Source of the DNA: Marinobacterium profundum
GTDB lineage: Bacteria; Pseudomonadota; Gammaproteobacteria; Pseudomonadales; Balneatricaceae
Reading direction: 5' to 3'
Assembly: GCF_001528745.1 (NCBI RefSeq)
Contig: NZ_BCNS01000091.1
Coordinates: 186,001 to 250,000 of the forward strand
Length of the DNA stretch: 64,000 nt
Shown: piece by piece, positions 1 through 64,000 of the stretch
Layout: the number at the start of each line of letters is the position of its first letter
How positions within the stretch are numbered: the first letter of the stretch is position 1
Position numbers and translations under genes: made by a program
Notes under the pieces: generated by a model
Database searches by the model: none
What the model was told of the DNA's origin: nothing
What the model saw: the letters and a program-made list of their open reading frames with translations, nothing else

Positions 1-719
1 TAGTGCCGCCTGAGAGTTTCGGTCTGGGAACCGGTATTGTTATCGTGGTTGGTTCCTTCGCCGCAGGGGCTTCTGCCCAGGCGGATATCACCCGCTACGC
101 AAAAGACGAAAAAGCCGCATGGATTTCTACGGTCTTTGGATACATGTGCGCCAATGCCTTCGTTATTCTGGCTGGATTCTTGACCAGCGTTTCCACCGGC
201 ACCGGTGACCTGCCTTCGGCAATGGTCAGCCTTGGTTTGGGGGCTCCGGCTCTGGTGGTACTGATCGCCGCTCAGTGGACTACGAATGACAACAATCTTT
301 ATACCTCGTCACTGGGCCTGTCGGCGCTGGTCAAGCTGAAAAAGTCGGTCATCGTATTAATCACCGGATTGTTCGCCACTGCCATCGGGGTTCTGGGTAT
401 GGCGGATTACTTTATCAACTGGCTTATCATTCTGGGTATTGCCATCCCGCCGATGGCTGGGATATTAATTGCCGATTACTATGTTTTGAATGGTCGTAAA
501 TATTCCTTTGGCGAAGGTGTTCGTTATAACAAGTGGAACTTGACGACCTTTGTGTCCTGGGGCTTTTCGTCTGTCGCCGCTTACAACATCGAGTGGGGAT
601 CCGGTGCAATTAATTCGCTATTCCTTGGGTTTGTCGTTTATATAATTCTGTCGAAAATAGAATCCTTGCGAGTGATGGGTAATGTTGGCGAATGCCACGA
701 AGACTCGGCCGGATTTTGA
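1..719 (+). CDS. NCS1-family permease (CodB-like), C-terminal part
   Basis: The reading frame is open at the left edge, so the N-terminal part lies outside the window. The visible 239 or so residues are a polytopic membrane protein with at least five hydrophobic segments. The stretch AAGASAQADITRYAK near residue 20, and a later segment with NDNNLYTSSL, are typical of the cytosine/purine (NCS1) permeases such as CodB. These proteins import nucleobases, hydantoins or related N-heterocycles with a cation. The gene ends 34 bases before the M29/NicX-like gene, and a good ribosome site (agagga) precedes that gene, so the two are probably cotranscribed. The substrate cannot be read from the sequence; a pyridine, pyrimidine or amide compound handled by the next gene is an inference. 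Confidence 0.8.
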   Translation, partial: VPPESFGLGTGIVIVVGSFAAGASAQADITRYAKDEKAAWISTVFGYMCANAFVILAGFLTSVSTGTGDLPSAMVSLGLGAPALVVLIAAQWTTNDNNLYTSSLGLSALVKLKKSVIVLITGLFATAIGVLGMADYFINWLIILGIAIPPMAGILIADYYVLNGRKYSFGEGVRYNKWNLTTFVSWGFSSVAAYNIEWGSGAINSLFLGFVVYIILSKIESLRVMGNVGECHEDSAGF

Positions 720-753
720 GTTATTAAATAAAACAGATTAAGAGGAAATTCTA

Positions 754-1800
754 ATGCCTACTTACCTGGATATGGAGCTTACCAAAGCTGCTTACAAATT
801 AATTCATGACCAGATTAAGCTTAAAAAAGGCGAAAGCGTCCTGATCACTACGGATTCAATCAGTAACTTCCGTGTGGCTGAGGAATTAGCAAAAATGGCC
901 GACGCTCTTGGCGGAAAGGTCATGCTGGCATGGCATAGTACGCCAAAAGGGTATGGCGAAGTCACGATTCCCTATCTGCCTGAGCCTTTAATCGCCTGTG
1001 CTGATAAGACGGACGTGTGGATTGAACTCAATAACCAGTGGCTGTTATACAGCAGTTTCTGGAATAAGGCTGTCACCAATGGCCGTACACGACAGGTAAT
1101 GCTCGGTGGATTATCGGTAGAGCAAATTGTTCGATGCATTGGCATGGTGGATATCGATGTTCAGGCAGAATTTCAATCTCGTGTTGTCGAGATGACAAAA
1201 GCGGCGTCCCACGTCCGTATCACCAACAAGGCGGGTACTGATGTTGAATTTAACAACGATCCGAACCGGCCCATGAATAGCGAGATTCTGCATGACAAGC
1301 CGGGTGCCAATTTTTTGCTTGGTCAGATCGGGTGGGCGCCCATTGAAGAAAGCATCAACGGCATTATCGCTATTGATGGCGCCATAAGTGGCGGGGGGGA
1401 TGCAGAGCTTGGTGTTCTGGATGAAACGATCAGCTACCATGTGGAAAAGGGGCGCATAAAGGATATTACCGGTGGCAAGAAAGCCAAGATAATTCGGGAC
1501 TGGTTTGCCGGACTCGATGACCCGAACATGTATATTGCTGCTCATGTCTGTTATGGCTTCAACCCGAATGCCCGCCTCGAAGGGACCACCACGGAAGATG
1601 AACGCGTATGGGGATCCACGGAGTGGGGCTTCGGTTACCAGGGTCCTAATTTCTCCGGTGGCGCGCCTCGGGAAGCGAAAAGCCATATTGATGGTATCTG
1701 CCTGGATTGTACCGTCTACCTGGACGGACGCGTTATCATGGAGGATGGCAATGTCGTCGCGCCGGAGCTTGTGGAGCTTGCAAAACAGCTCGGTCACTAG
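754..1800 (+). CDS. M29-fold metalloenzyme, NicX-like dioxygenase or aminopeptidase
   Basis: The 348-residue protein has the fold signature of the M29 aminopeptidase / 2,5-dihydroxypyridine 5,6-dioxygenase (NicX) superfamily. Likely metal ligands are His264 (in AAHVCYGFNP) and His311 with Asp313 (in SHIDG). They resemble the His/His/Asp iron set reported for NicX. The PEGE-type acidic motif that supplies the other ligands in true M29 aminopeptidases is not evident; the equivalent segment reads INGIIAIDGAI. I therefore lean towards a non-peptidase, NicX-type ring-opening or related iron enzyme, although automatic annotation would probably say leucyl aminopeptidase. The length is normal for NicX (about 350). 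The start at 754 has agagga ten bases upstream. The neighbouring NCS1 permease suggests that it processes an imported nitrogen compound. The other nic genes are absent. Confidence 0.6.
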   Translation: MPTYLDMELTKAAYKLIHDQIKLKKGESVLITTDSISNFRVAEELAKMADALGGKVMLAWHSTPKGYGEVTIPYLPEPLIACADKTDVWIELNNQWLLYSSFWNKAVTNGRTRQVMLGGLSVEQIVRCIGMVDIDVQAEFQSRVVEMTKAASHVRITNKAGTDVEFNNDPNRPMNSEILHDKPGANFLLGQIGWAPIEESINGIIAIDGAISGGGDAELGVLDETISYHVEKGRIKDITGGKKAKIIRDWFAGLDDPNMYIAAHVCYGFNPNARLEGTTTEDERVWGSTEWGFGYQGPNFSGGAPREAKSHIDGICLDCTVYLDGRVIMEDGNVVAPELVELAKQLGH

Positions 1801-1936
1801 CACCTCCTTGGGTTGAAAATAATCATTCCTACTAATGTTGGCTTGATGGATTCATGCTATTGAGGCCATCACCGGTGGCCAGGCAATCAATAGGGCCGCG
1901 AATCTTTCAAGCCACTTCCAGTATGGAAAGAGAGCG

Positions 1937-2611
1937 ATGAATACAATAAACCTAGTTGCGGACCCCTTTCCTCCGTATCAGTATATGGACATAAACGGCC
2001 AGCTTGCAGGGGCCGATTATGAGATTATTGTGAACGCTTTTTTGCGGGTGGACATCGCTGTGAATGTCAAACTGTACCCATGGGGGGAGTGTGATTCTAA
2101 AGTAAGGGCTGGAGAGGTGGATGGAGCTTTCCAGGTACAACGTAGTTCTGAAAGAGAAAAATATTTTGCGTTTTCAAACACGTTGAGAGAATCTGAAACC
2201 ACGCTCTATGTAAGCAGAAAATACGGTGATAAATATCTAGGAATTAAAAGCTTTGACAGCCTGGCGGGTCCTATTGGGTTATTGAAGGGATACTGTTATG
2301 GAGATAGTCTGGGTCAATCAATTTTGGAAAAAAGTCTTAGGTTTGAGAGTACCATCGATTTGATTGAGGCGATCGAAAACGGAAAAATAGACGGTGGTGT
2401 TATGGATTGTGGGGTTTATAATTTTCTTGTTTCCCATCACAACCATATGCCTCTTTTAAAGATTTATGATCTTTTGTTTAAAAGGCCTCTTTCACTGATG
2501 GTGGCTAACAGCAAGTCTGGCATTGTTGAAAATTTTAACCGTGGGCTTGAGGCTATAAAATGTGATGGCCTGTATCACACGATATTGGAAAAATATCAGG
2601 TGTCACAATGA
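1937..2611 (+). CDS. Solute-binding protein family 3 domain without signal peptide
   Basis: This 224-residue protein is a bacterial extracellular solute-binding family 3 domain. It opens directly with the family's first strand (INLVADPFPPYQYMD), and the ERxKYFAFS and VGLLKGY-like segments typical of amino-acid-type binding proteins follow. No signal peptide precedes the domain. The frame upstream of the ATG at 1937 runs to a stop at 1844 without a hydrophobic leader, and aaagagag before the ATG supports this start. The product may therefore be cytoplasmic, either a ligand sensor or a decayed transport component. No ABC permease or ATPase lies nearby. The base composition is more AT-rich than most of the window. 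Confidence 0.7.
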   Translation: MNTINLVADPFPPYQYMDINGQLAGADYEIIVNAFLRVDIAVNVKLYPWGECDSKVRAGEVDGAFQVQRSSEREKYFAFSNTLRESETTLYVSRKYGDKYLGIKSFDSLAGPIGLLKGYCYGDSLGQSILEKSLRFESTIDLIEAIENGKIDGGVMDCGVYNFLVSHHNHMPLLKIYDLLFKRPLSLMVANSKSGIVENFNRGLEAIKCDGLYHTILEKYQVSQ

Positions 2612-2740
2612 CGTGCTCCCAGGCCGTTGGTTGCGTCAAGTGGAATTTTCATTGAGTGATTAGGATAAGTTAACTATAATCATTTTTGAATTCGAGCGAA
2701 TGACTTGAGCCGAAATGAAAAAACTTATAGAGATATAATT

Positions 2741-3190
2741 ATGGTTAAGCTTGATGAAATCGATATAAGTATTATTCGCCAGCTATGGGATGGTCGGGCG
2801 GCTTACTCTGATGTATCCAATGAATTATCTATTAGTACCAAAACCATTGGAAAGCGTGTCAAGGAGATGACGGACTCCCACGCGGCTGAAATTACCTGTC
2901 TGGTTGATCCCTTTAAATTACATGACCATGGGGCCGCATTTGTTGGTTTTAAAACGGTTCCGGAAAATAGAAAAGAGGCGCTGGCGAAAGTCGACAAGCT
3001 AAAAGGGGTTATTCTTGCGGCTATTGTCACCGGTCGGTTTGATATAATGGCGATCGTCATTTTCAATGACTCTTTCACCTATGAGAATTTTATCGCTAAT
3101 GAAGTTGTTAAGGTCCCGGGCATAAGAGATGTCGAGGCCTTTATTGCTTTCGGTGGTCGGGATTTTCAGCTTAGATATTTGTTGGATTGA
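2741..3190 (+). CDS. Lrp/AsnC-type transcriptional regulator (first of tandem pair)
   Basis: An N-terminal winged-helix DNA-binding part (LDEIDISIIRQLWDGR, then TKTIGKRVKEM as recognition helix) is followed by a RAM-like ligand domain with GRFDIMAIVIF. I use the ATG at 2741 (149 residues). A TTG at 2705 would add 12 residues with no family match. The protein is shorter and more divergent than global Lrp and belongs with local regulators of amino-acid or amine catabolism. It is followed almost immediately by a second regulator of the same family. The likely targets are the permease, metalloenzyme and peptidase genes around it, but no operator was recognised. Confidence 0.82.
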   Translation: MVKLDEIDISIIRQLWDGRAAYSDVSNELSISTKTIGKRVKEMTDSHAAEITCLVDPFKLHDHGAAFVGFKTVPENRKEALAKVDKLKGVILAAIVTGRFDIMAIVIFNDSFTYENFIANEVVKVPGIRDVEAFIAFGGRDFQLRYLLD

Positions 3191-3195
3191 GTAAT

Positions 3196-3672
3196 ATGAA
3201 AACCGGGGAAACAAAAGACGCTCATATCCACCTGTCATTGACAGACCTTAAGATTATCAAGGCCTTGAGAAATGGGCGTAAACCTCTGGCAGACGTTGCT
3301 GACGAGGTGGGGCTTACGCTGAGTACACTCAGGCGGCGTGTTCAGCGCATGCAGGAAGACAATGCCATACAGATCATATGCTTGGTGGATCCGTTCCTGA
3401 TCAAGGGGCATTCCTCCGCGTTTATTGGTTTCAAGTTCGAGCCCGATAAAATACACCAGGGGGCCAAGCAAATTGAGAACCTTAAAGGCATAGTGTTAAG
3501 CGCCCTGGTTTCTGGAAGCTATGATGCCATGGCGATAGCCATGTTTAACGAAGAGTTCACCTTTCAGCAATTCATCATGGATGAAGTTTTAAAGCTCGAA
3601 GGGCTCGTCGGTATTGAAACCTCGCTGGCAATTGAGGGTGGTGAAAACTATCAGCTTCGATACGTTCTTTAA
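3196..3672 (+). CDS. Lrp/AsnC-type transcriptional regulator (second of tandem pair)
   Basis: The 158-residue protein has the same layout as its upstream neighbour: HTH (LTDLKIIKALRNGRKP, TLSTLRRRVQRM) and a ligand domain with GSYDAMAIAMFNEEF. The two proteins align throughout (for example CLVDPF, AFIGFK and LRY near the C-terminus). The pair is therefore an old tandem duplication, now clearly diverged. The ATG at 3196 lies five bases after the upstream stop, so translation is probably coupled. Lrp proteins act as dimers and octamers, so a hetero-oligomer of the two paralogues is possible. That is inference. Confidence 0.82.
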   Translation: MKTGETKDAHIHLSLTDLKIIKALRNGRKPLADVADEVGLTLSTLRRRVQRMQEDNAIQIICLVDPFLIKGHSSAFIGFKFEPDKIHQGAKQIENLKGIVLSALVSGSYDAMAIAMFNEEFTFQQFIMDEVLKLEGLVGIETSLAIEGGENYQLRYVL

Positions 3673-3761
3673 GTGTGAGGGTTAGCTGCGAGTAAGTTTA
3701 TTTTCCAATTGGTGGGCTTCAGGTCGAAATCCACCTCGATATATCAGGTGGTAATAACACA

Positions 3762-4880
3762 ATGATAACGATAAGCAGTCAGTTCGATGGCGGGAACATC
3801 GACACGGTGGATACGCGCGAGCCCAGCAACATATTGTTGAATATCAAGCCTGATCATGAATCTGACTTTTATCAGTGGTTCTATTTCAGGTTGCAGGGGG
3901 CACAGGGCGTAAAGTGCCGGATGCACATTCTCAATGCTGGAACGGCGGCTTACCCCGATGGCTGGCGCGATTACTCCACGGTGGCCTCCTACGATAGAGT
4001 TAACTGGTTTCGTGTACCAACCCGGTTTGAGGACGGTCGCCTTACCATCGAACATTGCCCGGATAAGGGTTTGGTCTGGTATGCGTATTTCGCGCCTTAC
4101 AGCGGGGAAAGGCATCAGGATCTGCTGGCACGCGCCCTGGCCTCGCCGGACTGCCAGTACGCAAGCCTGGGCCAAACCCTGGATGGCCGGGAGCTTGATC
4201 TGCTGACAGTCGGCCAGCCCGGTCCCGGTAAGAGGGTAATCTGGCTAACGGCCCGGCAGCACCCGGGGGAAACGATGGCGGAGTGGTTCATGGAGGGGCT
4301 ACTGGAACGACTGCTCGATAACCAGGACTCCGTTGCCCGTGAGCTGCTGAGTAAAGCTGTCTTCTATCTGGTTCCAAACATGAATCCGGATGGTTCGGCG
4401 CGAGGCCACCTGAGAACAAATGCAGCAGGGGTGAACCTGAACAGGGAATGGACCGGGCCCCGACTGGAGCGCAGCCCGGAGGTGCACTACGTACTGGTCA
4501 GGATGGAGCAGACCGGTGTCGATCTCTTCCTGGATATTCATGGAGACGAGGTCCTGCCTTACAATTTCCTCGCGGGCTGTGGTGGCAACCCGAGCTTCAG
4601 TGAAAAACAAAGGCAGCTGGAGTCACAATTCCGGCAGGATTTGCTTGCGGCCAGTGACGAGTTTCAGCTGGAGTACGGCTATGCCGATGACCAGTTTGGG
4701 CAGGAGGCGCTGACACTCGCGGCGAACCAGGTGGGACACCGGTTCAACTGCCTGGCGATGACGCTCGAGATGCCCTTTAAGGACAACAGTAACAGGCCCG
4801 CCCCATCAGAGGGCTGGTCGCCCGAGCGCAGCAAAAAGCTGGGGAGTACTGTTCTGACGCCAATCCTTAAGGCCATCTAA
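3762..4880 (+). CDS. M14-family zinc carboxypeptidase (cytosolic carboxypeptidase-like)
   Basis: A 372-residue zinc carboxypeptidase of the M14 cytosolic type. An N-terminal beta domain (about residues 1-120, with WFYFRLQGA) precedes the catalytic domain. Zinc ligands are visible as His167 and Glu170 in RQHPGET and His260 in DIHGDE. The catalytic Glu336 is in TLEMPFKD. NPDG and NLNREW are further family hallmarks. There is no signal peptide, so it acts in the cytoplasm. Bacterial members remove C-terminal residues from peptides or hydrolyse amide-linked conjugates. Its place at the end of the permease/metalloenzyme/Lrp group suggests a role in using a peptide-like or amide substrate. It starts at ATG 3762, 89 bases after the second Lrp gene. 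Confidence 0.85.
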   Translation: MITISSQFDGGNIDTVDTREPSNILLNIKPDHESDFYQWFYFRLQGAQGVKCRMHILNAGTAAYPDGWRDYSTVASYDRVNWFRVPTRFEDGRLTIEHCPDKGLVWYAYFAPYSGERHQDLLARALASPDCQYASLGQTLDGRELDLLTVGQPGPGKRVIWLTARQHPGETMAEWFMEGLLERLLDNQDSVARELLSKAVFYLVPNMNPDGSARGHLRTNAAGVNLNREWTGPRLERSPEVHYVLVRMEQTGVDLFLDIHGDEVLPYNFLAGCGGNPSFSEKQRQLESQFRQDLLAASDEFQLEYGYADDQFGQEALTLAANQVGHRFNCLAMTLEMPFKDNSNRPAPSEGWSPERSKKLGSTVLTPILKAI

Positions 4881-4969
4881 ATAGACTGATGTGAGTGATA
4901 CGGCCCCTGTGTTCGGTTACAGAGGCTTTATATAACCCGGCGGGTGCCTGGGATTATTCCGATGACTTT

Positions 4970-4996
4970 TGCCCTGCGCTAGCGGGGCATTTTTTT
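4970..4996 (+). terminator. Rho-independent terminator after the M14 peptidase gene
   Basis: The stem TGCCC / GGGCA has a ten-base loop and runs straight into seven T residues. It lies 90 bases after the peptidase stop. The 140 bases from here to 5111 hold no recognisable gene. Confidence 0.6.
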
Positions 4997-5111
4997 GCGC
5001 GCGGCTTCCGGCAGGGCCGGGAAATGCTACGTTCAGCTGGGCGTGCAACGATAGCGAGGTCGCGCAGCCGAGCTCGGCCGTTTTCGGAATGCCGGGTGCG
5101 CAACCGCCGCT

Positions 5112-5501
5112 TTACGCCGGAAGGAAAAGGCTAACCGCTACAGCCGTCAGGTAGAGCCCCAGCCCGAAGACGGCATGGTTGAGCAGGCTGTGGAAGCGGG
5201 CGACATTCGGACGGGGTGTGCGGGATGCGGCGATGCCGGCGCCCATGCCCGGCTGCATCAGCAGGAAAGGCGCTGCAACGGTGCCGATCCCGACGATCAG
5301 CGCAGGTTCGATCGATGGGCGCGATATCCAGTCGCTTCCCCAGATGCCAGTCAGCAGCGCCGCGTACGCGATGCCCGTCAGGTAGTGGGCGCTCCAGCCG
5401 ATCAGTGTTTCGCCTGTCACGGCAGCGGCCCTAGAGATGGCCCCGTGACGAAAGCGGCCCCGGGGCATGTGGCCGAGCCAGCGTCCGACCATTGTGTAAT
5501 C
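5112..5501 (-). pseudogene. DUF2938 membrane protein remnant, N-terminus missing
   Basis: The minus-strand frame encodes the C-terminal 129 or so residues of a DUF2938 inner-membrane protein. Markers are MVGRWLGHMPRG, then APFLLMQPGMGAGIAASRTP, then a final hydrophobic segment. Intact members are about 160 residues and begin with a further membrane helix, which is absent here. Upstream of about position 5501 the frame stays open but changes to non-family sequence that is the antisense of a MerR gene. The break is therefore a deletion junction, not a start codon. The function of the family is unknown. Confidence 0.7.
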
Positions 5502-5510
5502 GGCGGCGGG

Positions 5511-5843
5511 GTGCTGGAGCGTCTGGCGCTGATCGCGCTGGGGCGCTCGGCGGGATTCTCGCTGGACGAGATCGCCGGCATGCTGGGCACCGGCGCGGAA
5601 CCCCGGATCGATCGCCGGCAACTGAACGCAAAGGCCGACGAGCTCGACGTCACCATCCGGCGGCTCACCGCGATGCGCGAGGGCTTGCGGCATGTCGCCG
5701 ACTGTTCGGCGCCGAGTCACCTGGAGTGCCCCAGGTTCCGCCGCCTGATGGAGCTGGCGGCGGCCGGGGCCCTCGGTGACGGCCGCGACGGCAGGAAGGC
5801 ACCGGCACCGCGCCGAGACGAATGGAGAGTCTCGTCTCCTTGA
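5511..5843 (+). pseudogene. MerR-family regulator remnant, DNA-binding domain missing
   Basis: From GTG 5511 the plus strand reads as the C-terminal two thirds of a MerR regulator (LERLALIALGRSAGFSLDEIAGML, then a long helix and an HLECPRFRRL-like tail). The first 40 or so residues, which should carry the winged helix, are missing. Instead, the sequence runs back-to-back into the truncated DUF2938 gene within ten bases. MerR genes of this type commonly lie divergent from the gene they control. The simplest reading is one deletion that removed both 5' ends and the shared promoter. It cannot bind DNA as a normal MerR protein. Confidence 0.68.
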
Positions 5844-5871
5844 CCCCTGATCCGGCCGCTGGGGCGGATCC

Positions 5872-7218
5872 TCAGCTGAGTAGAAGCGCACCGCCGATCA
5901 TGGTGCCCGTCACCAGCATCACGATTGCGCAATATCCCATGATATCCCGGGCTTTCAGGCCGGCGATGGCCAAGGCGGGCAGGGCCCAGAACGGCTGCAG
6001 CATGTTCGTCCAGCTGTCGCCCCAGGCGAATGCCATGGCCACCTTCGGTATATCGGCATTCAGCGCCTGGGCCGCTTCCATCAGGATGGGGCCCTGCACG
6101 GCCCACTGACCGCCGCCGGAGGGGATGAACATGTTGATGATGCCGGCGGACAGGAAGCTCCAGGCCGGCAGGGTTTGCGCACTCGATATGTCCACGAATA
6201 GCTGCGCGAAGTCACTGGCAAGGCCGGATTGACTCATCATGCCCATTATGCCGGCATAGAACGGAAACTGGATAATGACGCCGCTTGCGCCTTTTACCGC
6301 TTCGTTCATCTGGTCCAGAAAGTTACGCAGGTTCCTGTGCAGACCGATGCCGGTAAACAGCAGTGCGAAGATGATGATGTTCAGGTTCAGGCCCCCACCC
6401 TGCACGGCGTAGGCGACGACGCCCGCCAACCCCAGCAGAGCGATGAACAGCGCGGGCCAGGCGGCCTGCTCGATACGTTCGGCGGGGCGGAGGGCCTCGG
6501 TGTTGCCGGGTTTGGGCGTATCGGCCTGGGCAGTCAGGGTGACGGGCGTGTCGATGCTTTTCATCAGCAGATAGTTCGTCAGCGGCAGGACGATGAACAG
6601 TGCCACGACCAGGCTGATATTGAAGTTGCTGAACAGTGTCAGGCTGGTGGGAATAAGCCCGATATTGGCCTCGAGAAAGTTACCGGGTGTCGCCAGCGCC
6701 AGCGGTACCGAGCCTGAAAGGCCCGCGTGCCAGATCAGAAAGCCGGAGTAGGCACTGGAGATCAGCAACCGGTAATCAACGCCGGCAACACGTCTGGCCA
6801 GCTCCTTGGCGAGTATTGCGCCGACGACCAGCCCGATTCCCCAGTTCAGCCAGCTGGCGGCAAGAGACACCAGTGTCACCAGGATGATGGCGCTGGCGGG
6901 GGTTGTGGCACCACTGGCAATGCGGGATACCAAGTGCTTGAACAGCGGGGTGGTGGCGACAACGAAACCGGTCACCAGTATCAGCACCATTTGCATCGCA
7001 AAAGCGTGCAGTGTCCAGAAACCATCCGTCCAGTAGTTCAGCATGGCGGTAGCTGTGTGACCCTTGAGCACGATGCCCGCGGCCATGATGGCGATGGTGA
7101 TCAGCACCACGATCACCAGGGGGTCGGGGAGGTAGCGGTCGAAGAGACGGGTGCAGCCATGGGTTAAATGGCCGAAGACGGACTTTCTCTCGGGCGCAGT
7201 CATGGTTTTGTTTAGCAT
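5872..7218 (-). CDS. AtoE-type short-chain carboxylate transporter
   Basis: A 448-residue polytopic membrane protein that fits the short-chain fatty acid transporter family (AtoE) over its full length. It has an N-terminal RLFDRYLPDPLVIVV segment, about 10-12 hydrophobic helices, a conserved FIPSGGGQWAVQGPI re-entrant motif and a C-terminal AWGDSWTNMLQPFWALP motif. These proteins carry acetoacetate, butyrate or similar small acids. It is the last gene of an operon with the fused molybdoenzyme and the ornithine-cyclodeaminase-like enzyme, 21 bases after the latter. The ribosome site ggaga supports ATG 7218. No ato genes for acetoacetate breakdown are nearby, so the cargo is probably an acid linked to the two enzymes. 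Confidence 0.88.
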   Translation of the reverse strand: MLNKTMTAPERKSVFGHLTHGCTRLFDRYLPDPLVIVVLITIAIMAAGIVLKGHTATAMLNYWTDGFWTLHAFAMQMVLILVTGFVVATTPLFKHLVSRIASGATTPASAIILVTLVSLAASWLNWGIGLVVGAILAKELARRVAGVDYRLLISSAYSGFLIWHAGLSGSVPLALATPGNFLEANIGLIPTSLTLFSNFNISLVVALFIVLPLTNYLLMKSIDTPVTLTAQADTPKPGNTEALRPAERIEQAAWPALFIALLGLAGVVAYAVQGGGLNLNIIIFALLFTGIGLHRNLRNFLDQMNEAVKGASGVIIQFPFYAGIMGMMSQSGLASDFAQLFVDISSAQTLPAWSFLSAGIINMFIPSGGGQWAVQGPILMEAAQALNADIPKVAMAFAWGDSWTNMLQPFWALPALAIAGLKARDIMGYCAIVMLVTGTMIGGALLLS

Positions 7219-7239
7219 TTTTATTCTCCAGTGAGCTGT

Positions 7240-8166
7240 TTAGCCTTGATAGACGAGTGAGGCCGCGGCCAGATCTTCCAGTGCGGTGCCGACCGCCTTG
7301 AATACCGTACGTTCGGTCTCCGACTGGCGTACGCGGCATTGGCCCCGGCACAGGTCTTCAAGTGTGCCGATGACCAAGCGTGGGTTCAGGGCCCCGGTCG
7401 ACAGGGGTTTAAGCAGATCGCCGGATTTTTCCATGGCCTCGGGGGTATCGATAAACAGGCTGGCGTTGACGATGGCGTCTTCGTCTGCCTCGCGCATCTC
7501 GGGTGTGAAGCTGCCGATCAGATCGAGGTGGCTGCCGGGCTTAAGCCAGGCGCCTTTTACCACAGGCTCCGTCGACAGGGTGGCGCAGCTGACGATATCG
7601 GCCCAGCCTGCGGCCTGGGCAAGATCGACGACGGCGCGGGCGGCAATGCCATCCTGATTGAGCTGTGCAACCAGTCGCTGGGTGGCGACAGGGTTGATAT
7701 CCCAGACTTGCACTTCCTCGATGGGCAGGACTTCGCGGTACGCGTAGGGGATGAGGCTGCCGACTCTGCCGGCGCCAAGCAGCGTCAGCCGGGACGCATC
7801 GCGGCGTGCCAGAAAAGATGCCGCCAGCGCCGAGGCCGCCGCGGTTCTTCGCGAGGTAATCTCGTTGCCATCGACCTGCGCAACGGGCTCACCGGTGTTG
7901 CGGTTGTACAGCGTATAGGTCGAGAAAAGACCCGGCAGGGCTTTTTTTGCATTGTTGGGAGCAATGTTGACCGTTTTGATGCCCATGAGCCCCGCGTCGC
8001 TCCAGGCCGGCATGATCAGGGTTGTCAGCGGATTTTCGTCCGTACCGACGGCGTGAACATGCCGTCGCGGGACGCAGCAATCACTGTTGAACATCTTCTC
8101 CAGTGCTGGAATCAGTCGGGAAAAGGGCAGCGCAGCTCGTGTTTCGTCACAACTGTATATTTTCAT
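7240..8166 (-). CDS. Ornithine cyclodeaminase / mu-crystallin family NAD(P) enzyme
   Basis: A 308-residue member of the OCD/mu-crystallin family. It has an N-terminal substrate half with the TSRRTAAASALAA helix, a Rossmann motif TLLGAGRVGSL near residue 128, and a downstream SGSxxDLIGSF-like strand (SHLDLIGSF). Family members are ornithine cyclodeaminases, alanine dehydrogenases and reductases of cyclic or linear imines. The exact reaction cannot be assigned. It is translationally close to both neighbours (18 and 21 bases), with agagag before the ATG. In this operon it may reduce or deaminate an imino or amino acid made or used by the molybdoenzyme; that link is inferred. Confidence 0.82.
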   Translation of the reverse strand: MKIYSCDETRAALPFSRLIPALEKMFNSDCCVPRRHVHAVGTDENPLTTLIMPAWSDAGLMGIKTVNIAPNNAKKALPGLFSTYTLYNRNTGEPVAQVDGNEITSRRTAAASALAASFLARRDASRLTLLGAGRVGSLIPYAYREVLPIEEVQVWDINPVATQRLVAQLNQDGIAARAVVDLAQAAGWADIVSCATLSTEPVVKGAWLKPGSHLDLIGSFTPEMREADEDAIVNASLFIDTPEAMEKSGDLLKPLSTGALNPRLVIGTLEDLCRGQCRVRQSETERTVFKAVGTALEDLAAASLVYQG

Positions 8167-8184
8167 GTTGAGTTCTCTCTTCTT

Positions 8185-11100
8185 TTAAATGTCCAGCGTC
8201 AGATCGCTGACAGGCACCGCCTGGCAGGTCAGACAGACGCTGGGGTCTTCCGGCACTTGGCCGTTGAGGTGATAGACCTTGCCGGACAGGATGCGCACGG
8301 CGCAGCTTTCGCATTGACCCACCCGGCAGCCGCTGGGCAGCTTGAGGTTTTGTTTCTCCGCGAAATTGAGTATCGGGCCGGACGCGGGCGTCCAGTTCAG
8401 GTCCTGGCGCTCGGAGCGCGCGAAGGAAACCCGGTATTGCTGAGACCCGGTGGGATCGAGGGTCACTGGGGATCGGAAAACCTCGCTGAAGATGTCGAAG
8501 GACGGCACGCCCTTTGCGATCAGCTGATCGGTAATGGCGCTCATCATCGGTCCGGGGCCGCACAGGTAAAAGCGGGCGCGGCGCTCCAGCAGGGCCTCGG
8601 GCACAACGGCGGCGGACACGAACTCGCTGCTGTCGTAGTCGCGGCCCTTTACATCCTGTGCCAGTGGCTCGTTGTAATAGTTGATGACGTTGAGCCGCGG
8701 CAGTTGCCGTTGCAGTTGGGCCAATCGTTGGGAAAAGGCATGGGTGGCGCTGTTGCGGTTTGAATAATGCAGCCACACTTCGGGCATGCTGTGCGCATCT
8801 TCAAGGGATTCCAGGTAGCTGATAAAGGGCGTGATGCCGATACCGCCTGCGAAAATCACCACCGGCTGCGGCAGTGAGCGGGGCAGGATAAAATTGCCGC
8901 CGGGCGCGCCGAGGTGCACTTCCTGCCCGGGCTCAAGGTGTTTGTGGAGGTAGCTGGACATCCGGCCTTCGACGGCGTTGCCTTGCTTGTCCAGGCCTCG
9001 CTGATGGCGCACCGCGATGCTGTAGGTGGTTCTGTCCTGCCGCTCGGCGGGTCCTGTCAGGGAATAGGCGCGGGTCAGTTCGCTATCGCTGCCCGGGTTG
9101 ATGCGCAGGGTAATATGCTGCCCCGGCAGGTAATCGGGTAACAGGGATCCGTCGTACGTCTCCAGCTCAATGGTGACGACGCCATCCGATTCCGGTCTGA
9201 TGGCGCTCACTTTGAACGGTCGAAAACCCTGCCAGCTGCGCTGCCGACTGTCCTGCTCGGGATCGAGGCGGACGTCGCAGGGGAAGGATCGCATAGGCAC
9301 TGATCCGCTGACCGGGTCCGAATGGCGGGCACTGATGAGGCTGTTGAAGTTGCTGCTGCCGGCACCGATGATTGCCGAACCCCTGCGACCTAATTCCTCG
9401 CATGCCTGCCACCAGCCGAACTCGGCAATGATGACATTGCGGTCGATGTCCGGGCTCAGGATGGCGCTGAACCGGGCACGCCCTTCGGTGGTTTCGATCT
9501 GAACCCAGTCGCCTTCACGGATGCCCTTTCGCTTGGCGAGGGCCGTGCTGAGCTGAGCGATCGGCAGGGGCGACCGTTTTCGCAGGGAAACCAGCGATCG
9601 ATGCTGGCTGTGGCAAAAGTAGCCGCTTTTCACCGAGGTCAGCGTGCAGGGGTAGCGCTCGTCGGCACAGGCTTGCGGCTGCGCGTACGCAGGCAGAGGC
9701 GCATAACCGTTGCGCAGCAGGGTTTCCGAGTACAGCTCGACGCGCTCTGTCGGTGTATCGAAACCCCGTACTCTGCCGTTTGTTATTTCGGCGTACTTGC
9801 GGCTGCGCTGGGTCAGGGGGTGGCGTATGCCGGCGGGCTGCTGACGCAGCTGCTCGACGCTCAGACCCATCGGCTGCAACTGCCAGTTCCAGCCCGCTTC
9901 GATGCTGCCGTTGAAGAACAGCTCACCCATGCCGAGCTGTTCGGCCAGTGCGAACACGATTTCGGTGTCGGATTTTGATTCTCCCCGTGGCGACACCATC
10001 CGCTGTCTCAGCTGAATATGTTCGACCGCTTGGGCATCGATCTCGAAGCCGGCCCGCAGCGCTTCGCGTTCCCAGGGCGTGTTCACCGGCAGGAGAATGT
10101 CCGCAAAGCGGGAGGACGGGGTCTCGAACAGGTCGCAATGGACATGAAACTCCAGGCTCTGCAGGGCTTCGATGCCCCGGGCCACATCCCCCTGGCTGAC
10201 AAGGGTGTTGGTGCCGAAGCCGACAAAGGCCCGAACCTGGTAAGGCTGGCCATCGATAATGGCGCTATAGAGATCCCGCGTATTGACCCAGCCTTGGGAC
10301 GCAGGCCCCAGTGGCCGTTTCTCCAACCCCAGTGCTTTGCGTTTCTGCTCAGGGGCGATCAGGTCCTCGCCGTTCGCCTTGTTCAGCGGCAGCTGTGTGT
10401 AAATGCGATTACCGCCCCGGATATCGAAGCTGCCGGTAAGGGCGTAGAGAATGGCCACGGCGCGTTCAGTCTGGGTCGCATTTTCGTGCTGGCCGATGCC
10501 TGTCCAGGCGTGGTAGGCCACGCGCTTGCTGGTGGCCAGAAGTTCGGCGGCCCGTAGCAGCTGCGGCTCATTGACGCCGGATATTCGGGCAACGACTTCA
10601 GGGGTGTAGTCCGCACAGGCCCGCTCGAGCAGGGCAAAAACGGGTTCGCAGATCACCTGCTCGCCACTTTTTAGCGTCACGCTATAGCGGCCCGACAGTG
10701 CGCTGTGCGCGGCGCGGGAAAGCGATTCCTCGTTGCTGGGTTTGTAGCCGGCCGGCCGGTTGGCCTCGCGATCCCAAACCACGTAGCTGCTTGCGTCGGT
10801 ACTGGTGCGGCTGGATTTTTCGGCGAGCTCGCAGTCCTCTGCACGCAGCAGGGTTGCATCATCTGCGCGAACGAGGAAGGGCGCATTGGTCCAGGCGCGA
10901 ACAAAGCCCTTGTTAAAACCACCGCAGTTTATCAGCAGGCGGATCAGACCCAGGGCAACGGCGATATCGGTTCCGGGGCGCACCTGCAGCCAGGCCTCTG
11001 CACTGGCGGCCAGGGGTGTTTTGCGCGGATCGATCACGATCATCTGCGCGCCCTTTTCGCGGCCATTGCCGATGGCATTGGCCTGGCTGAGCCAGGTGCT

Positions 11101-11634
11101 GGTCGGGTTGTGCCCCCAGAGCATGATCAGATCGGCATTGCTGTAGTCAGCCGTCGGCATGCCACACCCGAAGGTGAAGGCGTGTGCGTAATCCTTGTGC
11201 CAGTTGCAGACCTCGGTGCCATAGCAGATGTTGGGGCTTTGAAAGGCCCGGACGAACCGTTCGATCCAGTCGATGCTGTCTGAAATAGGCGTCCCGCTCG
11301 GCGTGGTAATGCCGAATGAGACGGCCTCGGCGCCGCTTTGTGTCTTGATGTCGGCAAGCCGGACGGCGATATCGGTGATGGCGTCGGCCCAGGTTATTCG
11401 CTCCCAGCCTGGGTCGCTGTCGGTTTTCGGCCGGGTGCGACGCATGGGGTGCAGGATCCTGTTGGGATTGTGCACCAGCTCAGGGGCTGCACGTCCCTTC
11501 ATGCACATGGCGGAGCCGGTCGGGTGCTGCGGATCCGGCACAACCTTGAGCAGACTGTCGTTGTCGACCCTGTTGATCGTTCCGCACCGGGAGCGGCACA
11601 GGGTGCAGTAGCCGTGTTTTTCTTCGACTGCCAT
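8185..11634 (-). CDS. Self-contained molybdopterin oxidoreductase fused to NAD(P)H reductase and 2Fe-2S ferredoxin
   Basis: One 1149-residue chain joins two enzymes. Residues 1 to about 780 form a molybdopterin bis-MGD oxidoreductase. A [4Fe-4S] site is made by Cys10, Cys13, Cys17 and Cys44. A likely Mo ligand is Cys143 (TEVCNWH), and a C-terminal cofactor-binding domain follows. From about residue 800 there is a ferredoxin-reductase module, with FAD motif RAYS at 855, NAD motif GGIGITPF at 930 and CGPGPMM near 1025. The C-terminus is a plant-type [2Fe-2S] ferredoxin with Cys1103, 1108, 1111 and 1137. Electrons could flow from NAD(P)H through FAD and 2Fe-2S to the Mo site in one polypeptide. 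No Tat signal is present, so it is cytoplasmic. It heads an operon with an OCD-family enzyme and an AtoE transporter, divergent from a LysR regulator. Assimilatory nitrate reductase is the nearest well-known activity, but no nitrate or nitrite genes are here. Confidence 0.85.
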   Translation of the reverse strand: MAVEEKHGYCTLCRSRCGTINRVDNDSLLKVVPDPQHPTGSAMCMKGRAAPELVHNPNRILHPMRRTRPKTDSDPGWERITWADAITDIAVRLADIKTQSGAEAVSFGITTPSGTPISDSIDWIERFVRAFQSPNICYGTEVCNWHKDYAHAFTFGCGMPTADYSNADLIMLWGHNPTSTWLSQANAIGNGREKGAQMIVIDPRKTPLAASAEAWLQVRPGTDIAVALGLIRLLINCGGFNKGFVRAWTNAPFLVRADDATLLRAEDCELAEKSSRTSTDASSYVVWDREANRPAGYKPSNEESLSRAAHSALSGRYSVTLKSGEQVICEPVFALLERACADYTPEVVARISGVNEPQLLRAAELLATSKRVAYHAWTGIGQHENATQTERAVAILYALTGSFDIRGGNRIYTQLPLNKANGEDLIAPEQKRKALGLEKRPLGPASQGWVNTRDLYSAIIDGQPYQVRAFVGFGTNTLVSQGDVARGIEALQSLEFHVHCDLFETPSSRFADILLPVNTPWEREALRAGFEIDAQAVEHIQLRQRMVSPRGESKSDTEIVFALAEQLGMGELFFNGSIEAGWNWQLQPMGLSVEQLRQQPAGIRHPLTQRSRKYAEITNGRVRGFDTPTERVELYSETLLRNGYAPLPAYAQPQACADERYPCTLTSVKSGYFCHSQHRSLVSLRKRSPLPIAQLSTALAKRKGIREGDWVQIETTEGRARFSAILSPDIDRNVIIAEFGWWQACEELGRRGSAIIGAGSSNFNSLISARHSDPVSGSVPMRSFPCDVRLDPEQDSRQRSWQGFRPFKVSAIRPESDGVVTIELETYDGSLLPDYLPGQHITLRINPGSDSELTRAYSLTGPAERQDRTTYSIAVRHQRGLDKQGNAVEGRMSSYLHKHLEPGQEVHLGAPGGNFILPRSLPQPVVIFAGGIGITPFISYLESLEDAHSMPEVWLHYSNRNSATHAFSQRLAQLQRQLPRLNVINYYNEPLAQDVKGRDYDSSEFVSAAVVPEALLERRARFYLCGPGPMMSAITDQLIAKGVPSFDIFSEVFRSPVTLDPTGSQQYRVSFARSERQDLNWTPASGPILNFAEKQNLKLPSGCRVGQCESCAVRILSGKVYHLNGQVPEDPSVCLTCQAVPVSDLTLDI

Positions 11635-11694
11635 GGGGGATCTCCGGTCTCGCGTTAGGTCTGATACCCATCACGCTATCCGGAGCACACTTGT

Positions 11695-11720
11695 ATTGCT
11701 AATATATATTTTGAATCAAT
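11695..11720. promoter_or_regulatory. AT-rich dyad between the molybdoenzyme and LysR genes
   Basis: The 84-base divergent gap contains a 10-base perfect palindrome AATATATATT (11701-11710). It sits inside an ATTG...CAAT frame and fits the T-N11-A layout of LysR operators. It abuts the LysR start, as expected for an autoregulated divergent promoter. The assignment rests on position and symmetry only. Confidence 0.35.
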
Positions 11721-12651
11721 GAATATTGAAAAAAACAATATGTCTAGCGGTATCACCCTGCGACAACTCGAGTATCTAGTGGCACTGGCGGAAACCGGAC
11801 AGGTTTCCCGGGCGGCGCTGCGCTGTCACGTATCCCAGTCCTCAATGACCATTGCACTGAAAAACCTTGAGCGCAGCCTCGGTGCGCAACTCTTTGAGCG
11901 CCACGCTAAGGGCGTGAACCTGACGGGGGCCGGTGAGCGTTTCATGCGCAAGGCACAGGGCATCGTGGCGGGTGTCGAGGAAGCCGTCGAAGAAATCCGC
12001 CACTCGCCGGATGACCTGTCCGGGCGGGTGCGCATCGGCGTCACCGAAACCATATCGGCGTACCTGATTCCCATGCTGGTGAGTGCGTTATCCCGGCACT
12101 TTCCCAACCTGCAAATCGAGATGATTGAGCGTGACAGGAGCAGTATTGAAAAAGGGTTGATGGCGCAGGAGTTCGATCTGGCTTTTATCCTTGTATCCAA
12201 TATGGAAGGCCGGGCGGAGCTCGAATATGAAACCATGCTTCGTTCGCCCAGGCGACTCTGGCTGCACAGCGACAGCCCGCTGCAATACCCGCAAAGCCTG
12301 GGGCTCGAGGATATCGCCCGGGCCGACTATATCCTGCTCGATATGGATGAGCACGTTTCAACGGTGAACCGATACTGGGGCGCGCAAGGCCTGGAACCCA
12401 AGGTCCATTTCAAGAGCAGCTCCCTGGAGGCCGTGCGCAGTCTCGTGGCGCTGGGGCAGGGGGTGACGATCCTGTCGGATCTGGTGTACCGGCCGATATC
12501 CCTGGATGGCCGTCGCATTATTCGGCGGGATCTTGACGATAAATTACCCACGATGGACGTCGGCTGCGTGTGGAAAAAACTGGAGCATCAGCCTCGCAAT
12601 ATAAGCGCCGTTATCGACTTTATTCGCCGGTCTATAAGCGAGAATGGCTAG
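11719..12651 (+). CDS. LysR-family transcriptional regulator
   Basis: A 310-residue LysR protein with an N-terminal HTH (LRQLEYLVALAETGQVSRAA, then SQSSMTIALKNLE) and a C-terminal co-inducer-binding domain. There is no clear ribosome site at ATG 11719 or at the alternative ATG 11740, so the start is uncertain. It is transcribed away from the fused molybdoenzyme operon and most likely controls it. The effector is unknown but is presumably the operon's substrate. The gene ends 50 bases before a strong terminator. Confidence 0.88.
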   Translation: MNIEKNNMSSGITLRQLEYLVALAETGQVSRAALRCHVSQSSMTIALKNLERSLGAQLFERHAKGVNLTGAGERFMRKAQGIVAGVEEAVEEIRHSPDDLSGRVRIGVTETISAYLIPMLVSALSRHFPNLQIEMIERDRSSIEKGLMAQEFDLAFILVSNMEGRAELEYETMLRSPRRLWLHSDSPLQYPQSLGLEDIARADYILLDMDEHVSTVNRYWGAQGLEPKVHFKSSSLEAVRSLVALGQGVTILSDLVYRPISLDGRRIIRRDLDDKLPTMDVGCVWKKLEHQPRNISAVIDFIRRSISENG

Positions 12652-12701
12652 CCGGCTTTAACGCCTTACCCGATGACTCTGACGAACCTAAATACATGAA
12701 C

Positions 12702-12734
12702 CCTGCCCCGGCCGCAAAGCCGGGGCAGGTTTTT
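12702..12734 (+). terminator. Rho-independent terminator after the LysR gene
   Basis: An 11-base perfect stem CCTGCCCCGGC / GCCGGGGCAGG with a CGCAAA loop is followed by five T residues. It separates the LysR gene from the converging TRAP operon. Confidence 0.85.
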
Positions 12735-12763
12735 AGAGCGTGCCGATATTTCTTGCAACAGGC

Positions 12764-14044
12764 TTACCGAAACGCCAGGTCCCGCAGGAAGAGCGCGATG
12801 GGCGGGAAGGCGACAATCAGTACCGTGGCAGCGAACAGGATTATCAGGAAGGGCGGTACGCCGCGGATCACGTCCATGAAGGGGCGGCGGAACACCGCTA
12901 CGGCGGTGAAGATGTTGCAGCCAAAGGGTGGCGTGGCGGCGCCGATGGCGACCTGCAGCGTGATCAGTACGCCGACCAGCACCGGGTCGAGACCGGCGGC
13001 CTTGATCAGGGGGGCGAAGATCGGCACCAGGATCAGGATCACGACGATGGAGTCGACGAACATGCAGCCGACGAAAAAGGCGATGTTGAGCGCGACCAGG
13101 GTCATGATGGGGCCGGCGCCTTCCAGCCCGATGGCGGCGATAAGCTGCTGCGGAATCTGCGCATAGGACAGCACCCAGGAGAAGGCCGCGCCAGCGGCGA
13201 TCAGGATAAAGACCACCGAGGTGACGGCGCCCGTCGACAGGGCGATATCGAAGATCTCGCGCAGCTTGATGGAGCGGAACACCAGGGTTTCCAGTATCAG
13301 GGCGTAGAGTACGCAGATGGCCGCGGCCTCGGTCGGGCTGAAGATGCCGCCATAGATGCCGCCAACGACGATGGCGGGAAAGCCCAGCGGCCAGATGGCA
13401 CGGCGCACCGAGGTCATGCGCTCACCCCAGCTGGCTTTGGGTTCGACCGGGATATTGTGCTTTTTGGCGTACCAGATGCAGTAGGCCGAGAAGAGCGCGA
13501 TGATCAGCAGCCCGGGGCCAATACCGGCGATAAACAGCTCCGAGATGGAGGTGCCGGAAATCACGCCATAGATGATCATGCCGATCGACGGCGGGATCAG
13601 GTAGGCCAGGTCCGCGGCATTGATTATCAGGGCGATGGAAAAGCTGTCGTTATAGCCGGCCTTGAGCATGCGCGGGCGCATGGCACCGCCCACGGCCACC
13701 ACCGTGGCCTGGGTCGAGCCACAGACGGCTCCGAACAGGGCACAGGCGGCGGTGACGGAAACCGCCAGGCCGCCACGGATATGGCCCATAAAGCGCATCA
13801 CCACATCCACCAGGCGATCGGCCGAATGGCCGCGGGTGATGATATCGGCGGCGAGGATAAACATGGGTACCGCGATCAGTGCGGCGGGTTTGACGCCGCC
13901 GATCATCTGCTGCACCACCAGCTGCAGGCTGAGGTCCGGCAGGTAGAAAATGAAGGCCGCGACTGTGGCGGCCAGCAGGGGCATCATCATTGGGAAGCCT
14001 GCGAGCAGCAGTACAAGCATGATACCAAGCATTACCAGGGACAT
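12764..14044 (-). CDS. TRAP transporter large permease (DctM family)
   Basis: The 426-residue protein is the 12-helix DctM subunit of a tripartite ATP-independent periplasmic transporter. It starts with the usual MLVLLLAGFPM-like helix and contains the family segments YLIPPSIGMIIYG and GCNIFTAVAVF. It forms the sodium-driven channel and works with the DctQ and DctP genes upstream (18 and about 860 bases). The operon reads DctP, DctQ, DctM on the minus strand. It ends facing the LysR gene at 11719. The cargo is probably an organic acid or guanidino/amino acid, judging from the ureohydrolase and second LysR gene next door. Confidence 0.9.
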   Translation of the reverse strand: MSLVMLGIMLVLLLAGFPMMMPLLAATVAAFIFYLPDLSLQLVVQQMIGGVKPAALIAVPMFILAADIITRGHSADRLVDVVMRFMGHIRGGLAVSVTAACALFGAVCGSTQATVVAVGGAMRPRMLKAGYNDSFSIALIINAADLAYLIPPSIGMIIYGVISGTSISELFIAGIGPGLLIIALFSAYCIWYAKKHNIPVEPKASWGERMTSVRRAIWPLGFPAIVVGGIYGGIFSPTEAAAICVLYALILETLVFRSIKLREIFDIALSTGAVTSVVFILIAAGAAFSWVLSYAQIPQQLIAAIGLEGAGPIMTLVALNIAFFVGCMFVDSIVVILILVPIFAPLIKAAGLDPVLVGVLITLQVAIGAATPPFGCNIFTAVAVFRRPFMDVIRGVPPFLIILFAATVLIVAFPPIALFLRDLAFR

Positions 14045-14062
14045 GGCGGGGCGCTCCTGTCG

Positions 14063-14761
14063 TTATCGTGTGTTGTTGTCGTTATTCGCTGGTGCCTGTC
14101 CCGTGTCATCCTCGGCTGGGTGGTCCTGGTTGTAGAGGTGCATCACCTCGCTAATTTCCGGGTCTTCGTAGGCATCGACGGTGCTGTAGGAGATGTAAAC
14201 ATCCGTATCGGCCAGGTCGAGGTTCTTGAATACGGTCAGCAGGTACTGGATGCCGGTGACCAGAAAGCCGAGTACCACCCAGACATAGGTCAGGTAGAGC
14301 GGGAATTGCAGTGCTGGCGTCACGCGGCCGCGGCGGGCAATCTTGGCGACATACTCGAAGGCATACCAGGCGAGTGCCAGCATGGCCACGGCGGTGACCG
14401 CGGCAATCAGAATCATCAGCAGCTTGCGGGCCCGTGCCGGCAGCACATCATAGAGCGCCGACATGCGGATATGGCGGCCTTTGCGGGTCACATAGCCCAG
14501 CCCCATGAAGGTGATGATTACGATGAGGAATTCGTTGAGCTCTTCGGTGAAGTAGATGCTCTGGGAGAACAGGTAGCGGCCAAATACGTTGGCGATGGTG
14601 TTCAGGGCCATGATAATGATGCCCCAGCCCAGCACATACATTTCAGCCTTGCCGATAACCGCGTCGAGCAGCGTGAAAAGGCGGCTGGCGATGGAGCGGG
14701 AGGATCGCATAGTCGTCCTCTGGGCATTGGCCTGATGGGTTGTCATGTCTTGTTGGCTCAT
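14063..14761 (-). CDS. TRAP transporter small permease (DctQ family)
   Basis: A 232-residue DctQ subunit with four hydrophobic helices and the ELNEFLIVIITFMGLGYVTR core typical of the family. I start it at ATG 14761, which has aggaga upstream. The frame stays open to 14893, but that extension has no ribosome site or family match. The C-terminal 40 residues form an acidic, soluble tail (DAYEDPEISEVMHLYNQDHP and beyond) that is longer than usual for DctQ. The tail may contact DctM or be a lineage feature. Confidence 0.87.
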   Translation of the reverse strand: MSQQDMTTHQANAQRTTMRSSRSIASRLFTLLDAVIGKAEMYVLGWGIIIMALNTIANVFGRYLFSQSIYFTEELNEFLIVIITFMGLGYVTRKGRHIRMSALYDVLPARARKLLMILIAAVTAVAMLALAWYAFEYVAKIARRGRVTPALQFPLYLTYVWVVLGFLVTGIQYLLTVFKNLDLADTDVYISYSTVDAYEDPEISEVMHLYNQDHPAEDDTGQAPANNDNNTR

Positions 14762-14908
14762 GGGTGATGTCTCCTGCACCAGGGTGCGGGACCTGAAACC
14801 AGGGACTCCGCTATATAAATTAGCAGTGCTGATCGGTGGCGCTTTGGCATTGGGAAAGGCAAGGGAGGTGCTGCCGATGGGCCCGCACCTCAATGGACGG
14901 GCTCCCTG

Positions 14909-15925
14909 TCAGAGCGCTTCGACTTCGGCCAGCAGGGCATCCAGCAGGGACTGGCCGCGATCACCGACGATATCGACGTAGGCGGCATGGGTGGCCTGGC
15001 TGCGTTCACGAAAGGCGGCGCGTTCTGCGTCGCTCAGCTGCACCATCTTGATCTCGGGGCGTGCAGCCTTGATCTTTTCGAGTTTCTCGGCGTTGAAGCG
15101 ATCGACGATACCGTGGATATAGTCCTGCAGTTCGGCAGTGGTGTCGCTGACCAGCTGCTGGCGCGCCGGGCTCAGGGTTTCGTACCAGTCGGTACCGGAC
15201 AGGACCGAGGTCACCAGTTCCTGTTCGCCGGCCCAGATCATGTAGTCGGTGACTTCATAGAACTTCATTTCCTCGATGGCCGAGACCGGGTTGACCTGGC
15301 CGTCGACCTGCTTGAGCTGCAGGGCGCCGTAGACCTCGCCGAAGGCCAGGGGTGTCGGGCTGGCACCTAGGTCTTCATAGGCCTGCAGCAGAATGGGCGA
15401 GACCATGACCCGCATCTTGAAGTTGTCGAAGTCGGCCGGGCTGCGGATGTCGCGGTTGGTGGTCCAGACCTGGGGCCCCTCGGAGTAGAGGCGGTGCAGC
15501 TTCAGGCCCTTTTTTTCGAAGTCTTCGCCAAGCTGGTCGTAGATCACCGGGCTGGAGCCGAGCAGTTTCGAGACCGAGGCCGAATCGGATGGCAGGGTGT
15601 AGGTGAGCAGGAATATCTGGGATTCAGGCACTATGGTGCCCAGGTTGCCGACTGAAACATTGGCGAACTGCACCACGCCATCGGCGACCTGTTCGACCAG
15701 TTCGGTGGGCGTGCCCAGGGTGCCGAGGGGGTAGATCTTGACGGTGACATCGCCGTTGGTCTTGGCTTCGATGCGTTGCTTGAACTCCTGGGCGTAGCTG
15801 TCCATGATCGAGCCCGGAATTTCTTCAATGGCGAATTTCCATTCTTCGGCCTGGGCCTGCATCGGCGTCAGGGCGATGGCGGCCGAGAGCGCGGCGCCTT
15901 TAAGCAGTTTCTTGAGCATTAGCAT
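14909..15925 (-). CDS. TRAP transporter substrate-binding protein (DctP family)
   Basis: A 338-residue periplasmic DctP protein. A classical signal peptide (KKLLKGAALSAAIALTP, cut after AQA) is followed by the TRAP fold with GQVNPVSAIEE in the ligand-orienting helix region and a conserved MRVM arginine in the carboxylate-binding segment (NFKMRVMVSP). The arginine supports a carboxylate-bearing ligand. It heads the operon with DctQ and DctM. The divergent LysR gene at 16087 is the likely regulator. Confidence 0.9.
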   Translation of the reverse strand: MLMLKKLLKGAALSAAIALTPMQAQAEEWKFAIEEIPGSIMDSYAQEFKQRIEAKTNGDVTVKIYPLGTLGTPTELVEQVADGVVQFANVSVGNLGTIVPESQIFLLTYTLPSDSASVSKLLGSSPVIYDQLGEDFEKKGLKLHRLYSEGPQVWTTNRDIRSPADFDNFKMRVMVSPILLQAYEDLGASPTPLAFGEVYGALQLKQVDGQVNPVSAIEEMKFYEVTDYMIWAGEQELVTSVLSGTDWYETLSPARQQLVSDTTAELQDYIHGIVDRFNAEKLEKIKAARPEIKMVQLSDAERAAFRERSQATHAAYVDIVGDRGQSLLDALLAEVEAL

Positions 15926-16086
15926 GGTGGACTACCCCGTTCGTTTTATTTTTCTGAATCGGTTTGTAACAGGGCCAGTATTACAAATGGCTATCCATCT
16001 AAAAATACAAACATTGATATGTTTATATTTGATAACGTGATGTATTAGGCTTCATGTCCTTAACGTGCCTGAACCGGAGGTGCCCC

Positions 16087-16989
16087 ATGTCCGCCTATTC
16101 GATGAAGCATATGCAGACCTTTTGTACGGTCGTAGAGTATGGCGGCTTCGTGGGCGCGCAGTCTGCGCTGGGCATGAGTCAGCCGGCCATCAGTACCCAT
16201 ATCCGCGATTTCGAGATCCGGCTGGGTTTCCCGCTCTGCCTGCGGGGTCGCAGTGGCTTTAGCCTGACGGAAAAAGGCGAGGTCGTGTACCGCCGCTGTC
16301 GGGAGATGCTCAATTCCATCTCGGATTTTGAAGCCGACCTGGGTGAGCTGCGCAATACCCTGACGGGAACCCTGCGGGTGGGGCTGGTCGACAACGTCAT
16401 TACCAACCAGACGCTGCCGATCGCCGATGCGATCCACCGTTTCTACAGCCGGCCGAACGATGTCTCGATCAAGCTGCTGGTGTTGGCGCCGGAAGATCTT
16501 GAGCGCGAGCTGCTGACCGGCAATATCCACCTGGCCATAGGGTTGTTTCAGAACCGCAGTACGGCGGTGACCTATCGGCATCTGTGTTACGAGCAGCACA
16601 GTTTCTACTGTGGCCGCCGGCATCCCCTGTTCGGGTTACCGGATGAGCAGGTCAGCATCGAGACCATCCGGCAGTATCCGATTTCGTCCCGCACCTATCT
16701 GCAGCATGCCGATCTGCAGAACATCAAGAAGAGCCGCAATGTGGCTTTTGTTTCCAATATGGAGGCCCAGGCGATACTGATCACCAGCGGCAGTTTTCTC
16801 GGCTTTCTGCCCAGCCACTATGCCCAGCAGTGGGTCGAATCCGGCGACATGCGCGCCTTTGATCACCTGGATCTGTGCTGGAACTCCGAGTTCAGCCTGG
16901 CGGTGCGGGCATCGCCGGCGCCGCAGAATATTGTGCAGGTCTTCGTCAAGGATATCGAAGCGGCGCTGGAGGCGCAGGCGCAGACTTGA
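16087..16989 (+). CDS. LysR-family transcriptional regulator of the TRAP/ureohydrolase region
   Basis: A 300-residue LysR regulator. HTH at residues 5-60 (MKHMQTFCTVVEYGG, SQPAISTHIRDFE), then the usual effector domain. The ATG at 16087 is chosen because cggagg lies six bases upstream; an in-frame ATG at 16054 lacks this. It is divergent from the DctP gene (about 160-base AT-rich gap) and is followed by the agmatinase gene on the same strand. It therefore probably links uptake through the TRAP system to hydrolysis by the ureohydrolase. Confidence 0.9.
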   Translation: MSAYSMKHMQTFCTVVEYGGFVGAQSALGMSQPAISTHIRDFEIRLGFPLCLRGRSGFSLTEKGEVVYRRCREMLNSISDFEADLGELRNTLTGTLRVGLVDNVITNQTLPIADAIHRFYSRPNDVSIKLLVLAPEDLERELLTGNIHLAIGLFQNRSTAVTYRHLCYEQHSFYCGRRHPLFGLPDEQVSIETIRQYPISSRTYLQHADLQNIKKSRNVAFVSNMEAQAILITSGSFLGFLPSHYAQQWVESGDMRAFDHLDLCWNSEFSLAVRASPAPQNIVQVFVKDIEAALEAQAQT

Positions 16990-16994
16990 CGTTA

Positions 16995-17049
16995 ATTGCA
17001 TCAAAAATCGTGATATGAACATTCTGTAATTTGTATTTTTTGATGCAAT
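16995..17049. repeat. 13-base perfect inverted repeat, 29-base spacer, upstream of the ureohydrolase gene
   Basis: Arms ATTGCATCAAAAA (16995-17007) and TTTTTGATGCAAT (17037-17049) flank a 29-base spacer. It starts six bases after the LysR stop and lies about 115 bases upstream of the ureohydrolase ATG. It could be a terminator-like hairpin or an operator. A second inverted repeat with a 29-base spacer follows the ureohydrolase gene. Confidence 0.6.
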
Positions 17050-17163
17050 CGCTTTTGCAATACTGCCCCTGTCGAAAGCAGCCCGATCACTTTTTAACCG
17101 GTGCCGGGGGCTGCGAAACAATAAAATCGGTCGCTGACCGAGAACAGACAGAGGTCACCTGCT

Positions 17164-18129
17164 ATGAGCGAAAATACCTACGAAAAGGGCCGTTTGAACC
17201 TGCCGTTTGTCGGATTCTGCACTTTTGGCAAGAACCGTACCTGCGAAGACTGGGACAACATCAAGGCTGATGTGGCGTTCATGGGCGCGCCCTTCGATTG
17301 CGGTACCCAGTGGCGTTCCGGTGCCCGCATGGGACCGCGTTCCATCCGCGAGGCGTCCACGCTGTTCTCGTTCGGTCATAGCGGTGCCTACTCCTATGAA
17401 GACGACGTCATGTACCTCGAAGGCGTCGATATTGTCGATATCGGTGATGCCGACATGGTGCACACCAACACCGAGAAGAGCCATGCCAACATCGAATACG
17501 GTGTGCGCAAGATTCTCGAGTCCGGTGCGCTGCCGGTGATTGTGGGCGGTGATCATTCCGTCAACGCGCCCTGCATCCGTGCCTTTGAAGGCCGCGGTCC
17601 GATGCACATCATCCAGATCGATGCCCACCTGGACTTCGTCGACGAGCGCCACGGTGTGCGTTTTGGCCACGGCAACCCGCTTCGCCGTGCCTCCGAGCAG
17701 GAATTCATTACCGGCATGACCCAGCTGGGCATCCGCAATGTGTCCTCGTCCAACCGCGCTGACCACAAGGAAGCCGAATCTGTGGGTTCGACCATACTGT
17801 CGGTGCGCGACGTGCGCCGTTTGGGTACCCAGGGCGTACTGGACCTGATTCCCAAGGGCGTGAACTACTACATCACCATCGATATCGACGGTTTCGATCC
17901 GTCCATCGCGCCGGGCACGGGCACTCCGAGCCACGGTGGCTTTACCTACTACGAAGTGATGGAAGTGCTGCAGGGCGTGGCGCTCAGCGGCGAAGTGGTC
18001 GGTATCGACCTGTGTGAAGTAGCGCCGGACTACGACCAGACCGGTTCGACCAGCGTCCTTGCCGCCCAGGTACTGATGAACCTGATCGGCTATGTCTTCC
18101 ACGGTCGTCAGCTGCGCAAGCAGGGTTAG
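17164..18129 (+). CDS. Agmatinase-family ureohydrolase
   Basis: A 321-residue manganese ureohydrolase. The metal ligands are all present: His131 in GGDHS, Asp153/His155/Asp157 in DAHLD, and Asp240/Asp242 in DIDGFDPS. The protein hydrolyses a guanidino compound to urea and an amine: agmatine to putrescine, or the guanidinobutyrate/guanidinopropionate equivalents. The ATG at 17164 follows agaggtcacct. The neighbouring TRAP operon could import the substrate. The puuA/puuB pair 5 kb downstream could take the putrescine onward, but the defence island now lies between. Sequence alone does not separate agmatinase from guanidinobutyrase. Confidence 0.85.
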   Translation: MSENTYEKGRLNLPFVGFCTFGKNRTCEDWDNIKADVAFMGAPFDCGTQWRSGARMGPRSIREASTLFSFGHSGAYSYEDDVMYLEGVDIVDIGDADMVHTNTEKSHANIEYGVRKILESGALPVIVGGDHSVNAPCIRAFEGRGPMHIIQIDAHLDFVDERHGVRFGHGNPLRRASEQEFITGMTQLGIRNVSSSNRADHKEAESVGSTILSVRDVRRLGTQGVLDLIPKGVNYYITIDIDGFDPSIAPGTGTPSHGGFTYYEVMEVLQGVALSGEVVGIDLCEVAPDYDQTGSTSVLAAQVLMNLIGYVFHGRQLRKQG

Positions 18130-18181
18130 GAGCCTGCCGGACTTAACACTGATCTACTGCGGAAAAGCCGACTCTGGCCAT

Positions 18182-18238
18182 TTTTTGAGCTCTTTCTTGT
18201 TAAATAGAACCACTATTCGCCGCAAAAGAGCTCAAAAA
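18182..18238. repeat. 14-base perfect inverted repeat, 29-base spacer, downstream of the ureohydrolase gene
   Basis: Arms TTTTTGAGCTCTTT (18182-18195) and AAAGAGCTCAAAAA (18225-18238) are separated by 29 bases. No T run follows on either strand, so it is not a standard terminator. It lies in the 354-base gap between the ureohydrolase and the TerB-like gene, which also holds the terminator at 18329. Confidence 0.6.
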
Positions 18239-18328
18239 CCGACTCAGAGCGGTCTTCCCCTCGCTACGATCGGCTAAGCCCGACAGGCTCCAGGCAGCCC
18301 GACAGGCTGCTAGGCTCTAGGTTTTTTC

Positions 18329-18358
18329 ATGGCCCCTGGTTTTCCAGGGGCCATTTTT
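18329..18358 (+). terminator. Strong Rho-independent terminator
   Basis: An 11-base perfect stem ATGGCCCCTGG / CCAGGGGCCAT with a TTTT loop and a short T tail. It lies 200 bases after the ureohydrolase stop and insulates the TerB-like gene. The rest of this 354-base gap holds only the inverted repeat at 18182. Confidence 0.82.
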
Positions 18359-18483
18359 GGTTGTGGGCCAGGCGTTCACCCATATCAGCGCGACCGGTCC
18401 CGCAACCGCGTTGCAATGAACTTTTCTGCTACAGCTTGAGTCCACTGCGCTACTTTCCGTTGCGGTACTTAGGAGGAACAGTG

Positions 18484-18942
18484 ATGCTGAACAGACTTAA
18501 AGCCGCGTTGACCGAGGTGTTTCAGCTGGGGGACACAAACGCCGGCGTGATGCCGCAAGACGATGTTTCCCTGGCATCGGCAGCGCTGATGGTGGAGGTG
18601 ATAGCGTGCGACTACGAAGACCGGCCGCAGGAGCGGGAGATACTGCTGGCGATCGTGCAGCGCAGTTTCGGGCTCAATGCCGCAGACGCCGCGCAACTGC
18701 TGCAGCAAGCTGAAAAAGCACATCAGCAGTCCACCGACTACTTTCGTTTTACCTCACGCCTCAACGAGATCTGCACGCCGCGGGAAAAGGTGGCGCTGAT
18801 CGAAAATCTTTGGCACATCGCCTTCGCCGACGGTGAACTGCATCATTACGAAGAGCATGTCATTCGCCGCATCGCCGACCTGATTTATGTGTCCCACGGG
18901 GACTTTATAGCCGCAAAACTCCGGGCCGAAACGCCGAGCTGA
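18484..18942 (+). CDS. TerB-like (COG4103) helical protein
   Basis: A 152-residue all-helical protein of the TerB-like, tellurite-resistance-associated superfamily. It has the acidic metal-site pattern AALMVEVIACDYEDRPQE in the first half and ENLWHIAFADGELHHYEEH in the second, with RRIADLIYVS near the end. The ATG at 18484 has aggagg upstream, and this start gives the normal length. The role of stand-alone members is not established; related domains occur in stress-response proteins and in DjlA. It is a single gene beyond the terminator at 18358 and has ordinary GC-rich composition, so it belongs to the host side of the island boundary. Confidence 0.75.
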   Translation: MLNRLKAALTEVFQLGDTNAGVMPQDDVSLASAALMVEVIACDYEDRPQEREILLAIVQRSFGLNAADAAQLLQQAEKAHQQSTDYFRFTSRLNEICTPREKVALIENLWHIAFADGELHHYEEHVIRRIADLIYVSHGDFIAAKLRAETPS

Positions 18943-19021
18943 CGGCTTGGCGTACGGGGCACCCAGTCCATGCGATCCGTGATGCCTCCTGGTTCAAGGT
19001 CAACCTGCGAAAGCCCAGCCG

Positions 19022-19177
19022 GAAGAGGGCGTGCAGGTGCTGGAGCGGCCTCCGATGCCGGGTATCCTAGAGCCCATCGTCTACACTCTGCCGCTGCAGC
19101 CCTACCAGGTCGCCGTACTCAAGGGCACCGACGTCGATCAGCCCCGCAATTTGGTAAAGTTTGTGACGGTAGAATAG
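19022..19177 (+). pseudogene. glmS: Orphan 3' fragment of glmS (attTn7-type region)
   Basis: The frame ending at TAG 19175-19177 encodes about 50 residues closely matching the C-terminus of glucosamine-6-phosphate synthase: [10 protein letters not shown], then [22 protein letters not shown]. The true family ending is [18 protein letters not shown]. Two residues appear to be missing after LPLQ, and the frame closes at 18980, so no functional protein is made. No intact glmS adjoins it. The last codons of glmS are the recognition site of Tn7-type TnsD proteins, so this is probably a carried or left-behind attachment region at the island edge. Confidence 0.8.
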
Positions 19178-19220
19178 CAGCTGTGTTTTTTCTCGGCTTC
19201 TCAAGTGCTGATATAACGTG

Positions 19221-19328
19221 ATGAGAGACTTTAGAAGGCATTCGGTCTATCATATGAAGGAATTTAGTACTGTTTCATTACCTTACACAATCACTGATGA
19301 TTGTGACTATTTAAGTAAGAAGTTTTAA
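19221..19328 (+). CDS. Possible 35-residue leader or small protein upstream of ietA
   Basis: ATG 19221 opens a 35-codon frame that begins MRDFRRHSVYH, ends DCDYLSKKF, and stops two bases before the ietA ATG. Stop-to-start spacing this tight suggests translational coupling. No good ribosome site precedes the ATG; an internal ATG at 19254 is an alternative. It spans the dyad at 19286. It could be a leader peptide, a small third component of the system, or chance. Confidence 0.3.
   Translation: MRDFRRHSVYHMKEFSTVSLPYTITDDCDYLSKKF
19286..19305. promoter_or_regulatory. Perfect 8-4-8 dyad upstream of ietA
   Basis: CACAATCA, four bases, then TGATTGTG forms an exact inverted repeat that ends 25 bases before the ietA ATG. 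It could be an operator for a repressor or a hairpin that sequesters the start region. No cognate regulator gene is within the island. Confidence 0.5.
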
Positions 19329-19330
19329 TT

Positions 19331-20311
19331 ATGGCTACGGCGGCACAAATAAAAGCGTTAATGAAAAGTCACGTTGATAAAGATGATCAGCGTTTCTATT
19401 CTATTGCGCTGCAGATGGCTGCTAGGGAAGCTAGGCAAGGTCACACAAAATTGGCTTGCGAGATTAAAGAGATGATTGAAATATCTCAGAAATCTCATGT
19501 TTCAGCAGTTCCAGCGCGACCAACATCTATCGTTCAAAAGGTAAAGAGTGACCTTTCGGGCTTACTTGAACTTACGCACCCTCAGGTTCATCGTAATTTA
19601 CTCGTATTATCTGATGAAATTCAAGATCGATTGGATAAAGTAATTCTCGAGCAGAGGCAAAAAGATAAGTTAGCGAAATTTGGACTTCATCCGCGTCGAA
19701 AGTTGCTTTTTACCGGATCTCCTGGAACTGGAAAAACTATGTCAGCAGCGGTACTGGCTACTGAACTAAAACTTCCACTGTACACTATCGTTCTGGATAA
19801 TCTTATCACCCGGTTTATGGGAGAGACCGCTGCTAAGCTAAGGCTAATATTTGATCATATTAAGCAGACTAGGGCTGTTTACCTTTTTGACGAGTTCGAT
19901 TCAATTGGAACACAACGTGGATCGAATAATGATGTGGGTGAGATACGACGAGTTTTGAACTCTTTTTTGTTATTTGTAGAGCAAGATAGTTCTGAAAGTT
20001 TGATTATTGCGGCAACTAATCACCCCGAGCTTCTAGATAAAGCCTTGTATAGAAGATTTGACGATAATATCCGATTTGAAAAGCCTAAAAGTGGTCAGAT
20101 TAGAATTATTATCGAAAATCGCTTGTCAATGTTTGATCTCTCACATCTTGATTGGCGGTCAATTGAAAAAGAAGCTGAAGGCTTAAGCTCGGCAGAGGTT
20201 ACGCGTGCTTGTGAAGATGCGGCGAAGGAAGCTGTACTTCATCATGACACTTATATTAATACAGAATTGGCTCTCACTGCTGTAAAAAGACGACATCCAC
20301 AATATCAATAA
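19331..20311 (+). CDS. ietA: IetA-type AAA+ ATPase of the IetAS defence system
   Basis: A 326-residue AAA+ ATPase. The N-terminal helical region (1-100) precedes Walker A GSPGTGKT at 129-136, Walker B LFDEFD at 185-190, sensor-1 Asn230 (AATNH) and candidate arginine fingers Arg241/242. The core resembles proteasome- and FtsH-like AAA modules, but the protease is a separate chain. A subtilisin-like protease gene follows nine bases later. This ATPase plus S8 protease pair is the composition of the anti-phage system named IetAS by Gao et al. 2020. By analogy the ATPase would sense infection or remodel substrates for the protease; the mechanism is not visible here. The gene is AT-rich compared with its flanks. 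Ribosome site: aagaag. Confidence 0.82.
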   Translation: MATAAQIKALMKSHVDKDDQRFYSIALQMAAREARQGHTKLACEIKEMIEISQKSHVSAVPARPTSIVQKVKSDLSGLLELTHPQVHRNLLVLSDEIQDRLDKVILEQRQKDKLAKFGLHPRRKLLFTGSPGTGKTMSAAVLATELKLPLYTIVLDNLITRFMGETAAKLRLIFDHIKQTRAVYLFDEFDSIGTQRGSNNDVGEIRRVLNSFLLFVEQDSSESLIIAATNHPELLDKALYRRFDDNIRFEKPKSGQIRIIIENRLSMFDLSHLDWRSIEKEAEGLSSAEVTRACEDAAKEAVLHHDTYINTELALTAVKRRHPQYQ

Positions 20312-20319
20312 GGATTGAA

Positions 20320-22836
20320 ATGGCAACTAGGAAGCCCCATTTAAACGTTAATAACTATTTCACTCCGGAAGTTTTTCGCTCTCGTGGAAGTGCTAGAGGC
20401 AGTGAGGTTCCTCTACGAAATACAGCAGTTCACGGAAAGATGTTATCTGATCAATTTTTACAGATTCTTAATACATATGAGCAGCGTGCTCCTGATGAAG
20501 ACGCAATTACTGAAGAAAAAGGTATATATGTAGAAATAATATCATTTGAAGATTCTGAGCTTCCATTAGACAGCCTAGATACCTCGAGAGATTTTAAACT
20601 GAGAGCTGTTAAGAAAACCGATGATGGCAGACACATAGCGATCGTCTTCATCCCGGAGTTACGAAGAAAAACATTTCAGAATAAAGTTGAACAGTACATT
20701 AACTTCAAAAATAAAAAAGGGGATAAGCCGAAAAACCACAAGTTGATTGGTAGTATTTCGGAGGTTAGACTTGCAAATATACGATCTTTTTGGACTGATT
20801 CGGCTAGTGATTTTCCGCAAGATTCTAATCAAGCTGTTTGGTGGGAATTGTGGTTAAAAGGAAGGCTAGAGGAAAATACAAAGCAAGTAGCCAAATTGCT
20901 TTCTTTAAGAATTGATGCCGTCTTAGGTAATACTGCACAACATTTTTTTGATAGCTCCGTATTTTTAATCAAAGCATCGGTTAATCAACTCGAATCGGCC
21001 ACTTCTTTAATTGGCAACCTTGAGGAACTACGCAAAGCGAAGGAAACACCAAATGTTCTTCTCCACTCAGCCCCTAAAGAGCAGCAAGAATGGGTTGATA
21101 GTCTCGTTGAGAGACTGGAGATTCCCGAGGTGTATACGAGTTCAGTTTGTATTATGGATTCTGGGGTGAATTATCACCACCCCCTATTATGCTATGGAAT
21201 CCTCCCTGATATGGCTGAGTGCTGGAATCCTAATTGGCCTCATTTTGATACATACTCATTCCATGCACCCTACCATGATCATGGATCTTTGCAGGCTGGT
21301 TTGGCTCTTTTTGGAAATCTACAGGAAGCACTCGTAAGTACGGGGAGTATACGTTTATCTCACTGTATTGAATCGGCTAGGATTTTACCTCCTATTAGTT
21401 CAAACGACCCTGAGTTGTATGGCGCTATCACTGTTGGCACCGCAGCTAAAATTGAAGCATCTAATCCAAACTTACCTCGCGTTTACTCTCTGGCAGTAAC
21501 TGCCAGTCCAGAAGATTTAGGGGGCCAGCCAAGCTCATGGTCAGCTGAAATAGACCTTTATACCTCTGGAATGTTTGACGGATATCGTAGGCTATTCGTT
21601 ATCTCCACTGGAAATATTAGAAATCTTGGAGTATATCCGGATTTTTGGGATCAAATCCATTTATCAGAAATTGAAGATCCTGCTCAGTCTTGGAATGCTA
21701 TAACGGTGGGCGCCTATACTGAATTAACTACTAATGATGATCCTACGTTTTCTGGTTGGGCGCCTATAGCGCGAGCTGGTGATGCGTCGCCTGCTACACG
21801 TTCTGCAGTCAACTGGGGCTGGATAAAACAAGCACCTTATAAGCCTGATGTTGTTGCTGAAGGTGGAAATCGTTTAATTTCTCCTGACCAAACAGAGGTT
21901 AGTAATGCCGAATCAGTTTCGTTACTGACAACGTCGGGTAAAACTTCAGGCGATTTGTTTGAGGTTAATACTGATACAAGTGCAGCAACAGCTCTAGTTT
22001 CACGGCAAGCAGCAATTTTGATGTCAGAGTATCCTGCGTATTGGCCAGAAACTATTCGCGGGTTAATCGTACATGCTGCTGAGTGGACCCCTCGGATGTG
22101 GGAGCGCTATGGAAGCCTACAACGGCTCCATTCCCATAAAGTAGCGAAAGAAACTATGCTGCGGACCGTTGGGCATGGCGTTACAAGCTTAGATAGGGCG
22201 CGCTACAGTGCTGATCATGCCCTGACCTTGATAGCTGAAAATACAATCACGCCTTTCACTAAGGCGACTACCGCAAGTGCATCTACTGATCCGAATTTAA
22301 ATGAGATGCAGCTTTATCAACTTCCGTGGCCCATTGAGGCACTACAAAGCCTTCCTCCAGAACTGGAAGTTAAGCTAAAAATTACGCTGTCTTACTTCAT
22401 CGAACCAAGCCCTGGCCGTAGGGGTTACAAACAACGTTATAGCTATCAATCTCACGGCTTACGATTTGAAGTAATTAGGCCAGGGCAATCACTTCCAAAT
22501 TTTAGAGCCTTTGTGAATGGTCTTGCTAATATTGAGAACTATCATGGCCCAGAAGGTGATAGTGATGGGTGGCATCTTGGCCCTCATTTAAGAAAAAGAG
22601 GCTCTCTGCACACTGATACATGGACTGGTGATGCTCAGTCATTAGCAGATATGTATACAATTGCTGTGTACCCCGTAGGAGGTTGGTGGAAGTATCGAAC
22701 TGCAGAAGATAGATGGACTAATGACGTGCGTTATAGTTTGCTAGTCAGTGTCGAAGTTCCTAATCAAGATGTGGATATATATTCAATTATTGAAACGATG
22801 GTTGAGACCGAAATTCAAATACCGATTGAAGTATAA
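20320..22836 (+). CDS. ietS: IetS-type subtilisin-like (S8) serine protease of the IetAS defence system
   Basis: An 838-residue protein with a central S8 peptidase domain. The triad is Asp280 (CIMDSGVNY), His321 (YHDHGS) and Ser554 (DTSAAT, the equivalent of the GTS-A-AP motif). An N-terminal domain of about 250 residues with no clear family match and a C-terminal beta-rich domain (about 640-838) surround it. No signal peptide or propeptide cleavage pattern is evident, so it is cytoplasmic, as expected for a partner of the AAA+ ATPase. aaggattga before ATG 20320 supports the start. The 149 bases after the stop contain only a weak hairpin (22898-22915) before the host puuB gene. Confidence 0.82.
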   Translation: MATRKPHLNVNNYFTPEVFRSRGSARGSEVPLRNTAVHGKMLSDQFLQILNTYEQRAPDEDAITEEKGIYVEIISFEDSELPLDSLDTSRDFKLRAVKKTDDGRHIAIVFIPELRRKTFQNKVEQYINFKNKKGDKPKNHKLIGSISEVRLANIRSFWTDSASDFPQDSNQAVWWELWLKGRLEENTKQVAKLLSLRIDAVLGNTAQHFFDSSVFLIKASVNQLESATSLIGNLEELRKAKETPNVLLHSAPKEQQEWVDSLVERLEIPEVYTSSVCIMDSGVNYHHPLLCYGILPDMAECWNPNWPHFDTYSFHAPYHDHGSLQAGLALFGNLQEALVSTGSIRLSHCIESARILPPISSNDPELYGAITVGTAAKIEASNPNLPRVYSLAVTASPEDLGGQPSSWSAEIDLYTSGMFDGYRRLFVISTGNIRNLGVYPDFWDQIHLSEIEDPAQSWNAITVGAYTELTTNDDPTFSGWAPIARAGDASPATRSAVNWGWIKQAPYKPDVVAEGGNRLISPDQTEVSNAESVSLLTTSGKTSGDLFEVNTDTSAATALVSRQAAILMSEYPAYWPETIRGLIVHAAEWTPRMWERYGSLQRLHSHKVAKETMLRTVGHGVTSLDRARYSADHALTLIAENTITPFTKATTASASTDPNLNEMQLYQLPWPIEALQSLPPELEVKLKITLSYFIEPSPGRRGYKQRYSYQSHGLRFEVIRPGQSLPNFRAFVNGLANIENYHGPEGDSDGWHLGPHLRKRGSLHTDTWTGDAQSLADMYTIAVYPVGGWWKYRTAEDRWTNDVRYSLLVSVEVPNQDVDIYSIIETMVETEIQIPIEV

Positions 22837-22985
22837 TGAAGTCTTCATTTGTAATTTTTTAGATTTATTTCATTTTAAGTTAAGAATTTATTCACGTCGC
22901 TGCTTCTCTGCAGCGGATATACTCCAATAATTATAAATAACCACCGTCACTAACTGGAATTTAACCTCCGGTTGCCGTTTTAAAA

Positions 22986-24281
22986 TCAGCTTAACCTATC
23001 CCGCAATTGGTAATACAACATGCCGGCGACCAGCGCCGGCCAGCGCAACAGGGTGCCGCCGGGAAAACCTGGGCTGGGGACGCGGGCCAGGATGTCGAAG
23101 CCTTCGGATGAGCCGCTGATGGCATCGCTGATCAGCTTGCCGCCGAGCGTCGCCAGGGCGATGCCGTGGCCGGAGTAGCCCTGGGCCACATAGAGATTGC
23201 TGTCGAGGCGGCGAAAGAAGGGCATGCGGTTGCGGGTGATGGCCAGGGTGCCGCCCCAGGCGTAGTCGATGCGGGTGCTTTCAAGCTGCGGGTACACCTG
23301 CAGCAGGTGCTTGCGCACAAAGGCGGGGATGTCCGCCGGGAAGCGGCTGCGGTAGTTTTCGCCGCCGCCGAACAGCAGACGATTGTCTGGTGTCAGGCGG
23401 AAGTAATTCACCACGAATTTCGAGTCGGCCACCGCTACATCATCCCGAATCAGGCTGCGGGCGAGGTCTTTACCCAGGGGCTCGGTGGCCAGAATAAAGT
23501 TGTTGATGGGCATGATCTTGCCGGCAATGCGCGGCTCCAGTGCACCCAGATAACCATTACAGGCCAGCACCAGAGTCTTTGCCCGTACCGAGCCCTGGGC
23601 TGTGTTTATCTGGGCGTTCTCGTTGCTACTGCCTTCATGTTGGTAATCAAGCACAGGGCTGTTTTCAAATATCTGCACGCCCTTGGCCCGTGCCGCCTGG
23701 GCCAGACCCAGGGCGTAATTGAGCGGATGCAGATGCAGGGCATCCGTAAACAGCTGGGCACCCTGGTAGCGTTCGGTGCCAAGCATAGTGCGCAACTCAT
23801 CCCTGGGTACGAACCGCAGGCCCTGGTAGCCGTAGTGCTGTTGCAGATGCTCGGTTTCGCGCTGCATTGGGCCTACATGGGAGGGCTTGAAGGCCGTGTG
23901 CAGGATGCCGGCTTTCAGATCGCAATGGATGTTGTGGCGTGCGATCAGGTCTTTTACCAGTGCCACCGCCTCAACGGACAACCCCCACAGTTGCTGCGCA
24001 TGTTCGGCCCCGAGCCAGGCTTCCAGTTCATGTTGGCCCAGGTTCAGGCCGACGCACACCTGGCCACCGTTACGCCCCGAGGCGCCCTGGGCCACGCGCG
24101 CCGCTTCCAGTACCACCACGCTGTAACCCTGCTCGCGCAGATGCAGCGCCGTCGACAGACCGGTGTAGCCGGCGCCTATGATGCAGACATCGGCCTGCAC
24201 TTCGCCCTGCAGTGTCGGCCAGGGGTCAACTGAGTGAGCGCTGGCGGCGTAATAGGAGGCGGCAAAGCCGGTGTCGTGCAT
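22986..24281 (-). CDS. puuB: Gamma-glutamylputrescine oxidase-type FAD oxidoreductase
   Basis: A DAO-family FAD oxidoreductase of 431 residues. The dinucleotide motif is VCIIGAGYTGLSTALHLRE, followed by GASGRNGGQ, as in PuuB. A C-terminal GYSGHGIALATLGGKLI segment completes the FAD site. The ATG at 24281 has aggaga upstream and is preferred over the one at 24335. PuuB oxidises gamma-glutamylputrescine to the aldehyde. It is divergent from the puuA-like gene, which makes that substrate, and this supports the assignment. The 146-base gap between them holds both promoters. PuuR, PuuC and PuuD are not in the window. Confidence 0.85.
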   Translation of the reverse strand: MHDTGFAASYYAASAHSVDPWPTLQGEVQADVCIIGAGYTGLSTALHLREQGYSVVVLEAARVAQGASGRNGGQVCVGLNLGQHELEAWLGAEHAQQLWGLSVEAVALVKDLIARHNIHCDLKAGILHTAFKPSHVGPMQRETEHLQQHYGYQGLRFVPRDELRTMLGTERYQGAQLFTDALHLHPLNYALGLAQAARAKGVQIFENSPVLDYQHEGSSNENAQINTAQGSVRAKTLVLACNGYLGALEPRIAGKIMPINNFILATEPLGKDLARSLIRDDVAVADSKFVVNYFRLTPDNRLLFGGGENYRSRFPADIPAFVRKHLLQVYPQLESTRIDYAWGGTLAITRNRMPFFRRLDSNLYVAQGYSGHGIALATLGGKLISDAISGSSEGFDILARVPSPGFPGGTLLRWPALVAGMLYYQLRDRLS

Positions 24282-24427
24282 AGGGTCCGGGTCTCCTGGG
24301 GAAGGGAGGGCAAAAAAACGCTTTCTTATCAGCATACTATGGCCATAAATCGTCTGTTTGACAGCTCCCTGGGCAGAATCTTGTCATACACTGAAATGGG
24401 TATGGACACTTCTCTGGACGGTGCGCG

Positions 24428-25771
24428 ATGGATACGATTGAGCAGTTTCTGCAGCAACACAATATAAGCGAGATTGAATGCCTGGTGCCGGACATGACCG
24501 GCAATGCCCGCGGCAAGTTTCTGCCCACGCGCAAGTTTATCGCCGAGCAGAATGCCCGCCTGCCTGAAAGCATTCTGATCCAGACGGTGACCGGCGACTG
24601 GTCCCGCGAGCACGATCAATTGGTGGACCCTGCCGACCGGGACATGGTGCTGCAGCCAGACCCGACCACGCTGCGCCTGGCGCCTTGGGCCAAGGAGCCG
24701 ACGGCCCAGCTGATTCACGACTGCTACGACATGCAGGGTGAGCTGCATCCGCTGGCGACCCGCAGTGTGCTGCGCCGGGTGCTGGCGCTGTACGAGGCAG
24801 AAGGCCTGAGGCCGGTGGTGGCGCCGGAGGTGGAGTTCTATCTGGTGCAGAAGAATCTGGACCCGGACTACGAGCTCAAGGCGCCGATCGGGCGCTCCGG
24901 CCGTACCGAGAGTGCGCGCCAGTCCTACAGCATCGATGCGGTGAACGAGTTCGACCCCATTATCGATACCCTGTACCGCTACTGCGAACTGCAGCAGCTG
25001 GATGTGGATACCCTGATTCACGAGTCGGGCGCCGGCCAGATGGAGATCAACTTCAAGCACGGCGATGCCCTGGCGCTGGCCGACCAGGTGTTCACCTTCA
25101 AGCGCACCCTGCGCGAAACGGCGCTGCAGCACGATATCTACGCCACCTTCATGGCCAAGCCGATGGAGCATGAACCCGGCAGTGCGCTGCATATTCACCA
25201 GAGCCTGCAGGATATCGCCAGCGGTGAGAATATCTTCGCTACCCCGGAGGGCGGCCTCAGCGAGGCGCTCTATCACTACCTGGGTGGGCTGCAGAAGTAC
25301 GTGCCGGCGGCGATCAGCTTCTTCGCCCCCAATGTGAATTCGTACCGCCGCTTCGTGCCGGATATAGCCGCGCCCATCAACCTGCAGTGGGGGCTGGATA
25401 ACCGCACCACCGGGCTGCGGGTGCCCCAGAGCACACCCGAATCCACCCGGGTCGAGAACCGTTTTGCCGGCGCCGATGCCAACCCTTATCTGGCCATCGC
25501 CCTGTCCCTGGCCTGTGGCTATCTGGGGCTTAAAGAGCAGTTGCAACCTTCGGCCCCCACCCAGGGCAGTGCCTATGGCGCCAACAGCCGGGTCGAGATT
25601 GCCCGCACCCTGGAGGAGGGGCTGCGGCTGTTATCAGGTTGCGAACCGCTGCAGGCGATTCTGGGTGAGCGTTTTGTTCGGGCCTATGTCGCCGTGAAAC
25701 TGGCGGAATACGAAGCCTTCAACAAGGTCATCAGCTCCTGGGAGCGCGAGCACCTGCTGCTGCGGGTGTGA
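24428..25771 (+). CDS. puuA: Gamma-glutamylputrescine synthetase (glutamine synthetase family)
   Basis: A 447-residue glutamine-synthetase-fold ligase. It shows the short N-terminal domain (ECLVPDMTGNARGKF), the catalytic strands VVAPEVEFYL and ESGAGQMEINFKHGDAL, the HIHQSL metal/ATP motif (MEHEPGSALHIHQSL) and NRTTGLRVP. PuuA-type enzymes join glutamate to putrescine with ATP to start the glutamylated putrescine pathway. The divergent oxidase supports putrescine or a related amine as substrate. It could accept putrescine from the ureohydrolase at 17164. Confidence 0.86.
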   Translation: MDTIEQFLQQHNISEIECLVPDMTGNARGKFLPTRKFIAEQNARLPESILIQTVTGDWSREHDQLVDPADRDMVLQPDPTTLRLAPWAKEPTAQLIHDCYDMQGELHPLATRSVLRRVLALYEAEGLRPVVAPEVEFYLVQKNLDPDYELKAPIGRSGRTESARQSYSIDAVNEFDPIIDTLYRYCELQQLDVDTLIHESGAGQMEINFKHGDALALADQVFTFKRTLRETALQHDIYATFMAKPMEHEPGSALHIHQSLQDIASGENIFATPEGGLSEALYHYLGGLQKYVPAAISFFAPNVNSYRRFVPDIAAPINLQWGLDNRTTGLRVPQSTPESTRVENRFAGADANPYLAIALSLACGYLGLKEQLQPSAPTQGSAYGANSRVEIARTLEEGLRLLSGCEPLQAILGERFVRAYVAVKLAEYEAFNKVISSWEREHLLLRV

Positions 25772-25854
25772 TCGACATATGGTTGATCTGGGTTCGCAGG
25801 TTCGGCAACCTGCTTGCAGGTGAAAGCAGATGGTCCAAAATCCATATCGCTAAT

Positions 25855-25873
25855 CTTAATGCAAATCATTATT
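25855..25873. promoter_or_regulatory. Fur box upstream of the iron-uptake operon
   Basis: The 19-mer CTTAATGCAAATCATTATT matches the GATAATGATAATCATTATC consensus at 14 of 19 positions by eye. It lies 44-62 bases before the FecB-like start and probably overlaps its promoter. It predicts iron repression of the whole transporter operon. Confidence 0.72.
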
Positions 25874-25916
25874 GTTTATCTTATACTCCTGCGCCTTGAC
25901 AGAGAGGGAGTAAAGG

Positions 25917-26852
25917 ATGCGATTTGCAGTATTGGTGGCGCCGTTGCTGAGCCTAATGGTGCTCTGGAGCACGGTAGCACAGGCCATTACCGACGACCGG
26001 GGACAGGAGATCCAGCCTCAGAGCGAGGCCCGCAAAGTGGTCGCCATTTCGACCTTCGCCGCCGACACCCTGGTGGCCCTGGGGGTTGCGCCGGCGGGGG
26101 CATCCACCTTCGGCGATCGTCCGACACCGGACTTTCTCGGGCCGCTGATGGAGGGCGTGCCGAGCCTGGGGCAGCGCGCCAGCACCAATCTGGAGCTGCT
26201 GTCGGCGCTGCAGCCTGATCTGATTCTGGCGATCCGCCGCTATACCGAACCCAGTGCGCAAAAGCTCAGCGCCCTGGCACCTTTCTATGCCTTCGATGTG
26301 ATCAGTCATGACGACAGCCTGCGGGCGGTGACGGGCATTGCCACGGCGCTGGGCAAGGCGTCAGAAGGCCAGGCACTGAATGCGGATTTCGAGGCGCTGG
26401 TGGCGGATTTTGGCCGCCGGGCTCCCGGTGGAATTAGTGCCGTGCTGCTGGCGGGCAGCGGCGAAGCGCCCTTTGCCTATTACGACCACTTTCTGACTAC
26501 TGACCTGCTGCGCCGGCTGCAGGCGACCAACAGCATAGGCCCGTCGCCCACGCCAGAACAAGTGGTCCCCTTTGGCTACCAGCTCAGCCTGGAGCAACTG
26601 CTGGCGCTGAACCCTGATGTGATCTTCATATTTGCCTCCAGTACCCGCCATGCCTATGCCGCCAACCCGGTATGGCCTTATCTGAAGGCCGTGCAGCAGG
26701 GGCGCGTGTATGAGGTGGGCCTGCACTGGAAGGAAGGCGGCGGCCCCTTTGCCCGTGAGTACATTCTGCGGGAAATGGCCTGGCGCCTGTACCCGCAAAC
26801 CTTTCCTCAGCCGCAATTGCCTGCCTCTCTGGCCAGCCGGCTGTTTAACTAG
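25917..26852 (+). CDS. Periplasmic iron-chelate binding protein (FecB-like)
   Basis: A 311-residue class III (TroA/BtuF-type) binding protein. A signal peptide (VAPLLSLMVLWSTVAQA) is followed by DRGQEI, KVVAISTFAADTLVALG and ALQPDLILAIRRY. These are the standard opening strands of FecB/FhuD-type proteins. It collects a ferric chelate in the periplasm and delivers it to the two permeases encoded directly downstream (gap of three bases). A Fur box precedes it. The ligand is probably a citrate-type or other simple ferric siderophore, judging from the FecA-like receptor at 29931. Confidence 0.85.
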   Translation: MRFAVLVAPLLSLMVLWSTVAQAITDDRGQEIQPQSEARKVVAISTFAADTLVALGVAPAGASTFGDRPTPDFLGPLMEGVPSLGQRASTNLELLSALQPDLILAIRRYTEPSAQKLSALAPFYAFDVISHDDSLRAVTGIATALGKASEGQALNADFEALVADFGRRAPGGISAVLLAGSGEAPFAYYDHFLTTDLLRRLQATNSIGPSPTPEQVVPFGYQLSLEQLLALNPDVIFIFASSTRHAYAANPVWPYLKAVQQGRVYEVGLHWKEGGGPFAREYILREMAWRLYPQTFPQPQLPASLASRLFN

Positions 26853-26855
26853 GCC

Positions 26856-27893
26856 GTGTTCCCGATAATGGTGCGTGCAACCCTGTCGACGTTGAGATCC
26901 GCCCCGGCTCCAGACGCCGATTTCAAGGGTCTGGGCCTGCTCGCCGGGCTGGTCATAGCCTTGCTCGCCACCGCTGCCCTGGCCCTGGCCGCCGGTGCCG
27001 TACCTGTTTCAGTACAGGCACTCTGGCGTGTGTTGAATGGCACTGAAACCGGCATGCCCGCGATACTGGTGTGGGAGCTGCGGCTGCCGCGTTTTCTGGC
27101 CGGTCTGCTGGTGGGCGCGAGCCTTGGCGTTGCCGGCTGGGTGATGCAGACGGTGACCCGCAATCCGCTGGCATCCCCGGGCATTACCGGCGTGGTTGCC
27201 GGTGCGTCCATGCTGGTGGTGGTGGCCCAGGTCAGTTTCGTGGTGAGTGCCAGTTGGCTGCCCTGGATAGGCATGCTGGGAGGCACACTGGCGGCCACGC
27301 TGACCTTTGTGCTGGCGGCGCAGGGTGGCTTCACGCCCCTGCGCCTGGCCCTGGCCGGTATCGCCGTGACGGCCCTGGCCACCGCGCTGGCAACCGCTTT
27401 TCTGCTGTTTTCCGGCGCCCAGGCGCAGCAACTCTATTTCTGGCTGGCCGGTGGTCTGCAGGGGCGGGGCTGGGATCATGTGCAGCTGATGCTGCCCTGG
27501 GCCTGTGGCGGCCTCTTGCTGGTGATGTGTTTTTCCCGCTACCTGAACCTGCTGCGGCTGGATGATGCCGTCGCCCGGGCCCTGGGTGCCCGGGTGCTGC
27601 TGTGGCGTCTGGGCTTTGTCGGTATCGCAGTGGCGCTGACGGCGGCGACTGTGGCGGTGGCAGGTCCGGTGGGCTTTGTCGGGCTGGTGGCGCCCCATCT
27701 GGTACGTCTGCTGCTGGGCCCCGATCAGCGCTTTGCGCTGCCGGCGGTCATGTTGCTGGGCGCACTGCTGGTAACTCTGAGCGATCTGCTAGCGCGTATG
27801 CTGGCTGCTCCGGCCGAACTGCCATTGGGCATGTTTACGGCGCTTCTTGGCGGGCCGCTGTTTATCTGGCTGATTCGCACGAGGGTTCTGTGA
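26856..27893 (+). CDS. FecCD-family iron-chelate permease (FecC-like)
   Basis: A 345-residue inner-membrane permease with about nine to ten helices. Family segments include VWELRLPRFLAGLLVGASLGVAG, MQTVTRNPLASPGI and AGPVGFVGLVAPHLVR, the last being the ATPase-contact region. The start could be the GTG at 26856. It overlaps the next gene at TGATG, a sign of coupled translation. With its partner it forms the channel of the ferric-chelate ABC importer. Confidence 0.86.
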   Translation: MFPIMVRATLSTLRSAPAPDADFKGLGLLAGLVIALLATAALALAAGAVPVSVQALWRVLNGTETGMPAILVWELRLPRFLAGLLVGASLGVAGWVMQTVTRNPLASPGITGVVAGASMLVVVAQVSFVVSASWLPWIGMLGGTLAATLTFVLAAQGGFTPLRLALAGIAVTALATALATAFLLFSGAQAQQLYFWLAGGLQGRGWDHVQLMLPWACGGLLLVMCFSRYLNLLRLDDAVARALGARVLLWRLGFVGIAVALTAATVAVAGPVGFVGLVAPHLVRLLLGPDQRFALPAVMLLGALLVTLSDLLARMLAAPAELPLGMFTALLGGPLFIWLIRTRVL

Positions 27894-28960
27894 TGACGAC
27901 ACAGGCGCAAGACAGGCTGGCCATCCGACTGTGGCGCCTTGAATGCCCGCGCCTGCTATGGCTTGCGCTGCTGTTACTGGCGCTGATTGCTGTGGCCCTG
28001 GTGCTGAACCTGCTCTACGGTGCTGTGACGCTGACGCCACTGCAGGTCTGGCGGGCCCTCAACGGGGAGGGCGATGCAGTAGCCACCGATATTGTCTGGA
28101 ATCTGCGCCTGCCGCGGGTACTGCTGGGGCTGCTGGTGGGGGCGCATTTTGCCATCGCAGGTTCCGTGCTGCAGGCCGTGATGCGCAATCCCCTGGCGGA
28201 TGCCGGTGTGCTGGGCATCAATGCCGGCGCCAGTTTGGCTGCGGTGCTGGCTTTTGTTATGGCCGAACGGCTTTGGGGAGATAACGGCAGCTATTCGGCC
28301 CTGACGCTAAGTCTTAACTGGTTGCCGCTGATCAGTAGCGGCGGTGGCATTCTGGCCGCGGCGGCGGTTTACCGGCTGGGCTGGAGCCGCGGTGTCACGC
28401 CGTTGCGTCTGATACTCAGTGGCATTGCCGTGGCCAGTGTGCTGAATGCACTGGCCACCGGAGTACTCGCCGGCTGGGGGTCCATGAATACCGAAACGGT
28501 GCTGGTCTGGCTGGCGGGCAGTCTGTTTGGTCGTGGCTGGGAGCACCTCTGGGCTTTGCTGCCCTGGACGCTGCTGGCACTGAGTCTGCTGCCGCTGCTG
28601 CTGGCCGGAGCCAACCTGCTGCAGTTGGGGGATGATATCGCCAGCAGTCTCGGGCTGCCGGTCGAGCTGTGGCGTTTTGCCCTGCTGCTGGTGGCGGTGC
28701 TCTTTGCCGCCAGCGCCGTGGGGGTGGTGGGGCCTATTGGTTTTATCGGCCTGATAGTGGCGCAGATCGCGCGTCTTAGTTGTGGCCCGGACCTGCGCCG
28801 CCAGCTGATGCTGGGTCCGCTCTACGGGGCGCTGCTGGTGATGTTGTCAGATCTGCTGGGGCGGCTGCTGATGGTGCCGGCCGAGATCCCCATCGGGGTG
28901 ATTACGTCCCTGCTCGGGGTGCCATTTTTTATCTATCTGCTGGCGCGCAAGCAGGCGTAG
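27893..28960 (+). CDS. FecCD-family iron-chelate permease (FecD-like)
   Basis: A 355-residue permease homologous to the preceding gene. It has RLPRVLLGLLVGAHFAIAGS, MRNPLADAGVLGINAGAS and GVVGPIGFIGLIVAQIAR. The ATG at 27893 overlaps the upstream stop by one base. An open frame reaching back to 27602 is not part of the gene because it lies inside the upstream permease. The two permeases form a heterodimer in FecBCDE-type importers. Confidence 0.86.
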   Translation: MTTQAQDRLAIRLWRLECPRLLWLALLLLALIAVALVLNLLYGAVTLTPLQVWRALNGEGDAVATDIVWNLRLPRVLLGLLVGAHFAIAGSVLQAVMRNPLADAGVLGINAGASLAAVLAFVMAERLWGDNGSYSALTLSLNWLPLISSGGGILAAAAVYRLGWSRGVTPLRLILSGIAVASVLNALATGVLAGWGSMNTETVLVWLAGSLFGRGWEHLWALLPWTLLALSLLPLLLAGANLLQLGDDIASSLGLPVELWRFALLLVAVLFAASAVGVVGPIGFIGLIVAQIARLSCGPDLRRQLMLGPLYGALLVMLSDLLGRLLMVPAEIPIGVITSLLGVPFFIYLLARKQA

Positions 28961-28972
28961 GAGGGAGTTCAC

Positions 28973-29764
28973 ATGTTATCGGCGCAGCAACTGCAGCTGG
29001 GTTACGACGACAAGATCATAGTGCCGCAGCTGAGTCTGGCAGTGGATACTGGCCGGATTCATTGTCTGATTGGTCCCAATGGTTGCGGCAAGAGTACGTT
29101 GCTGCGGGCACTGGCCGGTTTGCTGCAGCCACAGCAGGGCCAGGTCCTGCTGGACGGACGCTCGCTCAGGCGCTGGAAGCGGCGTGAACTGGCGCAGCGC
29201 CTGGCCATGCTGCCGCAGCATCCGGTGGCGCCGGATGGCCTGACCGTGGAGCAGCTGGTGCGCTACGGTCGCTTTCCCTATCAGCGTTTGCTGGGTCAGC
29301 CGAGCGAGCAGGATTTTAAAATGGTGCGCTGGGCGATCCGGGTCACGGGCCTGGGTGGCTTCGAGGCGCGGCCCTTGTCGGCGCTGTCCGGCGGTGAGCG
29401 TCAGCGCGCCTGGATTGCGCTGTCGCTGGCACAGCAGGCCGATATTCTGATTCTGGATGAGCCAACCACCTACCTCGATCTGGGCCACCAGCTCGAGGTG
29501 CTGGAGCTGCTTAGCGAGCTGAACCGCCAGCAGGGCCTGACCGTGATCATGTCACTGCACGACCTGAATCAGGCGGCGCAGTTTGGTCATCGCCTGGTGG
29601 CCATGCGGGCAGGGCGGCTGGAACAGGAGGGCGCACCGGCCGAAGTATTGACGCAGGCGTTATTGGCCGATGTCTTTCGAGTGCACGCCCGGGTGACCCC
29701 CGAAGAGCTGACCGGCAAGCCGCAGTTTGTACCTGTGTCGTCCCTGGCGCGACCGCTGCTGTAG
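28973..29764 (+). CDS. Iron-chelate ABC transporter ATPase (FecE-like)
   Basis: A 263-residue ATP-binding subunit with Walker A GPNGCGKS, signature LSGGERQR, Walker B ILILDEPT and the H-loop SLHDLNQA. The C-terminal HARV-type tail is typical of FepC/FecE proteins. A gggag ribosome site precedes ATG 28973, 12 bases after the second permease. It powers import through the FecC/D-like pair and ends the ABC part of the operon. Confidence 0.88.
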   Translation: MLSAQQLQLGYDDKIIVPQLSLAVDTGRIHCLIGPNGCGKSTLLRALAGLLQPQQGQVLLDGRSLRRWKRRELAQRLAMLPQHPVAPDGLTVEQLVRYGRFPYQRLLGQPSEQDFKMVRWAIRVTGLGGFEARPLSALSGGERQRAWIALSLAQQADILILDEPTTYLDLGHQLEVLELLSELNRQQGLTVIMSLHDLNQAAQFGHRLVAMRAGRLEQEGAPAEVLTQALLADVFRVHARVTPEELTGKPQFVPVSSLARPLL

Positions 29765-29930
29765 GCCGGATGAGAGCAGCTGCAGTGTTGGCCGCTGCCG
29801 GTCCCTGAAAGTCGTGTGATTCGCAAGGCTTGGTTCAGCGGCGATCAATAGTTGTATGCGAAATATAATCTAGATACAATTGCGAACACTTATCATTTAG
29901 ATTTAAATAATTACGCAATTGGAGAACCTT

Positions 29931-32030
29931 ATGCCCCGGTCGATTTGCGGACAGCAGCCTGTACGCCCAAGGCTTTTCAGGAAGCCTCTGGTAGTGGCGG
30001 TCAGTCTGGTGACTATTGCTGTCAGTCAGGTTGGCCAGGCCGGGGACGCGGTGGAGCTGGATGCATTGACGGTGCAGGGCGACTGGATTGGCACTGCCAG
30101 CGAAGAGGAAATCAAGGTCTATCCCGGTTCCCGTACCCTGCTTGACCGTGAAGCCTTGCAGCAGAACGGCGCCCTGAATTTGGAAGATGCGCTGCGTAAT
30201 GCGCCCGGCATCCAGATACTGGATGAGACCGGTACCGGCATTCTGCCGAATATAGGTCTGCGGGGCCTGAATCCGTTGCGCAGCGAACGTCTGCAAATGC
30301 TGGTGGACGGTTATCCCATCGCCATAGGCCCCTACAGCAACGTCGGTGTCTCGCTGTTTCCGGTTACCCTGCCCAGCGTCGATGCGATTGACGTGGTACG
30401 GGGCGGTGCCGCCGTGCACTATGGCCCCAATAACGTTGGCGGTGTAATGAATTTCCGCACCCGGCCGATTCCGGTCGAAACCGAACAGACACTGCAGCAG
30501 CGGCTGGTGATTGCCGAAGAGACCGGCAATGTCTTCAGCGATACCTACTACCGTATTGGCGGCTTTGCGACCGAGGACCTGGCGTTGCAGTTCCAGGCCA
30601 ATGTGCAAAGTGGTGACGGTTTCCGTGATCATTCCGATACCGAGGTGCGTAATTTCGTCCTCGACGCCGAATATTTCGTGAATGATTACAACGAGCTGGC
30701 CGCGCAGCTGCAGTACTACGATGTCGATGCGCAGCTGCCAGGCGCCTTGAGCCCTGCGGCCTACGCGCAGGACCCCACCCAGTCCCAGCGCCCGCACGAT
30801 GCCTATGCCGCCGACATGCTGCGCGGCACCCTGACCTGGACCGCGCACCCGAGTGATGCGGTTGAATTTCAGTGGCGCAATTTCGCCCACCGCGCCGATC
30901 GTACCTTCTTTTTCGGCCAGGACCTGACCAGTGGTGGCAGCTGGGCGGACCCGGAAGCCGATGCCAGCCATGTAGCCGACTCGCCGCGCATCTTTAATGT
31001 CTGGGGTACCGAGCCGCGCCTGACGGTACAGCAGGGGAATCATACCCTGACCCTGGGCGCGCGTTATGTTTCCGAAACGGTGGACTTTGATGTCAACCGC
31101 GAGGAACTGTCCAGCGGCACCTATGCCTCGGTGCGCCAGTGGGATTTGGAAACCAATGCCGTGGCGCTCTATGTCAGCGACACTCTGAGCCTGCTGGATG
31201 GCCGGCTGGAAGTGACGCCGGGGCTGCGCTACGAAAACGTGCGCATGGATTTTGTCGATCAGCTAAGCGGCGCTGAGTCGGCCAATAACGCCGACGAGCT
31301 ACTGCCGGGCCTGACCCTGGGTCTGCAGGCGACCGACAGGGTCTTCCTGTTTGCCAACACACAGCGTTCCCTGGTGCCGGTACAGATCGCCCAGGCCACC
31401 AAGGCCGAGGACGTCGCCAACGAAACCGCCTGGAACTACGAGCTGGGTGCCCGCTGGCAGGCGATGCCTGAGCTTGCAACCTCAGCCACGCTGTTCCGCA
31501 TCGATTACGATGATCAGATTCAGTACAACAAGGCGCTGGACCGCTACGAGAACCTGGGCGAGACACGCCATCAGGGCGTTGAACTGGAAGCCGACTGGCA
31601 GGCTACTCAGCGCTTGAGTCTGGGATTGGGGTATACCTATCTGGATACCGAACAGCTTAACGGTGCCAATGCCGGCAACGAGTTGCCGAACGCATCGCAG
31701 CACCATCTGAGCCTGCGGGCCGGCTATCAGTACCAGCAGTGGCAGGCCAGCCTCAGCGCCCAGTATGCCAGCGACAGCTTCAGTGATGCGGCCAATACCG
31801 AACAGGAAACGGCCAACGGTGATGCCGGCAAGCTGCCGTCCTATACCCTGGTGAATGCACGTCTGGGACGGGATATCGTCCTCGCCGGTGGGCGGAATCT
31901 TAACCTGGGCCTGGCGGCCACCAACCTGCTGGATGAGGACTATTACTTCCGCGGTGCCGATGTCAGCCCGGTCGGGCGTGTGTCAGGCCCGGGTCGCGCC
32001 TTTATCCTGGAGGGGCGGCTGGATTTCTGA
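29931..32030 (+). CDS. TonB-dependent outer-membrane receptor, FecA-like without signalling domain
   Basis: A 699-residue receptor. A signal peptide is followed at once by a TonB box-like DALTV and the plug domain. The plug segments NIGLRGLNPLRSERLQML and AIDVVRGGAAVHYGPNNVGG match FecA. The 22-strand barrel ends in a terminal Phe. The N-terminal signalling domain of E. coli FecA is absent and no fecIR pair is nearby, so surface signalling to a sigma factor is unlikely. The ggaga site supports ATG 29931. A weak Fur-like sequence near 29883-29901 lies in the upstream gap. It takes up the same ferric chelate as the ABC genes before it. Confidence 0.87.
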   Translation: MPRSICGQQPVRPRLFRKPLVVAVSLVTIAVSQVGQAGDAVELDALTVQGDWIGTASEEEIKVYPGSRTLLDREALQQNGALNLEDALRNAPGIQILDETGTGILPNIGLRGLNPLRSERLQMLVDGYPIAIGPYSNVGVSLFPVTLPSVDAIDVVRGGAAVHYGPNNVGGVMNFRTRPIPVETEQTLQQRLVIAEETGNVFSDTYYRIGGFATEDLALQFQANVQSGDGFRDHSDTEVRNFVLDAEYFVNDYNELAAQLQYYDVDAQLPGALSPAAYAQDPTQSQRPHDAYAADMLRGTLTWTAHPSDAVEFQWRNFAHRADRTFFFGQDLTSGGSWADPEADASHVADSPRIFNVWGTEPRLTVQQGNHTLTLGARYVSETVDFDVNREELSSGTYASVRQWDLETNAVALYVSDTLSLLDGRLEVTPGLRYENVRMDFVDQLSGAESANNADELLPGLTLGLQATDRVFLFANTQRSLVPVQIAQATKAEDVANETAWNYELGARWQAMPELATSATLFRIDYDDQIQYNKALDRYENLGETRHQGVELEADWQATQRLSLGLGYTYLDTEQLNGANAGNELPNASQHHLSLRAGYQYQQWQASLSAQYASDSFSDAANTEQETANGDAGKLPSYTLVNARLGRDIVLAGGRNLNLGLAATNLLDEDYYFRGADVSPVGRVSGPGRAFILEGRLDF

Positions 32031-32074
32031 CCCTGTAATCGCGCAGGACTGCGTGACTCGCATGATCTGACAAG

Positions 32075-32101
32075 AGGCCGGCATTGATTGCCGGCCTTTT
32101 T
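32075..32101 (+). terminator. Rho-independent terminator after the receptor gene
   Basis: A nine-base stem AGGCCGGCA / TGCCGGCCT with a five-base loop and a T tail, 45 bases after the receptor stop. Confidence 0.85.
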
Positions 32102-32128
32102 ACGTCAGGCTGAGTTATGGCGGCAGGC

Positions 32129-32283
32129 TTAAAGCGACCAGCGTACGGGTAATTCGGTGGTCGATTTCAGCGTCTGCAGCAGCAGGTTGGATTTGACGTT
32201 GGACACCATGGGCAGATTCAGCAGCCGGTGCAGGGTGACATCGGCGAAAGCCTTCAGATCTGGCGCCACTATTTTTAGCGCAC
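32129..32283 (-). pseudogene. Second 3' tail of the adjacent lrp gene
   Basis: On the minus strand this encodes the last 51 or so residues of the Lrp protein at 32308, starting LKIVAPDLKAFADV and ending at its own TAA. Bases 32130-32245 are identical to 32309-32424 of the intact gene. The next 36 bases differ at about ten sites, yet the encoded residues are the same from LKIVAPD onward. The homology then stops abruptly in unrelated sequence. It is a gene fragment with no start, left just downstream of the intact copy. Confidence 0.88.
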
Positions 32284-32307
32284 TGGGTGCCTGCAGCGCA
32301 GGCTATG

Positions 32308-32796
32308 CTAAAGCGACCAGCGTACGGGTAATTCGGTGGTCGATTTCAGCGTCTGCAGCAGCAGGTTGGATTTGACGTTGGACACCATGGGCAGATTCAG
32401 CAGCCGGTGCAGGGTGACATCGGCAAAGGCTTTCAAATCCGGTGCCACGATTTTCAGCATATAGTCTGCATCCCCCGCCACCCCCCAGCATTCGAGTACC
32501 TCGGGGTACTCTATAATGGCAGTACGGAATGCGTCGGCGATCTTCTCGCTGTGTTTGTCCAGCGATACGCTGACCAGTGCCATGACGCCAAGCCCGATCT
32601 TTTCCGGGTCCAGCTGTGCGATGTATTTGCACACCACCCCGGTTTCTTCCAGCTTCTGACGCCGCCGCTGACACTGGGACGCGGACAGGTGTACCAGCTC
32701 CGATAATTCCACATTACTGAGCCGGCCGTTTTGCTGTAGCGCCTCGAGAATTTTGATGTCCTGACGGTCGAGCGCAACGGAATGCGTGTTTCTCAC
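32308..32796 (-). CDS. Lrp/AsnC-family regulator divergent from hpd
   Basis: A 162-residue Lrp-type protein of normal length. HTH: LDRQDIKILEALQQNGR, then SASQCQRRRQKLE. The ligand-binding RAM domain ends LKSTTELPVRWSL. It faces away from the 4-hydroxyphenylpyruvate dioxygenase gene across a 168-base gap. This placement suggests that it controls aromatic amino acid catabolism in response to tyrosine or phenylalanine. A diverged second copy of its 3' end lies immediately downstream (32129-32283), and the stop codons differ (TAG here, TAA there). Confidence 0.9.
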   Translation of the reverse strand: MRNTHSVALDRQDIKILEALQQNGRLSNVELSELVHLSASQCQRRRQKLEETGVVCKYIAQLDPEKIGLGVMALVSVSLDKHSEKIADAFRTAIIEYPEVLECWGVAGDADYMLKIVAPDLKAFADVTLHRLLNLPMVSNVKSNLLLQTLKSTTELPVRWSL

Positions 32797-32964
32797 GTTT
32801 TTGATCTCTTGAATGCGGGAATCATGTGAAAGTTAAGCGGTACGAGCGTTTTATGCAAAATAAACGCACGGCATTTGCCTTAAGCTATTTCTCAATCACT
32901 CGGCGCGACTCAGGTCACGCCGGATCACTTGCCAGCACCAGCGGTACGGATGGAGATAATAACA

Positions 32965-34056
32965 ATGGCCCAGACACAAACTGCAACCACTTCAGGCCTG
33001 TGGGAAAACCCCCTGGGAACCGACGGCTTCGAATTCGTCGAGTATTGCTCGGATTCGCCTGAAATCCTGTCGCGCCTGTTCGAAAGCCTGGGCTTTGTCG
33101 CCATCGCCCGGCACCGCAGCAAGAATGTCACCCTGTTTCGTCAGGGCGATATCAACTTCATTCTCAACGCCGAGCCCAACAGCCGCGCCCAGAGCTTCGC
33201 CCATGAACATGGCCCCAGCGCCAATGCCATGGCGTTTCGGGTGGCCGATGCCGCCGCCGCACTCAAGGCGCTGGTGGCCGGTGGCGCCAAAGCGGTGGAA
33301 TCCGGCGCGGGCCCCATGGAGCTGCAGATTCCGGCCATCGAGGGTATCGGCGGCTCCCTGATCTACCTGGTGGATCGCTATGGCGACAAGAGCATCTATG
33401 ATGTGGATTTTCGCGCCATCCAGGGCGTCGATCAGCACCCGGCGGGTGTGGGCCTGACCTATATAGACCACCTGACGCACAATGTGGCACGGGGCAATAT
33501 GGATCTGTGGGCCGGCTTCTACGAGCAGCATTTCAACTTTCGCGAAGTGCGTTACTTCGATATCGAAGGCAAGCTGACCGGGCTCAAGTCCCGCGCCCTG
33601 ACCAGCCCCTGTGGCAAGATTCGCATCCCGATTAACGAGTCCACCGACGACAAGAGCCAGATCGAGGAATTCCTGCAGGATTATAACGGCGAAGGCATTC
33701 AGCATATTGCGCTTGGTACTGGCGATATATTCCAGACCGTTGAAACCCTGCGTGCGGCCGGTGTGACCTTCCTGACCACGCCGGACACTTACTATGCACG
33801 TATCGACGAGCGCCTGCCGGGCCACGGTGAAGATGTGGCACGTTTGCAGAAGGATCATATCCTGGTCGACGGCGCCCCCACTGAAGGGCAGGGGCTACTG
33901 CTGCAGATCTTTACCGATACGGTGATTGGCCCGATTTTCTTCGAGATCATTCAGCGCAAGGGTAACGAGGGCTTTGGCGAGGGCAACTTCCAGGCCCTGT
34001 TCGAATCCATCGAGGAAGACCAGATCCGCCGCGGCGTCCTGCCGAACAACGGCTGA
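32965..34056 (+). CDS. hpd: 4-hydroxyphenylpyruvate dioxygenase
   Basis: A 363-residue HPPD. The iron ligands fit His169 (DHLTHNV), His247 (QHIALGTGD) and Glu327 (FFEIIQRKG). The C-terminal helix region GNFQALFESIEEDQIRRG is characteristic. The enzyme converts 4-hydroxyphenylpyruvate to homogentisate, the central step of tyrosine degradation. I start it at ATG 32965 (MAQTQ), with tggag upstream. The homogentisate genes (hmgA, maiA, fahA) are not in the window. A sodium symporter and an amino-acid dehydrogenase follow on the same strand. Confidence 0.95.
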   Translation: MAQTQTATTSGLWENPLGTDGFEFVEYCSDSPEILSRLFESLGFVAIARHRSKNVTLFRQGDINFILNAEPNSRAQSFAHEHGPSANAMAFRVADAAAALKALVAGGAKAVESGAGPMELQIPAIEGIGGSLIYLVDRYGDKSIYDVDFRAIQGVDQHPAGVGLTYIDHLTHNVARGNMDLWAGFYEQHFNFREVRYFDIEGKLTGLKSRALTSPCGKIRIPINESTDDKSQIEEFLQDYNGEGIQHIALGTGDIFQTVETLRAAGVTFLTTPDTYYARIDERLPGHGEDVARLQKDHILVDGAPTEGQGLLLQIFTDTVIGPIFFEIIQRKGNEGFGEGNFQALFESIEEDQIRRGVLPNNG

Positions 34057-34183
34057 TCAGCGCTCACCGCTCAGTCTGACCCGCTCCGGCGTCTCTCTCC
34101 TCCTTTCCTCATCAGGAAGGCAGGGAAGAGGCGCCGGCGGCGACCTATAACAAAGCTAATAACAGGTTTTCAAGGAGCACTCT

Positions 34184-35575
34184 GTGTCTTCAACCACTAT
34201 CGCATCCTCCGCGAGTCGCTCGGCTGCGCCCGGTCCGGCCCTCTGGTCGTCACGTCTGGCCTTTATTCTGGCGGCGGCGGGGTCCGCCGTCGGCCTGGGT
34301 AATATCTGGAAATTCCCCTATATCACCGGTGAAAACGGTGGCGGTGCCTTTGTGCTGGTGTACCTGGCCTGCATCGCCGTGATCGGTATTCCGGTAATGA
34401 TCGCCGAAGTCATGCTGGGTCGGCGCGGTCGCCACAGCCCGATCAACAGCATGCGCGAAATTGCCCGCCAGGAAGGGGTGTCACGACACTGGAAGGCCAT
34501 CGGCTGGCTGGCCACCCTGGCGGCGTTTCTGATCCTGTCGTTTTACAGCGTCATCGCCGGCTGGACCATTCCCTATATCTTCCATGCGCTACAGGGCAAC
34601 CTGGTGGGGATGGATGGCGCCCAGGCGGGCGAGATGTTTGGCCAGCTGCTGGCGTCGCCCTTTGAGCTGACGATTTGGCACAGCCTGTTTATGGTGCTGG
34701 CGGTGATTGTGTCCGTGGGCGGCGTGCGCCACGGCCTGGAACGGGCGGTGACCTGGCTGATGCCGGCGCTGTTGCTGTTGCTGGTCATGCTGGTGGGCTT
34801 TGGCATGAGCACCGATCATTTCGGTACCGCCTTGCGCTTTCTGTTCAAACCGGACTTCTCCAGCCTTACCGCAGCGGCGGTGCTGGTGGCGCTTGGTCAT
34901 GCGTTCTTTACCTTGAGCCTGGCCAGCGGTTCCATGATGGCCTACGGTGCTTATCTGCCCAAGGGGGTATCGATTGTGCGCACCTCCATGCTGGTGGCGG
35001 TGATGGATACCGCGGTGGCATTGATGGCGGGTCTGGCGATTTTCCCCATCGTGTTTGCCAACAATCTTGAACCCGGTGCTGGGCCTGGTCTGATCTTCAA
35101 TACCCTGCCGGTAGCCTTTGGCCAGATGCCGGGGGGCAGCTTCTTTGCGACCCTGTTCTTTGTGCTGCTGCTGTTCGCCGCCTGGACCTCGGCGCTGTCG
35201 ATGCTGGAGGCCGTGGTGAAGTGGCTGGAAGAGCAGGGCATGGCGCGGCGCAAGGCGGCCATTTCGGGCGGTCTGGCGGCTTGGCTGGTAGGGCTGACCA
35301 CGGTGCTGTCGCTGAATGTCTGGTCCGACTTTACGCCGCTGGACAGCTTCGAGCGCTTTGAAGGCAAGACGCTGTTTGATCTGTACGACTTCCTTACCGC
35401 CAACGTCATGATGCCGCTGGTGGCGTTGCTGACCGCTGTCTTTGTTGGCTGGGTGATGAAAAAGGCGTCCAGTGAAGAGGAGCTCGGCGCGGGCTTGATG
35501 CATCGGATCTGGCTGTTCGTGCTGCGCTACCTGACGCCGGTCGGCCTGGTGGTGCTGTTCTTCTACAACCTCTGA
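34184..35575 (+). CDS. Sodium-dependent amino-acid symporter (NSS/SNF family)
   Basis: A 463-residue membrane protein of the neurotransmitter:sodium symporter family. SSRLAFILAAAGSAVGLGNIWKFPY forms the unwound TM1 sodium/substrate site. About 11-12 helices follow, as in bacterial members such as LeuT, TnaT and Tyt1. The gene starts with GTG 34184, preceded by aaggag. Its place between hpd and an amino-acid dehydrogenase suggests uptake of tyrosine, phenylalanine or a branched-chain amino acid. No pathway enzyme of tryptophan use is present. Confidence 0.88.
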   Translation: MSSTTIASSASRSAAPGPALWSSRLAFILAAAGSAVGLGNIWKFPYITGENGGGAFVLVYLACIAVIGIPVMIAEVMLGRRGRHSPINSMREIARQEGVSRHWKAIGWLATLAAFLILSFYSVIAGWTIPYIFHALQGNLVGMDGAQAGEMFGQLLASPFELTIWHSLFMVLAVIVSVGGVRHGLERAVTWLMPALLLLLVMLVGFGMSTDHFGTALRFLFKPDFSSLTAAAVLVALGHAFFTLSLASGSMMAYGAYLPKGVSIVRTSMLVAVMDTAVALMAGLAIFPIVFANNLEPGAGPGLIFNTLPVAFGQMPGGSFFATLFFVLLLFAAWTSALSMLEAVVKWLEEQGMARRKAAISGGLAAWLVGLTTVLSLNVWSDFTPLDSFERFEGKTLFDLYDFLTANVMMPLVALLTAVFVGWVMKKASSEEELGAGLMHRIWLFVLRYLTPVGLVVLFFYNL

Positions 35576-35659
35576 TTCCCTCATTCACGATAATCAAGCC
35601 AGGCTGCGCGCCTGGCCAGGTACGGGCTCTGCCGGTGCCGGTAACACAGGTATATAACG

Positions 35660-36886
35660 ATGAAAGAACTACTGCAGGCATTTGAAAGCAAGACGCCCGA
35701 AATCGTCTTCGAGTGGCAGGATGCCGAAACCGAAGCCAAAGGCTGGGTGGTGATCAACTCTCTGCGCGGTGGCGCCGCCGGTGGCGGTACCCGCATGCGC
35801 AAGGGGCTGGACCGCCACGAAGTGGAATCCCTGGCCAAGACCATGGAAGTGAAGTTCTCTGTGTCGGGCCCGGCCATCGGCGGTGCCAAGTCCGGCATCG
35901 ATTTCGACCCCGCCGATCCGCGCAAGCTCGATGTGCTCAAGCGCTGGTACAAGGCGGTGGCACCCTTGCTGAAGCACTACTACGGCACTGGTGGCGACCT
36001 TAACGTCGATGAAGTGCACGAGGTGATACCCATCACCGAAAGCTACGGCCTCTGGCACCCGCAGGAAGGTGTGGTCAATGGCCACTTCCAGCCCAGCACC
36101 AGCGAGCGAATCCAGAAGGTCGGTCAATTGCGCCTGGGCGTGGCCAAGATTATCGAAGACAGCCGCTATACGCCGGATCACGGCCGCAAGTACACAGTGG
36201 CCGACATGATCACCGGCTGGGGGGTGGCCGAGGCGGTGCATCATTACTACAACATCTACGGTGGTGAAGTGCAGGGCAAGCGCGTCATCGTCCAGGGCTG
36301 GGGTAATGTCGGCTCCGCTGCGGCCTATTACCTGGCACAACAGGGCGCCAAAATTGTTGGCATTATCGATCGCGCCGGTGGCCTTATGGTACCCGAGGGG
36401 CTGTCGTTCGAGCAGGTGCGCGAACTGTTCCACAACAAAGAAGGCAATCAGCTGGCAGCTGAAGGGTTGCTGTCGTTCGAAGAGGTGCAGGCACGCATCT
36501 GGGATATGGAGGCGGAAATCTTCCTGCCCTGCGCGGCGTCCCGCCTGGTAACGCGAGATCAGCTGGATCGCCTGATCGACCGGGGGCTGGAAGTGGTGTC
36601 CTGTGGCGCCAACGTGCCCTTTAACGATCCCGAAATCTTCTACGGCAAGGTGTACGAGTACGTGGACTCCAGAGTCAGCGTGCTGCCGGACTTCATCGCC
36701 AACTGCGGTATGGCCCGGGTGTTCGCTTTCCTGATGAACAGCAATGTCGAGATCAGCGATGAGGCGATTTTCAGCGATGTGACTACCACTGTGCGCAATG
36801 CCCTGGCGCTGACCCACGCTCAGTCCAGCGCGCGCACCGGTATCGCCAGCACGGCGTTCGAGATTGCGCTCAAGCAACTGGTCTGA
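35660..36886 (+). CDS. Glu/Leu/Phe/Val dehydrogenase family enzyme
   Basis: A 408-residue amino-acid dehydrogenase. The substrate domain has VINSLRGGAAGGGTRM and GGAKSGIDFDP, with the catalytic lysine region and GTGGDLNVDE. The coenzyme domain has the motif VIVQGWGNVGSAAA. It interconverts an amino acid and its 2-oxo acid with NAD(P). In this cluster it could make phenylpyruvate, 4-hydroxyphenylpyruvate or glutamate, giving hpd its substrate. A classical glutamate dehydrogenase role cannot be excluded. It is the last gene before a hairpin at 36947. Confidence 0.88.
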   Translation: MKELLQAFESKTPEIVFEWQDAETEAKGWVVINSLRGGAAGGGTRMRKGLDRHEVESLAKTMEVKFSVSGPAIGGAKSGIDFDPADPRKLDVLKRWYKAVAPLLKHYYGTGGDLNVDEVHEVIPITESYGLWHPQEGVVNGHFQPSTSERIQKVGQLRLGVAKIIEDSRYTPDHGRKYTVADMITGWGVAEAVHHYYNIYGGEVQGKRVIVQGWGNVGSAAAYYLAQQGAKIVGIIDRAGGLMVPEGLSFEQVRELFHNKEGNQLAAEGLLSFEEVQARIWDMEAEIFLPCAASRLVTRDQLDRLIDRGLEVVSCGANVPFNDPEIFYGKVYEYVDSRVSVLPDFIANCGMARVFAFLMNSNVEISDEAIFSDVTTTVRNALALTHAQSSARTGIASTAFEIALKQLV

Positions 36887-36946
36887 AACCGCACTGAAGT
36901 TGCGGGCTGAATCTATTGCCTGAACGCATTGTCTGAAAGCGTCGCC

Positions 36947-36978
36947 AAAGCCCGTTGCATTTCGATGTGACGGGCTTT
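36947..36978 (+). terminator. Probable terminator after the dehydrogenase gene
   Basis: A nine-base inverted repeat AAAGCCCGT / ACGGGCTTT with a 14-base loop. The T run is short (TTTGT). The remaining 200 bases before the GltB-like gene show no gene or clear motif. Confidence 0.55.
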
Positions 36979-37182
36979 GTGCGTTTGGGTGTGTTTTCAT
37001 CCCTTAGTGCGGTGGTTATGAGGCTATCGGCACAGACTCATAATATTTTCAGTTTCAATTGATAGTTTGTAGCTCAAATTGTTATGGGCTCCCTGCCCCT
37101 GGTGCCTGTAACGTGCCCAGCCATTGAGCTTTGGCATGGCAGGGGTAGGATAGGGGCCTGAATCTGGCTGGAGATATAGTGC

Positions 37183-38700
37183 ATGAACGATGCGGTGACG
37201 AGTTTTGCGATCAATTTCATCGCAGTGATCGGTGTGCTGGTGCTGATTGTGCTGGTGGGCGCCGCAGTGGCGGCGTTGGCCTACTACCAGATCGACAAGC
37301 ATCAGACCAAACACAGCCTGAGGCGCAACTATCCGCTGGTGGGGCGCTTTCGCTACCTGTTTGAGCATCTGGGTGAGTTCTTTCGCCAGTACTTCTTTGC
37401 CATGGACCGGGAAGAAATGCCCTTTAACCGCGCCCAGCGCTCCTGGGTGTATCGGGCGGCCAAGAACATCGACAATACTGTCGCCTTCGGTTCGACCCGC
37501 GATCTGCGCACCCCGGGTACTTATTACTTCCTGAATTGCCCCTTTCCCAAGCTGTCCGAGGAGAGCACCCGTTCGGTGTCGATGCGCATAGGTCCTTATT
37601 GCACCGAGCCCTACGATGCGCCCTCCTGGTTCAACGTATCGGGCATGAGCTACGGCGCTCTGTCCAAACCCGCCGTACAGGCGCTGTCCCGTGGAGCCAA
37701 GCTGGCGGGCTGCTGGATGAACACCGGTGAAGGCGGTATTGCTCCCTACCACCTGGAAGGCGGCTGCGACCTGGTGTGTCAGATAGGAACGGCCAAATAT
37801 GGCGTGCGCGATGAGCATGGTCTGTTGTCCGACGACAAGCTGCGGGAGAAGGCCGCCATTGGCCAGGTGCGGATGTTCGAGATCAAGCTGTCCCAGGGCG
37901 CCAAGCCCGGCAAGGGTGGCATGCTGCCGGCGGAGAAAGTCAGTGAGGAAGTGGCCAGTATTCGCGGTATCCCTGCAGGCCATGCCTCCATCAGCCCCAA
38001 CCGCCATCCGGAAATCGACTCCATCGATGATCTGCTGGACATGATCGGGCATGTGCGCAGCGTGACTGGCAAACCCTGCGGCATCAAGCTGGTATTGGGG
38101 TCGGCGCACTGGCTGGACGATTTCTGTCAGTCGATTCATGACCGGGGCATAGAGTCGGCACCCGACTTTATCACTCTGGATAGCTCTGATGGCGGTACCG
38201 GTGCGGCGCCCATGCCGCTGATGGACAGCGTCGGCTTGCCGCTGCGCGAAAGCCTGCCGGTGCTGGTCAACAAGTTGCTGGAACATGGCCTGCGCGAACG
38301 TATAAGGCTGGTCGTGTCCGGCAAGCTGATCAATCCGACCGATGTGGCGGCGGCACTGTGCATGGGGGCGGACTTTATTGTCAGTGCCCGCGGTTTCATG
38401 TTCTCGCTGGGCTGCATCCAGGCCATGCAGTGCAATCGCAACACTTGCCCCACAGGGGTGACGACCCATGACCCGGACCTGCAACGCGGCCTGGTGCCCG
38501 CCGACAAGGCCGAGCGGGTGCGTCATTACCACGATAACCTGGTGCACGAGGTCGAGCTGATCGCCCACAGCTGCGGTGTTTCAGAGCCCAGACTGCTGAG
38601 GCGCGAGCACGCGGCCATGGTGGTGGAAGGTGGCCGTTCTGTGCCGCTAAATATTATCTATCCAGAGCCCCGGACCGATACGGGTACAGGGGTTGCGTGA
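37183..38700 (+). CDS. Membrane-anchored FMN-binding glutamate synthase-like protein
   Basis: A 505-residue protein. One N-terminal membrane helix (about residues 8-35) is followed by the alpha/beta barrel of the central/FMN part of glutamate synthase. The markers are FNVSGMSYGALSKPA, NTGEGGIAPYHLEGG, the SIDDLLDMI and LVLGSAHW region, SSDGGTGAAPM, and an NRNTCPTGVTTH segment. It lacks the glutamine amidotransferase domain, the GltB C-terminal beta helix and any GltD partner. It is thus a stand-alone domain protein of uncertain reaction rather than a complete GOGAT. The helix would anchor the barrel in the cytoplasm. A diverged second copy of its last 40 codons follows the stop. Confidence 0.85.
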   Translation: MNDAVTSFAINFIAVIGVLVLIVLVGAAVAALAYYQIDKHQTKHSLRRNYPLVGRFRYLFEHLGEFFRQYFFAMDREEMPFNRAQRSWVYRAAKNIDNTVAFGSTRDLRTPGTYYFLNCPFPKLSEESTRSVSMRIGPYCTEPYDAPSWFNVSGMSYGALSKPAVQALSRGAKLAGCWMNTGEGGIAPYHLEGGCDLVCQIGTAKYGVRDEHGLLSDDKLREKAAIGQVRMFEIKLSQGAKPGKGGMLPAEKVSEEVASIRGIPAGHASISPNRHPEIDSIDDLLDMIGHVRSVTGKPCGIKLVLGSAHWLDDFCQSIHDRGIESAPDFITLDSSDGGTGAAPMPLMDSVGLPLRESLPVLVNKLLEHGLRERIRLVVSGKLINPTDVAAALCMGADFIVSARGFMFSLGCIQAMQCNRNTCPTGVTTHDPDLQRGLVPADKAERVRHYHDNLVHEVELIAHSCGVSEPRLLRREHAAMVVEGGRSVPLNIIYPEPRTDTGTGVA

Positions 38701-38736
38701 GGCCGTGCTTGGGTAAGGCGTGGTGCGGACGCCGCT

Positions 38737-38865
38737 TCAGAGCCAAGACTGCTGCGGCGCGAGCATGCACATACTGAAGAGCCGCTGGTGGAAGGTGGCC
38801 GTTCTGTGCCGCTAAATATTATCTATCCAGAGCCTCGCACCGATGGAGGGGCAGGAATTGTGTGA
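38737..38865 (+). pseudogene. Second 3' tail of the GltB-like gene
   Basis: This segment repeats the last 42 or so codons of the gene ending at 38700: EPRLLRREHA, then VEGGRSVPLNIIYPEPRTD, and a different C-terminus ending GIV before TGA 38863-38865. The central part (38786-38834) is identical to 38621-38669. The flanks differ by base substitutions and a five-codon insertion. There is no start codon context, so it is a fragment of a diverged allele. Confidence 0.85.
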
Positions 38866-38889
38866 CGGATAAGGTGAAGCGCTAAACGT

Positions 38890-38917
38890 ACTGAACCCTG
38901 CGATTGCAGGGCTCAGT
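38890..38917 (+). terminator. Probable terminator after the GltB-like tail
   Basis: The hairpin has a CCCTGC / GCAGGG core with a GATT loop, extended by ACTGA / TCAGT across one mismatch, and a short T-rich tail. It probably serves the GltB-like gene through the duplicated tail. Confidence 0.6.
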
Positions 38918-38934
38918 TGTTTGATGGGGGAGAC

Positions 38935-39141
38935 TCAGGCTTCTTCGAGCCAGGCGTCGGTATCTATATGTCGCGTCAGGTTGCGTTCCTCCATGTGCCT
39001 TTCAATGGCGCGTCTGGCTTCCAGGGCGCGACGCGAGGCGCGTTGCTTGCGTACCTGTTTTTCCTCGTCGTTGAATCCGATCAGAATGTCGAATACTTCG
39101 GTTTGAATGGCGTTTAGATCCTGCTCTTTGCGTATCAGCAT
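38935..39141 (-). CDS. Small basic/acidic helical protein, PA3496-like
   Basis: A 68-residue protein, highly charged and predicted helical, with RRALEARRAIERHMEERNL as its core. The arrangement of Arg-rich and acidic helix turns resembles the short PA3496-type proteins of pseudomonads, whose role in envelope integrity is only proposed. A gaggag ribosome site lies eight bases before ATG 39141, supporting real translation. It stands alone between two terminator-like regions. The 212 bases upstream of it, to the hexR-like stop, contain a perfect 7-3-7 inverted repeat (39301-39317) but no gene. Confidence 0.6.
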   Translation of the reverse strand: MLIRKEQDLNAIQTEVFDILIGFNDEEKQVRKQRASRRALEARRAIERHMEERNLTRHIDTDAWLEEA

Positions 39142-39353
39142 AATGACAGCTCCTCGTCGCTCGAGTCTCTGTATCTGCCGGTGACCTGCCTGCTGCCTGT
39201 CACTGACTCAGAGACTGCCTCAAACACGATTCCCACTGGGTGCGATGCTGCATTCCATGACGGGAATCGCTACGGGTTACTCTGTTTTATCGCAACTTTA
39301 ATTGTTTTTCAAACAATGACGGCAGAGTAATGGGCGGCTGTTACAGACTGATG

Positions 39354-40235
39354 TCAATCTTCGGCGCCGGCAGCGGAGGGGCGTTTGTCGTTCAGACGCA
39401 GGCTGCGCAGGCTGCGTTTGATGGTCTTGAGATGGTCGAGCAGGGCCGGGCCGAGCTTCATGGCAACGCCTACCGCCAGCACATCAATCACCACAAGGTG
39501 CATGACGCGGGATGACATCAGGGCGCTGAGATCCTTGTCTTCTTCCAGGTCGGTGTGGATGGCGATTGTGGCGAGGTCTGCCAAGGGGGTGTTGCCCGGG
39601 CACAGGGTAATGACGGTGGCACCGGTCTCGCGCACCAGGCGCACGCTGTGCAGCAGATCCTTGGTTCGGCCGGTTTGGGACACGGCCATGACCACATCGC
39701 CTTCCTTCAGGGTGACGGCGGAGATGGTCTGCATGTGGGGGTCTGAATAGGCCGCCGCCAGAATTTTCAGGCGGTGCAGCTTGTGCTGTGCATCCATGCA
39801 CACCGGTGCCGAGGCCCCAAAGCCGTAGATCTCGACCCGCGGAGCCTGGGCCAGTGCATCTATGGCACTTTCGAGGGTTTCCGAGTCCAGGTCTTCGCGG
39901 ATATTGATCAGGTTGCCGATCATGGAATCGAAAATCTTCTGCTTGAATTCGTGCACAGTATCGGTCGAATTCAGCGCAAACTGCTCAAAGCTGGGGTTGC
40001 TTGCCAGACCCTGAGCCAGGGTCATTTTGAAGTCCTGAAAGCCATCGTAGTTGAGCGCACGACAAAACCGCACCACTGTCGGTTCACTGACGCTGGCCTC
40101 GGCCGCGAGGTCGACAATGCGCATATGAATGACATCGCTGGGCTTTGCCAGGACGAAGTCAGCCACCTTCTGCTCGGACTTGCGCAGCTTGGGGCGTGCA
40201 TCTGCGATCATTTTCAGCAGGTTGAGGGGGTGCAA
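39354..40235 (-). CDS. HexR-like RpiR-family regulator
   Basis: A regulator of about 293 residues. It has an RpiR-type HTH (LRKSEQKVADFVL, then ASVSEPTVVRFCRALN) and a SIS sugar-phosphate domain (EIYGFGASAPVCMDAQHK, SQTGRTKDL). The overall match is to HexR, which represses glucose catabolism genes (zwf, edd, gap) and responds to 2-keto-3-deoxy-6-phosphogluconate. The start is uncertain: TTG 40235 gives the HexR-like beginning HPLNLLKMI, while TTG 40268 would add 11 residues. None of the usual target genes adjoin it. It is divergent from the TRAP binding-protein gene at 40441, which may be a target. Confidence 0.8.
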   Translation of the reverse strand: MHPLNLLKMIADARPKLRKSEQKVADFVLAKPSDVIHMRIVDLAAEASVSEPTVVRFCRALNYDGFQDFKMTLAQGLASNPSFEQFALNSTDTVHEFKQKIFDSMIGNLINIREDLDSETLESAIDALAQAPRVEIYGFGASAPVCMDAQHKLHRLKILAAAYSDPHMQTISAVTLKEGDVVMAVSQTGRTKDLLHSVRLVRETGATVITLCPGNTPLADLATIAIHTDLEEDKDLSALMSSRVMHLVVIDVLAVGVAMKLGPALLDHLKTIKRSLRSLRLNDKRPSAAGAED

Positions 40236-40440
40236 GGCTTTTCTCTTTTTCGAACAACTACTTGGCAAGGCGGCAATTATAGCAATGAATGTGACAGCGA
40301 TCCTATTTAACTACGCTCGCCTGTTATATCAAATGCGCCATGCCGGCGCAGAAAACCGCGTTGCAGCTTCAGCAGGTGCGTGCTACCTTTTTGAATTGCA
40401 AATAAAAATCCGAATAATGCAAAACAGCGGGGAAGGCTCT

Positions 40441-41517
40441 GTGAAACGTCGTCAATTCCTACAAGGAGCGGGTGCGGCCACTCTGGCAGCAGGCACTCTG
40501 GTATCAGGAGTCGCGCAGGCGGCACCAGAACACAAGTGGAAAATGGTCACTACCTGGCCGAAGAACTTTCCGGGGCTGGGTACCGGCGCAAACTATCTGG
40601 CTGAGCTGATTGGCAAGCTCAGTAACGGTCGAATCGAGGTTAAGGTTTACGGTGCAGGCGAGCTGGTCGGCGCACTGGAAGTATTTGACGCAGTCTCCCG
40701 CGGCACGGCCCAGCTCGGCCATGGCGCGTCCTACTACTGGAAAGGCAAAAGCAGCGCGGCTCAGTTCTTCGCAGCGGTGCCTTTCGGTCTGACCGCACAG
40801 GAAATGAACTCCTGGCTGTACCACGGTGGCGGCATGGAGCTGTGGGAAGAAGTCTACGCACCCTTTGGCCTGGTGCCGGGCGCAGCCGGTAACACAGGCG
40901 TGCAGATGGGCGGCTGGTTCAACAAGGAAATCAACAGTGTTGGTGACCTGGAAGGCTTGAAAATGCGTATTCCGGGCCTGGGCGGCGAAGTGCTCAAGCG
41001 CGCTGGTGGTACTCCGGTACTGTTGCCGGGTGGCGAGATCTTCCCATCGCTGCAGTCCGGTGCCATTGATGCCACCGAGTGGGTTGGTCCTTACAACGAC
41101 ATGGCCTTCGGTCTGCACAAGGCCGCCAAGTACTACTACTACCCGGGTTGGCATGAGCCAGGCACCACGCTGGAGTGCATGATCAACAAGGAAGCACTGG
41201 AAGCACTGCCCGAAGAGCTGCAGCTGATCGTGCGTACGTCCATTCGCATTGCCAACCAGGACATGCTGGCGGACTTCACGGCCAAGAACAACCAGGCTCT
41301 GGAGCAACTGGTTAACGAGCAGAACGTGGATCTGCGTCGCTTCCCGGATGATGTGCTGAAGAAACTGCGCGATCTGTCCGACGAAGTGATTGCTGAAGAA
41401 GCCGCGCAGGACGAGATTACCAAAAAGGTGTTCGACTCCTTCGTCAAATTCCGCGACCAGGCAACGAAATGGCACGCCGTTTCCGAGCAGGCTTACCTGA
41501 ACGCCCGCTCGCTCTAG
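40441..41517 (+). CDS. Tat-exported TRAP substrate-binding protein (TakP-like)
   Basis: A 358-residue TRAP binding protein. A twin-arginine signal (KRRQFLQGAGAATLAAGTL, cut near AQA) is unusual among DctP proteins and typical of the TakP/DctP7 subfamily, which binds 2-oxo acids with sodium. GTG 40441 with ggaagg upstream is preferred; ATG 40417 would add eight residues before the RR motif. WVGPYNDMAFGLHKAAKYYYYPGWHEPG contains the family's ligand-site residues. Its permeases are encoded by the converging genes at 41859-43786 rather than in one operon. Confidence 0.9.
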   Translation: MKRRQFLQGAGAATLAAGTLVSGVAQAAPEHKWKMVTTWPKNFPGLGTGANYLAELIGKLSNGRIEVKVYGAGELVGALEVFDAVSRGTAQLGHGASYYWKGKSSAAQFFAAVPFGLTAQEMNSWLYHGGGMELWEEVYAPFGLVPGAAGNTGVQMGGWFNKEINSVGDLEGLKMRIPGLGGEVLKRAGGTPVLLPGGEIFPSLQSGAIDATEWVGPYNDMAFGLHKAAKYYYYPGWHEPGTTLECMINKEALEALPEELQLIVRTSIRIANQDMLADFTAKNNQALEQLVNEQNVDLRRFPDDVLKKLRDLSDEVIAEEAAQDEITKKVFDSFVKFRDQATKWHAVSEQAYLNARSL

Positions 41518-41544
41518 GCTTTACCTTGTAAAAAATACCGCTGT

Positions 41545-41576
41545 AAAAAAGGCCGACAGAAATGTCGGCCTTTTTT
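41545..41576. terminator. Bidirectional Rho-independent terminator
   Basis: An eight-base stem GGCCGACA / TGTCGGCC with a GAAA loop is flanked by six A and six T residues, so it can stop transcription from both strands. Confidence 0.9.
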
Positions 41577-41858
41577 ATGTTCAGGATGAACGGGCCCTGA
41601 CATTAGCTCCTGCAATGTCAGGATTTCCGCCATCCATGGCGGTCATATCGCGGTCGCAGGGCCGTTTTTTGCTCCCGGCAAAAACGGCATTCAGGCCATT
41701 CCTGGCCCTTATGCGAAGGAGTGGTGCATGTTCAGGATGAATCTACCCTGACGGTAGGTTGGGTGAAGCCCCGAAGGGGCGTAACCCAACGATGGCCGTA
41801 ACCCAACAAGACACCATTGATGGGTTTCGCTGCGCTACCCCCATCCCAGCCGTACACA
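41577..41858. repeat. Intergenic repeat cluster between TRAP genes
   Basis: This stretch, part of a 341-base gene-free gap, has no coding potential. It holds a nine-base inverted repeat CCTGACATT / AATGTCAGG (41596-41622), two copies of ATGTTCAGGATGAA (from 41577 and from 41728), and a nested hairpin TTGGGT...GCCCC-GAA-GGGGC...ACCCAA (41759-41789) with a further CGTAACCCAA copy after it. The last element resembles short palindromic repeats scattered between genes in gammaproteobacteria. Confidence 0.55.
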
Positions 41859-43238
41859 TTAGCCGTACACCACTTCTGGCAGCCAGGTGGCGAGCGCCGG
41901 CCAGTAAGCCAGCAGGCTGAGGACCACCAGCTGTATGAGGATGAAGGGTATAACGCCGCGATAGATCTGCATGGTCGAGACCGACTCGGGCGCCACGCCA
42001 CGCAGGTAAAAGAGCGCGAAGCCAAAGGGCGGCGTCAGGAAGGAGGTCTGCAGGTTGATGGCGATCATGATACCCAGCCACACCGGATCCAGCCCCATGG
42101 TGAGCAGAATCGGCGCCACTATGGGCACGACCACAAAGGTGATCTCGATAAAGTCGAGGAAGAAGCCAAGCAGGAAGATGACCAGCATAACGATGGCCAT
42201 GGCGCCGAAGACGCCGCCGGGCAGGTCGGTCAGGAAGTCTCGCACCAGATCATCACCGCCGTAACCACGGAACACCAGCGAGAAGATGGAGGCGCCCACC
42301 AGGATGATAAATACCATGGAGCTGACTTCGGTGGTGGACTTCATCACCTGCTTGAGCACGATATAGCTGAAGTTGCCGCGCATTATGCTGAGCGCAATGG
42401 CGCCGACAGCACCGACCGAAGCGGCCTCTGTCGGGGTCGCAAAGCCACCCAGAATGGAGCCCAGCACCAAGCCGATCAGCATAATGGGGGGCACCAGTGC
42501 CTTGAGTACGCGGGCAGTGAGGTCATCCACTGCATCGCGCTCGGCCTGGGGAATGGCCGGCACGCTTTTGGGATCAACCACGGCTTTGAACAGCAGATAG
42601 AGAACATAGGCCATAACCAGGATCAGGCCGGGAATCAGCGCGCCGAGGAAGAGATCACCCACTGTGACGGTTTCAGGCGAAAACATGCCCTGGTCGATCT
42701 GTGCCTGCTGATAGGCGGATGAAATAACATCCCCCAGCAGTACCAGCACTATAGACGGCGGAATGATCTGCCCCAGGGTACCTGAGGCGCAGATAATGCC
42801 GGTGGCCACCTTGGGATCGTAGCCACGGCGCAGCATGGTGGGCAAGGACAGCAGCCCCATGGTCACCACTGTAGCGCCAACGATACCGGTACTGGCGGCC
42901 AGTAGCATTCCCACCAGGGTGACCGAGATGCCAAGGCCTGCACGCATGGGGCCGAACATCAGCGCCATGGCATCCAGCAGCTCTTCGGCGATGCGGGATT
43001 TTTCCAGCATGACCCCCATGAACACAAACAGCGGTACTGCGATCAGTACTTCATTGTTCATGATGCCGAACAGGCGGTTGGGGATGGCTTCCAGAAAGAC
43101 GGAATCGAAGTGTCCTGTCCAGGTGCCGATGGCGGCAAACAGCAGGCCGGTGCCAGCGAGGGAAAAGGCCACGGAGTAACCCAGTAGCAATACGGCTATG
43201 GCGCCTGCGAACAGCAGCAGCGGAAGAAGTTCGCTCAT
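41859..43238 (-). CDS. TRAP transporter large permease (DctM family)
   Basis: A 459-residue DctM-type subunit with about 12-13 helices. It has the family segments SLAGTGLLFAAIGT, GIVGATVVTMGLLSLPTML, LGQIIPPSIVLVLLGD and FLTPPFGFALFYLRGVAP. The ATG overlaps the DctQ stop by four bases (ATGA). It forms the transport channel for the TakP-like binding protein, whose gene converges on this one from the left. The extra loop near residues 190-230 is usual for the larger DctM subtype paired with TakP. Confidence 0.9.
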   Translation of the reverse strand: MSELLPLLLFAGAIAVLLLGYSVAFSLAGTGLLFAAIGTWTGHFDSVFLEAIPNRLFGIMNNEVLIAVPLFVFMGVMLEKSRIAEELLDAMALMFGPMRAGLGISVTLVGMLLAASTGIVGATVVTMGLLSLPTMLRRGYDPKVATGIICASGTLGQIIPPSIVLVLLGDVISSAYQQAQIDQGMFSPETVTVGDLFLGALIPGLILVMAYVLYLLFKAVVDPKSVPAIPQAERDAVDDLTARVLKALVPPIMLIGLVLGSILGGFATPTEAASVGAVGAIALSIMRGNFSYIVLKQVMKSTTEVSSMVFIILVGASIFSLVFRGYGGDDLVRDFLTDLPGGVFGAMAIVMLVIFLLGFFLDFIEITFVVVPIVAPILLTMGLDPVWLGIMIAINLQTSFLTPPFGFALFYLRGVAPESVSTMQIYRGVIPFILIQLVVLSLLAYWPALATWLPEVVYG

Positions 43239-43786
43239 AGACCGTGTTCCTCGTCAGTCGGCAGCAGATGACCGTGGCCGCAGATTACCAGCAGGCAGCG
43301 GCCAAGGTCGGCGATACCCTGCATGATCATCATGATGGGCATTATGATCAGGGTTGATTTGAGTATGTAGCGGTACGGAATACCCCCGGCTTCCTGGGAG
43401 CCTTCGAGCTGGCCCCAGGAGGTGGCGACGTATTCCCAGGAGATCACCAGTATGAAAATGGACACGGGCATCAATAGCAGCAGGGTACCGAACAGGTTGA
43501 TCCAGGCCTTGCCGCGCTCACTCAGCGGGCGGTAAAAGATATCCACCCGCACATGGCCGTCGTGCTTGAGGGTGTAGGCGGCGCCCAGCAGGAAGACAAA
43601 GCTGTGCATGTAAATAATGGATTCTTGTACTGCGATGTTGCCGAAGTTGAACAGGTAGCGCATGACCACAACCACGAAGGTCGTCAGCACCATGGTCAGT
43701 GTCAGCCAGGAAATAATGCGGCCGCTCCATTCGCTGAAACAATCCAGCATCTGGACCAGTCGATTGATCGACGAGAATGAGGACAT
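43235..43786 (-). CDS. TRAP transporter small permease (DctQ family)
   Basis: A 183-residue DctQ subunit with four helices and the QESIIYMHSFVFLLGAAYTLKHDGHVRVDIFY core. It is the first gene of a two-gene operon with DctM and overlaps it by four bases. The sequence fits the DctQ subtype that accompanies 2-oxo acid or similar transporters. The 140-base gap to the DUF416 gene on the other strand carries the divergent promoters. Confidence 0.88.
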   Translation of the reverse strand: MSSFSSINRLVQMLDCFSEWSGRIISWLTLTMVLTTFVVVVMRYLFNFGNIAVQESIIYMHSFVFLLGAAYTLKHDGHVRVDIFYRPLSERGKAWINLFGTLLLLMPVSIFILVISWEYVATSWGQLEGSQEAGGIPYRYILKSTLIIMPIMMIMQGIADLGRCLLVICGHGHLLPTDEEHGL

Positions 43787-43927
43787 TTTTGTTATAACCG
43801 CGATTCAATTCGAGGAGGTACTAATATAACCGCATCAGGCAGGGCCGTCATGACTTCCCGTACTGCAAATTACTGTAAAACCCTTACAATAGGGCCTACG
43901 AAACTGCCTCGACCTGCGGAGAGATCA

Positions 43928-44533
43928 ATGAGTGATCAATTGGATATAGAAGCACGCCTGTCAGAACTGGAGCAGGTCCGGTTGACGGCCTTCTGCGCCA
44001 CCCTGTCCGAACGCATGTTTCCGAATTTTGCGCTCTTTTCCCGGCTGGCTGAATTTGGCGATGCGCAGCAGCTGCGCCAGATTCTGAATGGGGTCTGGGA
44101 TCATCTGTCCAACAGCGGTGCCAAGATGAACTTCGAAGTGCAGCTGGACAAGGTCGAGAGCAATATGCCGGATCTGGATGCCTTCGACATGTATGGTGCA
44201 TCCCCGGCACTGGACTCGGTACTGGCGTTGTTCTCCACCCTGAGCGCAATTCTGGATAATGACTCGGCTGAAGCCGTGGCGGCACTGAATCTGTCCCGCG
44301 AGTGTGTGGCGTCCTACATCGAGGTCACCGAAGGCAATGACCAGATGTCCGACGAGGAGCTGGTGCGCTTCATCAATACCCACGACATGATGTTGCAGGA
44401 AGAAGCCTTTGTGGACACGACGCTGGAATTGCTGGAAGCCGATGGTCCCTTCAACCCGGCACTGGTGAAGCAGTTGCGCGATCTGGGCTGCAACGAAGGT
44501 TTCAGCAACATCGGCATTAGTGATCAGGACTGA
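43928..44533 (+). CDS. DUF416 (YjaG-like) protein
   Basis: A 201-residue soluble protein of the DUF416/YjaG family: FCATLSERMFPNFALFSRLAEFGD, QLRQILNGVWDHL and a long acidic helical second half. Function is unknown for the whole family. ATG 43928 with ggagag upstream is chosen; the frame is open to 43850 but without support. It overlaps the next gene at TGATG, so its product may be made together with that small membrane protein. Confidence 0.82.
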   Translation: MSDQLDIEARLSELEQVRLTAFCATLSERMFPNFALFSRLAEFGDAQQLRQILNGVWDHLSNSGAKMNFEVQLDKVESNMPDLDAFDMYGASPALDSVLALFSTLSAILDNDSAEAVAALNLSRECVASYIEVTEGNDQMSDEELVRFINTHDMMLQEEAFVDTTLELLEADGPFNPALVKQLRDLGCNEGFSNIGISDQD

Positions 44534-44793
44534 TGCTCAGACTCGGCCTTTTACTGCTGCTGGTGCCGGCGATCGGCATGATGGCCGGTTACATGATGGA
44601 ACAGTCGCTGATTGATGCCTGCCTTGATGCCGGCGGATCTTTCGATTATGCCGCCGAGGCCTGTGACCCGGTGGGCAATCATGCTTTTGTACCCTTTAGC
44701 GCGCGCAATCCGTTGCTGGTGAACGGTGGCATGCTGCTCTCCACCCTGGGCCTGTTCCTGTGTCTTGGCGGCCTGTACACCAGGCGTCGCTGA
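44533..44793 (+). CDS. Small two-helix membrane protein of unknown function
   Basis: An 86-residue protein not recognised as a family. An N-terminal helix (LRLGLLLLLVPAIGMMAGYM) and a C-terminal helix (LLVNGGMLLSTLGLFLCLGGLY) frame a short acidic loop with two cysteines (DACLDAGG, EACDPVG). The loop is probably periplasmic, so the cysteines may pair. Start overlap with the DUF416 stop supports translation. Confidence 0.6.
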   Translation: MLRLGLLLLLVPAIGMMAGYMMEQSLIDACLDAGGSFDYAAEACDPVGNHAFVPFSARNPLLVNGGMLLSTLGLFLCLGGLYTRRR

Positions 44794-44827
44794 AGGCCTT
44801 TCTACTCTCTGAAACACCGGGTTGACT

Positions 44828-45286
44828 ATGAAATCACGCAGCAAAGTCCTTATCGGGCTCGGCCTTATTACGCTGGTGTCGGGCCTTTGGGCCTGGCTGA
44901 GTGGCCCGCTGTGGCTGGAGCAGTTCAATGAGCGCCAGATAGATGTGCGGGAAACCTTTCAGGCCCAGGGGCGGCTGTTTGGCCAGAGCCACGATCAGCA
45001 GGCCTGCCTGACCCAGACCCTGAATGATTTTAGTGGCTGTATCGGTTTTGAGTGCACCTTGCAGCAAGACTACTTCCTCAAGGCCTGCCTTGCTGAAGCA
45101 GCGCCTTCGCAAGGGTTCTGTGACGGCGTACCGGCGTACCGACTCAAGCTCACCGAAGATGACAAGTCCTGGGCCAAGTACGCTTGCTGGGAAGGTGATA
45201 TTCGTGGTGAAGGCTGTCGCCTGCTATTGCGCCAGCAGCAGTATGAATGCAGCGGCGGCATTGCCGCGGATGCGCCGGCGCAGTAA
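44828..45286 (+). CDS. Cysteine-rich exported protein of unknown function
   Basis: A 152-residue protein with one N-terminal hydrophobic segment (VLIGLGLITLVSGLWAWL) and then a soluble domain with eight cysteines in pairs (QQACLTQTLNDFSGCIGFEC, then KACLAEA, GFCDG, YACWEGD, EGCRLLL, YECSGG). The pattern suggests a disulfide-rich periplasmic or membrane-anchored domain. No family was recognised. It shares the strand of the two genes before it and may belong to their operon. No good ribosome site was seen at ATG 44828. Confidence 0.6.
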   Translation: MKSRSKVLIGLGLITLVSGLWAWLSGPLWLEQFNERQIDVRETFQAQGRLFGQSHDQQACLTQTLNDFSGCIGFECTLQQDYFLKACLAEAAPSQGFCDGVPAYRLKLTEDDKSWAKYACWEGDIRGEGCRLLLRQQQYECSGGIAADAPAQ

Positions 45287-45310
45287 CGCCCATTCTTCAG
45301 CGGGTGCTGA

Positions 45311-46249
45311 TCAGACGGTCAGCACCAGCTTGCCGCGTACATGACCACCGGCGCTCTGCTGGTGGGCGCTACGGGCTTCGGCCAGGGGTATTTCAGCGGC
45401 CAGGGTTAGCTTGAGGCTACCCTGGGCATAGCGCTTGGCCAACTCTGCCAGCTGGACGCCATTGGGTTCAACCCGGATGCCGCTTGCCTGCACGCCAGCT
45501 GCTTCTGCGGCGCGTACCACCGCATCAAGGGTAACCGAGGGCAAGGTGACCAGGCGACCACCGGGTTTGAGGCACTGCAATGCATTGATGCCAACCTCAC
45601 CGCCCATGCCATCGATCACCAGATCGATGTCCTGCAGCTCCTGACCCAGGTTCTGCGTCTGGTAATCAATCACCGCATCACAGCCCAGGCTTTGCAGGTA
45701 CTCATGGTTGGCCGCCGAGGCGGAGCCTGTTACCTGGGCGCCGGCCGCCTTGGCCAGCTGCACCGCCAGATGCCCCACACCGCCAGCCGCTGCCAGTACC
45801 AGCACTTGCTGGCCGGCACTGAGCTGCCCCTTGTCGAACAGCGCCTGCCAGGCAGTGAGCCCCGCCAACCCAAGCCCCGCGCCTTCACTGAATGACATCT
45901 GCGCAGGTTTGTGGGCGATCTGATTTGCCGGCGCCGCCAGATGTTCGGCATAGCATCCGGCTGCTTCAGGAAAGCGGATAAAACCAAAGACTTCGTCGCC
46001 GGGCTTGAAGCCTTCCACCGCTGCTCCGACCAGTTCAACGACGCCGGCAAACTCCCAACCGGGCACGAAGGGCAGTTTGCCTATAAAGGAAGCGGCACCC
46101 CCGCCGCTGCAGGTTTTCCAGTCAATCGGATTGATGCCGGCCGCCTTGTTGCGCACTAAAACTTCGTTGTCGCGAATGGTGGGGGTCGGCACTTCCTCAT
46201 AGCTGAGGGCGTCAGGGCCGCCAAAGGCGTGAATGCGAATCGCTTTCAT
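45311..46249 (-). CDS. NADP-dependent quinone oxidoreductase-like MDR protein
   Basis: A 312-residue medium-chain dehydrogenase/reductase. It has an N-terminal GroES-like domain (RIHAFGGPDALSYEEVPTP, KAAGINPIDWK) and a Rossmann motif VLVLAAAGGVGHLAVQLAKAAG. The zinc-binding cysteines of alcohol dehydrogenases are absent, so it is of the zeta-crystallin / quinone or enone reductase type. The substrate is unknown. It stands alone on the minus strand, with aggaga before ATG 46249. Confidence 0.87.
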   Translation of the reverse strand: MKAIRIHAFGGPDALSYEEVPTPTIRDNEVLVRNKAAGINPIDWKTCSGGGAASFIGKLPFVPGWEFAGVVELVGAAVEGFKPGDEVFGFIRFPEAAGCYAEHLAAPANQIAHKPAQMSFSEGAGLGLAGLTAWQALFDKGQLSAGQQVLVLAAAGGVGHLAVQLAKAAGAQVTGSASAANHEYLQSLGCDAVIDYQTQNLGQELQDIDLVIDGMGGEVGINALQCLKPGGRLVTLPSVTLDAVVRAAEAAGVQASGIRVEPNGVQLAELAKRYAQGSLKLTLAAEIPLAEARSAHQQSAGGHVRGKLVLTV

Positions 46250-46394
46250 GAAAGTCTCCTGCTGGGCAGAGGGGCTGCGGCGAAAGTGCTAGTCGGAACT
46301 GCAGCTCTTGAGGTTTGAATTTGTTAGGCTTGGTGTTTCTGCAGGCCGCCTGGGCGGGCCTAAACACGCGAAACAGATATCAGGTAGCAAGAGT

Positions 46395-46622
46395 ATGGTT
46401 TATTTGGGAATTTTGGAACAAGTGCTGTTCTGGGGTGGAGTTATCCTGTTTCTGGTGTCGCTGGGGCTCTATGGTCTGCGCACCCGGGATTACCGCTCAC
46501 TGCTGATGTTCTGGCAGCCGACTATTGCTTTCAGTGCCGGTGAGAACCGTATTAATCGTATCGCGCTGGTGATGATGATTCTGGCCGTTGTGCTTAAGGG
46601 TTATCTGTTTTATATCAGCTGA
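46395..46622 (+). CDS. Small two-helix membrane protein
   Basis: A 75-residue protein with two hydrophobic helices (LEQVLFWGGVILFLVSLGLYGL and IALVMMILAVVLKGYLFYI) joined by a basic loop with an aromatic FWQP turn. It is not recognised as a named family. ATG 46395 is chosen, as the open frame to 46308 has no supporting ribosome site. The gene sits just before cysZ on the same strand, 75 bases upstream. Confidence 0.5.
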   Translation: MVYLGILEQVLFWGGVILFLVSLGLYGLRTRDYRSLLMFWQPTIAFSAGENRINRIALVMMILAVVLKGYLFYIS

Positions 46623-46697
46623 TAATCTCGTATAAGTGGGCAGGCCCGGGTTAAGAGCTGCGGGCCGCCATCCAAGTGCAATCACGCAAGGTCTGTC

Positions 46698-47471
46698 ATG
46701 AAAGGAAATCCTGTTAAGGGCGCAGGCTATCTGCTGCGCGGCCTGAAAATGTTGCCCCACCCCTCGATTCGCAATTTCGTACTGATCCCACTACTGATAA
46801 ATGTGTTGCTGTTCAGCGGTGCTATCTGGCTGCTGATGAGCCAGTTTGATGGTTGGGTCGATTACCTGCTGACACAGCTGTTGCCGGACTGGGAATGGTT
46901 ATCGTTCCTGCGCTATTTGCTCTGGCCGCTGCTGGCGCTGGTGGTACTGGTGCTGGTCTATTACAGCTTTACGCTGGTGGCCAATCTGATCGCGGCACCT
47001 TTTAACGGTTTGCTGGCAGAAAAGGTCGAAAGCAACCTGCGTGGAGTTCGCAGTGCCGATGAGGGCTGGCAGGGGGTGCTGGCGCTGGTGCCGCGCACAC
47101 TGGCGCGGGAACTGGCCAAGATCGCTTATTATTTGCCGCGAGTGCTGTTGCTGCTGGTGCTGACCTTTGTGCCGGTGGTGGGCCTGATCTCGCCGTTACT
47201 GTGGTTCCTGTTCGGTGCCTGGATGATGTCGATCCAGTACTGCGACTACCCCATGGATAACAACAAGGTCAGTTTTGGGCAGATGAAGCTGCTGCTAAAA
47301 GAGAAACGCCTGACATCGATTGGCTTTGGTGGCCTGGTGCAGCTGGGCATGATGGTGCCGCTGCTGAATCTGATACTGATGCCAGCGGCGGTGGTGGGTG
47401 CCACCCTGTACTGGGTGGAAGAGCATGCACCGGTGGTGGAAGGTGAGTCAGCGGAATTACGTCTGCGTTAA
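46698..47471 (+). CDS. cysZ: CysZ sulfate permease family protein
   Basis: A 257-residue four-to-six-helix membrane protein. The CysZ/EI24 signature is clear: GAGYLLRGLKMLPHPSIRNFVLIPLLIN at the start, VANLIAAPFNGLLAEKVE, and a C-terminal FGGLVQLGMMVPLLNLILMPAAVVGATLYWV. CysZ lets sulfate enter the cell for cysteine synthesis. No other cysteine genes adjoin it in this window. Confidence 0.9.
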   Translation: MKGNPVKGAGYLLRGLKMLPHPSIRNFVLIPLLINVLLFSGAIWLLMSQFDGWVDYLLTQLLPDWEWLSFLRYLLWPLLALVVLVLVYYSFTLVANLIAAPFNGLLAEKVESNLRGVRSADEGWQGVLALVPRTLARELAKIAYYLPRVLLLLVLTFVPVVGLISPLLWFLFGAWMMSIQYCDYPMDNNKVSFGQMKLLLKEKRLTSIGFGGLVQLGMMVPLLNLILMPAAVVGATLYWVEEHAPVVEGESAELRLR

Positions 47472-47559
47472 ATGAGGCTGCTAGGTAAACGGTGCGATTC
47501 GCTTCGCTCATCAGCACCCTGATGCACGTGCCCCGCAACCCTATTACACCCTATGCTTC

Positions 47560-47595
47560 CTTACTTCGAGGTGGCCGGATATGGGTCGAGGTAAG
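47560..47595 (-). terminator. Hairpin downstream of phoR
   Basis: A ten-pair inverted repeat CTTACTTCGA / TCGAGGTAAG with one G-T pair and a 16-base loop, 15 bases past the phoR stop. It lacks a clear T run on the minus strand, so terminator activity is uncertain. Confidence 0.35.
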
Positions 47596-47609
47596 ATGAA
47601 AGTGCTGCT

Positions 47610-48941
47610 CTAGTGCCGGGCGTCGGCGGTTTCGGTCTTGCGATCGGCGGCGTCGACCAGCATCTCGGGCGGGAAGTGGCAGCTGAAGGTGCTGCCCTTA
47701 CCAGGTCGGCTGTCGATACTGAGATGGGCGCCGTGGCGCACCAGCACATGCTTGACGATGGCCAGCCCAAGGCCTGTGCCGCCGCTGGAGGATGAGCGGC
47801 TTTCATCGACGCGGTAAAAGCGTTCCGTCAGGCGCGGAATATGGATGGAGTCGATACCGATGCCGTCGTCCGCGACCGAGAAGTGCCCGCCGTTTGTGTC
47901 TGTCCACCAGCGCAGCGCTATCCTGCCCCCGGCCGGTGTGTAACGCACGGCATTGAATACCAGATTCGAGAAGGCGCTGTGCAGCTCCAGTTCCTGGCCG
48001 GCCAGATCAAAATCGCTGTCCAGCTGCAGACTGATGACATGGTCTTTTTGCTGGGTTTGCGTCAGCACCTGGGCATCCTGACGAATCTGCTCCAGCATGG
48101 GTTTGAGCTGGATCTGGTGTTCATCGGCGATATGGTTGCTGGACTCCAGCCGTGACAACAGCAGCAGGTCATTGACCAGACTCTCCATGCGCAGTGCCTG
48201 AGCCTGCATCTGTCCCATGGCGCGGGCCAGCGGACGCGGCAGATCCTGATCCATAAAAGTTTCGACATAGCCGCGAATGACCGTTAGAGGTGTGCGCAGC
48301 TCGTGGGAAGCGTTGGCGACGAAGTCCTGGCGGGTCTGCTCCAGGCGCATCAGTCGGGTAATATCACGGGCCACCAGCAGCCGGTTGCCTTCGCCGAAGA
48401 GGGTGATCTGGTATTGCAGGTGCAGGTCGTTGTTTACAGGGCTCGGCAGTTCCAGTGGCTCGGCATACTGGCCCTTGCGGAAATAGCGGATAAAACGCGG
48501 GTCACGCAGCAGGTTTATTACCGGCTTGCCGCGATCCGACGTCGCCTTTAGGCCCAGCAGCTTGTCGGCCGAACGGTTCCACCATTCCAGATTGTTGTTG
48601 CGATCGACAATGACGATGCCGTCCTGCAAGGCGGCGGACGACTGCTGGAAACGCAGGATAACGGCCTGCAGGCTCTTTTCACGGCTGCGATCGGTTTTTT
48701 GCGTGCGTGCCAGCTCGTCCAGCAGCTCACCCCAGTAACCTGTGGCCTCGGGCGGCGCCGCGCCATCATTGCGCTGTAGCCAGGTCTGGAGTTTCTGAAA
48801 CTGGCGAATCTGGTAGCTGCCCCAGCCCAGCAGGCCGGCAGTGGCGCCCCAGGCCGGGGTGCCAAACAGCAGACCGGCACCCGCTCCGGCCAGTGCACTC
48901 AGGCACAGGCTGACGAACATTGCGTGCTGCGTGTTCTGCAT
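47610..48941 (-). CDS. phoR: Phosphate regulon sensor histidine kinase
   Basis: A 443-residue PhoR. Two N-terminal membrane segments (about 7-45) precede a PAS domain (about 95-200). The DHp helix has His213 in FVANASHELRTPLTV. The catalytic domain contains NLVFNAVRYTP, DDGIGID and GGTGLGLAIVKH. PhoR senses phosphate status through the Pst system and PhoU and phosphorylates PhoB. It is 33 bases downstream of phoB in the same operon. Confidence 0.94.
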   Translation of the reverse strand: MQNTQHAMFVSLCLSALAGAGAGLLFGTPAWGATAGLLGWGSYQIRQFQKLQTWLQRNDGAAPPEATGYWGELLDELARTQKTDRSREKSLQAVILRFQQSSAALQDGIVIVDRNNNLEWWNRSADKLLGLKATSDRGKPVINLLRDPRFIRYFRKGQYAEPLELPSPVNNDLHLQYQITLFGEGNRLLVARDITRLMRLEQTRQDFVANASHELRTPLTVIRGYVETFMDQDLPRPLARAMGQMQAQALRMESLVNDLLLLSRLESSNHIADEHQIQLKPMLEQIRQDAQVLTQTQQKDHVISLQLDSDFDLAGQELELHSAFSNLVFNAVRYTPAGGRIALRWWTDTNGGHFSVADDGIGIDSIHIPRLTERFYRVDESRSSSSGGTGLGLAIVKHVLVRHGAHLSIDSRPGKGSTFSCHFPPEMLVDAADRKTETADARH

Positions 48942-48974
48942 ACTCGTCTGGGCCCCTGATTGTCAGATGGCGAA

Positions 48975-49670
48975 TTATGCCACCTGGGAGGAGAAACGGT
49001 AACCAGTGCCGCGAACGGTTTGCACCAGGTAGTCGTGACGCTCAGTGAGTGCCTTTCTCAGGCGGCGTATATGCACATCGACGGTACGTTCCTCCACGTA
49101 GACATTGCCGCCCCAAACCATGTCCAGCAGCTGGCTGCGAGAGTAAGCGCGGTCCTGATGCGTCATGAAAAACTGCAGCAGGCGAAACTCGGTCGGCCCC
49201 AGCTCAATGGGCTTGTCGTCGGAGGTCACGCGGTGCGAGATGGGGTCCAGCATCAGGCCATCCACGCTAACCGGTTCTTCGACGCCCTTGGGCGTGGTGC
49301 GGCGCAAAACCGTTTTCAGCCGTGCCACCAGCTCGCGTGGCGAGAAGGGCTTGGTGATATAGTCATCCACCCCGGCCTCAAGCCCCTTCACCTTGCTGTC
49401 CTCTTCACCCTTGGCGGTCAGCATGATGATGGGGATTTCTGCGGTGAGTGCATCCTTGCGCAACCTGCGGGCAAATTCGATGCCGGTCATACCGGGCATC
49501 ATCCAATCCAGCAACACCAGATCCGGTGGGCTGTCCACGACCAGTTCGTGGGCATCGCGGGCGTTATCAGCTTCCAGGCACTCGTAGCCGGCCATTTCCA
49601 GCGCCACCGCGATCATTTCACGTATCGGCGCTTCATCGTCGACAATCAGTACACGTTTTGCTGCAGACAT
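48975..49670 (-). CDS. phoB: Phosphate regulon response regulator
   Basis: A 231-residue PhoB: receiver domain with acidic pocket Asp11/Asp12, phosphoacceptor Asp55 ([10 protein letters not shown]) and a conserved TAK lysine, then a winged helix with [14 protein letters not shown] and [15 protein letters not shown] 49670, with agga upstream, gives the family length; the longer open frame to 49694 has no support. A Pho box at 49723 suggests autoregulation. Confidence 0.95.
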
Positions 49671-49722
49671 GGGTCCTGCCTCTGTACGTAGCAATTAAGA
49701 CGACATCATTACAAACGTAAAT

Positions 49723-49740
49723 TATGACAGAGATGTGACG
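49723..49740 (-). promoter_or_regulatory. Pho box upstream of phoB
   Basis: Read on the minus strand, CGTCACATCTCTGTCATA gives two seven-base half-sites 11 bases apart (CGTCACA and TGTCATA), close to the Pho box repeat CTGTCAT. It lies 53 bases upstream of the phoB start. Confidence 0.68.
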
Positions 49741-49778
49741 AAGGCCGTAATCAGCGCCAATTGGTTGGTTTTTCAGGT

Positions 49779-49801
49779 AAAAAGGCGCCGATCAGGCGCC
49801 T
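49779..49801 (-). terminator. Terminator overlapping the ubiA stop codon
   Basis: On the minus strand a seven-base stem AGGCGCC / GGCGCCT with loop TGATC is followed by five T residues. The TGA stop of ubiA is in the loop, so the last codons are part of the hairpin. Confidence 0.75.
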
Positions 49802-50697
49802 GTGCTGAGACTGTAGTCCGCTGCCAGGCCGATAAAGATCACCAGGCCGGCGTAATGGTTGTTGAGAAAGGCACGAAAGCAGGCATCACGCATCCGCGTG
49901 CGGGTGAGCCAGGCCTGGTAGACGAAGAAGCCGGCGGCGGCGACTAGACCTCCGTAGTACCAGGCGCCAAGGCTGAGGTTTTGCCCCACCATCACCAGGC
50001 ACAGCAGCGACAGCCCCTGCAGCAGGCCAATAATCACCCGGTCCGCATCACCGAACAGGATGGCGGTGGATTTAACGCCAATCTTGAGGTCGTCGTCGCG
50101 ATCGACCATGGCGTAGTAGGTATCGTAGGCCACTGTCCACAATAGATTGGCCAGAAACAGCAGCCAGGCGTTTGGTATCAGCTCGGCCTCCAGCGCGGTA
50201 AAGGCCATGGGGATGGCCCAGGAAAAGGCGGCACCAAGCACGACCTGGGGCAGGTGGGTATAGCGCTTCATGAAGGGGTAGCAAAACGCCAGCAGCAGGC
50301 CGCCGAATGACATCAGCACCGTGGTGTAGTTGGTATAGAGCACCAGTATGAACGCCAGTATCATCAGCACGGCGAACAGGTACAGGGCCTCGCGGCTGCT
50401 GACGCGGCCGGAGGCCAGTGGTCGGCCGGCGGTACGCTTGACATGGCCGTCAACCTTGCGATCAGCGAAGTCATTGATAACGCAGCCGCCGGCGCGGGTA
50501 AGGAACACGCCGGCACTGAAGATCAGCAGGATATCCAGTGGTGGTACGCCGTCTGCGGCTATCCATAGTGCCCAGAAGGTTGGCCACAGCAGCAGGTAGA
50601 TACCGATGGGCTTATTGACCCTGGACAGCTGGATATAGGCATCCAGGCGATCACGCAGATGTGCGGACAGACTTTGGCTAGCGGGTGGCTGATGCAT
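49792..50697 (-). CDS. ubiA: 4-hydroxybenzoate octaprenyltransferase
   Basis: A 301-residue polytopic prenyltransferase. It has the first Asp-rich motif NDFADRKVD (in [23 protein letters not shown]) and the second [19 protein letters not shown], and about eight to nine helices. UbiA prenylates 4-hydroxybenzoate in ubiquinone synthesis. ATG 50697 (MHQPPAS) is chosen because upstream codons lie inside ubiC. It begins five bases after the ubiC stop, so the two are one operon. Confidence 0.93.
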
Positions 50698-50702
50698 GGG
50701 CG

Positions 50703-51365
50703 TTATCCGTTGTGACCCCGAAAGCGGGGATATTCGACGTGCTGGAGTGCGGGCAGAAACACCTCGCACACCAGCAGGGGTTTGTTGGCCAGCCGGAACA
50801 CCGAACGGCGGGCCCAGAGCGGGTCGCTGCCCTGCAGGCGCAGCCGGCCAATCTGCAGTGGCTCGCGCTGCATCGACAGGTCGCTGAACAAGAGTGTCCC
50901 CAGGGAGCGGCTGCCCACGCCCCTGAGCTGACGCTGCGGCCCTGACAGGGTATCAATCGGAATCACCGAGCGGGCATAGACCCAGGGCTCACCCTGGCCC
51001 AGCAGCTGCACCTCGCGGATCAGCGCCTGGCGCCGTGGCTGCATGCCCAGGGCACGGGCTTCAGAGCGGGTTGGGCGGGCATAGCCCAGACGTACAAGCT
51101 GGACACTGAACTGGCCATGACTCGCCCGTGTCAGCCGTTTTGTCAGGCTGCCCCTGTCCTGCAACCAGTCGCGCCAGGGCTGGGGTGCGGCCAGCCGGGA
51201 CGGTCGCCTGAGGGCGCGCCAGCGGGTCGAAAAATGGTTACGAGTCAGGGCTTGAGCGGGTGTCACGGCAGGGTCCGGGGCAGGAAAGGGGCCTATCTTA
51301 GCACTCAGGTCGCTGGGCTCAAGCGGGCTGAGGCATACATCTTCGCGGCCCGGCTGTGGTAGCAT
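50703..51365 (-). CDS. ubiC: Chorismate lyase
   Basis: The frame encodes a UbiC-type chorismate--pyruvate lyase that supplies 4-hydroxybenzoate to UbiA. Family features include [32 protein letters not shown] and [18 protein letters not shown]. The start is doubtful. ATG 51365 gives 220 residues, longer than usual, with an unconserved first 45 residues. It lies only six bases from the divergent DUF1415 ATG, leaving no room for promoters. GTG 51266 would give about 187 residues and is a good alternative. Confidence 0.85.
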
Positions 51366-51371
51366 CGCGCG

Positions 51372-51947
51372 ATGAACGAAAAGACGACAGAATTGTGTGC
51401 CGATCAGGTGCGTGCGCTAACCGAGCGCTGGGTTGAGGTCATGGTGGTGGGGGAGAATCTGTGCCCCTTTGCTGCTGCGGTACTCAAGCGTGAGCAACTG
51501 CGCTTCGCGGTATCACCGGCGGACAGCGCCGAGGCCGTGGCCCGCGATTTCCTGCAGGAGCTGGCTCTGATCCAGCAGGCGCCGGAAGAAGAGATTGCCA
51601 CAACGCTGATGATAGTGCCGGCGGCATTGGATGACTTCTACGATTACCTGGATGCGCTGGCGCAGTGCGAGGCACTGATCGCGAAGGCCGGGCTGGAGGG
51701 GGTGTTTCAGCTGGCCAGCTTCCATCCGCGCTATCGCTTTGGTGGCGTGCCGGCCGACGATATCAGCCACTGGACCAACCGCTCGCCCTATCCGATGTTT
51801 CACCTGCTGCGTGAAGGTCAGATGAGCCGCGTGCTGGCACACTATCCCGACCCCGACGCCATCCCGGAGCGCAATATTGCGCACCTGCGAGCACTGGGCC
51901 CTGAGGGACTGATCAAGCTCTTCCCGCCTTTCGCCGATTACTGCTAA
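51372..51947 (+). CDS. DUF1415 protein
   Basis: A 191-residue soluble protein of the DUF1415 family. It has the opening RWVEVMVVGENLCPFAAAVL, a central FQLASFHPRYRFGG and NRSPYPMFHLLRE, all conserved in proteobacterial members. The function is unknown; the conserved Cys, His and Arg residues suggest an enzyme. It is divergent from ubiC and ends before a hairpin at 51965. Confidence 0.85.
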   Translation: MNEKTTELCADQVRALTERWVEVMVVGENLCPFAAAVLKREQLRFAVSPADSAEAVARDFLQELALIQQAPEEEIATTLMIVPAALDDFYDYLDALAQCEALIAKAGLEGVFQLASFHPRYRFGGVPADDISHWTNRSPYPMFHLLREGQMSRVLAHYPDPDAIPERNIAHLRALGPEGLIKLFPPFADYC

Positions 51948-51964
51948 ACAGCTGTTATAACGAA

Positions 51965-51997
51965 AATGGCCGCGGAGCTAGCGCTACCGCGGCCATT
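51965..51997. terminator. Hairpin between DUF1415 and phoU genes
   Basis: An 11-base perfect stem AATGGCCGCGG / CCGCGGCCATT with an 11-base loop lies between two converging genes. The flanks are only weakly T-rich on either strand. Confidence 0.65.
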
Positions 51998-52022
51998 GTA
52001 TTGTTACGCCAGTGTGCGGGGT

Positions 52023-52775
52023 TTAGGTATCGTCTGACTCGTCAAGGTCGCCGGATTCGTCATTCACCGTGCGGCGCATTTCCTGCAAGCTCTGGTGGCG
52101 CACGTCCGTGCCACTCACCTGATAGACCAGATGTTCGGCCAGATTGCAGACATGATCGCCGATACGCTCGAGGGAGCGCAGCACCCAGATTACATTCAGT
52201 ACGCTGCTGATGGAGCGCGGGTCTTCCATCATGTAGGTGGCCAGCGAGCGCATCGCTGAACGGTATTCCTGATCCACGGCCTTGTCCTGCTTGGCGACCT
52301 GGTAAGCCAGGTTTATATCGCTGCGGGCAAAGGCGGTCAGGACATCCCGCACCATGATGCGGACCAGACTGCCGATATGACGAATTTCCTGGTAACCGCG
52401 GGGAGACTCGCCGCCCTTGACCAGCTCAATGGCCTGACGTGAGATACGGGTCGCTTCGTCGCCGATGCGCTCCAGATCCACTACCGCGCGCGAGATCGCC
52501 ATGATCATGCGCAGGTCGCTGGCGGCAGGCTGGCGGCGGGCGATGATGCGCGTGCAGTGCTCATCGATCATCAGCTCCATGTCGTTGGTCTGCTTGTCGC
52601 CGCGCAGTGAGCGCTCGGCCAGGTCGCTATCGCCGTTCAGCAGGGCTTCGATGCTGTCCTGCACCTGGCGCTCCACCATGCCGCCCATGGTCAGCAGTTC
52701 GGTCCGGATCTGTTCGAGATCTTCGTTGAACTGCTGGGAAATGTGGGTGCTGTAGCCGTCTTTTTCATATTCCAC
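52023..52775 (-). CDS. phoU: Phosphate transport regulatory protein
   Basis: A 250-residue PhoU with two copies of the three-helix PhoU domain. Each carries the acidic metal-binding pattern (MELMIDEHC in the first, RIGDHVCNLAEHLVY in the second). PhoU links the Pst transporter to PhoR and keeps the regulon off when phosphate is plentiful. It is the last gene of the pst operon, 60 bases after pstB. Confidence 0.94.
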   Translation of the reverse strand: MEYEKDGYSTHISQQFNEDLEQIRTELLTMGGMVERQVQDSIEALLNGDSDLAERSLRGDKQTNDMELMIDEHCTRIIARRQPAASDLRMIMAISRAVVDLERIGDEATRISRQAIELVKGGESPRGYQEIRHIGSLVRIMVRDVLTAFARSDINLAYQVAKQDKAVDQEYRSAMRSLATYMMEDPRSISSVLNVIWVLRSLERIGDHVCNLAEHLVYQVSGTDVRHQSLQEMRRTVNDESGDLDESDDT

Positions 52776-52835
52776 GGTGTCTTTCTCCGTAGCGGTTATT
52801 CGGGTTATCGCGTCTTTGCAGGCTGCAAGACTGCA

Positions 52836-53669
52836 TCAGCCGTAACGGCCGGTGATGTAGTCTTCGGTCTGCTTTTGCACCGGGTTGGTAAAGAGGGTGT
52901 CCGTGACGCCAAACTCAATTAGGTCGCCCATGTACATGAAAGCGGTGTAGTCCGATACGCGGGCGGCCTGCTGCATGTTGTGGGTAACAATGACGATGGT
53001 GAAATCCTTTTTCAGAGCATGGATCAGCTCTTCGATCTTCAGGGTCGAGATGGGATCCAGTGCCGATGCCGGTTCGTCGAGCAGCAGGACTTCAGGCTTC
53101 ACGGCGATGGTACGGGCGATGACCAGACGCTGCTGCTGACCACCGGACATGCCCAGTGCGCTCTCGTGCAGACGGTCCTTGACCTCATCCCAGAGGGCGG
53201 CGGAGCGCAGCGCCCATTCCACGGTATCGTCAATCAGGCGCTTCTTCTTCAGGCCCTGAATACGCAGGCCATAGGCTACGTTTTCGTAGATCGACTTGGG
53301 GAAGGGGTTGGGCTTCTGGAACACCATGCCAACACGACGGCGCAGTTCGGCGACATCCACGCCGCGGCCGTAAACGTTGCTGTCGTCCAGCAGAATTTCG
53401 CCGTCGATCTGGCAGCCATCCACCAGGTCGTTCATGCGATTGAAGCAGCGCAGCAGTGTGGATTTGCCGCAGCCCGACGGGCCTATAAAGGCGGTGACCC
53501 GGTTCTTGGGAATCAGCATGTTGATGCCGTGAAGTGCTTCCTTGTCGCCGTAGCGCAGGCGCAGGTCATTGACCTTGAGGGTGATTTCCTCGTCGTCCAT
53601 GTTCAGTGCACGGGGATCACGCTTGAGCGAGGAAATGTCGATCGCATGGGATTTCATATTGCTACTCAT
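52836..53669 (-). CDS. pstB: Phosphate ABC transporter ATPase
   Basis: A 277-residue PstB with Walker A GPSGCGKS, the PstB-type [10 protein letters not shown] helix, signature MSGGQQQR, Walker B VLLLDEP and H-loop VTHNMQQA. It energises high-affinity phosphate import through PstC and PstA. An N-terminal extension of about 25 residues before the first strand is common in pseudomonad and oceanospirillad PstB. Confidence 0.95.
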
Positions 53670-53707
53670 GTCTCAAACCTTTGTTAAGTCAGCGCGTCAG
53701 GCCAGCG

Positions 53708-55399
53708 TTACATTTCAAGCGCTTTGTATTTCTCGCGCAGATGGTTGCGAATCGCGATGGCTGAGAAGTTCAGCAGGGCGATCACTACCACCAGCAGCAG
53801 CGCTGTGGCATAAACCAGCGGACGGGCCGCTTCCACGTTCGGGCTCTGGAAACCCACATCATAGATGTGGAAGCCCAGGTGCATGAATTTCTGATCCAGA
53901 TGCAGATAGGGGTAATTCATATCCAGCGGCAGGCTTGGTGCCAACTTGACCACGCCCACCAGCATCAGCGGAGCCACTTCACCGGCGGCGCGGGCAATGG
54001 CCAGAATAACACCGGTCATGATGGCGGGGCTGGCCATGGGCAGCACTACCTTCCACAGGGTTTCAGCCTTGGTCGCGCCCAGTGCCAGTGAGCCTTCGCG
54101 CACGGCGCGGGGGATTCGACTCAGGCCTTCCTCAGTGGCGACGATGACCACCGGTACTGTCAGCAGTGCCAGGGTCAGAGAGGCCCACATCAGGCCGCCG
54201 GTGCCAAAGGTCGGCGACGGCTTGGCTTCGGGGAAGAAGAGGTCATCGATATTGCCACCCAGGAAATAAACGAAGAAGCCCAGGCCGAAGACGCCGTAAA
54301 CGATGGACGGTACGCCGGCCAGGTTGTTGACGGCGATGCGCAACACACGGGTGGTGAAGCCCTGGCGGGCATATTCGCGCAGGTAAACCGCCGCGATAAC
54401 TCCGAACGGTGTCACCATCACGGACATCAGCAGTACCATCATCACGGTGCCGTAGATGGCTGGGAATATGCCGCCCTCTGTGTTGGCTTCACGGGGATCA
54501 TCGGCGATGAATTCCCAGATCTTGGCCGCGTAGTGCAGAACCTTGTCGCCCAGATGCATGCTGTTGGGCAGGAAGGCGCGCACAACCTTGGACAGTTGCA
54601 CTTCCACGCTGCGACCGTCGGCCACTTCGGCCACAAAGCTGTCGCGGTTCAGCGCATTGCTCAGCTCCAGCAGATCGACCTGCAGTTCCTCGTACTCGGC
54701 ATTGAGTTCGCTACGCCTGTCTTCGATGTCGGCATAGGGCTGCGGATCTGTGACGTTTTTCAGTTCCAGTGAACGCTGCTTCAGGCGCAGGCGCTCCAGT
54801 TCATAGTTGATGGAGCCGATAACGCCTTTCTGGATGTCCTCAATCTGGGCATGCAGATCCTGGGCACGGCTGATGCGACGCTGAAAGTTCTGCCACAGCG
54901 CATCGTATTCCGGGCCCGGAGCGTAGCCGTCATGCTGGGCGACCAGTTCGCCGTCCTGCTTGATGGCCTGCAGATAACCGTAAAGGTTGCCCCATTCGCG
55001 ACGTTCGGCGACAAACATCATCGCCGGATAGCTGCGTTCGGTCACATGGTCATCCAGCGCCCAGACAAAGTCGGCGCCGGTGATATCGCGGTTACCGACC
55101 TTGAACAGGTCACGTTTCATGTGCTCGAGGCCAGCGGGTACATCGACGCCGGCATCGCGCAGCTGGGCGGCGGGTACAAACTCGGACTCCACCAGTTCGC
55201 CCACTAGCACGGAACGCTGTCCGCTCTGATCGTAGCTGGCGCTCAGCACGTCGGCGGGCCAGAAGTGACCCAGGCCGCGCACGGCGATCAGCGCCAGCAG
55301 GCCCAGCACCATGATGATACAGATGGCCACGGCGCCGGCGTTGAGCCAGACCCAGGGGGAGCCGGAGCGGGTCCAGTCGGAAACGGAAATTCTCATCAC
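53708..55399 (-). CDS. pstA: Phosphate ABC transporter permease PstA, long form
   Basis: A 563-residue PstA. The C-terminal 280 residues are the standard six-helix permease (TPFGVIAAVYLREYA, NLAGVPSIVYGVFGLGFFVY, ATKAETLWKVVLP). The N-terminal half has one helix and a large periplasmic coiled region rich in Glu, Arg and Leu (about residues 150-260). This extended form is usual in pseudomonads and marine gammaproteobacteria, whereas E. coli PstA is about 300 residues. Confidence 0.93.
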   Translation of the reverse strand: MMRISVSDWTRSGSPWVWLNAGAVAICIIMVLGLLALIAVRGLGHFWPADVLSASYDQSGQRSVLVGELVESEFVPAAQLRDAGVDVPAGLEHMKRDLFKVGNRDITGADFVWALDDHVTERSYPAMMFVAERREWGNLYGYLQAIKQDGELVAQHDGYAPGPEYDALWQNFQRRISRAQDLHAQIEDIQKGVIGSINYELERLRLKQRSLELKNVTDPQPYADIEDRRSELNAEYEELQVDLLELSNALNRDSFVAEVADGRSVEVQLSKVVRAFLPNSMHLGDKVLHYAAKIWEFIADDPREANTEGGIFPAIYGTVMMVLLMSVMVTPFGVIAAVYLREYARQGFTTRVLRIAVNNLAGVPSIVYGVFGLGFFVYFLGGNIDDLFFPEAKPSPTFGTGGLMWASLTLALLTVPVVIVATEEGLSRIPRAVREGSLALGATKAETLWKVVLPMASPAIMTGVILAIARAAGEVAPLMLVGVVKLAPSLPLDMNYPYLHLDQKFMHLGFHIYDVGFQSPNVEAARPLVYATALLLVVVIALLNFSAIAIRNHLREKYKALEM

Positions 55400-55419
55400 A
55401 TTAATCCTCAGTCACCCGA

Positions 55420-57696
55420 TTACAGAGAGCCATATTTCTGGCGCAGATGCTGGCGAATGCTCTCGGCCAGGGTGTTCACCATAAAAGTGAACATGAACAG
55501 TACGAAGGCGGCCAGGAACAGGATGCGGAAATGGGTGCTGCCCACTTCGGACTCCGGCATTTCCACCGCGATATTGGCGGCCAGGGTACGCATGCCCTCA
55601 AAGATGTTTACATCCATGATTGGGGTGTTGCCCGTGGCCATCAGCACTATCATGGTTTCACCTACCGCACGGCCCATGCCGATCATCACCGCCGAGAAGA
55701 TACCGGGGCTGGCGGTCGGCATGACCACGCGCACCAGTGTCTGCCAGGGCGTGGCACCCAGCGCCAGTGAGCCGTAGCTCAGGCTCTTGGGCACCGCGAA
55801 GATGGCATCCTCGGTGATCGAGAAGATGGTCGGGATAACGGCAAAGCCCATGGCGATACCCACCACCAGAGCGTTGCGCTGATCGTAGCTGATGCCCATG
55901 GTCTGACTGACCCACAGGCGCAGGTCGCCGCCGAACAGCAGGTTTTCAACCGGGCCGGCCAGGGCAAAGCTAAGCCAGGTTGCCAGCATGACCACCGGAA
56001 TCAGCAGGGCGGCATCCCAGCCGTCGGGCAGCAGGTAGCGGATGCGATTGGGCATTTGCGCCCAGCCAAAGGCAAAGGCCAGGATCGATGCCGGGACCAC
56101 CAGTAGAATCAGGAAGACCGCAGCCAGGTTGAGTTCCATAAAGGGCGCCAGCCAGAGACCTGCCAGAAATCCCAGGATGACCGTTGGCAGAGCCTCCATC
56201 AGCTCGATCACCGGCTTTACCTTGCGGCGCAGGCCCGGAGCCATGAAGTAGGCGGTGTAGATGGCACCGCAGATGGCCAGCGGGGTCGCCAGTAGCATGG
56301 CGTAGAAGGCAGCCTTGAGAGTACCGAACGCCAGTGGCATGAGGCTGTATTTGGGCTCGAAGTCGTTGTTGGCGGCGGAGGACTGCCATACATAAGCCGG
56401 TTCTTCATAACCTTCATACCAGACCTTGTCCCAGAGCGCGGTCCAGGAAATGTCCGGGTGCTCGTTGTGGATGGCCCAGAAGCTTAATGTTCCGCGCTGT
56501 TCCAGCAGCATGGCGTTGGAACGCGGTGCATAGGCGATCTGGTCGGCGGGGCCGTCCAGCAGTTTCTCGCTCAGTACAGTGCGCTGCGCCGTGGTGTTGA
56601 ACAGCTTCAGGGTGCCTTCGTTGTCCAGAGTAGCGAAGCCCTTGCGACGGTGTTCGGTGGTGAAACTCGACAGGGTGCCGCCTTCGGTGTCGAAGTGGCG
56701 AATGGGGGTCAGCTGCCAGCTGCCCTGCTCATCACGCACCAGGAACCACTGTGAAACGCGGCCCTTGCTGTCAGCCAGCATCAGGGAGTTGCCGCCCAGC
56801 AGCAGTTCAAATGCCTCTATATCGCCATTGGTGGCGTTGATGATCTGGCTGATGCTGGCGTCGTTCGGTGCCTGCAGGTCAGCTACGGCGAGCTTGCCAC
56901 CCTGGGCGGCGATCAGCAGCCAGCGCCGATCCGGCATCAGCAACAGTTTGGTCGCCTTGACGTTGGGTTGCGCCAGGTGGGTTGTTTCGATGCTGGTTTC
57001 CACTTCACCGCTGAGGAAGTTCTCGCTCAGTTCGATATCGGTGCGAGTCAGGCCGCTGGCGTTGCCGCCGATCAGGCGCCAGTTGTCGCCATCACCATTA
57101 ACCGTCAGCAGTTCCAGCGGGTTGTCGCCCATGGGGATGGGGTCGGTGCCCAGCGGGTAGGCCAGTTCCGGTGACAGTACGCGCACCCCGTCGGGGTAGG
57201 ATGCCTTGTAATCGTGGCGCAGTACCAGGGCATTGCCGTTGCTCAGTCCCAGCGCAAACAGGCGACGGGCATCGGAGATGAGGGCAAAGCTGCTGATGGA
57301 TACGCCTTCGGGCAGATCCAGCGACTGTTGCCTGACGATGTCGCCACTGCGGGTGTTGAAGAAGATAACTTCAGCCGCATCGGTCAGGCGCAGGCCTATT
57401 TCAGCCTGTTCTTCCATGGCCAGATAGAGCGTCTTGCCCTGGCCCGGCAGCGGGTAGGGGCTGACGACCTGGCCGTTCTGCTGCCAGGGCTCGACGGCGG
57501 CGGAACGAAACAGTGGCATTACTTCATATAGCAGATAGAAAAAAATCAGCAGAATAGCGACTATAACGCTGATGCCGCCGATGCCGATGCCGACGGTCGC
57601 AGCCTTGTCCTTGAGCGCGCGCATCTTGCGCTTGCGCCTGGCGGAGGGCGTATTGAAGTCGAGCTCGGGTACGCTAACTGTGGCTTCGTTGCTCAT
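55420..57696 (-). CDS. pstC: Phosphate ABC transporter permease PstC, long form
   Basis: A 758-residue PstC. One N-terminal helix is followed by a large periplasmic beta-rich domain of about 400 residues (WD-like repeats such as RLFALGLSNGNALVLRH, SLMLADSKGRVSQWFLV). The permease core (about 470-758) contains PLAICGAIYTAYFM, ELMEALPTVILGFLAG and GATPWQTLVRVVMP. The extra domain is absent in E. coli PstC (319 residues) but known in related marine genera. It is 21 bases upstream of pstA. Confidence 0.93.
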   Translation of the reverse strand: MSNEATVSVPELDFNTPSARRKRKMRALKDKAATVGIGIGGISVIVAILLIFFYLLYEVMPLFRSAAVEPWQQNGQVVSPYPLPGQGKTLYLAMEEQAEIGLRLTDAAEVIFFNTRSGDIVRQQSLDLPEGVSISSFALISDARRLFALGLSNGNALVLRHDYKASYPDGVRVLSPELAYPLGTDPIPMGDNPLELLTVNGDGDNWRLIGGNASGLTRTDIELSENFLSGEVETSIETTHLAQPNVKATKLLLMPDRRWLLIAAQGGKLAVADLQAPNDASISQIINATNGDIEAFELLLGGNSLMLADSKGRVSQWFLVRDEQGSWQLTPIRHFDTEGGTLSSFTTEHRRKGFATLDNEGTLKLFNTTAQRTVLSEKLLDGPADQIAYAPRSNAMLLEQRGTLSFWAIHNEHPDISWTALWDKVWYEGYEEPAYVWQSSAANNDFEPKYSLMPLAFGTLKAAFYAMLLATPLAICGAIYTAYFMAPGLRRKVKPVIELMEALPTVILGFLAGLWLAPFMELNLAAVFLILLVVPASILAFAFGWAQMPNRIRYLLPDGWDAALLIPVVMLATWLSFALAGPVENLLFGGDLRLWVSQTMGISYDQRNALVVGIAMGFAVIPTIFSITEDAIFAVPKSLSYGSLALGATPWQTLVRVVMPTASPGIFSAVMIGMGRAVGETMIVLMATGNTPIMDVNIFEGMRTLAANIAVEMPESEVGSTHFRILFLAAFVLFMFTFMVNTLAESIRQHLRQKYGSL

Positions 57697-57781
57697 GACA
57701 CTCGGTTCCCGGAAGTCCTGAATATACGGCGGCTACAATAATGCAGTTATATGACGCTTTTGTTACAAGCCGCGAACAATA

Positions 57782-57817
57782 AAATGCAGGGATGCTGTCG
57801 CCAGCACCCCTGCATTT
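57782..57817 (-). terminator. Hairpin between pstS and pstC
   Basis: A 16-pair inverted repeat (AAATGCAGGG then TGCTG, with one mismatch) has a four-base loop and T residues following on the minus strand. It probably attenuates read-through so that pstS is made in excess over the membrane genes, as is usual in binding-protein operons. Confidence 0.75.
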
Positions 57818-57872
57818 CGTAACACCTTAACTCTCTCCGATCACGGCTTGGAACCGGCCGGGGGAAGCTGTG

Positions 57873-58844
57873 TTACAGGCCCAGAGCAGCCATCTGTTTT
57901 TCAACAACCTTGGCGGGCAGCGGGATGTAACCGTCTTTCACGACCACTTCCTGACCGGCCTTGGACATGACCAGCTTGAGGAACTCGCGTTCCAGCGGCT
58001 GCAGGTCGGTACCAGGCTTCTTGTTGATGTAAACGTAGAGCGAACGTGCCAGCGGGTATTTGCCGGTAATGGCGTTTTCCGGCGTTGCTTCAACGAATTC
58101 TTCACCAGCTTTCTTCGCCAGTGGCAGGGCACGTACGGAAGCGGTTTTGTAGCCGATACCGGAGTAACCCAGGCTGTTCAGCGAGGTGGAGACAGACTGT
58201 ACAACAGAGGCAGAGCCTGGCTGTTCGTTAACGTTGTTGCGGAAATCGCCCTTGCACAGCGCTTTTTCCTTGAAGTAACCGTAAGTGCCGGATACCGAGT
58301 TGCGACCGAACAGCTGAATGCTCTTGTCGGCCAGGGTACCTTCCAGGCCCAGTTGACCCCAGTTAGTGACGTCGTCAGCGCCGCCGCACTTGCGGGTAGA
58401 CGAGAACACAGCGTCAACCTGGTCGATGCTCAGGCCGGCGATGGGGTTGTCCTTGTGGGCGAACACGGCCAGAGCGTCGATGGCCACGGCAACAGCGGTC
58501 GGCTTGTAGCCGTATTTCTGCTCGAAGGATTCCAGCTCCTTGTCTTTCATCTTGCGGGACATGGGGCCAATGTTGGAAGTGCCTTCAGTCAGGGCTGGCG
58601 GCGCTGTGGAAGACCCGGCGGCCTGAATCTGGATGTTGACGTTGGGGTACAGACGCTTGAACTCTTCAGCCCAGAGGGTCATCAGGTTGGCCAGAGTATC
58701 GGAACCGACGCTGGACAGGTTGCCTGAAACGCCAGACGCTTTTTCGTAAGTCGGCAGGTTGGCATCCAGCAGATCGGAGGCGTTGGCAGTCAGGCAGGTT
58801 GCCGAGATGGCAACGGCTGAGATCAGCTTTTTCATCGGTGTCAT
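57873..58844 (-). CDS. pstS: Periplasmic phosphate-binding protein
   Basis: A 323-residue PstS-type protein. A signal peptide ([18 protein letters not shown]) is followed by [19 protein letters not shown] and [23 protein letters not shown], which contain phosphate-site residues. Then come [11 protein letters not shown] and a C-terminal helix. It belongs to the pseudomonad-type PstS group. caggag precedes ATG 58844. A Pho box lies 64 bases further upstream. It is the first gene of pstSCAB-phoU. Confidence 0.94.
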
Positions 58845-58907
58845 GGTTAGCTCCTGAAGAGTTTTAAGAGTCAGTGTTCAGTTGTTGGACGTCACTATAG
58901 GGCGGGT

Positions 58908-58927
58908 CTGTGACACTAATGTGACAA
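58908..58927 (-). promoter_or_regulatory. Pho box upstream of pstS
   Basis: Minus strand TTGTCACATTAGTGTCACAG has two copies of TGTCACA exactly 11 bases apart, an excellent Pho box. It predicts PhoB activation of the pst operon in phosphate starvation. Confidence 0.85.
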
Positions 58928-59047
58928 CCTGCGAGGGTTTGCAGTCGGGGGGCTGGCGCGCTACAGGTAGTGATTTGTGAAGCTGTGAAGATTACACTCT
59001 GTGCATCCGAAATCTGCACCCGAAAAATACAGGTTGGAATATCGATC

Positions 59048-59446
59048 ATGTCCAGTGTTGATGAGCACAATCCGTTACCCGACGGTGAGCTGAGCCTAAA
59101 ATTGCCGGCCAGCAGTCAGGCAACCAACATGTTTGGCGATGTCTATGGCGGCTGGGTCGTGGCGCGGGCCGTTGAAGCGGCAGAAATTCGCGCCGCCAAG
59201 ATTGCCGAGGGCCGCATTGCCACAGTGTCGGTGGGGAGCATGGATTTTCTCTCGCCGGTGCTGGTTGGCACCATTCTCAGCTTCTATACCCGCGTGATTG
59301 AACTGGGCAACAGCTCAGCGCGTATTCTGGTTGAGGTCTGGGGTCGTTGCCCCGATGGCCGGGAGCCACGCAAGGTCACCGAAACCGAATGTGTCCAGGT
59401 TGCCATCGATCAGTACGGACATATTCGCCCGCTGCCGGTGCAGTGA
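59048..59446 (+). CDS. Acyl-CoA thioesterase (YciA-like hotdog fold)
   Basis: A 132-residue single hotdog-domain protein. The active-site segment SQATNMFGDVYGGWVVARAVEAAE and the strand ATVSVGSMDFLSPVLVGTIL match YciA/acyl-CoA hydrolase proteins, although the usual HAN-x-NxxG motif is modified. It probably hydrolyses acyl-CoA esters in the cytoplasm. ATG 59048 is chosen; the longer frame from 58970 overlaps the pst promoter. It is divergent from pstS. Confidence 0.82.
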   Translation: MSSVDEHNPLPDGELSLKLPASSQATNMFGDVYGGWVVARAVEAAEIRAAKIAEGRIATVSVGSMDFLSPVLVGTILSFYTRVIELGNSSARILVEVWGRCPDGREPRKVTETECVQVAIDQYGHIRPLPVQ

Positions 59447-59521
59447 TCGCAGCATGCAGGTGAACTTCCTGTAGCTCAGTTTGACTAACAGGCCCCGCTT
59501 TAGCCTGCATCTGGAGATCAC

Positions 59522-60382
59522 ATGTACACGCGGCGCATAAAACTGCTCAGGATGGCGCTTTCGACATTGCTCGGATGGCGCCGTCAGGGCTACTTCATTC
59601 CCTATCGCTACGCCGACCAGCTGCCGGAGGCAACGCCATCTTACCCGGCGCTGGAACAGCTGCTGGCGCGCCATGAGCCACAGTTCAGTCAGTTGCTCAC
59701 CGCATTGGACGCCTTTGCGCCACAGTTGCAGGGATTTAGTGGTACCCAGCCGCCGCTGCCTCGCTGGCAGCAGAGCTGGTTTCCCCGCCTGGATGGCGCT
59801 ATCGCCTACGGCCTGACCCGGCTGCAGCGCCCGCGAATGATTATCGAGGTGGGGTCCGGCCATTCCACGCGCTTCTTTGTCAAAGCCTGTCAGGATGAGG
59901 GGCTGAGTACCGAACTGATCTGTATCGACCCTGCGCCACGGGCGGATCTGGCCCGGCTGGATGTGAAGGTGCAGCGTACGCCGGTACAACAGGCGGATCC
60001 GGCACTGTTCGAGCGTTTGCAGGCCGGGGATCTGCTCTTTATTGATTCCAGCCATCTGTTGCTGCCAGGCAGCGATGTCGACTGGCTGCTGAATCGGGTC
60101 TGGCCAGTGCTGGCTGCCGGCGTGCTGGTGCATTTCCATGACATACTGCTGCCCGACGACTACCCCGAGCAGTGGCGCTGGCGCGGTTACAACGAACAGC
60201 AGGCAGTGGCGGTGTTGCTTAGTAGCGGCGCAGCCACACCGCTCTGGTCCAGCCATTACGCCGCCAGTCGCATGCAATCCCAGTTACAGCATAGCTTTGT
60301 GGCGGGGCTGCCGATGCCGGATGAAGCGCTGGAAACCAGCCTGTGGCTGCGCAAGGTCACACCGGCGCTGGATGCTCTCTAG
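59522..60382 (+). CDS. Class I SAM-dependent methyltransferase-like protein
   Basis: A 286-residue protein with a Rossmann-fold methyltransferase core. Motif I is MIIEVGSGHSTRFF near residue 105, followed by ELICIDPAPR and DLLFIDSSHLLLPGSD, as in the Methyltransf_24 group. The N-terminal 90 residues are poorly conserved. The substrate is unknown. The gene is 75 bases after the thioesterase gene on the same strand and converges on uvrD. Confidence 0.72.
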   Translation: MYTRRIKLLRMALSTLLGWRRQGYFIPYRYADQLPEATPSYPALEQLLARHEPQFSQLLTALDAFAPQLQGFSGTQPPLPRWQQSWFPRLDGAIAYGLTRLQRPRMIIEVGSGHSTRFFVKACQDEGLSTELICIDPAPRADLARLDVKVQRTPVQQADPALFERLQAGDLLFIDSSHLLLPGSDVDWLLNRVWPVLAAGVLVHFHDILLPDDYPEQWRWRGYNEQQAVAVLLSSGAATPLWSSHYAASRMQSQLQHSFVAGLPMPDEALETSLWLRKVTPALDAL

Positions 60383-60407
60383 GACGCAGCCCGGCAGACA
60401 GTGTTTT

Positions 60408-62627
60408 TTACAGCGGCTGCAGGTTGGCGTAGCCGAGCATCAGCCACTTGGAGCCCTCGTCATCAAAGTTCACCTGCACCCGTGCCTTGGGTCCAGAGCC
60501 TTCGTAGTTGACCACTATGCCTTCGCCAAACTTGGCGTGGCCGACGCGCTGCCCCAGGGAAATATTGGTGGCAGGCACCTCGGCGTTGGACAGTGAGGAA
60601 CTGCTACCCTGAAACAGAGGCTCGCTCGGGCTTCGGGCGGTCAGCGGGCGGCGAACCTGGGCATTGAGGCGCACTTCCTCGATCAGCTCGGGCGGCACTT
60701 CCTGGATAAAGCGCGAGGCGCGGTTGAAGTTTTCCTGGCCGTGCAGACGGCGCGATTCCGCATGGGTCAGATACAGCTTTTGCATCGCCCGGGTAATGCC
60801 GACGTAGCACAGACGGCGTTCTTCCTCGAGCCGGCCGGGCTCCTCGATCGACATCTTGTGGGGGAACAAACCTTCTTCCATGCCCGCCAGGAACACCAGC
60901 GGGAACTCCAGCCCCTTGGCCGAGTGCAGTGTCATCATCTGCACGCTGTCCTGGTGTTCGTCGGCCTGGGCATCACCGGCATCCAGTGCCGCCTGATCGA
61001 GAAAGGCGACCATGGGCGTGCGGGCTTCACCTTCCTCGGTTTCAATATCTTCCTGCCAGCTGCCGGCAAATTGGCGCGCGGCTGTGATCAGCTCATCAAG
61101 GTTTTCGAGGCGCGACTGTGCCTTTTCGCCCTTTTCCTTTTCGTGATGCTGCACCAGGCCGCTGTGCTTGATCATGTGCTCGGTCTGCTCGTGCAGCTGG
61201 GTATCCCGAGTCTCGGTATCGAGCCTGTCGATCAGTTCAAGGAAGCCCCGCAGTGCATTGCCGGCACGGGCCGGCAGCAGACCCTGCTCGATAATTTCGC
61301 AGGCCGCCTGCCACATGCTCAGTTCCTGCTCGCGGGCGTGCTGGCGCAGCAGTTCGATGGTGCGGGTGCCGATGCCGCGGGTCGGTACATTGATCACGCG
61401 CTCCATGGCGGTGTCGTTGTGACGGCTCGACATCAGGCGCAGATAGGCCAGGGCATTCTTGATTTCCAGTCGGTCGTAGAAGCGCTGTCCGCCGTAGATG
61501 CGATAGGGCACACCTGCGCGAATGAGCATTTCCTCGATAATACGTGACTGGGCGTTGGAGCGGTACAGCACGGCGGAATCGACCCGCAGGTTGCCGTCCT
61601 GCACCCACTGCTGCACGCGGCCGACAATAAAGCTGGCTTCGTCCTGTTCGTTGAAGGCGGAGTAGACCGACAGTAGCTCGCCATCGCTGCCTTCGGTCCA
61701 GAGCTGCTTGCCCAGACGCCCCTGGTTGTTGCCGATGACGGCGTTGGCCGCCTGCAGGATGTTCTTGGTGGAGCGGTAGTTCTGCTCCAGCTTGATGGTC
61801 GTAGTGCCGGGGAAGTGTTCTGGCAGGTTCTGAATATTCTCGATGCGGGCGCCGCGCCAGCCATAGATTGACTGGTCATCGTCGCCGACGGCCATCAGCT
61901 TGCGTTCGGCGCCACAGAGCAGGCGCAGCCAGGCGTACTGGATGGCGTTGGTGTCCTGAAACTCATCCACCAGCAGGTAGCGAAAGCGCTCCTGGTAGTG
62001 CTTGAGCAGCGCCGGCGAGCGGTCACGCAGCAGTTCAAGACTGCGCAGCAGCAGTTCGCCGAAATCGATCATGCCGCCGCGATCGCAGGCCTGCTCGTAG
62101 GCTTCGTAGATATTCAGCATGGTGCGCTGGAAAGGGTCGTTGGAAGGTTCTATGTGGCGCGCGCGCAGGCCTTCGTCTTTCTGGGCGTTAATGAACCACT
62201 GGAACTGTCGCGCCGGCCAGCGCTGTTCGTCCAGGTTCATTTCCTTGGCCAGGCGCTTGATCAGCCGCAGCTGATCATCGCTGTCCATGATCTGGAAGTT
62301 GTCCGGCAGGCCGGCATCGCGCCAGTGCGAGCGTAGCAGACGGTGTGCCAGGCCGTGGAAGGTGCCCACCCACATGCCGTGGGGGTTGAGCCCCAGCAGT
62401 TCTTCGATACGCCCGCGCATTTCCCGGGCGGCCTTGTTGGTAAAGGTCACCGCCATGATCGAGTAGGGCGAGATATCCTCGACCTGGATCAGCCAGGCAA
62501 TGCGGTGCACCAGCACGCGGGTTTTACCGGAGCCGGCACCGGCCAGTACCAGCAGGTTCTGCACCGGTGCAGAGACCGCTTCGCGCTGGGCATCGTTGAG
62601 TGAGTCGAGTATCGGGGTTAAATCCAT
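60408..62627 (-). CDS. uvrD: DNA helicase II
   Basis: A 739-residue superfamily 1A helicase of normal UvrD length. The motifs run in order: Q motif LNDAQREAV, Walker A AGAGSGKT, TFTNKAAREM, LVDEFQDTN, GDDDQSIYGWRGA, LEQNYRST, MTLHSAKGLEFP and LCYVGITRA. The C-terminal Tudor-like segment HAKFGEGIVVNYEGSGPKARVQVNF is present. It unwinds DNA in mismatch and excision repair. ATG 62627 fits the family start MDLTPILDSLN. Confidence 0.96.
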   Translation of the reverse strand: MDLTPILDSLNDAQREAVSAPVQNLLVLAGAGSGKTRVLVHRIAWLIQVEDISPYSIMAVTFTNKAAREMRGRIEELLGLNPHGMWVGTFHGLAHRLLRSHWRDAGLPDNFQIMDSDDQLRLIKRLAKEMNLDEQRWPARQFQWFINAQKDEGLRARHIEPSNDPFQRTMLNIYEAYEQACDRGGMIDFGELLLRSLELLRDRSPALLKHYQERFRYLLVDEFQDTNAIQYAWLRLLCGAERKLMAVGDDDQSIYGWRGARIENIQNLPEHFPGTTTIKLEQNYRSTKNILQAANAVIGNNQGRLGKQLWTEGSDGELLSVYSAFNEQDEASFIVGRVQQWVQDGNLRVDSAVLYRSNAQSRIIEEMLIRAGVPYRIYGGQRFYDRLEIKNALAYLRLMSSRHNDTAMERVINVPTRGIGTRTIELLRQHAREQELSMWQAACEIIEQGLLPARAGNALRGFLELIDRLDTETRDTQLHEQTEHMIKHSGLVQHHEKEKGEKAQSRLENLDELITAARQFAGSWQEDIETEEGEARTPMVAFLDQAALDAGDAQADEHQDSVQMMTLHSAKGLEFPLVFLAGMEEGLFPHKMSIEEPGRLEEERRLCYVGITRAMQKLYLTHAESRRLHGQENFNRASRFIQEVPPELIEEVRLNAQVRRPLTARSPSEPLFQGSSSSLSNAEVPATNISLGQRVGHAKFGEGIVVNYEGSGPKARVQVNFDDEGSKWLMLGYANLQPL

Positions 62628-62758
62628 GGCGGCAACAATCGGGCTCTGGGGTTGATTTCAGGGCCGCCTGCGGGTTAGCAGCGGGCGACTCTGAAAAGAA
62701 AAGGGCTGTATGGGCGTCCAGTATAACCCGAACGACTGCGATTGGCTGCCGTCCTGAA

Positions 62759-63736
62759 TCAGGGCAGCTGCGAGGGGTGTTCTATGCGGTGCAGCAGGAT
62801 GCGTTTGAGCTCGTCTGGATTTTTGAGCTTCATTTCCACGCCCTGGCGTCCAGCCTGTTCGATGCCCAGCCAGGGAATCAGGCGCGAGAGCCAGAAACGC
62901 ATGGCGGCGGTGCGGGTCAGCTGTGACCAGACTTGCCGCTCGTCATCGGTGAACGGGCGCACGGCGTTGTAGGCTTGCAACAGGGCTGCTTCCCGCTCAG
63001 TGTCTATGCTGCCGTCTGGCCTGGTGCACCAGTCGTTGGCCACTATCGCCAGATCGTACAGCAGATAGGCGGTGGCGGCGTTGTAGACGTCCAGAATGGC
63101 GCTAACGTCGGTGCCGCTGAACAGGGCGTTGTCGTGGAAGAGGTCACCATGAATGACGCCCATGGGCAGATCCAGCTTGGCTGCACGCAGGGCATCGAAG
63201 TTGCGCACTTCGGTGCTGAGCAGCTGGGCTTCATCTTCCGGCAACAGGCGCGCAATCTGCTGGCTCTCGCGGCGCCACCAGAAGACCCCGCGGTGGGCCT
63301 GGCGATGCAGATAGAACTCGGAGCCGGCCAGGTGCATCTGTGCCAAGGCTGCGCCAACGGAGCTGCAGTGCGCCGGGCTGAGTTCACTCTGGGCCACATG
63401 CTGGCCTCCAAAACGCGGCAACAGCAACGCCGGGCGGCCGTGCAGTTGCTTCAGTGCAATGCCGTCACGGTCCTTGAAGGGTGCTGGCACCGGGCTGTCG
63501 CGTTCGGCCAGCCAGCAGGTCAGTTCGACGAAAAAAGGCATCTCCTCCAGCGTAAATTCCTCGAACAGGGTGAGGACAAACTCCTGTTCGGTGCCGGCAG
63601 GGCTTTTAAGCGTGACAAAATAGTTAGTGTTTTCTATACCGCCTTCTATACCCTTGTGGGCGACCAGCGTGCCGAGATCAAAATCGGCCAGCAGGCGGTT
63701 GAGGTCCTGTGCAGTTACTTCTGTATATACCGCCAC
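62759..63736 (-). CDS. thrB: Homoserine kinase, type II (APH fold)
   Basis: A 325-residue kinase of the aminoglycoside-phosphotransferase fold, matching the pseudomonad-type ThrB rather than the GHMP-type enzyme of E. coli. Features are GIEGGIENTNYFV in the N-lobe and the Brenner motif VIHGDLFHDNALF, with ILDVYNAATAYLLYDLAIVANDWC as the metal-binding part. It phosphorylates homoserine in threonine synthesis. It starts six bases after the DUF2782 stop, so the two are cotranscribed. In pseudomonads this pair adjoins polA. Confidence 0.92.
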   Translation of the reverse strand: MAVYTEVTAQDLNRLLADFDLGTLVAHKGIEGGIENTNYFVTLKSPAGTEQEFVLTLFEEFTLEEMPFFVELTCWLAERDSPVPAPFKDRDGIALKQLHGRPALLLPRFGGQHVAQSELSPAHCSSVGAALAQMHLAGSEFYLHRQAHRGVFWWRRESQQIARLLPEDEAQLLSTEVRNFDALRAAKLDLPMGVIHGDLFHDNALFSGTDVSAILDVYNAATAYLLYDLAIVANDWCTRPDGSIDTEREAALLQAYNAVRPFTDDERQVWSQLTRTAAMRFWLSRLIPWLGIEQAGRQGVEMKLKNPDELKRILLHRIEHPSQLP

Positions 63737-63742
63737 AAAATA

Positions 63743-64000
63743 TTACCAGCTGAAGATGACCCATTTGGGGATTAGCAGGGAGGATTCTTCGAAGCGGCTG
63801 AATTCACCACTACCCTCGACCGGCACCAGATAATAGGGCTTCCCGACTTTGGGAACCACCTTGACCTCTTTCAGCACACCGTTGACCCGGTACTCGTAAA
63901 AGGCGCGTTCGTCGTTGTGGCGAATGGTGATTTGCGGGGCGTCCGGCCCGAACTCCGGTATTGTCTCCGCCTGCGCCGGCGGCACCAGCAGAAGGCTGGC
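63743..64000 (-). CDS. DUF2782 protein, cut by the window edge
   Basis: The frame runs off the right edge. The visible 85 residues comprise the end of a signal peptide (SLLLVPPAQA) and the DUF2782 domain with ITIRHNDERAFYEYRVNGVLKEV and KPYYLVPVEG. It is a small periplasmic protein of unknown function. It is usually found between polA and thrB, and thrB follows here as expected. The start codon lies outside the window. Confidence 0.85.
   Translation of the reverse strand, partial: ASLLLVPPAQAETIPEFGPDAPQITIRHNDERAFYEYRVNGVLKEVKVVPKVGKPYYLVPVEGSGEFSRFEESSLLIPKWVIFSW

Follow-up and report, generated by a model that had tools for sequence, protein, structure and literature searches.

How does a bacterial gene come to be followed by a second copy of its own end, identical over most of its length and silently different over the rest? 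The question is raised by a regulator gene of Marinobacterium profundum, studied here in a window of 64,000 nucleotides. The gene (32308-32796, minus strand) has a GTG start, a TAG stop and a whole reading frame of 162 aa, has hpd (4-hydroxyphenylpyruvate dioxygenase) as its divergently oriented neighbour, and was found in all seven Marinobacterium genomes compared: the window's genome (G000), M. aestuarii ST58-10 (G001), M. nitratireducens (G002), M. rhizophilum DSM 18822 (G003), G004, M. sedimentorum OS208 (G005) and the MAG G006. An earlier note on this DNA had named it lrp; reading of the ORF and the presence of both Lrp/AsnC Pfam domains uphold the family, but not Lrp proper, as the protein scores 117.2 bits against the Lrp-proper equivalog profile, below its curated cut-off of 233. 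No Rfam family attains its gathering score between 31900 and 33100. In M. nitratireducens a run of GTGGTAA repeats lies at the stop codon of the orthologous gene (L008, ~1970-2005). Elsewhere in the window (19331-22836), an AAA+ ATPase and a subtilisin-like protease, which match the PADLOC models of IetA (E 2.7e-75) and IetS (E 5.4e-31), form a candidate anti-phage defence pair.

Downstream of the gene, in the same orientation and at an offset of 179 bp, lies a copy of gene nt 340-489 (49 codons plus TAA) without the gene body (32129-32278, minus strand); the copies are close together and one gene is kept intact. The repeat stands out when the window is compared with itself (E = 4.5e-62), and the second copy described earlier is thereby confirmed, with a length of 50 codons instead of the last 51; upstream of gene nt 340 they have just a few bases in common. 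Alignment of the two tails confirms the 116 identical bases that had been reported, at gene nt 373-488 (32309-32424, minus strand, matching 32130-32245). In the adjoining block, gene nt 340-372 (32425-32457, minus strand, against 32246-32278), 8 of 33 sites differ and all eight differences are synonymous, so that the silent character of the divergence stands and the earlier count of about ten in 36 bases does not. All eight are confined to 33 of the 149 columns (clustering p = 2.8e-6). The stop codons are unlike, TAG in the gene tail and TAA in the extra tail. The spacer that separates the extra tail from the gene stop (32279-32307, minus strand) holds a small hairpin (32289-32303), and a hairpin with a 9-bp stem in the interval between the gene and the convergent TonB receptor gene (32075-32097) is likely to be a shared terminator.

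A divergent block that adjoins an identical one implies that recombination has acted, and a fresh simple duplication cannot yield such a pattern, as the earlier note rightly argued. Where the note invoked a diverged foreign allele, however, exchange between the two copies is more probable. The extra tail is probably what remains of an old tandem duplication in place, after which the copies decayed and underwent unequal exchange and gene conversion. The double tail is ordinary genome wear, which also affects other genes of these bacteria.

Comparison of each tail with the relatives does not bear out the idea of a tail supplied by the diverged allele of another lineage. Over gene nt 340-372, the gene tail shows three differences from M. 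aestuarii and four from M. sedimentorum, the extra tail five and four, respectively, and against M. rhizophilum, G004, M. nitratireducens and G006 the counts are 7-11 for the gene tail and 9-11 for the extra tail. Neither tail points to another lineage; both are about equally near to the closest alleles, and comparison with the six relatives did not place one of them clearly nearer to some other lineage. This comes close to the outcome that the earlier note had itself named as counting against its reading. Within gene nt 373-486, both window tails carry A468, C471 and T486, which are absent from the gene tails of the six relatives and from the full tails of M. sedimentorum, and T402, which otherwise occurs only in the last tail of M. 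sedimentorum; at the 114 sites compared, the identical block differs at 11 from M. aestuarii and at 7-8 from the M. sedimentorum tails. Because these variants of the identical block are unseen in the six relatives, the copies were homogenised inside the window's lineage, and the alignments point to gene and extra tail having been homogenised in place by mutual exchange. There is also a hint, from the sequence, that the extra tail formerly ended a working gene: all three changes that it alone carries within the 33-nt block are synonymous, with a chance of ~0.014-0.022 if neutral, which would fit a once functional end better than a tail that had always been idle.

A broader view is provided by the number of full tails at the regulator gene, of which there are three in M. 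sedimentorum, two in the window's genome and one in each of M. aestuarii, M. nitratireducens, M. rhizophilum, G004 and G006. In M. sedimentorum the gene is followed by two more full tails in a 260-bp unit, the two copies of which are identical, and each unit additionally contains a shorter, degraded tail. The offset from full to degraded tail is 81 bp, with another 179 bp from there to the full tail that follows; their sum is the 260 bp of the unit, and 179 bp is exactly the offset seen in the window. The 30-nt spacer of the window recurs twice in this array, with 3 of 30 nt changed, at the junction between the degraded and the next full tail (two of the three changes oppose each other in a 6-bp hairpin, a single pair that is too little for an argument). 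Allowing up to three mismatches, the spacer is present in 2 of 116 genomes of the family, those of the window's species and M. sedimentorum, always at the regulator locus and nowhere else, so that no donor with a single gene copy was found among them; viral contigs gave no exact match. A mobile spacer was considered and rejected on account of this confinement to the regulator locus. The tail that runs on into downstream DNA native to the relatives is the extra one and not that of the gene, a position to be expected of the final copy in a tandem duplication: the DNA after the extra tail (TAAGCCTGCC...) resembles that following the gene in M. aestuarii (TAAGCCTGAC...), hairpin included. The two species share one and the same tail array, and an array common to both is older than a single import into the window's strain.

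Import nevertheless deserves to be weighed. A diverged allele could have arrived with its own tail and downstream DNA, either through homology at one junction and illegitimate joining at the second, or as a circle that integrated by a single crossover, with the native tail left in place. The silence of all eight tail differences would suit such an event, as would the spacer, whose resemblance to the native downstream DNA expected as its source is not significant (shuffle p 0.08-0.18); this dissimilarity and the silent private changes are also compatible with an imported diverged allele. The tail moreover diverges more than the body: between the window's genome and M. aestuarii, 14 of the last 156 nt differ against 5 of the first 330 (p = 0.00018), and the window's genome and M. 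aestuarii each differ from M. sedimentorum at 12 of 156 against 8 of 330 (p = 0.012), with no amino-acid change in body or tail among the three; none of the other pairs, out of 21, gave a tail-over-body excess with p < 0.06. A parallel may be seen in M. nitratireducens, where a methyladenine glycosylase gene has two allele-like tail ends around an array of three 96-bp units of strong, REP-like palindromes (L188, 738-1333). However, the pair M. aestuarii and M. sedimentorum has this tail excess too, and M. aestuarii displays it despite its single tail. Since hpd differs by 5-8% between the window's genome and these two species, near the divergence of the tail, it may be the body, with its low divergence, that is unusual, and we place no weight on the contrast. 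Neither tail resembles the distant lineages (7-11 of 33 nt differ from M. rhizophilum, G004, M. nitratireducens and G006), no source of the spacer was found in the 116 family genomes, nor in viral contigs when exact matches were sought, and the array is common to two species. We regard import as unlikely. A diversity-generating retroelement was also considered and set aside on inspection, the differences being all silent and not limited to the adenines of one copy.

Integrative elements that target the 3' end of a gene and bring a replacement tail bearing silent differences are known, e.g., e14 in icd, and the deletion of such an element down to its ends could leave two tails behind. The 3' side of the gene is indeed variable: an uptake operon of siderophore/citrate type, which includes the receptor (25917-32030 in the window), lies between a glutamine-synthetase-like gene and the regulator in the window's genome and M. 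rhizophilum and adjoins the regulator in M. aestuarii and G004, and it is missing in M. sedimentorum, M. nitratireducens and G006, where the glutamine-synthetase-like gene and the regulator are adjacent. However, the far side of the operon is without an lrp-like tail, and on that ground the operon was rejected as an island bounded by gene tails. Moreover, no integrase was seen at the locus when the ORFs between and around the tails were read, the tail is not on phage records nor on closely similar plasmid or viral records, and the same double-tail form occurs at many unrelated genes with different sequences; a scar of this kind is very improbable. Finally, the window's genome is a draft of 226 contigs, and a misassembly could in principle double a gene end. 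The tails differ at eight sites and in their flanks, which the collapse or mis-joining of one tail would not produce, and the independent assembly of M. sedimentorum has the matching spacer and the same 179-bp offset, making an artefact scarcely credible.

The regulator is not alone in having two tails, and a second such gene is present in the window itself. A gene for a glutamate synthase domain protein (37183-38700, plus strand), recognized by self-comparison and domain search, is followed by a decayed extra tail (38736-38868, plus strand) that aligns with a 9-nt insertion and changed codons. This tail continues into native DNA found downstream of the orthologues in M. aestuarii and M. sedimentorum, each of which has one tail; the stretch after the first stop again shows no significant match to its expected native source (shuffle p 0.12-0.13). 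Elsewhere in the genus, extra tails were seen at a CopB gene, the methyladenine glycosylase gene, an exonuclease-type gene and an RnfD-type gene, and an FtsX-type permease gene has an extra head. Plain young duplications of gene ends with like topology occur in G004 (L152 and L156, both among the genes just listed), in the window's genome (L126) and, within the family but outside the genus, at an enoyl-CoA hydratase gene that carries a plain tandem duplication (L242). In L152, L156 and L242 the stretch after the first stop matches, by eye, that after the last, and by analogy these would show the likely look of the lrp-type duplication when young.

A protein-level survey for double tails in 1,416 kb of the genus gave 43 matches, judged by eye, of which 33 were dropped as paralogues, wrong-frame readings or low-complexity matches and 10 were genuine (nine loci, lrp being counted in two species), seven of them outside the chosen loci. 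Controls gave none among four matches in 800 kb of the family plus 200 kb of E. coli, and two among five in a further 400 kb. With seven in the genus and two in the controls, each in 1,200 kb, the difference does not reach significance (p = 0.18), and among the seven, L140 and L144 are weak as well as short. Local non-tRNA arrays numbered 21 in 1,200 kb of the genus not chosen for locus, or 18 after leaving out three in M. aestuarii that are CRISPR-like by look (L180 and L181; 0.9-2 kb, period 68-71 bp), against seven in 1,200 kb of the family outside the genus (three in 800 kb, four in 400 kb); E. coli K-12 had two in 200 kb. A genus-specific excess of arrays (18 against 7, p = 0.043) is not claimed, as the G+C content of the genus is higher. 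Two species have head-to-tail arrays of four to five units of ~182 bp (L098, 10361-11256; L097, 10090-10795), which derive from the start of an iron-transport ATPase gene and lie just upstream of the intact gene; these were not found in the window's genome or M. aestuarii. In G004 about ten 106-bp units extend out of an 805-codon reading frame at its 3' end (L139, 10680-11810), and in the window's genome a 41-nt stretch that repeats the 5' portion of a tRNA gene (tRNA type by eye) lies 148 bp before the full-length match (L131, 8710-8750). A literature search covering titles and the openings of abstracts found no paper on double-tailed genes, which does not prove their absence.

The following course of events would account for these observations. 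The duplicated stretch may have begun near gene nt 338 and ended at the foot of the downstream hairpin that resembles a terminator, and its tandem duplication would have left an intact gene plus a spare tail, the first copy remaining whole. The duplication probably arose by slippage or switching of the template at the short shared sequence TAAAAA: the copied segment begins with it (CTAAAAAT in the extra tail and in M. sedimentorum), and it also occurs in the A-tract beside hairpin 32075-32097, at its foot, a match that sits inside an A-rich terminator and was noted by eye. At the second gene its counterpart would be GAGCCC (M. aestuarii, M. sedimentorum), likewise seen by eye, and it is from these two loci, with shared sequences spotted by eye, that we infer slippage or template switching at the hairpin foot. 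A small array would then have passed to the window's strain and to M. sedimentorum, where an 81-bp internal duplication was presumably followed by the recent duplication of the 260-bp unit. Copies of 150 bp that lie 30 bp apart could recombine, leading to collapse, to expansion as in M. sedimentorum or to mutual conversion as in the window's genome. The 116-nt identity would represent a recent tract of conversion or unequal exchange, which the 33-nt synonymous block escaped; the direction of this exchange is a matter of inference. Copies would since have decayed, overwritten each other and been lost through exchange, and such loss may explain the congeners with a single tail.

A more far-reaching idea is that gene ends in this lineage tend to form small arrays of tails that serve as a reservoir, where swapping with the working gene would keep the unused ones readable, so that the last third would gain silent change faster than the body with the protein fixed; we consider this rather improbable. 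If the local duplication that we favour is correct, the end of a working gene can go on exchanging sequence with a headless copy of itself across a species split, and imported alleles are not required for synonymous mosaics at gene ends, which calls for caution in their interpretation. Double-tailed genes are easily overlooked in annotation, and may be frequent enough in some lineages to serve as records of conversion-tract length.

Several known systems offer points of comparison. Homology-facilitated illegitimate recombination occurs in natural transformation and could produce a second tail with a foreign spacer, but here no donor was found and the tails are about equally near to the closest relatives. 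Elements that integrate at 3' ends, such as e14 in icd, likewise give two tails with silent differences, whereas the present locus has no element, integrase or far-side tail and its copies are only 179 bp apart. Short local tandem duplications arise by replication slippage or by microhomology-mediated template switching, and the regulator locus resembles them in its direct copies tens to hundreds of bp apart, the intact gene retained, the short shared sequence at the proposed junction and a copy number that varies among relatives; it differs in the age of its copies, which have diverged in part and been homogenised in part, and in a spacer whose match to its expected source is no longer clear. 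In concerted evolution, tandem copies are homogenised by gene conversion or unequal crossing-over, and the identical block, whose lineage-specific variants occur in either copy, is with the diverged block alongside it of the same kind, except that here the exchange would take place between the end of a working gene and its own headless fragment.

Follow-up and report, generated by a model that had tools for sequence, protein, structure and literature searches.

A second, degenerate copy of the 3' end of a glutamate-synthase-like (gltB-like) gene follows the stop codon of that gene in the analysed stretch of Marinobacterium profundum DNA (64,000 nucleotides, hereafter the window). We consider this copy, with a probability of about three in four, to have originated through a short tandem duplication within the organism's own chromosome, of which it is a remnant altered afterwards by decay and conversion. 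Repeated gene ends of this kind are about eight times commoner in the genus Marinobacterium than in its relatives. This genus-level excess is the interesting part of the finding, and a genus with such an excess is a natural test case for the formation, persistence and homogenisation of short tandem duplications. Truncated gene copies beside genes need not signal horizontal transfer.

The features of the gltB-like locus are:
37183..38700, forward strand: FMN-binding glutamate-synthase-like gene, 505 codons (open reading frame; Pfam Glu_synthase, E 3.8e-87)
38580..38700, forward strand: last 121 nt of the gene, the functional copy of the tail and source of the duplicate (alignment)
38621..38669, forward strand: 49-nt core in the gene tail, identical to 38786-38834 in the remnant
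38701..38735, forward strand: 35-nt spacer between the gltB-like stop and the remnant
38736..38865, forward strand: degenerate gltB-like tail remnant, 130 nt, joined to the native downstream flank

The initial annotation had described the end of the gene as being repeated after its stop with an identical core of 49 bases, and both statements hold: 38580-38700 recurs at 38736-38865, and the core measures exactly 49 nt. The five-codon insertion that it also listed was not recovered, the remnant differing from the gene tail by a net gain of 9 nt (three codons). The extra DNA proper comprises 38701-38865, the interval given earlier (38581-38865) beginning within the gene. The copies lie in direct, head-to-tail orientation with their core starts 165 bp apart and are 79% identical across an alignment of 132 columns (115 bits), a value that rises to 88% in the 80 nt from the core to the stop. 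The full duplicated segment occurs only once in the genome assembly, which is a draft of 226 contigs.

A parallel case at an lrp gene of the same window, likewise mentioned in the annotation, was confirmed on the opposite strand (span 32130-32458):
32308..32796, reverse strand: Lrp/AsnC-type regulator gene (open reading frame; Pfam)
32280..32307, reverse strand: spacer of 28 nt that separates the lrp stop from the remnant
32130..32279, reverse strand: remnant of the lrp tail, sharing 95% identity with the tail of the gene and continuing into the native flank

These two cases were the only direct repeats of at least 40 nt reported in the window. Neither spacer showed significant similarity to the native downstream flank (an apparent match of the lrp spacer found by eye was not significant and was dropped), and neither folded better than shuffled sequences. 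No breakpoint direct repeats were recognisable at the gltB-like and lrp junctions, which are too decayed for their breakpoints to be read.

The comparison with congeners places the origin of the gltB-like duplicate. All six sampled congeners possess a single gltB-like tail, which in G001 and G003, the two nearest ones, directly joins the flank that is found after the remnant in the window genome. Thus either the lineage of the window genome gained the extra tail, or such a tail is older and disappeared from all the other congeners. Gene and remnant have four derived bases in common that are absent from four aligned relatives; the aligned tail furthermore contains six changes restricted to the remnant, one restricted to the gene and 12 ambiguous sites. 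Based on these common derived bases the two copies most likely split inside the lineage of the window genome, and neither appears to be imported divergent DNA. When import was tested, no copy grouped with a donor lineage, the derived bases uniting gene and remnant, and no donor of the gltB-like spacer was found among seven congeners. At the lrp locus, a related spacer and the same breakpoint as in the window genome (G000) were detected in G003, which carries two units of 260 bp together with older remnants. The DNA located 3' of lrp varies among the congeners, with a TonB receptor in some and another, probably glutamine-synthetase-like gene in G003 and G005 (L065, L068); the 3' end of lrp is therefore also a site of gene turnover.

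Matching loci bear the organism names Marinobacterium rhizophilum and M. nitratireducens, which groups the genus with these species. A common scan, based on gene calls from a simple codon model and covering sampled 20-kb stretches of genomes, detected 13 gene-end repeats among three Marinobacterium genomes (1.12 Mb sampled) versus three in 2.10 Mb of other genera (rate ratio 8; binomial p = 2e-4, or 7e-4 without the window). Within the genus the repeats were distributed as four in 379 kb (window genome), two in 319 kb (G001) and seven in 419 kb (G002). Two genomes of other genera each contributed one in 400 kb and the third match came from 1.30 Mb comprising 78 loci, which all surround the same gene and are not a random sample of those genera; at least one of the outgroup matches is apparently of another kind (773 bp at 75%). 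With about 12 gene-end repeats per Mb in the genus, and their presence also in two single-contig genomes, the recurrent mechanism proposed in the initial annotation is supported.

The annotation had also referred to competence genes; one of them, comEC, does not track the repeats. It was identified in all seven congeners and just as well in two outgroups whose genomes are nearly devoid of such repeats, and mutS was present in all nine genomes (seven congeners and two outgroups). Since both genes occur throughout the congeners and in both outgroups, neither explains the excess, and a competence gene as distinguishing cause was rejected as was the loss of mismatch repair. A search of the open-access literature retrieved no reports of such arrays in Marinobacterium.

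Both heads and tails of genes are repeated in the genus, some units extend over two genes, and arrays reach up to 12 units; the sequence differs from locus to locus. Tails are repeated at a CopB-like gene, a prolyl-tRNA-synthetase-like gene, an mmsA-like aldehyde dehydrogenase gene (followed in G000 by three tail remnants), an M16-peptidase-like gene (an array in G002 of 12 tails, with units of about 113 bp) and a murB-like gene (three tails of about 170 bp), the names M16-peptidase-like, murB-like, prolyl-tRNA-synthetase-like and mmsA resting on a reading of the sequence and not on a family search. Heads are repeated at fecE (four in G002, five in G006) and at a ferredoxin-like gene, and units that span the border and include both gene ends were found at apbE-nqrM, murG-murC and fecC-fecD. 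The copy carries along its own downstream flank at the murB-like, fecC-fecD, apbE-nqrM and mmsA-like loci, where the copies are separated by the sequence that also follows the second one. Many remnants are species-specific and contain indels.

Direct repeats of 6-7 nt, found by eye, mark the breakpoints of three loci (mmsA-like, M16-like and fecE) and are consistent with slipped replication or annealing. At the mmsA-like locus the repeat is GCGCTTT, and the copy begins at the junction of the terminator-like GGTGGCGCTTT, which is intergenic, with the coding GTGCGCTTTT. The repeat GGACAG of the 12-copy M16-like array was judged against single-copy orthologues: these end with ACGGACAGTGA and the G002 gene with ACGGACAGTCGGATTGA, matching an internal GGACAGCCTGATCGAGCAGC, while the last copy of the array goes back to the native GGACAGTGA. 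In fecE, TGGATG is present within the gene and at the start codon. The 12-copy array has also altered the C-terminus of the adjacent gene itself, the stop being shifted by two codons relative to the orthologues (L190 16741, G002).

Homogenisation of remnants with their own gene is clear at lrp and fecE. The lrp remnant of G003 is identical to its own gene at 151 of 151 positions, but is matched at only 141 of 153 by the G000 remnant, which shares its breakpoint; the fecE copies of G002 and G006 share 95-99% identity with their own gene versus 85-87% with the gene of the sister species. Taking these loci into account, the 49-nt gltB-like core and the long identical stretch at lrp are most simply regarded as conversion tracts. 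Across gene-remnant pairs, 122 of 229 differences (53%) fall on third codon positions and the remnants contain many indels, which roughly agrees with free decay of the remnant combined with synonymous change of the gene, as an expectation and not a formal test. Two remnants that are shared between species have diverged little, as was noted after the fact and for two loci: between G002 and G006, 3 of 63 sites differ in the degenerate half of the fecE unit (aligned intergenic DNA 19.4%), and an mmsA-like remnant differs between G000 and G001 at 7 of 122 sites (intergenic DNA 13.6%). Free decay does not predict this low divergence; either recent interspecies exchange or constraint would explain it. 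If the extra conservation holds up, it would suggest a role for the remnants or frequent exchange between species.

As the gltB-like tail is presumed to have arisen, a segment of roughly 100-200 bp reaching from the last codons to just past the stop would have been copied beside itself, with replication slippage or annealing between short direct repeats as the probable cause. The full gene end would thereby have stayed with the gene and a partial tail been displaced downstream. Duplications within genes would usually be ruinous, and those at gene borders, which leave both neighbours whole, could survive. The remnant would then decay through substitutions and small indels, and occasional recombination with the gene copy may re-homogenise stretches of it, giving rise to the 49-nt core and the long identical lrp stretch. 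A simple tandem copy predicts similarity between spacer and flank; since the window spacers are unlike the native flank, this reading has to allow for an additional event or for strong decay.

The initial annotation had instead suggested homology-assisted illegitimate recombination during uptake of related DNA, by which the end of a donor gene would have recombined in and been joined just past the stop, the old tail being truncated. Homology-facilitated illegitimate recombination occurs in natural transformation and could leave a truncated homologous tail beside a gene; here, however, no donor allele or imported tract was detected. Diverged copies with an identical core, the predominance of third-position differences at lrp (seven of eight, as between two coding alleles), the presence of comEC and window spacers unlike the native flank would fit such an event. 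They have to be weighed against the derived bases that gene and remnant have in common, the lack of a spacer donor among the seven congeners and the failure of comEC to follow repeat abundance. Furthermore, the occurrence of heads, of units covering two genes and of arrays with many copies is ordinary for tandem repeats, and other loci show short breakpoint repeats and copies with their own downstream flank. Uptake is thus unlikely, foreign DNA is not required for the explanation, and the earlier reading is probably wrong, although the allele of a very close, unsampled relative may have been imported at one locus. The scar of a lost site-specific element with the gene 3' end as its attachment site, comparable to prophage e14, which uses the icd 3' end, seems very improbable: a replaced gene end, an identical core and mostly synonymous differences do resemble attL/attR pairs, but the gltB-like site had no match in phage or plasmid collections and its copies are only 35 nt apart, and in the genus many unrelated genes are hit, gene heads are copied too and the copies lie tens of bases apart, up to 12 in tandem.

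That the remnants are retained for a role in the 3' region of transcripts, for instance as regulatory or decoy RNA, is suggested by the lower divergence that the two shared remnants show between species in comparison with average intergenic DNA. We regard this as improbable given that many remnants are species-specific with indels, that the window spacers are without special folding and that the conservation test was post hoc, concerned two loci and can also be explained by recent interspecies recombination. It also appears unlikely that the genus keeps and spreads its own gene-end arrays for a use such as the tuning of transcript 3' regions; if it did, the shared remnants would be constrained, and repeats would be made at dozens of genes per genome by a process specific to the lineage. 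An assembly artefact, through mixed strains or an unresolved contig overlap, could be suspected from the 226-contig draft and from the confinement of the gltB-like duplicate to one sampled genome. It is hardly credible in view of the lrp junction, which is also present in another species (G003), and of the same kind of repeat in two single-contig genomes.

The preferred reading, a local tandem duplication, corresponds to short tandem duplications at short direct repeats in bacteria with respect to the head-to-tail copies of about 80-200 bp, the breakpoint repeats of 6-7 nt in three loci and the single-copy orthologues in relatives. It differs in that the repeats are concentrated at gene borders, are markedly enriched in one genus and include many old, diverged copies that have been kept. 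Mycobacterial MIRUs are short repeats at gene borders, some of them in tandem, and in this respect similar, but they constitute one dispersed family whereas each locus here has its own sequence. In Mycobacterium tuberculosis a VNTR, which is a minisatellite locus, lies between the genes rnc and fpg1 (PMC2734929). It resembles the present loci as an intergenic tandem array that occurs in some species and not in their relatives and begins shortly after a stop codon (PMC2734929); the unit here, however, recognisably comes from the adjacent gene, being its start or its end, and differs per locus.

Three further observations were made in the genus. In M. nitratireducens (G005, L068 5166-5376) a small gene located 3' of the gltB-like gene has a tail-like direct repeat of 93 nt at 89%. 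A second mmsA-like gene in G002 (L243), a paralogue, is followed by three tail remnants whose insertion resembles one in the remnants of the first gene, hinting at an exchange between the paralogous loci. Finally, repeats scattered over intergenic regions, with CCGTTCATCCTGAACAT and GACCGCCATGGATGGCGG among their motifs, are found repeatedly in the genus, at the following positions:
41577-41606 and 41728-41757 of the window: dispersed intergenic repeats
2922-3079 of L064: dispersed intergenic repeats
9221-9641 of L188: dispersed intergenic repeats
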